Shown here one piece after another: positions 1-33,518 of a stretch of DNA of 33,518 bases. The notes below the pieces were generated by a model. The model did no database searches, was not told the DNA's origin, and worked only from the letters and a program-made list of their open reading frames with translations. The position numbers and the translations under genes were made by a program. Within the stretch, counting starts at the first letter, position 1. Every line of letters begins with the position of its first letter. The stretch is from a virus: positions 1 through 33,518 of IMG/VR virus record IMGVR_UViG_3300047480_000629, one strand, 5' to 3'.

Positions 1-797
1 CGGCCGTTCCATGAACCACCGCCACCAGAACCACCAAATTGCCCGGCGTTTGCATTAGGATCGCCACCTTGACCACCACCATTGGCAGTTAAGAAACCTT
101 GAATGAATGATGGTTGACCATTTGCACGAGGAGAACCGCCAGCTCCAACTTGTACATTATAAACTCCTGCAGGAACAGTATAGGTACCATTAATGATACC
201 ACCGCCACCGCCTCCGCCACCACCATCATAACCACCACCTCCTCCACCACCAACCATAAAAATATTCATAGCAGTTGAACGCTTGACAGTTAATACACCT
301 GAGTATGAAAACTTGTGATAACGACGACCAGCTCTGTCAAATACCAAGTCTCCTCCACTTACCAAGTCATCTAGTGTTATAACAGGAGTAGAAGCAATAA
401 TTGGTCCTTCGATCGAAGCAGATCGAATAGCAATCGTCATCTGACGAGTTCCGCCTGTAACACTAGTGCCTCTAAGTTTACGTGTAAGTGTGGCTGTATT
501 ATTATTCATGACAATAGAACCAGTAAGTCTAAAGTCAGTAAAGTCAGCTGTAGAAATTGTACCGCTAATAACGTTTGTTGTCCAATATAGCACTGAACCG
601 TTTGGTACTCCAACTGTAGTAAAGGTGATAGTTAGCGTATCACCTTCAGCAAGCGATGTTGTATTCACTGCAACGTTTCTATCTACATTCCATCTAACAA
701 GTGTGATCCAGTTGTCTGTCTCTTTGATATGACGTATCCCTTTACCATCAAAGAAATCGGGTTCTGCTTTAGGGCCTAAGAATCCACCATTATACAT
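1..797 (-). CDS. Glycine-rich tail fiber/adhesin-like protein (partial, C-terminus beyond left edge)
   Basis: An uninterrupted minus-strand frame opens with ATG at 797 and runs off the left edge, giving about 265 visible residues. Its ATG overlaps the TAA of the preceding gene (TAATG), the coupling used throughout this operon. Residues about 40-140 look like a beta-rich Ig-type domain. From about residue 180 there are two long glycine tracts broken by a YDG, followed by YTVPAGVYNVQVGAGG. That pattern is typical of the glycine-rich domain at the ends of phage tail fibers, where a 'VPAGV..V.V.G.GG' segment forms a surface-exposed tip. It lies last in a cluster of fiber-like genes, so a receptor-binding or virion-surface role is inferred. 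No exact family is recognised for the N-terminal part. The stop codon is not in the window, so full length is unknown. Confidence 0.8.
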   Translation of the reverse strand, partial: MYNGGFLGPKAEPDFFDGKGIRHIKETDNWITLVRWNVDRNVAVNTTSLAEGDTLTITFTTVGVPNGSVLYWTTNVISGTISTADFTDFRLTGSIVMNNNTATLTRKLRGTSVTGGTRQMTIAIRSASIEGPIIASTPVITLDDLVSGGDLVFDRAGRRYHKFSYSGVLTVKRSTAMNIFMVGGGGGGGYDGGGGGGGGGIINGTYTVPAGVYNVQVGAGGSPRANGQPSFIQGFLTANGGGQGGDPNANAGQFGGSGGGGSWNG

Positions 798-1495
798 TAG
801 ATAGCACCTCTATAGACACGAAGGTTATCAACATAAGCTACTCCACTACCAGCAAACCAACGAAGACCAATATGAGTACCGTTGATAAGGACTGTTTGGT
901 CGTCTCGTTCATTAAATTCAGTGTACCAACGAACTAAGGCAGAGTTTTGAATACGTACTTTAACTGTAACCCACTGATTTAAAGGGTGTGTAACTGTACC
1001 GGCTGGTTCACCGCCAAATACACCCCATGAAGTGTTATACATGATACCAGATCTAAACGATCCGCCACGTCCATCTAACTTTAAGAAAGGACCTTGACCG
1101 TTTGTAGCATGGGCAAAATGAAAACCTACAGCACCACCAGTTAAATACACATCCATAATAATAGTAGTGTATAATAAAGATTCTGGAACTTGGCCAGCAT
1201 AACCATATAAACTAGTGCCATATGAGATAGGGGAAATATATCCATATGTACCTGGAGACACTTGAATAGCTGGAGCTGTTGGATTGCCAACTCCTCCATT
1301 CAGAGTCAATCCAAAATTACTCCAACCGTCTAAGTTACCAGCTGGTTTAAACTTGTAAACTTCTTGGCCGACCCATGTAAAGTTACTAGCTTCGACTTGT
1401 TGCATACGCAAGCTCCATACTCCCTCAGCAGAGTTAGCATCTGTGAAGCGATAGTAGCCAATATAGCCACCATGGATCTTGTTATTTAAAGCCAT
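797..1495 (-). CDS. Putative virion protein with lectin-like/jelly-roll fold (232 aa)
   Basis: The protein is rich in Gly, Tyr, Trp and Thr, with the alternating hydrophobic pattern of a beta sandwich and no signal peptide or membrane segment. The C-terminal part (WVTVKVRIQN, GLRWFAGSG, YVDNLRVYRG) resembles the closing strands of concanavalin/laminin-G-like sugar-binding domains, in which a final 'YVDNVRVY' strand is common. This is a pattern resemblance, not a confirmed family. The start overlaps the stop of the upstream 119-residue gene and the stop overlaps the start of the glycine-rich fiber gene, so the three are translationally coupled. Context suggests a fiber-associated or decoration protein that might bind glycans. 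Confidence 0.75.
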   Translation of the reverse strand: MALNNKIHGGYIGYYRFTDANSAEGVWSLRMQQVEASNFTWVGQEVYKFKPAGNLDGWSNFGLTLNGGVGNPTAPAIQVSPGTYGYISPISYGTSLYGYAGQVPESLLYTTIIMDVYLTGGAVGFHFAHATNGQGPFLKLDGRGGSFRSGIMYNTSWGVFGGEPAGTVTHPLNQWVTVKVRIQNSALVRWYTEFNERDDQTVLINGTHIGLRWFAGSGVAYVDNLRVYRGAI

Positions 1496-1854
1496 TACTT
1501 GATTAGTTCGTAAGATATGATTGCATGAATAAAGCTATTTTGCGAAGCTCTGATACGAAGAGCGTCGCCTTCTTCCATATAGAAGGCAGCATCTTTTGAA
1601 ACTACGACTAGCGATGCACCAGCTGGTACGAAGATACCTGAAGCTAAGCGATACTCTACAGAGTTTCTAAATAGAGCGACTGTTACTGATGCAGCAGAAG
1701 TACCGTTAACGTTTGCGGCAAGGATTGTATTGACCTTATAGACTTCACCACTGCTTGCTGGATTGGTCAAAGGCGTTTGAGTTGATGTAGTCACTAACAC
1801 AGGCACAGTCTTACCTGTAATCTGCGTTACGTTAACAATATTTGGTGCTGACAT
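1495..1854 (-). CDS. Small virion-type structural protein (119 aa), unknown
   Basis: A compact Ala/Val/Thr/Ser-rich beta protein with no cysteine, signal peptide or membrane segment. The order of strands (SVTVALFRNSVEYRLASG, then VPAGASLVVVSKDAAFYMEEGD ALRIRA) resembles a small jelly-roll domain widespread in T4-like marine phages and usually annotated as a structural protein. It begins 11 nt after the cupin gene stop, with a weak GGAG at 1859-1862 ahead of its ATG, and its stop overlaps the next ATG. A virion decoration or fiber-base role is inferred from position only. Confidence 0.75.
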   Translation of the reverse strand: MSAPNIVNVTQITGKTVPVLVTTSTQTPLTNPASSGEVYKVNTILAANVNGTSAASVTVALFRNSVEYRLASGIFVPAGASLVVVSKDAAFYMEEGDALRIRASQNSFIHAIISYELIK

Positions 1855-1865
1855 ATTTTTCTCCG

Positions 1866-2516
1866 TTATTTGTTAGTCAAGTATGTCCTGTTTAGCATCG
1901 TGTGATTATGATCAGTTGGTCCCCAGTCTCCGTCTGGGTGGAAAGCAATTACAGTCATAGACTCAGATTCTGTTGAGAATCTATGATTCTCTCTTTCCTC
2001 AATACAGAACATCATTCCTTCTTTTAATTCTACATTCTTATGCATATTACTCGCGGTCTTTGTCCAAGCTATGCCATTGCCCTTTGCAACCACACCAAGT
2101 CTAATGCTTGGGTGAATATGAAAAGATTGATTTACACCTGCAGGGAAGTGTAACATGCTTAAGCTTGGATCACCCAACCTTGGTGGATAAACTAGTAGAC
2201 TATCACTGCATGAGTCAATGTATACTAATCTTCCGCTTTCTTCAATAGGTCCACCAACCATGTTTTGACCTTTAAACCCAAGACGAGTGAATATTACTGT
2301 TTCACCCGTTATTTTTATAGATGAGTTCTTACCAATCCAAAAACAAAAGTATTGTCCTTCTTTAGCAACGTTTCCATTTGGGAAATGTGCTTCTCCATTT
2401 AAAATGTACCCATATGCTGTAGAGTATGGAGTACACTCAAATGTTGAGTTACTTACTTTATTAGCATGACATGGATACATTGTATCTAGTGCGTCAATTA
2501 CATTACCTAAAATCAC
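1866..2516 (-). CDS. Bicupin-like protein
   Basis: Two consecutive cupin-like halves can be seen (about residues 20-85 and 115-205). The second has a candidate metal triad: HIHP (about residues 133-136) and a later His in ENHRF (about 178). The classic Glu of cupin motif 1 is not evident, so catalysis is uncertain. GTG at 2516 is chosen because GGAG lies 7 nt upstream; a TTG at 2522 would sit only 1 nt after it. The gene overlaps the end of the asparagine-synthetase-like gene by 14 nt, tying it to the maturation-like cassette. Cupins include oxygenases, isomerases and simple sugar or small-molecule binders. Here it might be another tailoring enzyme of the cassette or a metal-binding accessory. 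Confidence 0.7.
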   Translation of the reverse strand: MILGNVIDALDTMYPCHANKVSNSTFECTPYSTAYGYILNGEAHFPNGNVAKEGQYFCFWIGKNSSIKITGETVIFTRLGFKGQNMVGGPIEESGRLVYIDSCSDSLLVYPPRLGDPSLSMLHFPAGVNQSFHIHPSIRLGVVAKGNGIAWTKTASNMHKNVELKEGMMFCIEERENHRFSTESESMTVIAFHPDGDWGPTDHNHTMLNRTYLTNK

Positions 2517-3633
2517 GCTCAATCTCCAAAAATGTGTTTTCCCTGTTTATGAACTCATCATCCAGTGGATAGTGTTCATAGGCGACCATATCTCTATTTA
2601 GCAAAAATGGCAGAGACTTTTGCTTAGCCAAGTTAGTTAAACTGCCAATCTTTGGCTTCTTATAGTAGCTCTTATCTCCATTGAAGTCAAGGATGTAATC
2701 TTTAGTCACATACTTGACGCTATCTTCGCTATCCTTAACCAACTTATCGGTATTGTTTAGTGACCAGAGCTGAAACTCTTTAGGCCAATAAAATGTGGTA
2801 TAGTTTTCTTCTATCTTAATGTTTGCCCTATTCTTAGAATAAGGCAATATACGTACATAGACTGACTGCCATTTATTTGTAAAGTTTATCCACCATAAGA
2901 ACTTATACAACGTATCGATCTTTATAGGCGCTGCATCACATAGCCTCTTAAACATATTGTAATAAGCACGTGCATACTTCTTATAACCGTCTTGAAGTCT
3001 TCCATGCATCCAATTAATTATCTCTTCTTCGGCATCATCTAATGATGTAAACAAGAAACTATATGGTCTGTATGCAGTAAACTTAACTGTCACCTGAGAA
3101 CCAAATAGTTGGTCTGCGTTTTCACCAGATATCATCAAGTAATCATCATTCCCAAGGTAATATGGAAACCTAAAGCTAGACACGCACTCAAACTTCTTTA
3201 TGATATACTGATCATAAAAGTTCTGGTTTTCTTGTATAGAATGATCGCTCAATAATACCACTACATGTTGCTTTACATCTTTTTCTGTACAATTTTTTAG
3301 CAACGCACAGAGAATACCTGTAGAATCAATTCCACCGCTATACATCACAGCTAGCTTCTTATTCGAAGCTTTGGCCTTTTCCATGACTTGTATAGCTCTC
3401 TCATTCATTATCTTGTCGAATGACTTATCAAACTTGACAAACTCAGGCATCTTGAGATGGTCCATGACTTCAGCTTTAAGCGGAGTCGTGAACGTATTAG
3501 TCCTATCAACTACACTAATATTATTTGAGAATAGTTGATAGTAACCGCCCATTGCATGACCACCTGGGATTTTATCTCTTAGGTGATGGTATGCAGGGTT
3601 TACAAATATATCATAGCTATTATAAAAAATCAT
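2503..3633 (-). CDS. Asparagine-synthetase-like ATP-pyrophosphatase, no glutaminase domain
   Basis: The PP-loop motif SGGIDS is at residues 99-104, and SGENADQLFG (169-178) matches the conserved 'SGEGADELFGG' block of AsnB-type synthetase domains. At 376 residues it lacks the N-terminal class II glutaminase: the protein does not start with the catalytic Cys2. It thus resembles synthetase-only relatives of AsnB, which adenylate a carboxylate and pass it to an amine; the lasso-peptide macrolactam synthetases and beta-lactam synthetase belong to this superfamily. Its start overlaps the preceding gene by 4 nt (ATGA). Sitting downstream of a radical SAM enzyme and a Cys-rich protein, it may form an amide bond on that protein. 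Ordinary asparagine or amidotransferase activity with free ammonia is the alternative. Confidence 0.85.
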   Translation of the reverse strand: MIFYNSYDIFVNPAYHHLRDKIPGGHAMGGYYQLFSNNISVVDRTNTFTTPLKAEVMDHLKMPEFVKFDKSFDKIMNERAIQVMEKAKASNKKLAVMYSGGIDSTGILCALLKNCTEKDVKQHVVVLLSDHSIQENQNFYDQYIIKKFECVSSFRFPYYLGNDDYLMISGENADQLFGSQVTVKFTAYRPYSFLFTSLDDAEEEIINWMHGRLQDGYKKYARAYYNMFKRLCDAAPIKIDTLYKFLWWINFTNKWQSVYVRILPYSKNRANIKIEENYTTFYWPKEFQLWSLNNTDKLVKDSEDSVKYVTKDYILDFNGDKSYYKKPKIGSLTNLAKQKSLPFLLNRDMVAYEHYPLDDEFINRENTFLEIERDFR

Positions 3634-4370
3634 ATATTGCCATACTCAATGATTTCAGTCTTAAACTTATCCAATAAATCCTGTAAGTTTTCTAGCTTCT
3701 CTTCTCTTTTAACTAAATCAGTGTACTTCATCCTCAAGTTTTCATTCTCTGCCAAACGAGCTATATGTGTCTCATACTTAAACATGATACGCTTTGCAGC
3801 TTCAACAAAACTAATATCCACACACTCAGCATAGCCAGTCGTCATAGGGTACTTCAATAATTTATCTTCTAATATATTCTTTTCGAGGATCTCTTTTGCT
3901 TCTAAATACTTTGCAAAATAAGTATCCTGAAAGCCATGAGAGTCTCTGTTAATAAGTCTTCTAACTTTATCTAGCTCATCATGCATGATATCCATCAACG
4001 CAGCTTTTTGATTGATTAAGATATGTGAATACAGCTCTTCTTCAGATTGTATATTAGGAGAATCATTCCACCCGCTGCCATCATCTTTTACACGAATTCT
4101 CCAACACTTATTTCTCATAAATGAAGTGCGTTGTATGCTATTCATCCCATCAAACACATATGAATAAACTACTTGTTTGTCAAAGTCTGATAGTGCTCTA
4201 ACGCTTGATGCATGGTTACAAACAGCTAATATCCTCTTATCACCAGATGCAACTAAAATATTAGTATTGTTTGAGTGCAAAGCCATGTCTAATAGTTTAT
4301 CACTTTTATGAATAAAGTGAGGTTGTAGACTCTTATAATAAGAATCAATCATTGCATCATCTAACATCAA
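3630..4370 (-). CDS. Conserved cassette protein, paralogue of its upstream neighbour (246 aa)
   Basis: No family is firmly recognised. It shares with the next gene an N-terminal 'YYKSLQPHF' type start (SLLPHF in the other), a central helix, 'YFAKYLEAKE' (YFVKYLEAKD) and a C-terminal 'KYTDLVKREE..L..LLD' helix. The C-terminal half (Tyr..Lys..EA, then Tyr-Pro, then a long helix ending in E.R.KY..LV) recalls a helical domain seen in phage fiber-associated proteins and chaperones; that is a resemblance only. No cysteine motif, signal peptide or membrane segment. It overlaps both neighbours by 4 nt. Roles as substrate chaperone, scaffold or fiber assembly protein for the cassette are possible. Confidence 0.75.
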   Translation of the reverse strand: MMLDDAMIDSYYKSLQPHFIHKSDKLLDMALHSNNTNILVASGDKRILAVCNHASSVRALSDFDKQVVYSYVFDGMNSIQRTSFMRNKCWRIRVKDDGSGWNDSPNIQSEEELYSHILINQKAALMDIMHDELDKVRRLINRDSHGFQDTYFAKYLEAKEILEKNILEDKLLKYPMTTGYAECVDISFVEAAKRIMFKYETHIARLAENENLRMKYTDLVKREEKLENLQDLLDKFKTEIIEYGNI

Positions 4371-5047
4371 TATTCCCTCTCAGAAGCATACGCTTTTAAG
4401 ATATCATTTAGTCTACTAATATCATTTTCTTGTTTAATCATATTAGTATACTTTATACGAGCGTTCTCAAATTCTGCTACTTTAGCCATCCTAATCTCAT
4501 ACTGTAATATCACATTCTTTGCATCGTTCAATGAGTGAATAAACAAATACTTTCTTTCTTTACCATCAACAAAGTCTTTGGCTTCTAAATACTTTACGAA
4601 GTAAACTTCTTCTTGTGATGGTAAGTATCTGCTAACAATCCTGCTATTTCGTTTTACACGAGATAATATAAAGTCAATTGCAGCTACCTTTTGTACATCC
4701 AATATAGCTTCATATACTTCATCAAGCGTATTGAAGTCATACGACTCTCGCCAATAATATAAGTTATTCTTTTCTTCTAATCTCCACTTCCAACATTCAT
4801 TCATTGGAAATACAACTGGATCATCGAAGTTGGTTTCTGGCAATATGCCAAATTCCATAGTCCCGCGCTGTATTGCTCTTAGCGACTTGTAGAAAGAACT
4901 AAGAGCAATGATCCTGCCATAGCTATCATTGCTCATTAATATATCAAAGTTGCTTTTTAGGTGTAAGCTTACATAATGATCTGTTATTCTTACGAAGTGT
5001 GGCAACAATGATCTATGGTATTCATCAATCTCATTCTTCGTTAACAT
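4367..5047 (-). CDS. Conserved cassette protein, paralogue of its downstream neighbour (226 aa)
   Basis: This is the second member of a tandem pair. Shared blocks with the 246-residue neighbour are SL(L/Q)PHF near the N-terminus, a CW(K/R) segment in the middle, YF(V/A)KYLEAK(D/E), and KYT(N/D)(M/L)(I/V)K near the C-terminus, in the same order and spacing. The two have diverged strongly elsewhere, which suggests an old duplication with separate roles or a heterodimer. The start overlaps the stop of the 214-residue gene (TAATG). The protein is soluble, with a helical C-terminal half. Function unknown; it belongs to the cassette by coupling and position. Confidence 0.75.
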   Translation of the reverse strand: MLTKNEIDEYHRSLLPHFVRITDHYVSLHLKSNFDILMSNDSYGRIIALSSFYKSLRAIQRGTMEFGILPETNFDDPVVFPMNECWKWRLEEKNNLYYWRESYDFNTLDEVYEAILDVQKVAAIDFILSRVKRNSRIVSRYLPSQEEVYFVKYLEAKDFVDGKERKYLFIHSLNDAKNVILQYEIRMAKVAEFENARIKYTNMIKQENDISRLNDILKAYASEREY

Positions 5048-5691
5048 TATACCGTTTGAATTTCCATCTGTTCAATACGCAATGCAGCAGGAGGTTTGAT
5101 TCCAGTTGTTAGATAATCATTAATTCGTTTTCTAAAGTCTGCTACTACCATATCATGCTTACTTAAGTCATCATATACAGCTTTTGGAAGTGCAGATATG
5201 AATGGTATATAAGCATCATCATACACGATATCTTCCACATATGCAGTTACATTCATCCCATCTTTACCGACGACCGAGGTAAACTTGCGCTTCAAGAAGT
5301 TGTGATGGCGCACTTGTACAACTCCTGGAATCTTAGATATTCTATCAACCAACTTCTGTAAATTATTCGTTTCAATATTCAAGTGCGCTGGAGCAATATC
5401 TAAAGTAAAATAATCATCTAGTTGAGATCTCATCCTATTAATTAGTTCTAAGTGTTTATCAGGATTTTCAGCATCATCTATTGAAATCAATTCAACAAAT
5501 CTTGGATATGCATCTGATCCATCTTTTCTTTGTACTAAACAACTTATGACATAACCTTCAGAACCAAGTTTGTCTTTTAAAGATTTCTGTAAAATCTTAT
5601 GACAACGAACTTGTACAATTCTACTATCAAGTGTAGATAATCGCTCTAGTAAGTGTGGAAGCATTTCAGAGTTAATGTCAATTGCAATCAT
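5047..5691 (-). CDS. Internally duplicated cassette protein (214 aa), unknown
   Basis: The protein is two copies of one domain of about 100 residues (1-101 and 102-201). Matching blocks are IVQVRCHKIL/VVQVRHHNFL, DKLGSEGYVISCLV/SVVGKDGMNVTAYV, SDAYPRFVELI/DDAYIPFISAL, and MRSQLDDYFTLDI/FRKRINDYLTTGI. Each unit reads as alpha/beta with a HxxLxx basic helix. The start overlaps the radical SAM stop by 4 nt. The fold is not recognised; a substrate- or leader-binding partner for the radical SAM enzyme is an attractive but unsupported idea. No signal peptide, membrane segment or metal motif is seen. Confidence 0.75.
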   Translation of the reverse strand: MIAIDINSEMLPHLLERLSTLDSRIVQVRCHKILQKSLKDKLGSEGYVISCLVQRKDGSDAYPRFVELISIDDAENPDKHLELINRMRSQLDDYFTLDIAPAHLNIETNNLQKLVDRISKIPGVVQVRHHNFLKRKFTSVVGKDGMNVTAYVEDIVYDDAYIPFISALPKAVYDDLSKHDMVVADFRKRINDYLTTGIKPPAALRIEQMEIQTV

Positions 5692-7118
5692 TTTACTTCT
5701 GCCTTAGTGTATACTTCGATACCATCAAGTTCAGTCTTCACACTAATTGACTTGATAGGAATTATCTTTCGTTTCTTTTCTTCGTGTTTTAATACAGTAC
5801 CAAAAATGTCTTTACGATCATCTGGCAATACATCACTATTTATGTAGTAAGGAATGTATCCTCCAGTAATCTTCTCAATCGACAATGCAAATAATGGTAT
5901 ATTATCAGAATATGCATTATCACATGTAGTATCCCATAACTCTCCATCTAAGAACATGCAAGAACCTTTGCATAGATGAAGTACTGGACAACTGGCGCAA
6001 TCTGGTCTATTCATCCAATGAGTAGCTGATTTGATAGACACGTTGTCATAATCATCTAGTGTACCAACCAAATGTGACTCACCATTCATAGCAGTCTCAA
6101 CAGCAGATACGTTTTGGCATGTAATAACACGACCTTTCATATCAATTGCTAAAACACCTGGATCATCCATTCCGCATTTTTGGCCAAGGTATTCCGAAGA
6201 AGCTTGCTTTAAGATGCCATGCGTGAAGTTATCAATCTTCTGAAGGATAGTTCCAAAACCTATTTGGCCTTGTGTTGAATATATGTCATTGAAAGAAAGC
6301 TGACGATAGTCAAAATGCTCTTTCTTCGTAGTTAAAGAATTATTGGCACCATCGATGTCATATGCATCAACAATACCGCCTTCGCCAAGAGCAACATATG
6401 GATCGCCTGTAAAGTTTACAAACCAATCATATATCTCTTTTCTGCTCTTGTTCTTTGAGTTTAACATAGAGTTAAAACTAATACGACCAAGAGGTCTCAT
6501 CAACTTATAGAATTCTAGTACAGTCTTTTTGTTTTCTTCATCTTCAAATGGATCTGGACCACGTACGCTTTGTCCAGGACCATCATGGCTGATTGAAACA
6601 TAGAATCCCATGTAGTATAACCATGCACAGATATCACGAGTTAATATAGAACCGTTAGTGATTACAGAGAACTTAGGTTTCTTCTGCCATGAAGAGAATC
6701 TATCGAGCAACGCTTCAGCAAGCGGCTTCATGGTCTTCCAATAAACAAATGGCTCACCACCCCAAAACTCAATAGACAAACCTGTTTGTTCTGAGAACTC
6801 GAGTGTGTCTAACTTGGCTAAGAAGTTATCGATGTCTTTTTTGGATGTTTCTGGAGGACGCTCAACAAACTTTTGTGAACAATAATCACACGAGTAGTTA
6901 CACGATAGACCCATTTGTATTTTTAGTTTATGGATCTTCTTAGACTTTTTTAGCGGAGCGTCTTTTGAGAACGGAACGACTTTATCGCTCGTATATTGAA
7001 TTTCTTCGTCTGATTTAAATACAAAGCCATCTTCTGACTTTAATGTATTTGTGACGTTATCATAGTAAAAGATTTTTTTGTCTTCACTATTTTTTTCTGC
7101 AAGTATTTCAAATATCAT
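5688..7118 (-). CDS. Radical SAM/SPASM domain peptide-maturase-like enzyme
   Basis: The radical SAM cluster motif CxxxCxxC is at Cys73, Cys77 and Cys80 (CNYSCDYC); the SAM-binding GGEP motif is at 120-123. The C-terminal third carries a full SPASM set: C315-X13-G-X4-C334, then C374-X2-C377-X5-C383-X3-C387 and C399, which fits the family formula for two auxiliary 4Fe-4S clusters. Proteins of this kind modify ribosomal peptides or proteins (thioether or C-C crosslinks, epimerisation) or act as sulfatase-type maturases. At 476 residues it has typical length, with about 60 extra N-terminal residues and no evident RRE domain. The gene starts 18 nt after the Cys-rich protein gene, with a weak AGG 7 nt before ATG, so that protein is the obvious candidate substrate. 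Confidence 0.95.
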   Translation of the reverse strand: MIFEILAEKNSEDKKIFYYDNVTNTLKSEDGFVFKSDEEIQYTSDKVVPFSKDAPLKKSKKIHKLKIQMGLSCNYSCDYCSQKFVERPPETSKKDIDNFLAKLDTLEFSEQTGLSIEFWGGEPFVYWKTMKPLAEALLDRFSSWQKKPKFSVITNGSILTRDICAWLYYMGFYVSISHDGPGQSVRGPDPFEDEENKKTVLEFYKLMRPLGRISFNSMLNSKNKSRKEIYDWFVNFTGDPYVALGEGGIVDAYDIDGANNSLTTKKEHFDYRQLSFNDIYSTQGQIGFGTILQKIDNFTHGILKQASSEYLGQKCGMDDPGVLAIDMKGRVITCQNVSAVETAMNGESHLVGTLDDYDNVSIKSATHWMNRPDCASCPVLHLCKGSCMFLDGELWDTTCDNAYSDNIPLFALSIEKITGGYIPYYINSDVLPDDRKDIFGTVLKHEEKKRKIIPIKSISVKTELDGIEVYTKAEVK

Positions 7119-7136
7119 AATTTAGCCTATTATAAA

Positions 7137-7553
7137 TTAACCGCCGCAAGCATCTCCGCAAGCACATGCGCATGCACATGCACACGCACAATTATAACTT
7201 ACTGCTGAAGTCGTACAATTATATGTACATGCACAATTACAGTTTGGTTGTAACCATTGTTGCACATCACAGTTTGCACAATTAACAGAGCCAGTAATTA
7301 CACAATTAACACACTGAATGTTTCCACAGTTGCAGTTTGCTGTACAATTACCATTATTGCAATTACCTTCATTGGTGTTTTGAAAGTATGCAAACCCATA
7401 AACATTATTAATACTAGACACGGTACCTGGCTGTCTATTGACAGGCTTAGTAATATTCTTCACAAAGCCCAAACTAGATGAAAAGTTTGGTGCATTTTGT
7501 GTTTCTCTATTAATATCCTCTAATGATATCGAACCAGTATTTTGTAGTGTCAT
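7137..7553 (-). CDS. Cys-rich virion-type protein, candidate substrate of the radical SAM enzyme (138 aa)
   Basis: Residues 1-62 have no cysteine and contain GSISLEDINRE and a later VSSINNVYG, matching the 'ISLsDI..E....SL..lyG' motifs common at the start of phage tail and fiber proteins. Residues 65-136 hold 19 cysteines, many as NC, CxC or CxxC, and residues 122-132 are a strict alternation of six Cys and five Ala. Neutral Asn, Ala, Thr and Gly fill the rest. There is no secretion signal. It sits between an S74 fiber gene and the radical SAM gene. The inference is a virion-anchored protein with a C-terminal Cys domain that is crosslinked enzymatically or binds metal. The start ATG lies 2 nt before the next gene boundary, so coupling to the fiber gene is likely. 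Confidence 0.85.
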   Translation of the reverse strand: MTLQNTGSISLEDINRETQNAPNFSSSLGFVKNITKPVNRQPGTVSSINNVYGFAYFQNTNEGNCNNGNCTANCNCGNIQCVNCVITGSVNCANCDVQQWLQPNCNCACTYNCTTSAVSYNCACACACACACGDACGG

Positions 7554-7555
7554 GA

Positions 7556-8650
7556 TTAATTAAGTTTTGCTTCAATTGCTTCTACTCTTGCAATAAGTTC
7601 GTTAAGCGCTTGTGCCAACAATCCACCCATATTTCCATAAGCAACTGATAGAGTTCCATCTGAAGCTACTTTAATAAGTTCTGGAGCTTTAGATTGTAAT
7701 TCTTGAGCTACAACACCGATCTCTCTTTCTTCACTGTCTAAGCGTTTGTAGTAGACACCTCTGAAAGACTTAATAATATCTATAGCACCTTTAATAGTCT
7801 CGATTTCTCTCTTTAGTCTACCATCAGAGAAACCAGTAACGTTACCGACCATAACCAAGTTACCACCTGGTTGGATCTCACCAGCTTTTGCTCCATTTGC
7901 AGCAAAGAACATGTAACCATCACCACCCCAATACAAACCTGTATCTTGTGCACCATCAGATGCAAATGCTAGCGATGGAGAAGCAGCAGTACCATTGGCT
8001 AATAATAACTTGTTTTCAATCGTAGCATTTTGTACAGTTATAGAAGAACTAGTTAATATCTTAGAACCACTTAAGCCTGTAATCCAAGATGGATCATTAT
8101 ATCCACCAGATTCACTAACTGGTGTGTATCCTAATGCAGCTTCAATATCTGAAGCTTCTATATCCATAGCTTCAGTTAATCTGCCATCACCATCAACTGT
8201 AAACTTTGTGAACGTTCCTGGATTTACTCCAGTTGGGTTAAGCGCTAATATTCCGCTTACGTTTGCAGAACCATCAAATGATACGTCCCATGTAGCATCG
8301 CCTGTGATAGTGATGATACGAGCATTTCTTAATTTTGTTGCAGTAGAAGCATTACCATTTAAATCGCCGATTACGTCAGCTATCAAATTTCCAGCTATAG
8401 TTAAATTACCATTGGTGTCCAGTATTAGTTCTGGTCCATCACCGCCGTCTACGTTAACCTGAAATATTTCTCCTCCAGTAGACAAAATGCCACCAATAGG
8501 AGTACGATCGCGTACTTCATTGATAGCATTTATTATACTTGTGGAAGTCGTTTGAAGAGAAGCTTGATCACCAATCAAAGAGCTAATCTGATTAGTCTTA
8601 ACTCTCCATTGTTCAAATGTATCTTCTAAACTTACGTTTATGACGGACAT
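7556..8650 (-). CDS. Tail fiber protein with S74 intramolecular chaperone domain
   Basis: The N-terminus has TFEQWRVKTN, a motif frequent at the base of phage tail fibers, followed by repeat-like segments (DLNGNASTATKL, GDATWDVSFDGSANVSG) typical of trimeric fiber shafts. The last 90 residues form a Peptidase_S74/intramolecular chaperone domain: SDGRLKREI places Ser275 and Lys280 in the S-x4-K spacing of the self-cleavage dyad, followed by GVVAQELQ..APEL and a C-terminal coiled coil. Such domains trimerise the fiber and then cut themselves off just before the Ser. The gene lies 11 nt downstream of the 78-residue coiled-coil gene. Mature fiber would be about 274 residues if cleaved. Confidence 0.9.
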   Translation of the reverse strand: MSVINVSLEDTFEQWRVKTNQISSLIGDQASLQTTSTSIINAINEVRDRTPIGGILSTGGEIFQVNVDGGDGPELILDTNGNLTIAGNLIADVIGDLNGNASTATKLRNARIITITGDATWDVSFDGSANVSGILALNPTGVNPGTFTKFTVDGDGRLTEAMDIEASDIEAALGYTPVSESGGYNDPSWITGLSGSKILTSSSITVQNATIENKLLLANGTAASPSLAFASDGAQDTGLYWGGDGYMFFAANGAKAGEIQPGGNLVMVGNVTGFSDGRLKREIETIKGAIDIIKSFRGVYYKRLDSEEREIGVVAQELQSKAPELIKVASDGTLSVAYGNMGGLLAQALNELIARVEAIEAKLN

Positions 8651-8661
8651 TTACTTCTCTC

Positions 8662-8898
8662 TTATTTTTGGACATTTGCTAATATCTGTACTAGCATCTG
8701 TTTGATATCGCTTATTTCTCCTTTAAGCTCTTCAATGTCCTTTGAGTTTTGTTCACTAATTTCTTTAGTACGTAAAAGGTTTTCGCGTTGCTTAAGATAA
8801 GCTTCTCTGGCGCTATGATCTGTATTTACTATAGCGCCGGATTTTAAATCGCGAAAAAGCGCTGGCTCATTGTCAACCTTAACGATCTTATCAAGCAC
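8662..8898 (-). CDS. Small coiled-coil protein conserved in T4-like phages (78 aa)
   Basis: Two parts are visible: an N-terminal segment VDNEPALFRDLKSGAIVNTD, and a C-terminal amphipathic heptad helix from about residue 27 to the end (KEISEQNSKDIEELKGEISD and onward). Small proteins of this layout occur beside large structural genes in T4-like marine phages; no function is assigned. It overlaps the end of the DUF4815 gene by 8 nt and precedes the S74 fiber gene by 11 nt. A trimeric or dimeric connector or a chaperone for the neighbouring fiber is plausible. Confidence 0.8.
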   Translation of the reverse strand: MLDKIVKVDNEPALFRDLKSGAIVNTDHSAREAYLKQRENLLRTKEISEQNSKDIEELKGEISDIKQMLVQILANVQK

Positions 8899-11800
8899 AA
8901 GCGATAACCCTCAATTCTTTTACTCTTGGTGGTTGAGCGCTATTACCAGACTTGAATACAAGCTTGACAACTACACCATCGAACGCAGGTAGATCTTTGA
9001 TATCGTATTGCACGTCGATAAACTCACCAACGTTAGATGTCTTTCTAATACCCTTAACAACGCTTGATGCAGGCGCCTTAACGAAGTTATACTGAGAAAT
9101 GTCTCCGTTTGTACCAGTTGGAACTAGTTTATACCACACTTCAACGTCTGAATCAGTTACTGGAGGTACATTAGCCGCAAACATAATCTTCAAGAATGTA
9201 GAAGGTTGCTCTAAGTTAATTAAACGAGTTAAGTACTTAGATGTTGCTGTACCACCAATTGGTGCAATCTCATCGATGAAGTTGTCTTTTAGTGTTAATG
9301 TACATGTAGCTGGAGATTCGCTTGTGAATGTTCCATCAGTAGTGATAGAAGAACCATCAGCTGCAATCGCAGTAATAAGAACTGGAGTAGAAGTATTATT
9401 GCTTGTAGTACCAGAAACCGCTATGTACTTACCCACAGCAATACCAAGAACTGCAGATCTAATAGTAGATGGAATGAAGATCGTGTTAGGGCTTCCACTA
9501 TCGAATGAAATGCCTGTTAGCTCATCAGCAATCACAATATCATCTAAACCAGCAACGTTCTTAGTAGCTTGAGTGAAGTTGTCAACCCTATTCTTAATTG
9601 TAGCTACTGATAAACGTGATGTATCAATGATTGGAGATAGAGCTGAATTATCAGAATTCAATCTTGCAATAACTTTTAGTGACTTAGCGCCATTCAAGTT
9701 AGAATCTTGCTCATTGATTACTGAAGCAACCACATGCGGCTGAGAGAAATACAGAGTATCATTAGGGATGATACTTGTCTCTTCAGCAGAGATGTCGTAG
9801 TTTGTATCAGTTGCTAATAAGCCATAAGATAGCGTTGTATCAGAGAATGTCTGTGATTGTGTAATCAACTGAATTGCATCCATTGCAACGTTTTCTGAAA
9901 CTACTACGTTTTCTCCACCAACAAATCCAGTTGCGTTAGCGTTTGTGCCAACATCAACTACATATGAGTCATACTCCGCATTAGAGATGATGAATTCACC
10001 GTTTAGACCACTAGAAGATGTAGTTACAATACCGTTATATGTTGCAGATGCCACGTTACTAATAATCACAGTCGAGCCATTTGGCATACCATGGTTTCTA
10101 TGAGAAACTCTTACTTTGCTAGAACCAAGCGTTGTCTTAAATGGTTGTGGATCTAATACCATTGGAGGTAATATATCATTAGTGAATGTTACTACGCCTT
10201 CAGTGTTTGTGTTAAACTCTGCGCGATATACTGTGAACTTCAAGTCTTGTTCTTGGTTCGCTGTCCATGTAGAAGCGTTTTGTGACTTGAATAGAACACC
10301 AGCATATGGCTGTTCAGAGATGAAACGATCTGTACCAACGTTCTTCTCACCCAGTTGAGAGATCCAAACGCGGTAGTTGTTTGAGTCAGATAATAACACG
10401 ATACAATATTCAGTCTCATCTTCAACATAAACTGGAGATTCAAACTGGAATGTTGTAGCTACTGTGCCGTTATTTGATGTATTAACTCTATCTGGTGTTA
10501 ATGTAACCTTCGAGAATGGAAGGATACCTGGACCTGGATAACCATTAACTGATTCACGAATCTGCAATGTAACAGGGATATTAGCATCTTTAGTTGAGAA
10601 GAAGATGTCAACCTTAGTTAAGAACGCACCGCCCTTAGAACCAATCATGATAGTTTGTGCAAGCGGATCATACCAACCAGTATCACGTACGATACGTTCT
10701 GGAGAGAAGATCTCTTGCGTTCTTGATTCTGACACTGGACGAGTTACAATTTCAGCATTACGTACTGCATTAACAGAACGTTGTTTAGTTTCAAGGATAC
10801 CTTGAGCACGATATTGTGCACGTCCCTGAGTTGTAAAGTCATTACCACCCGTTGCGCTATCACTTAGTTTAAATTCTCTTACACCTGTACGGAAACGTAA
10901 AGCGTCTGTATTTGGAATTGAGAAAATGCCAGCTAAGTTACCGTTAAAGTTAGTAACTAAAGATGCTCCTTTTTGAGCAACAGCAATAGGACCGCTTCCT
11001 TGAATGATATATGTTGCACCAGAGATAGAACCTTGGATAATATCTCCGCCTTGGAATGTGCCGTTAATATTCAATAAGTAGACAGCCTCTGCGCCGCTCT
11101 CTGTTGATTTTTCTTTTAATACTGCAACACCGCGTGCTGGAGAAGTGATCTGAGAGTTATAAGTTGTTGCACCACGTTGTTTAACGTATACAACGTCGCC
11201 TTTATTGTATGAAACTTCTGGTTTACCAGAAACTTGACGGCCTATATCTGTTGAAGCAGCACCAGCATTTGTCTCAGTATCAAATTCAATGCTACCATTG
11301 ATTGTAACTGGAATACGTGTTGCTGGAGTTACGTAATCTTTGATAGAAGCTTCATCAAAGAATGGGTTTAATTTAGTATTTGGCTTTAGACCTCTACATA
11401 CAAACAGCAACTCACGTGAGCGAATGTAAGGAATGATAGAAGTCTGCAATACTTTGTCATCAACGACTTCATAGTCAACTTTAGGTACAACAGAAGTTTG
11501 AATACCGTTTCTAGATTGACCAACAGTTGTAGCAGTTGTTTGGAATGTTAATACACGAGCACCAGCTGCACCGTTACCGAATGCTTCAGCATCTCCGCCA
11601 ATAGCTCTTAGTTCAGCAGCTGTAAATGTGCGACGATCCATCCAACGGCCAGCACCTAAGCCAAAATCTGTTCTATCAAAGCCGCGTGTAACAACTAAAC
11701 GATCAATATTACGTGTTTGACCTGTCCAAGTAGTTTGCCATGCATTCCATACAGTACCAAGCACGCCTTGATTTTGTAGCTGTGTTTGTACAGCAGTGAA

Positions 11801-14800
11801 GTTACCTTCGACGTTGCTGATGATGTCTGGACGACGATCTGTCTCAAACCAATCGTCTGATGGTGGGTTGAGTGTCATCTGACCTAAGAATGTAAACACC
11901 GCGAATGGGTTAACGTTCTCTGTACGAGATGCAAACGGTTGATCGATCAACTTAACATGTGTGTATGGAAGAGTGATAATATCACCGCTTAACTGATAAC
12001 CATCCGCAGTTCTATCAACATCCAATTGATTCTCTTCAATCAGATTAACGTTATCCATGCTGTAGAACGGACGTAGTTCTTGTGCAGTCATATCGATAGA
12101 GCAACGATAGTCTACAGACGCTGCATCACCAAGGTCTTGACCCTTGAAATTATCAACAATAAAGCCGTTCTTAAATCTCTCTAAGCCAAGTTCATCTTTA
12201 ATTGCTAAAGACTTTGTCTCGTTCTCTAATAGAGAAAGCGCTGTATAGTACTCTAAGTTTTCAATGCGCTTATCAAGCTTACCAATATCGCGCATTGTGT
12301 AACGTTTAGTGTCAATGCTTTCAATTGTAATAGAGCCATCGCTTGGGAATGGTGTGTATGGAGAAACGTTTAACTTAGCTAATAACATGCCAAGTGCTGG
12401 ATCTTTAGGCTCTTGTGGTTGAGTGCTTGAAACACCCTGCAGAGTAAAAAACTTACCGTCGATGTCAAGAGCTAACTTGTCACGACGCGCTAAGTAATAC
12501 GAGTAGCTTGTGATTGTTTCGAAACCAATCTTTGGAAGTTCTGACTTAGAAGCTCCAGATGTTGTGTAATCAACACCATCATCATCAATACGAGGTCTAA
12601 AGTCCATAACATCAGCAAGTGCAACCACACCAGATGTTGATGTGAAGTATGGAATTTGCTGATATGGAATATCGCTGTATGAATCTACTGTGAAATAGTC
12701 ACCAGCAGTACCGCTAGTGTGGTCGAAATAATCAAATATTACGCGAACAGCACCTTTTGGAACTGGATATCCAGGTTTACGAGTAATAGTAGCTACATCG
12801 TAGTGAGTTTCTTTTTGACCGTTATCAAATGTATACCAGTCAGTGATATCAGTAGTTTCTGCAGGATCAGATGATGCTACATATCCGCTATTCTTCATGC
12901 GAATAGCAACGATTCTGTAACCATCAGCTTTACCAAGTGATAGTTTAACAGGAGAAACAGCAGCAGCTGAACTAAAATCAACAACTGCGTTGCTTACTAA
13001 TGTCTTTTTCTTTTCTTGACCAAGAGTACCAGCTTTTCTAACTGGTGCAAATACAGTATATTGAGAAGACTGAGTCAAGCCACTAATAATTGCATCGGCT
13101 CCGTTATTAGCTAGTGTAACGCTAGATGGATTTGCAACGTGTCCTGTGCTTCTGTTGATAACTATGAACTCATTTTTATTTGCTGATGGGTTGAATTCTG
13201 TACCAAGTGTTGTTGCGCCTTGAGCAGCTCCAACAGAAATAGTTAGAGTTGTTTGACCTGAAGATGTTGAACCTGTAAACTTTTGTGTTGTTGTATATGA
13301 TGTACCAAACACAGTGTCATTTGTACCACCACGCACTTTACGAATAAACGAATAAGCAAGCGGGAACAACAAGCCAGTAAAACTTGGTTCTTGTATCTGA
13401 GTCATCACTCTTTGGAATGATTTACCAGTAACTGTACCGCTGATAGTAGATGCAATTGCTAGTGTAGTATTATTTGTTATAGCAGTAACTTTAGCAACTT
13501 CTTGATCGCCGGTAGAATCTTCTACACGGATCCAATCGCCTACTTTAAGTTCTGATTGGAACTTTGTACCAACACCAGTAACGGTTGTGCTAGAAACACT
13601 GATTGTTCCGCTTAGAGCTGTGTAAATTCCAGTCACTGAAGCAGCTAGGTTGTTCAATGTAGTACCAGAGTTATAGAAGATAGACTTGACATCGCGTTCA
13701 AACGAATATCCGCTAACCATGTTAACGTCAAACAAGTATGCCTTATAAACTGCTGTTGAAGCTACTCCAGGAGTGCCAGAATCATATTCAAATGCACGAA
13801 GTCGTGCTGTACCAACTAAAGTACCTGATCCTGTAGTCTGAGGGTTAGAAGATGGTAATAATTCATTGTACAATGATATTGTTGGATAGCTAGTGCAATC
13901 TGGTACACCGTGCACATTTGTTACATAGATGAAGTTACCATACTTGATGTCAATCGAATCGCTATCGATTCTTTCATACTCACGCGCTTTAGGCACTTGA
14001 ATAAATTCAGTTGCAATCTTTTCGATCTCAAAGCCTTGTACATAACCTTTTCCAGGTTCAACAGCGATAGCAAATGAAGCCTCATCTCCGCCGTTTTCTG
14101 GTGTAGCATAACCACGGTTGAAAGATGGGCGAGGAGTGTAGTTCCAATCCATGTTACCATCTGACAAGACTTGATATGGATTAGTTTCATTAAATGTTGT
14201 GTCTGGAGAGATAGCACCAGAAGTAGCATCTTCCATAGCAGTGTAATAATTACCACCGCTAAGAACTACATCACCTAATTTATATGCTGTAAATGCTTGC
14301 CATTCGCCACGATCGTTGTTTCTGTGTTCACGTGTAGCGATCTTAAATGGACGTACTGTGTAGTTACCAGATTCATCATATGTGCGACGAGCAAGAGTTT
14401 TAGCAAGTTCAGAATACATTGTAGTCTCTACTTTATTTTGTAGAATACCTACGTCTGTTCTTACTAACTCGATAAAGTTCTCATCATCTTCAGAATCAAT
14501 GGTTAACTTTGTAAGCGTTAATTCAACTTGATAGCGATGGGCGCCTGGAGCATTCTCGTTTGGAGCACCAGCAGCATTATCAACTAGAGAAGAATCTGTG
14601 GCTGATGTAATGATATTTTCAGTTGCGACTAGACCAACACGATATGATGGCTCGCCTGAATATTTTTCTAATACGATAGTTTGTGCATCAACTTGTACGA
14701 ACTGGCTCTTGATGAAGTAGATACCAGGTTGAATAGATGCGATAGAACCTACACCAATTGGTGTATCAGCTAAAGGAAGAATTTGAACAGTGTATTCTTG

Positions 14801-15256
14801 ACTATCAATCTCTGTAGTCAATAATTCTTCAGGCACAAATGTTTTTACTGTCTCATCAGTAGCAGATGAAGAAGTATAACGTACGAATAGCGTAATTGGA
14901 TCTGTGTTTTCAGCGTCGCTGTATGCGATCACCTGAGCTTGTACGCCATCAGCACCAGTGAGTGTCTTACCAACTAGGTCTGCAAGGATTGTGTCAATCT
15001 CAACACCATTTGTTTCAGGTTGAATTTTTAAATATACAATCCTAGTGTCAACCGCAATTTGGCCAGGAATGACCATAGAACCTTCTTTGAATAGGTGTAA
15101 ACCCATTCTCTCGATCTGAGTTTGAAGGTAAGTTTGTAGTTGGTTTAATTCTCTAACTTGTAGAGAAACACCTGGACGAAACAACATACGAAGATACTTC
15201 TTCGTTTCATCGTAATCATCATGATAAGGTGCTTGAGAAAAAATCCTTAGTGCCAT
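8891..15256 (-). CDS. DUF4815 giant virion structural protein (2121 aa)
   Basis: The first about 70 residues (APYHDDYDETKKYLRMLFRP, then LQVRELNQLQTYLQTQIERM and PGQIAVD) are the characteristic start of the DUF4815 structural proteins of T4-like marine phages. The remaining sequence is beta-rich with many Thr/Ser/Gly repeats, as expected for a baseplate-proximal or fiber-base protein. It follows gp8 directly, the place where T4 has gp9-gp10, so a baseplate periphery or fiber attachment role is inferred. AAGG lies 7 nt upstream of the ATG. The 6.4 kb frame is intact. At 2121 residues it is the largest gene here and long compared with many homologues. Confidence 0.9.
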   Translation of the reverse strand: MALRIFSQAPYHDDYDETKKYLRMLFRPGVSLQVRELNQLQTYLQTQIERMGLHLFKEGSMVIPGQIAVDTRIVYLKIQPETNGVEIDTILADLVGKTLTGADGVQAQVIAYSDAENTDPITLFVRYTSSSATDETVKTFVPEELLTTEIDSQEYTVQILPLADTPIGVGSIASIQPGIYFIKSQFVQVDAQTIVLEKYSGEPSYRVGLVATENIITSATDSSLVDNAAGAPNENAPGAHRYQVELTLTKLTIDSEDDENFIELVRTDVGILQNKVETTMYSELAKTLARRTYDESGNYTVRPFKIATREHRNNDRGEWQAFTAYKLGDVVLSGGNYYTAMEDATSGAISPDTTFNETNPYQVLSDGNMDWNYTPRPSFNRGYATPENGGDEASFAIAVEPGKGYVQGFEIEKIATEFIQVPKAREYERIDSDSIDIKYGNFIYVTNVHGVPDCTSYPTISLYNELLPSSNPQTTGSGTLVGTARLRAFEYDSGTPGVASTAVYKAYLFDVNMVSGYSFERDVKSIFYNSGTTLNNLAASVTGIYTALSGTISVSSTTVTGVGTKFQSELKVGDWIRVEDSTGDQEVAKVTAITNNTTLAIASTISGTVTGKSFQRVMTQIQEPSFTGLLFPLAYSFIRKVRGGTNDTVFGTSYTTTQKFTGSTSSGQTTLTISVGAAQGATTLGTEFNPSANKNEFIVINRSTGHVANPSSVTLANNGADAIISGLTQSSQYTVFAPVRKAGTLGQEKKKTLVSNAVVDFSSAAAVSPVKLSLGKADGYRIVAIRMKNSGYVASSDPAETTDITDWYTFDNGQKETHYDVATITRKPGYPVPKGAVRVIFDYFDHTSGTAGDYFTVDSYSDIPYQQIPYFTSTSGVVALADVMDFRPRIDDDGVDYTTSGASKSELPKIGFETITSYSYYLARRDKLALDIDGKFFTLQGVSSTQPQEPKDPALGMLLAKLNVSPYTPFPSDGSITIESIDTKRYTMRDIGKLDKRIENLEYYTALSLLENETKSLAIKDELGLERFKNGFIVDNFKGQDLGDAASVDYRCSIDMTAQELRPFYSMDNVNLIEENQLDVDRTADGYQLSGDIITLPYTHVKLIDQPFASRTENVNPFAVFTFLGQMTLNPPSDDWFETDRRPDIISNVEGNFTAVQTQLQNQGVLGTVWNAWQTTWTGQTRNIDRLVVTRGFDRTDFGLGAGRWMDRRTFTAAELRAIGGDAEAFGNGAAGARVLTFQTTATTVGQSRNGIQTSVVPKVDYEVVDDKVLQTSIIPYIRSRELLFVCRGLKPNTKLNPFFDEASIKDYVTPATRIPVTINGSIEFDTETNAGAASTDIGRQVSGKPEVSYNKGDVVYVKQRGATTYNSQITSPARGVAVLKEKSTESGAEAVYLLNINGTFQGGDIIQGSISGATYIIQGSGPIAVAQKGASLVTNFNGNLAGIFSIPNTDALRFRTGVREFKLSDSATGGNDFTTQGRAQYRAQGILETKQRSVNAVRNAEIVTRPVSESRTQEIFSPERIVRDTGWYDPLAQTIMIGSKGGAFLTKVDIFFSTKDANIPVTLQIRESVNGYPGPGILPFSKVTLTPDRVNTSNNGTVATTFQFESPVYVEDETEYCIVLLSDSNNYRVWISQLGEKNVGTDRFISEQPYAGVLFKSQNASTWTANQEQDLKFTVYRAEFNTNTEGVVTFTNDILPPMVLDPQPFKTTLGSSKVRVSHRNHGMPNGSTVIISNVASATYNGIVTTSSSGLNGEFIISNAEYDSYVVDVGTNANATGFVGGENVVVSENVAMDAIQLITQSQTFSDTTLSYGLLATDTNYDISAEETSIIPNDTLYFSQPHVVASVINEQDSNLNGAKSLKVIARLNSDNSALSPIIDTSRLSVATIKNRVDNFTQATKNVAGLDDIVIADELTGISFDSGSPNTIFIPSTIRSAVLGIAVGKYIAVSGTTSNNTSTPVLITAIAADGSSITTDGTFTSESPATCTLTLKDNFIDEIAPIGGTATSKYLTRLINLEQPSTFLKIMFAANVPPVTDSDVEVWYKLVPTGTNGDISQYNFVKAPASSVVKGIRKTSNVGEFIDVQYDIKDLPAFDGVVVKLVFKSGNSAQPPRVKELRVIACA

Positions 15257-15271
15257 GTCTTTGCCTTTTTA

Positions 15272-16600
15272 TTATAGCTCTAAAACTAATCTAATATCTT
15301 CTGTTTGATTTTCATTGCGAGTAACTGGAGAGATATTTTCTATATACAACAAGTCTCCGCTATCTAAATCAATCTCTGGCTCTACTATAGAGCTTAGTGC
15401 CGCTGTTACTGCACCAACTTCAATATCTTCGCCTGACTGGAATGCTGTAAATCCTGTACCGCTATTTTGGTGTACTAACAAATAACCTGTTTCTGTAGAG
15501 TCTACGATTGCTGTAGCTCCAGAAGTTGCTCCAACAATTGTATCGCCTGGTTCAAATGTACCACCAGTTAAACCAGTGTAATTTAAGCGAGTCAGCGCTA
15601 AATATGTAGAACCCGTTGCAACTTCACCAGTATCTGTATCTATTGGGTTACGCAAGATACCAATTTGACGGAAACCGTTATCAACAATAAAGTCTCCGGC
15701 TCCTTCAGCACCTGAAATAGTTGCTGTAATCATTGCGTAGTAGCCACCAAGTTCTTTGATAGGATCTGAACCATGACCACCATTTGGAGAAATGATTGCG
15801 CGTGCTGTAGCAGGTGATGTAGGACCACCGCCGCTAAAGCTTACAGTAGCCTGTGAGTAACCTGAACCAACGTTTGCATTCTTAACTAAGATTTGAGTAA
15901 TTACACCGCCGGTTAGTGTGATATCGTCTGCTTCAACGATACAACCAGTTCCATTACCTGTAATAGTTACAGTCGGTTTCGAAACATAACCTGTTCCGCC
16001 ATTCGTAACTTTAATTCGATGAATTGCTCCTGGGATAGCAGCTTGTTGTACATCCCATTGTACAGTAGTATCATCAGTCTCTAATGTCTTAACTGGAATA
16101 AACTGAGAAGTTGTAAATGTGCCGATATCTGAACCAGTTAATGTGTACATGTACTTCCACTGATAACCATCAGCTAATACAGGACCAACAGATGTTGATG
16201 TGCCTGATGGCTTAACAACAGAAGCACCAGAACCTGCTTTGATGCACTTATAAACACTTAAGTCGTCTGCTGTATAGACGAAGTACATCTTAGATGTCAA
16301 AGCATCATCTTGATCATCGTATTCTGAATAGCTTTGGCCTGAAGTCCAGTTATAACGTGGAATAACATGACTAACTTTAGGAGAAGTGATTAGCTTCAAA
16401 GATAACATGTTATAACGTGCATCGTTTTCTTGCGATACACTATCTTCTGGAGTTGGAGGATTTTCGTCATCGACCCATTCTTGTGTTCTGCCGATAAACA
16501 AGAAGTACTTGTCTATATCTTGAGAACCATTACCACCGATCGCATTGATTAGATTAATCGCGGTTTGATAACGAAATTTTGTAGTAATAATTGCTGACAT
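15272..16600 (-). CDS. gp8: Baseplate wedge subunit gp8
   Basis: The N-terminus (TTKFRYQTAINLINAIG, then FLFIGRTQEW) follows T4 gp8 (TSKFRTEKMLNFYNSIG, ITFGRSEPW), and later VIPRYNW, DGYQWKYMYTLT, RQIGILRNP and the C-terminal NENQTEDIRLVLEL match T4 gp8 blocks RDW, DGYVWEYLFEIP, RQISIITNP and DQTEEINILFTF. At 442 residues it is longer than T4 gp8 (about 334), the surplus lying mainly in a Gly/Thr-rich insertion around residues 190-270 and a second one around 330-400. It sits between gp7-like and DUF4815, as in T4 order 6-7-8, and has a late-type promoter 25 nt upstream. Confidence 0.92.
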   Translation of the reverse strand: MSAIITTKFRYQTAINLINAIGGNGSQDIDKYFLFIGRTQEWVDDENPPTPEDSVSQENDARYNMLSLKLITSPKVSHVIPRYNWTSGQSYSEYDDQDDALTSKMYFVYTADDLSVYKCIKAGSGASVVKPSGTSTSVGPVLADGYQWKYMYTLTGSDIGTFTTSQFIPVKTLETDDTTVQWDVQQAAIPGAIHRIKVTNGGTGYVSKPTVTITGNGTGCIVEADDITLTGGVITQILVKNANVGSGYSQATVSFSGGGPTSPATARAIISPNGGHGSDPIKELGGYYAMITATISGAEGAGDFIVDNGFRQIGILRNPIDTDTGEVATGSTYLALTRLNYTGLTGGTFEPGDTIVGATSGATAIVDSTETGYLLVHQNSGTGFTAFQSGEDIEVGAVTAALSSIVEPEIDLDSGDLLYIENISPVTRNENQTEDIRLVLEL

Positions 16601-16625
16601 CTTTATGTCCTTATTTTAACTTAAC

Positions 16626-16633
16626 TATTTATA
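16626..16633 (-). promoter_or_regulatory. T4-type late promoter for gp8 and downstream genes
   Basis: The minus strand reads TATAAATA, the T4 late promoter -10 consensus, 25 nt before the gp8 start and overlapping the stop codon of the gp7-like gene. No -35 element is needed for T4 late promoters. The placement and the perfect octamer support it; activity is not shown. Confidence 0.6.
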
Positions 16634-17558
16634 TAGTAGAAATTGAAATTGTTGAACCTGGGACTATATTAAATCCCCTCTTATTCTTTACGTCGGCCAA
16701 AGTAAAGTCTTTATATAGAGACATTGGTTGTGTCAACAAGAACTTTATTTTTTCTAAGACCGCAAATCCAGGACCAAACACGTTGGCTATGGATAAGTAA
16801 ACCGTTTGTATAGTAGAAGTAGTCTCAACGATGCGTGTCGTAGCGATCACAACTGGTCTATACACTGGAATCACATTATTTGATGAAGTAAAGAATGTTC
16901 CAGGTTGAACCTTAGGAGACTTCAACTTCTTTTCTTCTGCTTCACTAATAATTACTACGCCACCAAAAACTATGAAGCCTGATGGATGTAATAACTTCTT
17001 AACTGCGCCTTCCCATTGTTGAAATGGTTTTTTCGTCTTAATAACATATGAATAGTCTTGATAGTAGTAGCTATCTTGAATATAGTTATAGTTAGACAAA
17101 AAGCTACCTTTATTTAGGTAGCGATTTTCGCTTTCACTCCAATTTCCATCTGATAGTTTCATCAGATCTTGTCTTGGGTAATAAAGCTCTATCTCATCAC
17201 CATAAAGTAAGTTAAACAAAGCTTCAAACGAAGGAATAGAGCCTTTAGCTCTGTAGATATCGTTTATTTGTTTGTATAGCTTACGCTTATCAACATCTCT
17301 CAAATTACCTGGAATTGTAGCTGCGTACTCTTCTTCCAAATATTTTACAAAGTCTTCATTTATTAAATCAATGTTTCGATATTCATTTAACTGGTTAATG
17401 ACTGATGCTGGCGAAGTCTCATCTAATTGCATCCATATGAAATACTCATTCATGAACGCAATAAACTTCGCATTCTCCCTCAAGTGTTCAGGGAGAATAG
17501 CATCTATAGAGAAGTACTTAGGATTCTCTGTTTGAATTCTTTTTGTTGAATCGCTCAT
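16629..17558 (-). CDS. gp7: gp7-like baseplate wedge protein, short form
   Basis: The 309 residues correspond to the C-terminal domain of T4 gp7. The block DKRKLYKQINDIYRAKGSIP through FNLLYGDEIELYYP parallels a gp7 region ending FKVLYNEEVEIE, and VKKLLHPSGFIVFGG parallels gp7's RFVHPVGFGFIA. The large N-terminal body of T4 gp7 (about 1030 residues in total) is absent. Its location between gp6 and gp8 is exactly that of gene 7. The gene ends within a late promoter octamer. In T4 the gp7 C-terminal region contacts gp6 and gp53, so this short form may keep only the wedge-core interaction. Identification rests on pattern similarity recalled from T4 and on synteny. Confidence 0.75.
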   Translation of the reverse strand: MSDSTKRIQTENPKYFSIDAILPEHLRENAKFIAFMNEYFIWMQLDETSPASVINQLNEYRNIDLINEDFVKYLEEEYAATIPGNLRDVDKRKLYKQINDIYRAKGSIPSFEALFNLLYGDEIELYYPRQDLMKLSDGNWSESENRYLNKGSFLSNYNYIQDSYYYQDYSYVIKTKKPFQQWEGAVKKLLHPSGFIVFGGVVIISEAEEKKLKSPKVQPGTFFTSSNNVIPVYRPVVIATTRIVETTSTIQTVYLSIANVFGPGFAVLEKIKFLLTQPMSLYKDFTLADVKNKRGFNIVPGSTISISTI

Positions 17559-17566
17559 ACTAAACC

Positions 17567-19444
17567 TTATAGACGCTTAACAGTTGTGTAGCCAACACCT
17601 GCATTAGAACTACCAGTTGCTATTGTATCTATGATAGGTGTTACAGTGACCTTTGTCATGTCAATAGAAAGCAATTGCTCGCGCTTAGGAGCTATATCAT
17701 CCGAAGCCGGACGACACGTGAAACTAATATATGAATCTGGAACAGCAGATATTTGGATAGAAGGTATTACAACTAAACCGTTAGCAGCATCAACATAACC
17801 AATCGCAGTATTAGTTACAACCTTTGTGTTGTTTACTATTCTATATGATTGAAGTACATTAGTTGCACCTTCAGCTGCAAACGGGTTGATCTCATTTGGA
17901 CCTAATACACGGTCTTCAATGAACTGTGTTACTCCAGCTAGTGTGAATGCTGTAGATTTAATTACTGGTTCATTTGGATTATTGCGAGTATCTAGTATTG
18001 GACCAGAGAATTGTAATTCATAACGCTTCTTAACGTCTAAAACGGGAACTAAACGCTTCTCCATGAAAACACGAATCGTTGAGTTTAGAATACCAGTATC
18101 AGATCTATCGATTAAACCTAATAATTTAGAGTGTCTAAACACACCATCAAACTTTTCCAAGATAGTGTCGTTATAGTTAGAGATCGCATTAGTTACGATA
18201 GTTCTTAGTTGACCAGATGTTGAGTCAGTTAAGTTAGGGTTATATTTGAAGAAAACATCTAAGTACATGTATGTGTATTGTGGATCAACAATAACAGGTG
18301 TGATCGACACAACATTTTTTCTACGCAATATAGAATCTACAATGTATTGTTTTTCTGTATCAGTTAATGCTTCAGCAGTCTTAGGCTTGATACAGATATA
18401 CGCTTTACCATATTGCGGAGGATTATTTTCTTCTCCTCCCCAAACTGCGATAGTCTCGATGTCACCATAATTATTAGTAATCATCGCCCTGTAATCATCT
18501 GCAGTAACAGCTCTGTTTTGAGAGATATACGAAAGAGGAGCATTGAACTTAACAGAGTCAATATCTTCTCTTGCTGCTCCACCTTTAGATTTGGTTAGAG
18601 TTGTTATAGAGACGTTTGAGTTTCCATCGATTGTATCGGCTAATATGAATGTACTAGCACCATTAGCATCCGATTGATTCGTGCTTAACCACTCTAATAT
18701 GACTACGTTACCCCCATCTAACGCTTTACCAACAATTCCATCTCCGAAATATACTTCGTACTTATTATCAACACCTTCTTGCAAGAAATAAACTTGTGAT
18801 TGATCGTTGATAGTTACTAAGTCAGTTGCAAGCGAGTAAACGGTTTGTAGTGTGCTACCAGAGTTTTGTTTTACTTTAACGATCAGCGTAGAGATGTCAA
18901 CGTTTTCATCAGGGATTTCAAAGTACATACCTCTGTCAAACGAATCAATAGTATACTCGATCTCTCTGATAGTACCTTCTTTTAATATGACATTATTAAA
19001 TTCATACACACCGTTAACTGGTACAATCGTCTTGCTTTCCAAGTTTACAAAATTATATTGTTCATCATTTAATGTGCTTGTAAAACGTACACCACGGTCA
19101 AGCGTTAGAGTTGCTGGATTTCCTATTGGAGAGCTTACAGTAATATCAACTTCTGCAAATGATGCAGTAGCAGATCTTGGAACATATGCCAACATCTTGG
19201 CAAGAGAAACAACGTTGTTGCGTCTCTCTGCGCTATCTAAGAACACTTCGTTTAGTGCCATGTTAGCATTTACTGCGTTGTAGTGTGTATTATATGCTAA
19301 GATGTCTAAAAGCACTGCCATACCTGACCCATCAAAGTCATAGTCGACAAACTTACCTTTGTCTTGTTGTGCTTTTAAGTAGTTCTTGAAGTTTTCCCTA
19401 ATTTGGAAAAAATCTAACTCTGTAACTCTTAGGTTAGATGCCAT
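17567..19444 (-). CDS. gp6: Baseplate wedge subunit gp6
   Basis: Typical T4-type gp6/baseplate J-like protein of 625 residues (T4 gp6 about 660). The N-terminus (RVTELDFFQIRENFKNYLKA, then YDFDGSGMAVLLDILAYNTHY and AERRNNVVSLAKMLAYVPRS) is highly characteristic, as is the central AAREDIDSVKFNAPLSYISQ followed by NRAVTADDY of the J-like core. gp6 forms the backbone ring of the wedge. It starts at the TAATG overlap with gp25 and is followed 8 nt later by the gp7-like gene, the conserved 25-6-7-8 order. Confidence 0.95.
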   Translation of the reverse strand: MASNLRVTELDFFQIRENFKNYLKAQQDKGKFVDYDFDGSGMAVLLDILAYNTHYNAVNANMALNEVFLDSAERRNNVVSLAKMLAYVPRSATASFAEVDITVSSPIGNPATLTLDRGVRFTSTLNDEQYNFVNLESKTIVPVNGVYEFNNVILKEGTIREIEYTIDSFDRGMYFEIPDENVDISTLIVKVKQNSGSTLQTVYSLATDLVTINDQSQVYFLQEGVDNKYEVYFGDGIVGKALDGGNVVILEWLSTNQSDANGASTFILADTIDGNSNVSITTLTKSKGGAAREDIDSVKFNAPLSYISQNRAVTADDYRAMITNNYGDIETIAVWGGEENNPPQYGKAYICIKPKTAEALTDTEKQYIVDSILRRKNVVSITPVIVDPQYTYMYLDVFFKYNPNLTDSTSGQLRTIVTNAISNYNDTILEKFDGVFRHSKLLGLIDRSDTGILNSTIRVFMEKRLVPVLDVKKRYELQFSGPILDTRNNPNEPVIKSTAFTLAGVTQFIEDRVLGPNEINPFAAEGATNVLQSYRIVNNTKVVTNTAIGYVDAANGLVVIPSIQISAVPDSYISFTCRPASDDIAPKREQLLSIDMTKVTVTPIIDTIATGSSNAGVGYTTVKRL

Positions 19445-19881
19445 TATCGTAATCTCTCTAAAATAATTGTTGCGTTACCAACTTGTTCGGTTGCAATGAT
19501 TTGAAATGTTATACTTACATTATAAGCATTGTTGTCAACATCATCATTCACGTTTACTTCTAATAAGTTGACTCTTGGCTCAAAGTTGTTGATCGTACGA
19601 CTAATAGCAGTCTCAATATCATGCATCGTAATTGGATCAGCTAACTCGAATAATAGACCACGAACGCCAGAACCTATTTCAGGCTGGAATGGTCTTTCTT
19701 GGAAATTAGTCAAAACTAAATTCTTGACAGAACGCTTTATGGCTTCAATATCCCTAATAGGATTTATATCGCCAGTAACTGGGTTTGGATTGAAGCTTAA
19801 GTCTAAGTCGGCATTGACATAAGTCTTGGCGACTGTGGAAGCCTTTGCAACGAGTAAGTCTGATGGGTTTTGTGTACGCAT
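19444..19881 (-). CDS. gp25: Baseplate wedge subunit gp25
   Basis: A 145-residue GPW/gp25 family protein (T4 gp25 132). The signature IKRSVKNLVLTNFQERPFQP plus EIGSGVRGLLFE and a later ETAISRTINNFEPRV is diagnostic for the sheath-initiator protein that caps the wedge ring and begins sheath assembly. Start ATG at 19881 with GGA 3 nt upstream within an AATAAATAGGA stretch; its stop overlaps the gp6 start. Confidence 0.95.
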   Translation of the reverse strand: MRTQNPSDLLVAKASTVAKTYVNADLDLSFNPNPVTGDINPIRDIEAIKRSVKNLVLTNFQERPFQPEIGSGVRGLLFELADPITMHDIETAISRTINNFEPRVNLLEVNVNDDVDNNAYNVSITFQIIATEQVGNATIILERLR

Positions 19882-19892
19882 GATCCTATTTA

Positions 19893-21200
19893 TTATGCCT
19901 TAAATACTTTTAATGCTCTTTCAGCATATTCTTGTCGTGTTTTTAGTCCAAGATCACCACCGTTAACCTTTTTGGTTACAGCCACAATGTCAAACTGATC
20001 GGCAAGCGCATTTAAGTTTCTGGACTTCCAGAACCAACATGCAGTTTCTAATGCAACCTCTTTATCGTTAGAAACTAGGTCAGGATTCTTCACTAAACGA
20101 TCATCTCCATAGATTTCTTTACTTGCACGCGTATAGTTACCTCTACCTGTCAACTGTTTAAGTCCTCGGCCGCAAAAACGTGCTCCATCGCCTACTTGGA
20201 TAGCGCTTGTGTTTAATTCTTTGCCTTTATAGTGAAAAGTGCCGTCCAGAGTAGCTTCATAGAGTCCTTGGAACGTCTTTTCAGGCGTTGCTAAGTATGG
20301 CGAACACTCATCAACTGATTTTAACCCCAAACGCTTCTGACAGATCGAAAAATATGCTTTTGGACTATATTTTGATGACTCTTTTAGTTGATTTAAGTTT
20401 GCACCAGCTTCTGCAACGATTTGTCCTAAGAATACTGATACTCGTTCAGGTGTAGTGATACCATATTTGGGCAACACTGTGTTCATCGCATCGTACCACT
20501 CTGCAGCTTTAGCGCTTGTAGCTTGTGCTAATTTGTCTTTAGTAAACTTAAATGTAAACCCATTTGCTGGTGGAGGAGTTGGTACTGGAACAGGATCTGG
20601 TTTAGGATCTTCTTTAGGTGTAACAGGTGGTTTTGGTTTTTCTACTGGAGGAGAAACAACCACCACTTCGACCACTTCTTCACGCTGAGTAGTTGGATTT
20701 ACACGAACTTCTTCTTTCGTAGTTGTAGTTACTTCTACGTTTGGTACTTCTTTACAAATATCAGCAACTGCTGCTTCAATCGATATATTATTAATAGCTT
20801 CTTGAGCATCTTTAAACGCTGCACCAAAGCCATCGACTGCAGCACGAAGTTCTGCAAAGATATCTTTTTGATCTGTACCTTCAACGCCGAAGGGTTTTGG
20901 TATTTTTGCTATAACATCATCTAAATTAGGAACTGCGCTTCCAAACTTCGCCTTAATGTCTGCTACTGCGGCAGCATATTCTTCTGGTGAGAGAGTAGGT
21001 AACTTAGCTAGCTCTTCTTGTAAATTAACAGAAGGCACCTGAGGTACATTGATCTCAGATAACTTATCTTTAATTGTTTGAGCTAATGATCCTAAGTCGC
21101 CAACACCTTCGACACCTTCTTGGATCTTCGCTTTTAAATTATCAATTGCAGCTTTCGCTTCATCTAGCGCTGCATTTATTCCGCAAACTTGATTTCCCAT
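19893..21200 (-). CDS. Tail-associated GH19-type lysozyme/chitinase-fold protein
   Basis: Three parts can be read. Residues 1-180 are helical (Ala/Lys/Glu/Asp-rich, coiled-coil-like). Residues 184-213 are a Pro/Lys linker. Residues 214-435 are a GH19 domain: FLGQIVAEAGANLNQLKESSKY aligns with the family's 'HESGGF..E' region, keeping Glu264 and Glu274 as likely catalytic acids, and CGRGLKQLTGRGNY (343-356) is the family's substrate-cleft motif. Phage GH19 enzymes cut peptidoglycan. No signal peptide. It sits one base downstream of gp5, whose own lysozyme domain is missing, so it probably supplies the cell-wall-piercing activity of the tail in trans. A lysis endolysin role is the alternative, but the location and N-terminal extension favour a baseplate component. 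Confidence 0.88.
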   Translation of the reverse strand: MGNQVCGINAALDEAKAAIDNLKAKIQEGVEGVGDLGSLAQTIKDKLSEINVPQVPSVNLQEELAKLPTLSPEEYAAAVADIKAKFGSAVPNLDDVIAKIPKPFGVEGTDQKDIFAELRAAVDGFGAAFKDAQEAINNISIEAAVADICKEVPNVEVTTTTKEEVRVNPTTQREEVVEVVVVSPPVEKPKPPVTPKEDPKPDPVPVPTPPPANGFTFKFTKDKLAQATSAKAAEWYDAMNTVLPKYGITTPERVSVFLGQIVAEAGANLNQLKESSKYSPKAYFSICQKRLGLKSVDECSPYLATPEKTFQGLYEATLDGTFHYKGKELNTSAIQVGDGARFCGRGLKQLTGRGNYTRASKEIYGDDRLVKNPDLVSNDKEVALETACWFWKSRNLNALADQFDIVAVTKKVNGGDLGLKTRQEYAERALKVFKA

Positions 21201-21201
21201 A

Positions 21202-22452
21202 TTAGTTCAACTCTATCTTATCAGCTAATACTTTAAAGTCGCCTGTGGCTCTAATGTCAAATCTACCTGCAACATTTATAGTCATATTTGAATTACATGT
21301 CAATATCCAGTCAGCTTGTGAACCGAAATCTAGACCATCTTTTGACAAAAACTGTTGTGTTGAGTTAGTTGACACAACTTGTGCTCCATTGGAGAACATG
21401 CTGTATGTGTCTAAGAATATCTCATCAACCTTTCCTGTTACTGTCAACGAGGATGTTCCACCGATAGATTCTGTTTTATTAACATCAATCAATAACGTTT
21501 GATTTTTACCAACACGAGTTAAGAAGTCTTGTGTTACGTTCAAGTTGTAGTTGCCAAGAATTTCAATAGAATCATTTCCACTAATCTTAGTGTTTCTGTT
21601 TCCAAGAACTTTTAAGTTGTAGTCTCCTGCGACTTCAACACTATAATCGCCTTTTACTAATAATCGAGCGTCACCCTCAACAGTTACGCTTTGAGAACTG
21701 CGCACCAATATATTTTCATCGCCGATAACGATCTCATAGTTGTCACCAACAACTTTAAAAGAGCGCTTGCCATCAGCATATATTTCATAAAACGTACCAG
21801 AGGGATGATATTCAACAATTCTAGTCGCTCCTGGAGTGTCATCATACTCTTTTACGATCCCGGTCTCACTTTCGAATACGTGAACGAATGGGTATTGACC
21901 ACCGATGCCATCTCGTGGATCTGGTTCGTCCCAAGTCTCACGTTCTGCTTCACCAATGCTCTCGGCATCTTGTACAGTCGTGTTGAGAGTCGGTTTTGTC
22001 GACTTTTCGATGCCTTTTACGACTGAAAGATTGCGAGTGACATAAGATTCGTGCTCTGTCCATTTCTCTCGCGCTACATAGCTCACATCTGAGTCATTTA
22101 ACCACTTCGGATACTTATTTTCAGTGTCCTTGAACGCATTTTTTTCACTGTTTGGTTGAGTTGGATAACCATGTATTGAACCCATGACGATCGGGTCTTG
22201 CATATTCTCACCATCAGCGAAAAAACCAACTACCCAAGAGCCTTCAACTAAGCCAGTTGGTGATAAACCAACTCCGGAGATCGATGCAGAGTTAACTGGC
22301 ATCATCACGTGAGCCCAAGGTAAGCTGTTTACACTAATTTTTGCTTGATCGTCAGCGTGAAGACCAAAAATACGCACACGAACGCGACCAAGTTGTTGTG
22401 GATCTTGGCGATCTTCTATAACACCAGTCCACCAATGCATCAAATTCTTCAT
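21202..22452 (-). CDS. gp5: Baseplate hub spike gp5 (without lysozyme domain)
   Basis: Residues about 1-105 form the gp5/VgrG-type OB fold (WTGVIEDRQDPQQLGRVRVR, then LSPTGLVEGSWVVGFFADGE and DPIVMGSIHG). Residues about 225-416 show the repeating 'V.V.GD..L.V.G' pattern of a triple-stranded beta-helix needle. Between them is only about 115 residues of polar linker, with no T4-type lysozyme (Glu-x8-Asp) domain as in T4 gp5 (575 residues). The next gene encodes a GH19 lysozyme. The start overlaps the stop of the gp27-like gene. Confidence 0.92.
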   Translation of the reverse strand: MKNLMHWWTGVIEDRQDPQQLGRVRVRIFGLHADDQAKISVNSLPWAHVMMPVNSASISGVGLSPTGLVEGSWVVGFFADGENMQDPIVMGSIHGYPTQPNSEKNAFKDTENKYPKWLNDSDVSYVAREKWTEHESYVTRNLSVVKGIEKSTKPTLNTTVQDAESIGEAERETWDEPDPRDGIGGQYPFVHVFESETGIVKEYDDTPGATRIVEYHPSGTFYEIYADGKRSFKVVGDNYEIVIGDENILVRSSQSVTVEGDARLLVKGDYSVEVAGDYNLKVLGNRNTKISGNDSIEILGNYNLNVTQDFLTRVGKNQTLLIDVNKTESIGGTSSLTVTGKVDEIFLDTYSMFSNGAQVVSTNSTQQFLSKDGLDFGSQADWILTCNSNMTINVAGRFDIRATGDFKVLADKIELN

Positions 22453-23713
22453 TATCTCTTCTTCACTTTCTTACCTAACGAATCACGAACAGCATCAAAC
22501 ACAGTTACAAACTTGCCTGAAGCCATTTTGTGGTGTGTATTCAACACTAAGTACTTACCAGAGATGTATTCGTTCTCATCTTTACTATTACCATAAACCA
22601 TTGGCTTAGTCTTATCAACAGAGAAGTCAATAATTTTACCTGGACATAGGTCAATACGTCCACGAACCGCTAAGTTCATCTTGTTCATCGTTAATTGATA
22701 TATGAATGGATCTGTCTCTAACTTTGTAAACTCTGCTTCATTATTATAGTTGTTTAGCGCATTTTGACCGAATGCTAAACTATTTTTGTTTACCACATGG
22801 TGATATGAATCGTATGCACTAATAGATCTATTTTGCACTTTAAAGTTTGAATTTAAGAACTCTTTTTTATCTAAGTGATCTTTTTTCTTAAAGTCTTGCA
22901 AATAATCGTACTTAACAAACTTATATGTCTTAGTTGCGATATCAATAGTCCACATACCAGCACCAAAAGTACCACGCAATATATTTTTATGAGTATTACC
23001 AAAGTCTCTAAGATCATATTCGAATGCTACATTATAAGATGCAGCTTGGTTTTCAGCATCGCTCTCAGCAGTTGTACCACCTTTATGAACAAAACTATTA
23101 TAAACTGGTTTTTTAAACATACTCTCATATGATTCAAATATAAAACCATCCTGCATCGTTTCATAAAAGGCAAATGGCATCTTCTTTGAAGAGATTGCCC
23201 TGCGTGATAACCAATCAATAGCTTGGAATGGATTCCAATTTGGTATCACAACTCCATAGTTACCTGTAGCTTTTTCTTTTTTCTTTATCTTACTTTTTAA
23301 ATAATCTTTGACTATCTGATCGACTGTGTCATCAATAGTACCACTAAACGATTGCGACACCAAAAGCAAATCATTCATCATCTGTTCAGGTGTGATTAGC
23401 TTCAATACATACATCACAGCTTGATTGTTTGCTTTAATAAAGTTTGTCATGCCGCCAACATAGAATGTACGCTTGATCAAGTTGTTACCTTCCATGATCT
23501 CGATATCAATCTTTTCTTGTCCTATGATAGGAGTAGACTCCATGAAGTTTGACGAATCAACGATTGTCAACTCCACTTTAATATACGGAGAGATAACAGC
23601 GATTCATAAATGTCGATACCAGCAATAAGATCTTTAAACTCTACTACTTCACCTGTAGAGGAAGTGATCTTAGCACTATTAATCGAATAGTCTAATCTAC
23701 CTAATGCGGCCAT
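22452..23713 (-). CDS. gp27: gp27-like baseplate hub protein, reading frame disrupted near 23600
   Basis: Two frames together make one hub protein. Frame 1 starts with ATG at 23713, overlapping the gp53 stop (TAATG), and reads MAALGRLDYSINSAKIT to DIYESL before ending after 48 codons. Frame 2, one base back, is open from about 23603 and reads ISPYIKVELTIVDSSNF and on for about 380 residues to 22452. Joined at about 23600 they give 'DIYESL-SPYIKVELTIVD', the expected continuous strand of gp27-like hub N-termini. GTG at 23576 would make a 374-residue protein missing that N-terminus, with no good ribosome site. The switch lies at TTATCTCTCCG: an extra CT or one lost base explains it. No slippery heptamer is present, so a true mutation or sequence error is more likely than programmed shifting. 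Position before gp5 supports gp27. Confidence 0.75.
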
Positions 23714-24435
23714 TATTCAACTTCTGGGTTAATTTGATTAAAAAATTCTTCTGATAAACGTGTTATGTATTGCGGACGAACGACTTTAATTTCTGCTTTA
23801 GCATCATTCTTTTCTAGTTCATCTTCTAAGTAAGTCACAGGAACAGCACCAACCACGCCTTTGTGAACTACATTGCCATCGCCGTCTACGTAATATTTAG
23901 TAGCGTTGTAAAACTCAGTTTGTATTGTAATAGTACATGTATGACCGCTAGTTTGGCCTTGAATAATTTCACCAGGTGAAAACTCCCCATCTTGGTCGAC
24001 GATTCGAAGAGTGTTCGTATTTGTATCCTTCGAAACTAGCTTTGCTGTAGCTCCAGATAACAGACCCTGTACGATCTCATCTCTAGTAAACTTCGTAGCT
24101 ATGTTATCATTTGTCTTTAGTACATAACCGGAATATTTTATTGCTACGAAGTCTTGTATCTCTTTACGAGATAAAGGCCAATCAGTGTGTATGTTTGTTA
24201 ATTCTTCGTTGACCATAAAAAATACCCAGTAATAATCTGGTGTACCATATAGTTTTTGTGACACATGATCTGGTCTTTCACCATCTTGTATCGTGTATTT
24301 AGTATACAATAATATATCGTCTTTTAAGCTTTGCTTTGGTCTTATAGTCCTAAAGATATCAACTACTTCAGTCGTATGTGTTTCATCTTCAACCTGATAC
24401 TGTATTGTTGGAAAACCTTGGAAGTAATATGACAT
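23713..24435 (-). CDS. gp53: Baseplate wedge subunit gp53
   Basis: The N-terminal half matches T4 gp53: VVDIFRTI, LLYTKYTIQDGERPDHVSQK followed by LYGTPDYYWVFFMVNE, against T4 'TDIFRN', 'YYIKGSPRPEELANAIYGNPQLYWVLLMCND'. At 240 residues it is longer than T4 gp53 (196), with a Gly/Thr-rich insertion around 110-170. gp53 clamps neighbouring wedges around the hub. It begins 1 nt after gp48 and its stop overlaps the ATG of the gp27-like gene. Confidence 0.92.
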   Translation of the reverse strand: MSYYFQGFPTIQYQVEDETHTTEVVDIFRTIRPKQSLKDDILLYTKYTIQDGERPDHVSQKLYGTPDYYWVFFMVNEELTNIHTDWPLSRKEIQDFVAIKYSGYVLKTNDNIATKFTRDEIVQGLLSGATAKLVSKDTNTNTLRIVDQDGEFSPGEIIQGQTSGHTCTITIQTEFYNATKYYVDGDGNVVHKGVVGAVPVTYLEDELEKNDAKAEIKVVRPQYITRLSEEFFNQINPEVE

Positions 24436-24436
24436 A

Positions 24437-25354
24437 TTAGTATCCTTTCATGATCAATGCACGGTTGAGCGCTTTGGATTCTTGGAAAGTTAACTGTAAG
24501 TCGACTTCTGATGGCATACCATCTTCGAAGAATGTTGGTGTGTTCGTATTATAGGTTACAGTAACTGAAGTTAAATAGGAGTGCATCACCTGGATCATAT
24601 TCTGGTTTTTTCTACCACGATTTAAGAACGTAATCTCAAAGATGTCTGGAAACTTAAACGTAGCCATCTCTAACGATGCGACCTTTGGTCCACCTGAACC
24701 GCTAGATTCTCCAGAACCTGGACCAACCTCTGGGTATGCAGCGATACGAAAGAACTGAACGATCTTAATGATCTCTCGAGCTTCTGCCTTTGTTTTTGGC
24801 ATCATCTTAAAACTAAATGAGAATTGACGTAGCGCAGGTGATCTAAATAACATCTGCGTATGTGGATTAACTACCTCACCGCTGTTAATCAATGCTTGTC
24901 CTGCTGCACCACCAACTATACCTTTTTCTTGTGAGAAGTCGGCTAGCTTTTGAGCTACAACGCGTTGAGCGATTGGCTTTGCGTTGTTCTTTAATTTGTC
25001 GACAAACTCGCCAGTGTTTGCTGATGAACCTGCTGCGTTGACTAACATACCGCCCAAACCAGTATCAACGTTATCATATGATAAGTTATCGTTGATGCTT
25101 ACTCCGGCTGGCATGTATAGTGTTACACTGCCTAAAGGTTTTTCTGCAAGTTCTGGCACTCGTAAGTCGATGAACTTACTCTTCTTCACACGTGCAAGAG
25201 CCGAAAACTTAATTACGTTTTCATAGCGAGCTGTATCTCCTAATGGGTATCGATATGATACCTGTGACCCAAATGGGTTTGTGAATATGTCAGCACCGAG
25301 CACCTTTGCCAGTGTGTTTTTTATTGATCCAAAAATATCGTCTGCGATTGCCAT
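24437..25354 (-). CDS. gp48: Baseplate tail-tube cap gp48-like
   Basis: A 305-residue protein with the tube-protein blocks of gp48/gp54: RYPLGDTARYENVIKFSA near the N-terminus, LYMPAGVSINDNLSYDN, NPHTQMLFRSPALRQFSFSF in the middle and PSEVDLQLTFQESKALNR at the C-terminus. In T4, gp48 and gp54 sit on the hub and start tube polymerisation. It is the first gene of the minus-strand tail operon, with a perfect late promoter octamer 33 nt upstream, next to gp53. Choice of gp48 over gp54 is by position and by the separate tube-like gene on the other strand. Confidence 0.8.
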   Translation of the reverse strand: MAIADDIFGSIKNTLAKVLGADIFTNPFGSQVSYRYPLGDTARYENVIKFSALARVKKSKFIDLRVPELAEKPLGSVTLYMPAGVSINDNLSYDNVDTGLGGMLVNAAGSSANTGEFVDKLKNNAKPIAQRVVAQKLADFSQEKGIVGGAAGQALINSGEVVNPHTQMLFRSPALRQFSFSFKMMPKTKAEAREIIKIVQFFRIAAYPEVGPGSGESSGSGGPKVASLEMATFKFPDIFEITFLNRGRKNQNMIQVMHSYLTSVTVTYNTNTPTFFEDGMPSEVDLQLTFQESKALNRALIMKGY

Positions 25355-25387
25355 AGATAACCTTATAGGTAAAAATTTCTATTGTAC

Positions 25388-25395
25388 TATTTATA
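25388..25395 (-). promoter_or_regulatory. T4-type late promoter for the gp48-gp53-gp5 operon
   Basis: The minus strand reads TATAAATA 33 nt before the gp48 ATG, in the 40-nt gap between divergent gp48 and gp4. It is the same octamer as upstream of gp8 and fits T4 late promoter consensus and spacing. No matching octamer faces gp4. Confidence 0.6.
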
Positions 25396-25838
25396 TGCCA
25401 ACATACAAAGGTTTCTATCGGGTGAAGAACCCGGCAAAATATGAAGGAGATTTCAAGAACGTGATCTATAGATCTCACTGGGAGATGCAAGTCTTTAGAT
25501 GGTGTGACTCAAATGATCAGGTGTTGAAATGGAGCTCTGAAGAGATAGTGGTGCCATATTGGTATCCACTAGACAAAAAGTATCATCGTTACTTTGTGGA
25601 TGTTAAGTTTACCACAAAGGAAGGCACATTCTTGGTCGAGATTAAACCAAAGTCACAGACTGTACCTCCAAAGAAGCCGTCGAGACAGACTAAGAGATAC
25701 CTCGAGGAAGCACGAACATACGTGAAAAACCAGTGTAAGTGGAAAGCTGCCGATGAATTTGCCAAAGATAAAGGTTGGCAATTTGTCATATGGACAGAAG
25801 ACACAATTAAATCACTAGGCATCAGAATTTTAACATAA
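25395..25838 (+). CDS. gp4: Head completion protein gp4
   Basis: Starting at ATG 25395 the 147-residue product opens MPTYKGFYRVKNPAKYEGD and continues with VIYRSHWEMQVFRWCD, SSEEIVVPYWYPLDKKYHRY and VEIKPKSQTVPPKK, all close to T4 gp4 (150 residues, also called gp50/gp65 head completion). The family has a nuclease-like fold with conserved E...K residues; gp4 acts on the DNA-filled head before tail joining. An upstream in-frame ATG at 25281 would add 38 residues that lie antisense to gp48 and are unlike gp4, so it is not used. No clear Shine-Dalgarno precedes 25395. Confidence 0.93.
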   Translation: MPTYKGFYRVKNPAKYEGDFKNVIYRSHWEMQVFRWCDSNDQVLKWSSEEIVVPYWYPLDKKYHRYFVDVKFTTKEGTFLVEIKPKSQTVPPKKPSRQTKRYLEEARTYVKNQCKWKAADEFAKDKGWQFVIWTEDTIKSLGIRILT

Positions 25839-25846
25839 ATAGATGA

Positions 25847-26443
25847 ATGGCTACAAGTTATTTCGATAGATTAAGGAAAGGCATGAATGTGCCTGCGCGC
25901 TCTATGGAGTCGCGTAAGTGGTTCCAGCAAAAGGTGAGCTCTTTAAAGGGCAACATCAATGCTGCAACATTTTTAAAAGATCCTGCATTCATAGCTAAGA
26001 CCAAGTTTAGGATCGGGTTCATGTATCATTTTTTATATGATCCTAAACATAAAGATACGTTGCCATATTGGGATAGATTTCCATTAATCATTGCAGTGGG
26101 GCCAGCTGAAGGCGGGTTTTATGGTATCAACTTACACTATGTCCATCCAGTAGCAAGAGCTCGAATGATGGATAGGTTGTATGATACAGTAAACAATGAG
26201 AAGTGGGATGAGACGACTCGTATGCGTATCAATTATAATATATTATCAAGTATAGCATCATTAAAATACTTTAGACCAGCATTTAAACACTACTTGTTTA
26301 ATCACATTGAATCACGCATCATGATGGTACCATCTTCAGAATGGGAGATCGCTATGTGGTTGCCAACTGAAAAGTTTAGAGGTGCATCTAAAGACAAAGT
26401 TTGGAGAGACTCCAAGAAATTAGTAACGGGATACAGAGCATAA
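25847..26443 (+). CDS. Conserved T4-like myovirus protein (198 aa), probably virion or packaging associated
   Basis: The block LPYWDRFPLIIAVGPAEGGF followed by YGINLHYVHPVARARMMDRL is characteristic of a protein found next to gp4 or tail genes in marine T4-like phages, usually without an assigned function. It is basic and soluble, with a helical C-terminal half containing IESRIMMVPSSEWEIAMWLP. It begins 8 nt after gp4 and ends 1 nt before the tube-like gene. It may be a neck or DNA-end protein; that is inference from neighbours. Confidence 0.8.
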   Translation: MATSYFDRLRKGMNVPARSMESRKWFQQKVSSLKGNINAATFLKDPAFIAKTKFRIGFMYHFLYDPKHKDTLPYWDRFPLIIAVGPAEGGFYGINLHYVHPVARARMMDRLYDTVNNEKWDETTRMRINYNILSSIASLKYFRPAFKHYLFNHIESRIMMVPSSEWEIAMWLPTEKFRGASKDKVWRDSKKLVTGYRA

Positions 26444-26444
26444 T

Positions 26445-27098
26445 ATGCCACAAATAGATCAATTTAAATCAGCGATTAGCAAACGCGGTGGTCTTGCACC
26501 ACAAAATAGGTTTGCTGTCTACATGGCGTTACCACTATTAACATTTGATCCACAGGAGTTAGTTGCCAAAGTCTTTGACCAAGGTGCAAACACTGGTGGA
26601 TTGGGTTTTGGTATCAATGACCCACGAGATGTGTCCATATTATGTGATTCAGTTACCATGCCTGGTCGACAGATAGCTACTAACGACTTACAAACAAATT
26701 TACTTGCTGTGAAGATGCCATACACGTATATGAACGACGATGTCAGCTTCACATTCCATATCACAAACGATCACTTCATGAAGAAGTACTTCGAGAAGTG
26801 GTTTAATAGCATCATCAATCGTAGGAATATGACTATTAAGTACAAGTCACAGTACGCGACTGATGTCATCATCCAACAACTAGATCAACGCGATGTGCCT
26901 GTCTATACATGTACACTACGCAACGCTTTCCCAACAACTATTGCCAGCTATGAAGTGGCCAACTCTGGTGAAAGCGCAACACAACGTATGACTATAACCC
27001 TATCATACGATGACTGGTATGAAGAGGGTTTCATCGAATCTATCCTATCGAAGGGCAAAGTATTGCTTGGTTCGGTTGGAAGAACATTTGGCTTATAA
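26445..27098 (+). CDS. Tail-tube family protein (gp19/gp54-like)
   Basis: The N-terminus FKSAISKRGGLAPQNRFAVY, the middle DSVTMPGRQIATNDLQ and the later DDVSFTFHITNDHFMKKYFE and WFNSIINRRN follow the T4 gp19-type tube fold, in which monomers form hexameric rings. T4-like marine phages carry a tail tube gp19 and a second related protein that starts the tube. Because this gene is followed by gp26/gp51 and the tape measure, and the sheath gene is not next to it, the tube initiator (gp54) is the better guess. 217 residues is between gp19 (163) and gp54 (320). It starts 1 nt after the preceding stop. Confidence 0.75.
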   Translation: MPQIDQFKSAISKRGGLAPQNRFAVYMALPLLTFDPQELVAKVFDQGANTGGLGFGINDPRDVSILCDSVTMPGRQIATNDLQTNLLAVKMPYTYMNDDVSFTFHITNDHFMKKYFEKWFNSIINRRNMTIKYKSQYATDVIIQQLDQRDVPVYTCTLRNAFPTTIASYEVANSGESATQRMTITLSYDDWYEEGFIESILSKGKVLLGSVGRTFGL

Positions 27099-27115
27099 TA
27101 TTATAGGAGTATATC

Positions 27116-27826
27116 ATGCCTTTGCCAATTAATTTAACAACACCTACATATGAAGTGAAGCTACCGCTCAGCAAGAAGAAGGTGAAGTATCGTCCATACT
27201 TAGTCAAGGAGGAGAAACTCCTGATGATGGCTATGGAGAGCGGCGACCAAAAGATGATTATGAAGACAGTACAGGACATCATCGATGAGTGTACCTTCAA
27301 TGAAGTCAAGGCGAAGAACTTACCAACTGCTGAACTAGAACTGCTGTTCTTGAAGCTACGCGCTAAGTCAGTCGGTGAGACTTCAAACATTGGTTATGCA
27401 TGTACCAACTGTGGTACAACAAATGAGATCTCTGTCAACTTAGAGGCTATCGAACTAGACGCAAGTAATGCAGTCGACCCAAAGATCATGCTGACTGACA
27501 GTGTCGGCGTCATCCTAAAATACCCAACTGCAGAAGACGTAACTAAGGTCGTTGCATCTGGTGAGAGTGAGATCACAAACACGTTTAAGGTGATTGGTTC
27601 ATGTATCGAGACTATCTTTGATAAAGAGAACATGTACCAAGCAGAGGACTTATCACAGGAAGAGATCGACGAGTTCGTAGAGTCATTGAGCTCACGACAG
27701 TTTGAGAAGATCAAAGAGTTCTTCCAAGGGATCCCAAAGCTATCGAAGGTGATTCACTTTGATTGTACCAAATGTGGTACTCATAATGAACTCAAGCTCG
27801 AGGGCCTACAGAATTTTTTCGCGTAG
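27116..27826 (+). CDS. gp26: Baseplate hub assembly protein gp26 (0-frame product)
   Basis: The 236-residue product has the gp26-type start (TTPTYEVKLPLSKKKVKYRP followed by LVKEEKLLMMAMESGD) of T4-like marine phages. Two zinc-ribbon half sites, C96-x2-C99 and C217-x2-C220, can pair to bind one metal. TAGGAG stands 7 nt before the ATG. The last codons are CAG AAT TTT TTC GCG TAG, in which T TTT TTC is a perfect -1 slippery heptamer; shifting there continues into a gp51-like tail instead of stopping. Position just before the tape measure fits a tail-assembly chaperone. Confidence 0.88.
   Translation: MPLPINLTTPTYEVKLPLSKKKVKYRPYLVKEEKLLMMAMESGDQKMIMKTVQDIIDECTFNEVKAKNLPTAELELLFLKLRAKSVGETSNIGYACTNCGTTNEISVNLEAIELDASNAVDPKIMLTDSVGVILKYPTAEDVTKVVASGESEITNTFKVIGSCIETIFDKENMYQAEDLSQEEIDEFVESLSSRQFEKIKEFFQGIPKLSKVIHFDCTKCGTHNELKLEGLQNFFA
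27814..27820 (+). promoter_or_regulatory. Programmed -1 ribosomal frameshift site (T TTT TTC)
   Basis: In the gp26 frame the codons TTT TTC are preceded by T, exactly the X XXY YYZ slippery form. Slipping back one base continues as CGC GTA GCT and stays open to 28017. The 0-frame stop is two codons away. Downstream, TCTCT (27828-27832) can pair with AGAGA (27846-27850) about 7 nt after the heptamer; this stem is weak. The arrangement equals the G/GT chaperone frameshift that precedes tape measure genes in many tailed phages. Confidence 0.75.
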
Positions 27827-28017
27827 CTCTCTCACACGATAGTCTAGAGAACCACTTTAGAGTAAACTTTATCATGATGCAGCACCACAAGTATAGCTTA
27901 ACAGAGTTAAATGAGATGTTGCCGTGGGAGAGAGAAGTCTACATCGCTATGTTAGTTGAACACATCAAAGAAGAGAACGAGAGAATTAAACAGCTCAACA
28001 ACAAGTATAAGGTATAG
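27820..28017 (+). CDS. gp51: gp51-like domain, translated as -1 frame extension of gp26 (65 aa)
   Basis: From the slippery site the -1 frame reads RVALSHDSLENHFRVNFI, then QHHKYSLTELNEMLPWEREV, YIAMLVEHIKEENERIKQL and ends at TAG 28015-28017, 2 nt before the tape measure ATG. The central 'SLTEL..M.PWER..Y..ML' segment resembles the gp51 baseplate hub catalyst of T4-like marine phages. With the shift the fusion would be 300 residues. An independent start at ATG 27874 or 27877 would give 46-47 residues but has no Shine-Dalgarno, and the coding-like sequence begins well before these codons, which favours the fusion. Confidence 0.75.
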   Translation, partial: RVALSHDSLENHFRVNFIMMQHHKYSLTELNEMLPWEREVYIAMLVEHIKEENERIKQLNNKYKV

Positions 28018-28019
28018 AG

Positions 28020-29663
28020 ATGGCAAAGAAGAAATCTGGAGAACACAACCCAAAGACCGAGGGTGGACCAGACAGCGTTCGTGGTAACCTTAGTGCTCTG
28101 ATCATTGAAGTTCAGAAGACTAATGCTGCGCTCGAGTCAGACAGCGCGGTACTAGACGTACAGACACGTGCGCTGACAAACATCAATGACGTGATTGTAG
28201 ACGTATACCAACACGTCAAAGCGATCGCAGAGACCATGGCAGGTAATAAGCTCAAGGAGCTAGAGGATGCCAAGGAACGTCAGAAGCAGATGGAGGACTT
28301 GGTCGAGGCTCTGAAGGAAAAGAGAAAGCCAGATGAGAAGCCAAAGAAGGACGGCGACTTCTCATGGTTAGGCCTTGCTGCATCGCTGATCACTGGCCTA
28401 GTCGCTGGTGGTATGGCCTTCATCGCTAACTATGTCAAAGGTCTACAAGCTCTCTGGTCAGGGATCGCGAAGGCACTCAAGATCGATGGTATCATCATGA
28501 AGCTGTTTAGTGCGGTCAAGAGCGGGTTCATGTTCATAGACGACATCATAGGCAAAGGCTTCAATAAGATCTGGTCGTTTGTATCAGGTCTATTCGATGG
28601 TAAGATGTTTGCAGCCATCACAGGCTTCTTTAATAAGATCATCACAGGCTTCGGTAAGTTGACTGGTTTGACTGGCATCATGGACGAGTTCGGTAAGCTA
28701 TGGCAGTCAGTGAAGGGTGTATTTGGCATGGTGTTTGGCCCAGAGTCATCGCTCGCTAAGTTCTTCGGCTACTTCACAAAGGGAGGCGGCGGCTTCCTAT
28801 CCTACTTCGATGACCTACTTAAGTTCTTTACCCCATTAACTTCCTTCTTCAAGGCACTAGGATCTGTACTCGGTAAGATCGCTCTGCCACTACAAGTCAT
28901 CATGTCCATCTTTGATACTGTGACTGGTGCATTGGACGGGTGGGAGAAGACACAAGGCGGTTTCATGGACAAGTTGTTCGGTGCGATCGCAGGCGGTCTA
29001 TCAGGTCTATTGAACGGCCTGATCGGCGGGCTGTTAGACCTACTCAAGGGCGGGTTGTCCTATATTCTCGAGTTCTTTGGCATGAAGGATGCAGCTGCAT
29101 GGCTAGACTCCTTTAAGTTCACAGACATGATCACCAACATAGTGACGAGCATCTTTGACTACATCAAGGGCATCATCAACGGAGTCATCGGCTTCTTTCA
29201 AAAGTCCCCAGCCCAGATGATGGAGAGCATAGCAAACGCGATGACCTATGTAGCAGACGCAGCGAAGAACGTATTGAAGTCATTGCTACGCATGGTCCTA
29301 CCAGACCCAAGCAAGGGCGTAGCACAGAAGCTAGCGTCGAAGGCCATTCCAGATGCTGTATATGAGTTCGCAGGCATGGATCCAAAGACAGGAGCCATCA
29401 AGGAAGAGGCACCAGCACCAGCTCCTATGACAGCACCACCTGCACAAGCGCTACCTCAGGCACAGGCTGTAAATACTCAGGCACAGGCAGGACTACAAGA
29501 AGCAGCAGCCACGGCCCAGGCAGAGGGCATGAAGTTGAACCTACGTCCAAGCCTACAGAGACCACAGGGAGGCGGAACGGCCCCAGCAGTACCGATCTCT
29601 TCATCCACGACCAAGTGGGACCCAGAGGACGCCATGGGCAGAGGCATGTACGTAGGCGCATAA
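28020..29663 (+). CDS. gp29: Tape measure protein (gp29-like)
   Basis: A 547-residue protein (T4 gp29 590) with a charged coiled-coil N-terminus to about residue 110, then a long run of hydrophobic amphipathic helices (GLAASLITGLVAGGMAFIAN and onward, residues about 115-420) and an Ala/Pro/Gln-rich disordered C-terminus. Tape measure proteins set tail length and later leave through the tube. Placement directly after a gp26/gp51 frameshift gene is the conserved chaperone-tape measure order. Codon third positions are clearly richer in G/C than in the minus-strand genes to the left. The start is 2 nt after the preceding stop, with no strong ribosome site, so translational coupling is likely. Confidence 0.82.
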   Translation: MAKKKSGEHNPKTEGGPDSVRGNLSALIIEVQKTNAALESDSAVLDVQTRALTNINDVIVDVYQHVKAIAETMAGNKLKELEDAKERQKQMEDLVEALKEKRKPDEKPKKDGDFSWLGLAASLITGLVAGGMAFIANYVKGLQALWSGIAKALKIDGIIMKLFSAVKSGFMFIDDIIGKGFNKIWSFVSGLFDGKMFAAITGFFNKIITGFGKLTGLTGIMDEFGKLWQSVKGVFGMVFGPESSLAKFFGYFTKGGGGFLSYFDDLLKFFTPLTSFFKALGSVLGKIALPLQVIMSIFDTVTGALDGWEKTQGGFMDKLFGAIAGGLSGLLNGLIGGLLDLLKGGLSYILEFFGMKDAAAWLDSFKFTDMITNIVTSIFDYIKGIINGVIGFFQKSPAQMMESIANAMTYVADAAKNVLKSLLRMVLPDPSKGVAQKLASKAIPDAVYEFAGMDPKTGAIKEEAPAPAPMTAPPAQALPQAQAVNTQAQAGLQEAAATAQAEGMKLNLRPSLQRPQGGGTAPAVPISSSTTKWDPEDAMGRGMYVGA

Positions 29664-29686
29664 AGAGGATATAAGGAGAATAAAGC

Positions 29687-30037
29687 ATGAGCATGTACGT
29701 ATTAAAGAACAGCGGGACTGAGGTCGTCATCAAGGCCTACACGAACGTGTCTAACGGTGAGACGATCACCTTCAACCTATCAGAGGCGGCCGAGAACGGT
29801 GAGACCGTAACAGGACTAAGCTTCAAGGAGTTATTCTGGACTACTCGACCAGGCAAGCACGTCACGATCCAGAGGGTCGAGGCAGAGGACGACCTAGAGG
29901 GTGGTTACTACTTCTCGAACGTAGGCCACTTTCACTTTAATAACTTCGTAGACTCTACCTACTCACAGTACCCGATCAGGTTTACTTTCGATGCACCTGG
30001 TACGGTCATCATTCGAATGTATAAGACACTAGCCTAA
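29687..30037 (+). CDS. Hypothetical protein (116 aa), possibly virion associated
   Basis: The product is a beta-rich domain with no membrane segment, cysteine or known motif; segments TVTGLSFKELFWTTRPGKHV, GHFHFNNF and DAPGTVIIRMYKTLA suggest a small jelly-roll or Ig-like fold. A strong AAGGAG lies 8 nt before ATG 29687. It follows the tape measure by 23 nt. It is unrecognised by name; small beta proteins beside tail genes are often decoration or hub accessory proteins. Confidence 0.75.
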   Translation: MSMYVLKNSGTEVVIKAYTNVSNGETITFNLSEAAENGETVTGLSFKELFWTTRPGKHVTIQRVEAEDDLEGGYYFSNVGHFHFNNFVDSTYSQYPIRFTFDAPGTVIIRMYKTLA

Positions 30038-30090
30038 TGCACGACGCATTGGCTTATGTTGATATCCCATACATCATAAAGGACTATAGC

Positions 30091-30606
30091 ATGAACAGAC
30101 GCCCATTGAGGTTCGTCACCCGTGAAGAGGAGTGGGAGTTGATCCAGAGGCTAGACGCCGTGGTCGACTCCACTGACTTCCACCCATTGACCACAGCCGT
30201 GATCATGGCATCCCCAGACTACTCAGCTACATTTGCTATGCACCTAGCCCACTCATGGTCTCGTGCAGGTGAGATGCTACCCATCATCCCAGTCGACGTG
30301 ACATATCCAGACGAGGAGGCGACCCCATATATCCAGGCAATGAGGGCGCAGAAGCCCCAGATCACCCAGTATAAACGCTTAGTGCTAGTCGAGGCAGGCA
30401 TCATCCGAGGCGGGAACTGGGAATGGATGCTAAATATACTGACCGATGAATGGGGATACGATAGGTCTCAGGTCACCCTAGTAGCAGCAATGGAGAACGT
30501 CCATAGTCGAGTCAAGTCAGACTACGTCGGTAAGTACTATGATGACAACAAAGAAGAGCTGATGTTCTACTTTGAGAAGTACAATAAGCACTGGCCTATC
30601 AGATGA
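30091..30606 (+). CDS. Conserved phage protein, weak phosphoribosyltransferase-like pattern (171 aa)
   Basis: ATG 30091 is chosen because AAAGGA sits 7 nt upstream; ATG 30037 (overlapping the previous stop as TAATG) would add 18 residues but has no ribosome site. A Rossmann-like order is visible: TAVIMASPDYSATFAMHLAH, then ITQYKRLVLVEAGIIRGGNW and SQVTLVAAMENVHSRVKSDY. The VLVEAGIIRGGNW stretch recalls the PRPP loop of phosphoribosyltransferases, but the paired acidic residues are incomplete (E-A), so activity is doubtful. The protein is acidic and soluble. It overlaps a tiny membrane-peptide gene by ATGA. Confidence 0.75.
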   Translation: MNRRPLRFVTREEEWELIQRLDAVVDSTDFHPLTTAVIMASPDYSATFAMHLAHSWSRAGEMLPIIPVDVTYPDEEATPYIQAMRAQKPQITQYKRLVLVEAGIIRGGNWEWMLNILTDEWGYDRSQVTLVAAMENVHSRVKSDYVGKYYDDNKEELMFYFEKYNKHWPIR

Positions 30607-30680
30607 CCTGGGAAGACGCCAAACGCCTGCGCATCACCATATTCTGTATAGCAATGGTAATACTCGCGCTACTCATATAA
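30603..30680 (+). CDS. Tiny membrane peptide (25 aa)
   Basis: ATG overlaps the previous stop (ATGA), and the product is a charged start (MTWEDAKRLR) followed by one hydrophobic helix ITIFCIAMVILALLI to the stop. It is the last gene before the plus-strand terminator. Small single-span peptides are common in phage genomes; function is unknown. Coupling and the clean amphipathic-to-hydrophobic layout support it, its brevity argues for caution. Confidence 0.5.
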   Translation: MTWEDAKRLRITIFCIAMVILALLI

Positions 30681-30705
30681 TCAGGCATATAACCAACAGG
30701 CAGCC

Positions 30706-30734
30706 GGGCACCCCAAGCGGGTGCCTTTTATTTT
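30706..30734 (+). terminator. Rho-independent terminator of the plus-strand tail operon
   Basis: GGCACCC (30707-30713) and GGGTGCC (30719-30725) form a 7-bp GC-rich stem with a 5-nt loop CAAGC, followed by TTTTATTTT. It lies 26 nt after the last plus-strand gene and would also help insulate the convergent minus-strand genes. Confidence 0.9.
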
Positions 30735-30945
30735 GCTGTAAACAACTGAGAATTATCTGTAATTATCTGGAGAAAGATAATTGGGCCAGGGGGAAAATTT
30801 CTGAGGATCAACCTGGAGAAATACTACCATCCCCGGGGGGAATTCCATGATTTTCGTAACGGATGCGATCGGTTTAACCAACAGGGTAACCAATAGATGG
30901 TCTCCTACATATATGGAACCTTAGTATAAGGTTCCCTGTAGGCTG
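30735..30945. other. Convergent intergenic region with short repeats, no supported gene
   Basis: Between the plus-strand terminator and the last minus-strand gene. It holds two direct AATTATCT copies (30751-30758, 30761-30768) with an inverted AGATAATT (30775-30782); two CTGGAGAAA copies (30767-30775, 30813-30821); a CCCCGGGG palindrome (30831-30838); and TAACCAACAGG at 30875-30885, identical to 30690-30700 and nearly repeated at 30887-30897. No convincing ORF. It could be a regulatory or replication-related region. Confidence 0.6.
30904..30942. repeat. Long two-part inverted repeat (hairpin)
   Basis: An inner perfect 9-bp stem, GGAACCTTA (30915-30923) and TAAGGTTCC (30927-30935), has a 3-nt loop GTA. 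An outer 6-bp stem, CCTACA (30904-30909) and TGTAGG (30937-30942), encloses it. It begins 3 nt beyond the stop codon of the last minus-strand gene, so it may end or protect that transcript; there is no U-tract in either direction, so it is not a standard terminator. Confidence 0.75.
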
Positions 30946-31059
30946 CTAAAACCAGCCGTGCCTATCCCACCATATCAGGAACAGTGTCACACAGATGCCG
31001 ACTAGCTGTAAGATACAGAACGCCGCCAGTACATATATGACTACTTGTTCCGTATCCAC
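30946..31059 (-). CDS. Small membrane protein (37 aa), GTG start
   Basis: GTG at 31059 has AAGGAG 8 nt upstream, an ideal ribosome site lying inside the end of the preceding gene, which it overlaps by 19 nt. The product is a short acidic start (MDTEQ), one long hydrophobic helix (VVIYVLAAFCILQLVGICV and onward) and a basic, aromatic end (WWDRHGWF). Unknown function; single-span phage peptides can affect host membranes or lysis. Last gene of the minus-strand right-arm operon. Confidence 0.65.
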   Translation of the reverse strand: MDTEQVVIYVLAAFCILQLVGICVTLFLIWWDRHGWF

Positions 31060-31250
31060 TCTATGATCTCCTTAGCCTGACTCAGGTCTGACCGATCCAC
31101 TGCCTCGTCTATCATGTCTAACTGAGTGGTGTGCATCTCATTCAATACACGGTCTATGGTCTGCCTCTTACGCCAACCACTGATATGGTGGTATGGCTGG
31201 CTCCATTTATATGTGATCTGTCCGTTGATCGGTGGTCTGGATTGGTTCAT
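31041..31250 (-). CDS. Small helical protein (69 aa), unknown
   Basis: ATG 31250 is preferred: GGAG is 7 nt upstream and the ATG overlaps the stop of the previous membrane-peptide gene (ATGA). A GTG at 31274 would add 8 residues. The product has a basic N-terminal half (QPYHHISGWRKRQTIDRV) and an acidic helical C-terminal half (DEAVDRSDLSQAKEIIEWIR). No membrane segment. Not recognised. Confidence 0.65.
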   Translation of the reverse strand: MNQSRPPINGQITYKWSQPYHHISGWRKRQTIDRVLNEMHTTQLDMIDEAVDRSDLSQAKEIIEWIRNK

Positions 31251-31384
31251 CGATTGACTCCGTCCTTGATACACTGCATTGCTAGGTTAGGTGATACCAT
31301 ACCGACCACCACGATGATCACTCCCAGGAGGCACATGTACATCCGTGCCTGCACCAGGTCCGTCACTGCATTGAATAGCTTCAT
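31247..31384 (-). CDS. Small membrane protein (45 aa)
   Basis: The ATG overlaps the stop of the gene before it (AAATGA) and its stop overlaps the next ATG. The product has a polar start (MKLFNAVTDLVQARM), one hydrophobic helix (YMCLLGVIIVVVGMV) and a short tail with a Cys. A GGAG at 31389-31392 lies just upstream of the ATG. It is in an unbroken chain of overlapping genes, which supports it despite its size. Function unknown. Confidence 0.6.
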   Translation of the reverse strand: MKLFNAVTDLVQARMYMCLLGVIIVVVGMVSPNLAMQCIKDGVNR

Positions 31385-31590
31385 TTAAACATCTCCTTCT
31401 TGATGTACCGAGTGATGTACTCGTGCTGCTCGACCAGGTCTTCCATGTCCAGGTCCATGTCTAAGTTGTCCCTGACGAATTCATCGACCAGCTCCTCGAC
31501 CTGGCTGAGCAGCGACTGGGCGAGCTCTTTGTTTCTTTGCTTCTGTGTTACAGGGAAGTCGATCGGGTTGTCTGTGTTTGTAGCATGCAT
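31381..31590 (-). CDS. Small acidic helical protein (69 aa), unknown
   Basis: GGAGGAG lies 8 nt before ATG 31590. The product is strongly acidic with heptad-like helices (AQSLLSQVEELVDEFVRDN, then LDMDLDMEDLVEQHEYITRY) and a basic tail (IKKEMFK). It follows the ATPase gene by 19 nt and overlaps the next membrane-peptide gene. It may be a partner or inhibitor of a neighbouring protein, but no homologue is recognised. Confidence 0.7.
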   Translation of the reverse strand: MHATNTDNPIDFPVTQKQRNKELAQSLLSQVEELVDEFVRDNLDMDLDMEDLVEQHEYITRYIKKEMFK

Positions 31591-31609
31591 CTTCTTACTC
31601 CTCCTTCAA

Positions 31610-32536
31610 TTAATGGGTCAACACGTAGGTTGCAAGGTCACGGTAGTCTTTCGGGTTGGCTGCACGGATCTTCGCGACAGAGATGAGTGTCCGGAGGCTG
31701 ATCTCCTTGCACTCATCCTTGATCTCACGGATCAGGGACAACGCATCGGCCTTGATCTCAGTGGTGTATTCAGGCAAGAACTCGTCTGAGGCAGCGATGT
31801 GCTCCATACGATCGATCTTCTGGTCATCGGTCATGGACAGGTCAATCATCATGGACCGACTACGGATCGCCTGGTCGATCTTGTCCTGGTCCATGTTGCT
31901 GATGAACACTACGCGACCCTTGAACTCGAAGCTACGGGGTAGGTCATCGTCCTTGCCGAAGGACTCAGCGTTCCAGCTGATGATACGCTTGCCGTAACTA
32001 TCCAACGCACCCTTGAGCAAGTTAAGGGCGATCGGGTCTTTGAGGATAGAATCACAGTCATCGAACACCACAGTCGCGTTTTGGTTCTCGAACAAGGTGC
32101 GGTACAAGCCTTTAGCTGTAGAGTAGCCTTTGATCGTGACGTACACCTTAGACATCTGGATGATCGATCCAGCTGGCAGGCGTTGGATCAACTCGTTGTA
32201 GTCCTGGAGACCATTGGCCTTCAGGGTCTTCATTACAGTGTATGTCTTACCCAATCCACCTTGACCGGTGATCACTGTCGAGGGTTGGACACCAGTGGCG
32301 ACCATGCCGACGATCTTCTCCACGAAGCCAAAGCGTTGGTTGATGCCGAACTTCTCAGAGGTGGCGGGCTTCTGCATCGCCTCGATCTCCTTGAACGATT
32401 TCTTCTCGCCAGTGATCTGCTTGAACATGTACTCGATGTACTGCTGCTTGGTAGTGGTGAACTTCTGACCGTTGATAGCACACTTGAACTTGCCTTGAGC
32501 CTTGTCGAAGCTGATAATCACTGATACGTTCTGCAT
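31610..32536 (-). CDS. AAA-type ATPase
   Basis: From ATG 32536 (AAAGGA 9 nt upstream) the product has 308 residues. Walker A GQGGLGKT is at 91-98, Walker B VVFDD at 156-160, a sensor-1 like VFISN at 210-214, and Arg225/Arg227 in AIRSRSMMIDL as an arginine finger. A small lid domain follows (240-300). An in-frame ATG at 32656 lies inside a terminator hairpin, so it is not the start. Standalone AAA proteins of this kind occur in many phages without known role; DNA transactions or protein remodelling are possible. It heads a transcript that begins after the terminator. Confidence 0.85.
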   Translation of the reverse strand: MQNVSVIISFDKAQGKFKCAINGQKFTTTKQQYIEYMFKQITGEKKSFKEIEAMQKPATSEKFGINQRFGFVEKIVGMVATGVQPSTVITGQGGLGKTYTVMKTLKANGLQDYNELIQRLPAGSIIQMSKVYVTIKGYSTAKGLYRTLFENQNATVVFDDCDSILKDPIALNLLKGALDSYGKRIISWNAESFGKDDDLPRSFEFKGRVVFISNMDQDKIDQAIRSRSMMIDLSMTDDQKIDRMEHIAASDEFLPEYTTEIKADALSLIREIKDECKEISLRTLISVAKIRAANPKDYRDLATYVLTH

Positions 32537-32599
32537 ACTGAGATTTCCTTTGTTATTCATCATGGATACCATTCTACAGCAGTGGGTGGCCGTTGTACA

Positions 32600-32623
32600 T
32601 AGTAGTCTACTAAAACGGTAGAC
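32600..32623. promoter_or_regulatory. Palindromic operator-like site upstream of the ATPase gene
   Basis: TAGTAGTCTACTA (32600-32612) is a perfect 13-nt palindrome, and GTCTAC (32605-32610) pairs with GTAGAC (32618-32623) across a 7-nt spacer. On the minus strand TTGTCT and TACTAT flank the second repeat as poor -35/-10 elements with 15-nt spacing. It lies between the upstream terminator and the ATPase start, where a regulated promoter is needed. The role is inferred. Confidence 0.4.
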
Positions 32624-32652
32624 AATAAAAAAGCCAATAGAATCATTGGCTT
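32624..32652 (-). terminator. Rho-independent terminator (minus strand)
   Basis: On the minus strand AAGCCAAT (32652-32645) and ATTGGCTT (32638-32631) make an 8-bp stem with a 6-nt loop, followed by TTTTTTATTG. It ends the transcript of the 61- and 89-residue genes and separates them from the ATPase gene. Confidence 0.88.
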
Positions 32653-32730
32653 GCACGGGTCTCCATGGCTCTGGGACTACTGAAAATAATCATTTATTTC
32701 ACCTGGTGGTATATTCGCGGCCTTCACTTA

Positions 32731-32916
32731 CTACCTCGTAGTAAGTTCTCCATCGGTTGCTACCATGTCTTGTAGGTGGGTGGTGAGTTCGTGGATAACC
32801 CTCTTGTCTAGGACTACCATCACGTCCTCGTACCTATGGAGTTGGATAGCAAACATCTCTCCCCTATCATGGATACTGATATACGGGTTGCCGTTTGGTT
32901 CGTTGATAGTGATCAT
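32731..32916 (-). CDS. Small hypothetical protein (61 aa)
   Basis: The ATG overlaps the previous stop (ATGA). The product alternates strand and helix (PYISIHDRGEMFAIQLHRYE, VMVVLDKRVIHELTTHLQ) and looks like a small folded alpha/beta protein without cysteine or membrane segments. It is the last gene before the terminator at 32624-32652. No homologue recognised. Confidence 0.7.
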   Translation of the reverse strand: MITINEPNGNPYISIHDRGEMFAIQLHRYEDVMVVLDKRVIHELTTHLQDMVATDGELTTR

Positions 32917-33182
32917 CTGTTACCTAATCCTACTCTTGCGTAACCCAATGAAGACTTGATGTGTTTGCGAGATTGTTTACGATCTCTCTTTGCCGCCCAG
33001 TACCCCTTCATGTACTCCTTCTTGAATGCTGAGAACGTGAGGAGTGGGTTATCCTCGAGTGCTTTCTTATATGCATTACAGAGTGTGGTGGCTGATGGTC
33101 CTGCGTTCCTGATCCCTATCCTTGCCTTGGTCGCTGTCTTGTTGTCTGGGTTTAATGATTGCTTGCTCGCTATGCCTACCAT
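32913..33182 (-). CDS. Small basic protein (89 aa), unknown
   Basis: ATG 33182 is chosen since AAAGGAGAGG lies 7 nt upstream and the start overlaps the end of the lipoprotein gene (ATGGTAG). ATG 33209 would add 9 residues with a weaker site. The product is rich in Lys/Arg (MKGYWAAKRDRKQSRKHIKS) with an Ala/Thr helix before it (ATTLCNAYKKALEDNPLL), suggesting nucleic-acid or protein binding. Not recognised. Confidence 0.68.
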   Translation of the reverse strand: MVGIASKQSLNPDNKTATKARIGIRNAGPSATTLCNAYKKALEDNPLLTFSAFKKEYMKGYWAAKRDRKQSRKHIKSSLGYARVGLGNR

Positions 33183-33298
33183 CTGTATACCTCTCCTTTG
33201 ATTGTGCATCGTTCTATCCTACAGCGATCTATATAGAAAGTACCGCATCCCGTGAGGGTGATGATGAGCACACTAATTATGATCGTCTTCATCATCAT
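33176..33298 (-). CDS. Small lipoprotein (40 aa), possible spanin-like
   Basis: Three ATGs (33298, 33295, 33292) precede a basic start and hydrophobic stretch KTIIISVLIITLTGCG. LTGC is a good lipobox, with cleavage before Cys18 (counting from the first ATG), leaving a 23-residue lipidated peptide. The gene overlaps the 33-residue membrane peptide before it by 26 nt and the following basic protein by 7 nt. A tiny lipoprotein overlapping an inner-membrane peptide recalls Rz/Rz1 spanin pairs, but neither partner has the usual length, so this is only a suggestion. Confidence 0.6.
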   Translation of the reverse strand: MMMKTIIISVLIITLTGCGTFYIDRCRIERCTIKGEVYRW

Positions 33299-33374
33299 AC
33301 GTGGAGGATAGGTTGTCCTTCGCCCATAGCATGAGGATGAGGACGATGAGTAATAGTATTAAGACGATGTACAT
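33273..33374 (-). CDS. Small membrane peptide (33 aa)
   Basis: AGGA stands 8 nt before ATG 33374. The product is one long Leu/Ile helix (MYIVLILLLIVLILMLW) followed by an acidic tail (YDDEDDHN). It overlaps the zinc-ribbon gene before it by 16 nt and the lipoprotein gene after it. Function unknown; such N-terminal anchors with acidic tails are common in phage early regions. Confidence 0.6.
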   Translation of the reverse strand: MYIVLILLLIVLILMLWAKDNLSSTYDDEDDHN

Positions 33375-33518
33375 GTGATTGGTCCTAGTCCGGTTGGGCA
33401 CCTTGGGTGTGGGCACACATAACCAAGCATCTTATCAACTTGTAGCCCGCACTGTGTGCAAGTTGGGTTGTAGGGTGGGTAGGGCGATGGCATGGGGTAC
33501 GGCATCGATGGTGGTGAC
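33359..33518 (-). CDS. Zinc-ribbon-like small protein (start possibly beyond right edge)
   Basis: The frame is open from the right edge to TAA at 33359-33361. An ATG at 33505 would give 48 residues; three more codons remain open upstream, so the true start may lie outside. A Pro/Tyr-rich N-terminus is followed by CTQCGLQVDKMLGYVCPHPR and CPTGLGPITC: CxxC, then CxxxxC, then C, a compact zinc-binding pattern often seen in phage small proteins with 'GYVC..P.CP.GLGP..C'. Function is unknown. Confidence 0.75.
   Translation of the reverse strand, partial: SPPSMPYPMPSPYPPYNPTCTQCGLQVDKMLGYVCPHPRCPTGLGPITCTSS

Follow-up and report, generated by a model that had tools for sequence, protein, structure and literature searches.

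Several radical SAM enzymes, among them the SPASM proteins anSME and TigE as well as CteB, ChlB and SuiB, act on peptides or proteins by reactions that differ from one to the next. QhpD, PapB and CteB form thioethers and have a Cys-rich target encoded beside the enzyme, either a subunit of a dehydrogenase or a peptide that is secreted. The enzyme anSME, whose substrate residue is a Cys, targets a CxPxR motif, TigE acts on Ile/Val motifs, and PoyD carries out alternate-residue epimerisation. In phages, gp30 of Achromobacter phage JWF and a protein of phage 2-1 belong to the family phrog_1802, whose sole annotation is "radical SAM domain-containing protein"; PHROGs and the records of these two phages name neither a substrate nor a link to fibers. 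No published description of a phage radical SAM enzyme acting on tail fibers was found in the open-access literature, a scope that makes this weak evidence of novelty.

The locus described here encodes another phrog_1802 member (rSAM) beside a Cys-rich protein. It lies in a 33,518-nucleotide stretch of viral DNA (IMG/VR record IMGVR_UViG_3300047480_000629; hereafter the window), which is the tail region of a T4-like myovirus, with baseplate wedge subunits, a hub with lysozyme and a tail-tube cap. In a nucleotide comparison with phage records, the sole match of the window was an unrelated fiber. The enzyme shares superfamily and domain order with QhpD, PapB and CteB, and its candidate target is likewise Cys-rich and encoded next to it; however, this target is a fiber-type virion protein. 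Judging from comparative sequence analysis, we consider the best explanation, with a probability of roughly 0.75, to be that rSAM modifies the Cys tail of a fiber or fiber-tip protein encoded in its neighbourhood. We file the system as a radical SAM/SPASM protein-maturation system that is new in target and setting and lies outside every named maturase family. If this is correct, it would be, to our knowledge, the first virus known to encode a radical SAM protein maturase that serves its receptor-binding machinery. It would also give phrog_1802 a function, account for a cryptic signature at the C-terminus of tail fibers, those with Hint domains among them, and possibly provide new enzymes for peptide stapling.

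The radical SAM enzyme and its genomic setting

The product of the rSAM gene (5688-7118, minus strand) matched phrog_1802 at 6e-60 and PF04055 at 1.4e-8, the latter above the cut-off, which places it in the radical SAM superfamily. The SPASM profile TIGR04085 was matched at 1.6e-7 (31.7 bits against a cut-off of 27). In an alignment of 25 relatives the CX3CX2C ligands C73, C77 and C80 are invariant, as are the SPASM ligands C315-x13-G329-x4-C334, C374, C377, C383, C387 and C399, which follow the seven-Cys pattern of SPASM domains with two auxiliary clusters (Cx9-15Gx4C, Cx2Cx5Cx3C, C). All 10 cluster-ligand Cys, three of CX3CX2C and seven of SPASM, are kept.

The AlphaFold2 model of rSAM (pLDDT 89) matched PDB structures of anSME, TigE, CteB, ChlB and SuiB; anSME was the best match by fold and TigE by sequence (1.2e-19), with 16-18% identity over the matched structures. 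By score, the nearest NCBIfam families are QhpD (TIGR03906; 71 bits against an equivalog cut-off of 453) and PapB (NF047865; 70.5 against 340), and for every named family of RiPP maturases (QhpD, PapB, geopeptide, CcpM and others) the enzyme falls far below the equivalog cut-off. The model, whose N-terminal 60 residues form strands and no helices, shows no apparent canonical RiPP recognition element, a point against the tail-modification reading. Since the nearest solved relatives, TigE, anSME and CteB, perform different reactions, homology does not fix the product of rSAM.

Directly upstream of the pair formed by the Cys-rich protein and rSAM is a gp37-like long tail fiber with a C-terminal S74 intramolecular chaperone (7556-8650; PF13884, 1.5e-9), which also matched phrog_11011 (long tail fiber distal subunit) at 3.3e-29. 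A gap of 2 nt separates it from the gene of the Cys-rich protein (7137-7553), and 18 nt lie between the latter and rSAM. The following genes overlap: by 4 nt between rSAM and a 214-aa protein (5047-5691), by 1 nt between this and a 226-aa paralogue (4367-5047), and by 4 nt both between the 226-aa paralogue and a 246-aa one (3630-4370) and between the latter and a PP-loop protein (2503-3633). All of them, the fiber included, are on the minus strand. This agrees with the sequence-only reading, which had described six genes in this order, overlapping by 1-4 nt except for an 18-nt gap after the first, in a phage tail-fiber operon. Its placement of the set between fiber genes stands on the upstream side, where the S74-type fiber lies, but the genes beyond the PP-loop gene, coding for a cupin-like protein (1866-2522), a 119-aa protein and a 232-aa protein, are not clearly fibers.

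Cys-rich partners of the enzyme

The candidate substrate in the window (7137-7553, minus strand) has 138 residues, with an N-terminal module and a Cys-rich core ending in ..YNCACACACACACGDACGG. It had no family match in Pfam, PHROG or NCBIfam profile searches, and tblastn against phages gave no match for it, for the AsnB-like PP-loop protein or for one of the paralogues. The core shared with the partners of closely related enzymes consists of GNCNNGNC, NCNCGNIQCxNC, NCxNCDxQxWLQ and NCNCACTYNC, followed by (XC)n. Eighteen of the 19 Cys of the 138-residue protein are retained in relatives. In the comparison with the relative L001 the 18 Cys codons are kept, of which five carry a synonymous substitution, but there are differences at 46 of the 118 other residues, a pattern indicating that these Cys are under purifying selection. 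The synonymous variation in conserved Cys also ruled out that the pattern is an artefact of a DNA repeat. The gene comes directly after the gp37-like fiber, which is the position of gene 38, coding for a fiber-tip adhesin or chaperone, in T4-like phages. The protein differs from gp38 in having a Cys-rich core instead of a glycine-rich domain and a dedicated rSAM next to it. A glycine-rich protein in the relative L035 gave a weak match (E 2e-4) to the N-terminal module found in the Cys proteins.

Relatives of the enzyme were collected from viral and genome contigs (more than 200 loci) and divided by identity to the rSAM of the window into a close clade (at least 54%) and a distant clade (about 33-47%). 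For the pairing count we left out loci found through the Cys pattern, removed near-identical enzymes and took 3.3 kb upstream and 1.5 kb downstream as adequate flanks. Among the matches listed, 90 of 93 distinct loci encode, in the orientation of the enzyme gene, a virion-type partner that is Cys-rich or has (Asn-Cys)n, so that a putative precursor gene accompanies the modifying enzyme, as in RiPP systems, at 36/36 close-clade and 54/57 far-clade loci; four of the 90 (L291, L328, L345 and L233), for which the regular expression or the distance rule was too strict, were scored by eye. Other SPASM enzymes from the same scans, used as a control, had such a partner at 3 of 29 loci among the matches listed (Fisher p=5e-20, an upper estimate of significance, as loci were treated as independent though the phages are related). 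Two of the three scoring control loci (L234 and L236) look like remote relatives of rSAM. The partner is missing at three loci of the family (L074, L229 and L339), which we count against tail modification. Enzyme homologues that regularly lack a Cys-rich neighbour, named by the sequence-only reading as contrary evidence, were thus not what we found for rSAM, and comparative genomics lends strong support to the proposal of that reading that a Cys-rich component of the virion is the target of a phage rSAM.

A reverse search yielded, among the matches listed, 79 stretches in which the DNA for NCNCNC followed by a stop codon could be read, 45 of them true ORF ends. An rSAM is nearby at 28 of the 33 viral ORFs ending in NCNCNC that have enough downstream sequence, as opposed to 0 of the 34 non-ORF DNA matches. 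For five such ORFs (L096, L144, L155, L099 and L132) the whole record, possibly a fragment, is free of rSAM, and they are likewise counted against tail modification. These rSAM-free ends would suit a different role of the tail, namely that of a metal- or Fe-S-binding tip of a trimeric needle, with rSAM acting elsewhere in the late operon. The gp37 needle of T4 has HxH iron sites, and alternating Cys in a trimeric fiber would aim three thiols at one axis. However, a metal tip leaves unexplained both the co-occurrence of tail and enzyme at 90 of 93 loci and the tracking of enzyme clade by tail type, and we regard it as improbable. Among the matches listed, the core motif is found in the partner at 73/92 close-clade loci versus 1/102 far-clade ones, which suggests that partner and rSAM have co-evolved. 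A first view that the distant clade had no Cys partners was dropped once its C-terminal NCNCNC tails were seen. That phage rSAM is paired with Cys-tailed proteins of the fiber type is about as well established as sequence data can make it. In many tailed phages, rSAM adjoins a tail-fiber-type protein that ends in asparagine-cysteine pairs.

The tail and its predicted modification

In the close clade the partner is a small upstream protein, a downstream protein of about 300 residues with a "CSKIIC" domain, or a fusion with the S74 chaperone. In the far clade the candidate substrate is a fiber-type protein encoded one or a few genes upstream, with NCNCNC or similar as its last residues. Among the matches listed, Cys itself is the final residue in 100 of 109 far-clade tail proteins, and in this clade the final 20 positions have a Cys density of 27.2 per 100 residues, versus 0.72 in the body. 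The fiber identity of the Cys-tailed partners comes from PHROG matches and S74 fusions. Taken across loci, the more general shared feature is an (Asn-Cys)n tail at the C-terminus of tail fibers, and this is invisible from one window.

Where the tail is not followed by a stop codon, a Hint domain (CFPAGT...MADG) comes immediately after it in seven loci and an S74 chaperone in three. In phages 2-1 and JWF, which have an NCNCDCNC fiber two genes upstream of the phrog_1802 gene, Hint PF05203 scored 46.6 and 47.5 bits, respectively, against a cut-off of 32.1 and begins at the CFPAGT junction; in the five further loci it was recognised by sequence only. Hint and S74 are known self-cleaving modules, and cleavage by either could thus leave the tail as a newly formed C-terminus; in these 10 loci they would trim the C-terminal side of the tail. 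We infer that different loci converge on the tail as the C-terminus, some with a stop codon and others with a predicted self-cleaving module. At downstream-type loci the Cys core is internal and is followed by the "CSKIIC" domain, with no known cleavage, which we count against the best explanation. The "CSKIIC" form is a third, unexplained case beside the stop codon and the Hint/S74 modules. Phage JWF is cultured and has a compact version of the system, which makes it a test case.

A small Cys-rich ORF beside an rSAM also resembles a RiPP cluster, and a distant relative (L226) adjoins genes for an ABC and HlyD exporter, so the pair might make a released RiPP-like peptide, antimicrobial or signalling, instead of a virion part. 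However, most far-clade tails end fiber-type proteins that are a few hundred residues long, at other loci the core is part of an S74 fusion, and no leader peptidase or exporter recurs in the locus neighbourhoods. A released product is therefore the explanation to which we give the least credence, and we consider it very improbable.

According to the tail-modification reading, the phage rSAM would act before or during virion assembly on the Cys-rich (Asn/Ala/Asp-Cys)n tail, in most cases the C-terminus, of the fiber or fiber-tip protein, and the modified tail would form a rigid or chemically special tip that contacts the receptor. As for the product, thioether crosslinks that join Cys to the side chains of neighbouring Asn/Ala/Asp residues are our first choice, because the target is Cys-rich and the nearest named families are QhpD and PapB; we propose them tentatively, at a little less than even odds. 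The residues between tail Cys are Asn (71%), Ala (17%) and Asp (8%), with no glycine and rare serine, which would fit acceptors at side-chain beta-carbons.

Some other rSAM product is possible, with somewhat lower odds. The non-thioether chemistries that can be named are alternate-residue epimerisation, conversion of Cys to formylglycine as by anSME, and C-C or cyclopropyl chemistry as by TigE. In the first case D-Asn, D-Ala and D-Asp would stand between L-Cys, as in polytheonamide-type beta-helices, and such a reaction would need a strictly alternating sequence, which the tail has, with Asn/Ala/Asp as spacers. The best matches of rSAM by fold (anSME, with its Cys substrate) and by PDB sequence (TigE) also point to a non-thioether product. 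However, the named families closest to rSAM by NCBIfam score are thioether-forming, and the tails have neither the sulfatase motif CxPxR of anSME nor a TIGSVS-type target of TigE, an enzyme working on Ile/Val motifs. Taken together, these named chemistries seem to us rather unlikely.

In its broadest form the proposal is a widespread virion maturation, in which rSAM crosslinks an (Asn-Cys)n fiber C-terminus generated by a stop codon, Hint or S74, and exchangeable AsnB-like, 2OG-oxygenase or flavin-halogenase-like accessories decorate it further. We see this form as evenly balanced between right and wrong.

Accessory genes

The sequence-only reading had also recognised an internally duplicated protein, two tandem paralogues and an AsnB-like synthetase without glutaminase, and all three descriptions hold. 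The halves of the 214-aa protein (5047-5691, minus strand) are 29% identical (E 2e-12), and two tandem single genes take its place in the relatives L002, L003 and L005. Paralogue 1 (4367-5047, minus strand), known from its family alignment, is perhaps a chaperone; paralogue 2 (3630-4370, minus strand) is 31% identical to it, and searching the PDB with a profile of the paralogues gave no convincing match. The PP-loop ATPase (2503-3633, minus strand) has an invariant SGGxDST motif and no glutaminase-domain match in Pfam or NCBIfam profile searches. Its matches to ATP_bind_3 and Asn_synthase are weak and below the Pfam cut-off (13.5 bits against 21 for Asn_synthase). The model (pLDDT 80) matched human ASNS and beta-lactam synthetase (E 3.5e-4, TM-score 0.3-0.4), from which we predict, with moderate confidence, an ASNS/beta-lactam-synthetase-like fold.

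An AS-like PP-loop protein is also part of peptide-modification gene sets in the case of lasso-peptide cyclases and of the nitrile synthetase PesC, which acts on a C-terminal carboxylate (PMC13060819). The phage tails are likewise C-terminal, but the phage protein differs from both in scoring below the Pfam Asn_synthase cut-off and in having no glutaminase domain, and no lasso leader-binding or protease partner was seen in the locus neighbourhoods. The AsnB-like, paralogous and duplicated proteins would be accessory factors, performing for example ATP-dependent work on the tail carboxylate or amide, or serving as chaperones.

A fixed six-gene cassette, as initially read from the window, was ruled out, as the accessories vary among loci and only rSAM and the Cys protein are universal. 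Among the matches listed, the AsnB-like gene is present in 16 of 97 adequately flanked loci (5/36 close-clade and 11/61 far-clade). Elsewhere the AsnB-like, paralogue and duplicated genes give way to genes for 2OG-Fe oxygenases, for a Trp-halogenase-like flavoprotein or for a protein without family that has about 300 residues. As accessories, the AsnB-like, 2OG-oxygenase and halogenase-like genes can be exchanged for one another. Near 47 of 61 distant-clade enzymes among the matches listed lies a protein of about 240-330 residues without Pfam match, which may be a chaperone or adaptor. The idea that the Trp-halogenase acts on the conserved core Trp (NCDxQxWLQ) was rejected, as no correlation was seen (p=1): cores with and without this Trp number 9 and 4 at loci with the halogenase-like gene, versus 35 and 15 at loci without it. 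The cupin-like accessory gene of the window (1866-2522, minus strand; PF07883, 4e-6, just below the cut-off) recurs 3' of the AsnB-like gene in the relatives L003, L016, L023 and L031.

Domains adjoining the Cys motif

In Achromobacter phage JWF (L082:5646-7097) and phage 2-1 (L081:9655-11097), a fiber-type protein carries an (NC)n motif that is followed at once by a Hint domain, and the same domain lies immediately C-terminal to the (NC)n of the fiber-type protein at five further loci (L210, L232, L238, L309 and L337). This placement looks as if the (NC)n motif were to become the new C-terminus of the fiber-type protein. At many loci, downstream Cys proteins such as that at L035:8914-9816 have a Cys core and then a 'CSKIIC' domain. 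The cyanophage SynMITS9220M01 of Synechococcus (L348:3669-5519) has a glycine-rich, polyproline protein in place of the Cys core, ahead of a related domain.

Cys-tailed proteins in tandem or without rSAM, and remote rSAM relatives

Three tandem proteins of 81-87 aa, each with an NCNCxCNC end, are encoded upstream of the radical SAM/SPASM (rSAM) gene at L060:1862-2645. In Parasutterella muris (L234:3659-5055), three Cys-rich proteins with a different Cys spacing (e.g. NCTTVNCTTVNC) stand in tandem upstream of a remote rSAM relative.

ORFs with an NCNCNC end were also observed on records where no rSAM was found: 184-aa ORFs at L096, L144 and L155, 202-aa ORFs at L099 and L137, and likewise at L132. 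Something other than the rSAM may use the tail there, or the records may be fragments.

In a Sulfuritalea MAG (L226:2473-8233), a distant rSAM relative adjoins ABC-transporter and HlyD-like genes and no Cys tail is present at the locus, which is perhaps a true exported peptide system. The rSAM ORF of Polynucleobacter necessarius (L233:4671-8347) is in pieces, adjoins a fiber-type protein with a YNCNCDRNCGC end, and looks like a decaying prophage copy.

Accessory genes and the right end of the window

A gene for a DctP-type TRAP solute-binding protein (L056:7640-8587; PF03480, 3.6e-40) lies between or adjoins the rSAM and AsnB-like genes in distant-clade phages (L056, L058, L062, L067 and L072). 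In some phages (L035:7452-8892, L010 and L038), one or two putative fatty-acid-desaturase-like genes, recognised by sequence motif, separate the rSAM from the downstream Cys protein.

At window positions 25800-33500 gene orientation switches and GC content rises from about 0.40 to 0.50; a tape-measure-like gene (28020-29663, + strand) sits amid this shift.

Follow-up and report, generated by a model that had tools for sequence, protein, structure and literature searches.

Apart from isopeptide cross-links and cleavage, the maturation of phage structural proteins is mostly regarded as free of exotic covalent chemistry. In phages with a gp38-type adhesin, the adhesin gene stands directly after the distal long-tail-fibre gene. 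Cross-linking of cysteines, on the other hand, has been described for the ranthipeptide systems. Passages of one source (PMC8326336) include Asn and Asp among the known non-alpha thioether acceptors, give a link from Cys23 to Asn20 at the beta carbon for NxxcA and one from Cys to Asp at the beta carbon for freyrasin, and describe the auxiliary cluster as open in CteB and fully ligated in anSME. In the CC-licensed PMC literature, with subscription papers and preprints outside the search, we found no description of radical SAM modification of tail fibres. Here, we analysed a 33.5-kb virus record (33,518 nucleotides, hereafter the window) which, in our judgement, probably encodes a small tail-fibre-tip protein with an (Ala/Asn-Cys)n run and, in the next gene, a dedicated radical SAM/SPASM maturase that most likely forms thioethers.

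The proposed substrate (P0001; 7137-7553, minus strand) starts with ATG and has 138 amino acids, of which 19 are Cys (residues 65, 70, 74, 76, 81, 84, 92, 95, 105, 107, 109, 113, 122, 124, 126, 128, 130, 132 and 136). The preliminary description had placed all 19 within residues 65-136 and had reported a Cys-Ala alternation at 122-132; both observations are borne out, the alternating stretch CACACACACAC consisting of six Cys and five Ala. The 27 other genes of the window contain 56 Cys in 9649 residues (0.58%), and against this background the binomial probability of at least 19 Cys in 138 residues is 1.7e-20, so the Cys richness is not a matter of chance. A simple DNA repeat was rejected as the origin of the run, in which TGT/TGC and GCG/GCA/GCT codons are mixed. 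The protein may consist of an adaptor domain and, after it, a Cys-rich shaft that ends in the (Ala/Asn-Cys)n run. Its N-terminal domain (7368-7553, minus strand; residues 1-62) has no Cys, was modelled with a pLDDT of about 70-87 per ten-residue block across residues 1-60, and has a weak fold likeness to a gp38-type phage protein (E 1.2). The Cys-rich core (7215-7364, minus strand; residues 64-113) and the alternating run NCACACACACAC (7158-7193, minus strand; residues 121-132) follow, the latter being an (x-Cys)n tag in which x is N, A or D across the family. The predicted structure of the Cys region is mostly below pLDDT 50 and so is not usable as a model, and a PDB fold search with this region gave nothing better than E 6.7. 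PDB matches to a profile of the Cys-rich alignment (two designed proteins and one cytochrome, all weak) were read as spurious. The N-terminal 57 amino acids of a relative had no match among 50,697 phage records. The "phage fibre motifs" that had been seen at the N-terminus are backed only indirectly: Pfam, PHROG and NCBIfam gave no match for any part of the window protein, the gp38 profile included in the Pfam search. The virion-type assignment stands on context, namely the gene order, the domains to which homologues are fused and the fact that other tagged proteins match tail fibres.

The Cys-rich gene sits between a radical SAM/SPASM gene (5688-7118) and a tail fibre gene (7556-8650, minus strand; PF13884 1.5e-9, phrog_11011 3.3e-29), whose product ends in a Peptidase_S74 chaperone and which occupies a gp37-like position. 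It had been remarked that so many cysteines would be unusual unless metal-bound or thioether-linked, and this has held up as a lead: the next gene encodes a SPASM radical SAM protein, with a predicted fold nearest to a thioether synthase and a genetic tie to the Cys run. The other genes of the window are seldom kept (the PP-loop gene in 14, the S74 fibre in 20 and the cupin in 4 of 84 distinct loci of mixed retrieval), and we take the enzyme together with the Cys-run protein to be the conserved unit. Two further loci (L380 and L394) encode this small Cys-tailed protein together with an enzyme; at L380 the gene preceding the Cys-tailed protein ends S74-like by eye, giving a gene order like that of the window. 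Downstream of the enzyme (window 1866-5691) lie a cupin protein and a PP-loop ATPase-like protein (AsnB/TilS-like, weak), and the proteins at 3630-4370 and 4367-5047 look by eye like tandem relatives; the genes of this region are retained at few related loci. Elsewhere in the window, G+C climbs from about 0.34-0.43 to about 0.48-0.52 over 28001-33000.

We collected homologues from 78 IMG/VR contigs found by the Cys-rich protein, from enzyme-retrieved loci and from the window. Altogether 125 loci hold a homologue, corresponding to 85 distinct ORFs with 14-31 Cys each (median 18). The cysteines are not freely replaced, which had been named as a finding that would speak against the earlier claim: the mean majority fraction, taken over the 85 ORFs, is 0.91 for the 17 Cys columns of 64-130 and 0.66 for the other columns, and positions 65, 92, 113 and 126 are Cys in all 85. 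In 68 of the 85 ORFs the alternation extends over at least four Cys. The strictness of the Cys-Ala pattern, in contrast, is not what is conserved; the kept feature is an x-Cys alternation of variable length in which x is Asn, Ala or Asp. In runs of four or more (n=588), x is Asn in 377 (64%), Ala in 155 (26%) and Asp in 39 (7%), Asn and Asp thus accounting for 416 of the 588 positions. The length of the run varies widely among the homologues, and the Cys-Ala run of the window reads as a local variant of (x-Cys)n. What follows the run is a short tail (as in the window), a domain of about 170 amino acids starting SKIIC, an S74 chaperone (L027 and L086) or a Hint-like domain (L069; E 1.2e-4, below the cut-off of Pfam). 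S74 and Hint domains are self-cleaving, and the mature chain may therefore end in the Cys run. One homologue (L096, 311-1402) carries a long glycine-rich insert that separates the N-terminal domain from the Cys core; the insert resembles poly-Gly adhesins by eye, and Pfam gave no match.

The putative modifying enzyme (5688-7118, minus strand; 476 amino acids), which adjoins the Cys-rich gene, matches PF04055 above the Pfam cut-off (1.4e-8), phrog_1802 ("radical SAM domain-containing protein", E 6e-60) and the short SPASM domain model TIGR04085 (31.7 bits, cut-off 27). Its best full-length NCBIfam models, all far below cut-off, belong to maturases of peptides or proteins, with QhpD first (5.9e-20), then PapB (1.4e-19), the geopeptide maturase and CcpM. 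Scores fell short of the curated models for ranthipeptide maturases (PapB, 70.5 bits of 340; SCIFF maturase, 43.2 of 425) and for anSME (TIGR03942, 46.6 of 349.45). The CxxxCxxC motif of the radical SAM cluster (Cys 73/77/80; 6879-6902, minus strand) is invariant in 60 of 60 aligned rows. The seven-Cys SPASM motif is CX9-15GX4C, CX2CX5CX3C, C, and the window enzyme carries both this motif and the radical SAM CxxxCxxC; in the same alignment of 60 rows the SPASM cysteines 315, 334, 374, 377, 383, 387 and 399 (5922-6176, minus strand) are invariant, with no conserved eighth. Full ligation in anSME is due to an eighth Cys, and seven SPASM cysteines without it would be compatible with an open auxiliary cluster as in CteB. 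From the features tested, the enzyme is best described as a SPASM maturase, though one outside the known ranthipeptide maturase models. An AlphaFold2 model built from 60 relatives (pLDDT 91) was matched best, by VIA-align Z, by CteB (5why, Z 23.7, rmsd 3.4, 325 aligned; 5wgg, 22.4), with ChlB (20.2), anSME (19.3) and TigE (17.9) as further close folds and the epimerase EpeE and SuiB also among the structural matches. The fold alone leaves the chemistry unfixed, because ChlB, anSME and TigE are close too and because anSME and ChlB lead in the ranking of Foldseek itself. Ranthipeptide systems have an N-terminal RRE and a leader peptide. In the phage enzyme, the alignment with CteB begins at model residue 1, and before residue 80 the N-terminus has three strands, no helices and no Pfam match.

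We propose that the maturase recognises and binds the (x-Cys)n segment itself, since unrelated fibre proteins share only that segment. With a Cys thiolate docked on the open auxiliary cluster, a hydrogen would be abstracted from a residue near each Cys by the 5'-deoxyadenosyl radical, and an S-C bond (thioether) would form; repeated along the run, this would yield a ladder of staples. Such a ladder could give a rigid, reduction-resistant fibre tip or could lock fibre chains together. We hold the thioether chemistry of the predicted maturase to be fairly probable. Relative to Cys, Asn stands at -1 in 71% and at -3 in 34%, with a base of 22%. The NxxC spacing is present throughout NCNC repeats and an NxxC ring would fit Asn at -3, yet the signal at -1 is stronger, and we know of no thioether that joins directly neighbouring residues. 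Counting against thioether formation, the Ala of the window run has no side-chain functional group such as Asn and Asp have; in Ala-Cys runs another acceptor might be used, or these runs may act as spacers. Alternatively, the enzyme could work on the run by other chemistry, such as epimerisation (giving an alternating D/L helix), conversion of Cys to formylglycine or carbon-carbon links. A two-residue alternation would suit modification of every second residue, and the structural matches include anSME, EpeE, SuiB and ChlB. Against this, the best sequence models, QhpD and PapB, are Cys cross-linkers, the best fold by Z is CteB, Cys is the conserved member of each pair while x varies, and there is no conserved eighth SPASM Cys, whereas anSME is fully ligated in the passages of PMC8326336. 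We therefore regard these other chemistries as unlikely, though they are the most serious of the alternatives to thioether formation.

The association of the Cys run with the enzyme was examined from both sides. All 78 contigs found via the Cys-rich protein have the enzyme, a few of them cut at the contig end. On the enzyme side, 153 loci came from two overlapping retrievals, and 51 of these were distinct and had at least 4 kb of flank on each side. A same-strand Cys-rich homologue or a qualifying x-Cys run was found in 50 of the 51, and an opposite-strand run in none; by the run criterion alone the figures were 43 on the same strand and 0 on the opposite one. A loose run test (three x-C) was dropped for these stricter tests, 24 of 44 loci having scored on the opposite strand. 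The sole well-flanked enzyme locus without a Cys-run protein is L154, and NCNC-stop is missing from its entire 81.7-kb record as well; the enzyme locus L116 does carry the Cys-rich protein. L154 encodes a long repeat protein that is RCC1-like by eye. The pairing of Cys run and enzyme is thus strongly supported as close to obligate, and we consider it very probable that the two are enzyme and substrate. At two loci (L393, 7788-10269; L398, 6543-9024) two radical SAM ORFs adjoin, the second being a poorer match (E about 1e-27); a second modification is possible there.

A natural contrast is provided by the SKIIC domain, which also follows poly-Gly (IMG/VR contigs) or poly-Pro/poly-Arg (Synechococcus phage SynMITS9220M01) in place of the Cys run. 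There are 62 distinct ORFs with this domain, 55 of them with a Cys run before it. The enzyme is present at 53 of these 55 loci; a 54th (L341) has a fragment cut at the contig end, and the remaining one (L336) is a 6.9-kb fragment without the enzyme. Where poly-Gly or poly-Pro/Arg replaces the Cys run, the enzyme is present at 0 of 7 loci (Fisher 1.6e-8 for run versus enzyme, on related rows, since six of the seven run-less ORFs are close relatives and the seventh is the cyanophage). Nor was any enzyme found in the whole records of 12 run-less IMG/VR loci (six distinct ORFs and six contigs folded into them), and the SynMITS9220M01 record gave a weak partial enzyme match (E 2.2e-4). In this cyanophage protein (L307, 4675-6525), the SKIIC-like C-terminal domain is immediately preceded by more than 30 consecutive prolines and then eight arginines; here, too, a segment of extreme low complexity fills the slot of the Cys run. 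The other run-less proteins (L353, L354, L355, L358, L371 and L375) are large, end in poly-Gly and the SKIIC domain, and have no radical SAM enzyme; L353 and L371, the two poly-Gly proteins scanned, contain DUF4815. These results bear on a further explanation, in which the cysteines at the fibre tip ligate a metal or an iron-sulfur cluster, or become disulfides once the cell has lysed, with only indirect help from the radical SAM enzyme. An extended strand with Cys at every second residue can act as a chelator, and metal-binding phage tips are known (the His-X-His iron sites of T4 gp37, and lambda gpL). However, a dedicated enzyme of the peptide-maturase type would then be superfluous, yet run and enzyme are present and absent together, and the widely varying length of the run is unlike a fixed cluster site. 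We give this explanation about one chance in ten.

Distant enzyme loci without a homologue of the Cys-rich protein often have fibre-like ORFs that end in NCNCNCNC or similar. We scanned DNA blindly for the eight-residue C-terminal tag NCNCxCNC-stop, a pattern of 27 bases. The scan returned 54 contigs, 47 of them with the enzyme (42 in the stored stretch and five in the whole record), mostly on the downstream side of the tag; the seven contigs without it end 72-2441 nt downstream of the tag. A control pattern with Tyr for Cys returned 2 contigs, 0 with the enzyme. On several contigs (e.g. L189 and L203) two or three different proteins have the same tag end, an indication that the enzyme recognises the tag rather than a common leader. 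Many tagged proteins are tail fibres: among ten that were scanned, six have PHROG tail-fibre matches with E <1e-6 (best 5.7e-213, L150) and a seventh, the second small protein of L189, has one at 1.1e-9, while two small ones have weak unnamed PHROG matches and one has none. At L189 (7111-8282), and also at L140, L171, L180, L200 and L203, three small tandem genes each end in an (NC)4-like tag, and these are perhaps the chains of one hetero-trimeric tip. A second scan with the window-type NCACACACAC gave 20 contigs, 15 with the enzyme (some fragments); of the five without it, four are not fibre-like and the other (L391) ends 1403 nt past the tagged ORF. The tag scan of bacterial genomes gave eight stretches, one with the enzyme, in a betaproteobacterial metagenome-assembled genome (MAG), and a second with a partial enzyme match of 21 bits. 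Four of the 20 NCACACACAC matches and most of the eight bacterial matches were left out as fibres, being short, repeat-like or antisense frames. Among 369 genomes of that betaproteobacterial class the enzyme was found at E 1e-60 in that MAG alone, and plasmids gave no enzyme match at E 1e-20.

The tagged proteins also bear on the idea of a phage-borne, ranthipeptide-like natural product, that is, a small bioactive peptide with no part in the virion. A small Cys-rich protein next to a SPASM maturase is indeed the standard RiPP layout, but the tag lies on tail-fibre proteins, the Cys core is found in fusions with S74 and Hint, the Cys-rich gene comes after a fibre gene, and exporter or peptidase profiles were matched by none of the ten window genes profiled, the S74 chaperone apart. 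A natural product therefore seems very improbable. Although metagenomic contigs have common ancestry, we scarcely credit the view that the two genes are neighbours by chance or shared descent without a functional tie, because a scan on only 27 bases reached unrelated proteins, the genes differ in order and spacing from locus to locus, the other neighbours in the window are not retained (the PP-loop gene in 14 of 84), and the run-less SKIIC contrast and the same-strand counts at enzyme loci contradict it. Returning to thioether stapling, we judge it somewhat better than an even bet that a large group of tailed phages uses a leaderless, tag-reading radical SAM maturase on (x-Cys)n segments at or near fibre C-termini, and that in some cases the stapled end is exposed when S74 or Hint cleaves itself. 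The pairing suggests that many phages chemically staple their fibre tips. If this is true, virion maturation would have a new layer in the form of a radical enzyme dedicated to fibre tips, and a covalently cross-linked receptor-binding tip would be a class of protein modification for virus particles. Such an enzyme could account for the survival of fibres outside the cell or for their hold on a receptor, and would provide both a function for phrog_1802 and a short genetic tag for site-specific stapling.

Compared with described systems, the window gene resembles the T4-like gp38 adhesin or gp37 tip in standing directly after an S74 fibre gene and in its weak N-terminal fold match, and in other phages poly-Gly takes the place of the Cys run ahead of a shared C-terminal domain; unlike gp38, however, the window protein has no gp38 profile match. 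The isolated Achromobacter phages JWF and 2-1 come close as well. They encode a fibre-like protein (JWF gp028) in which a Hint domain is preceded by an NCNCDCNC run and, two genes on, a radical SAM protein about 45% identical (JWF gp030), but the fibre differs from that of the window and Hint follows the run. Their records annotate fibre and enzyme separately and draw no link between them. The QhpD substrate, unlike the phage protein, is a bacterial enzyme subunit with few Cys and without repeats. In passages of PMC8326336, QhpD, the radical SAM enzyme of quinohemoprotein amine dehydrogenase, is similar in that Cys is cross-linked to Asp or Glu in an enzyme subunit and not in a secreted peptide; it also gives the top NCBIfam score for the phage enzyme, although below cut-off. 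anSME shares the targeting of Cys by a SPASM enzyme and a close fold, and the JWF homologue is annotated as anSME in KP202971.1, yet its auxiliary clusters are fully ligated in the same passages (PMC8326336), whereas the phage enzyme has only seven SPASM Cys. The ranthipeptide systems (SCIFF CteA/CteB, freyrasin PapA/PapB and NxxcA/NxxcB) offer a parallel: a SPASM radical SAM enzyme adjoins a Cys-rich substrate, the phage enzyme is nearest to CteB in fold and finds the PapB model below cut-off, and the Asn and Asp acceptors given in those passages (PMC8326336) match the x residues of the phage run. They differ in that the phage substrate is a fibre-tip protein and the segment an (x-C)n repeat, and a common leader peptide is not evident in the phage system because unrelated proteins share only the tag. 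The phage system is, in our assessment, a variant of ranthipeptide-type maturation with a new sort of substrate.
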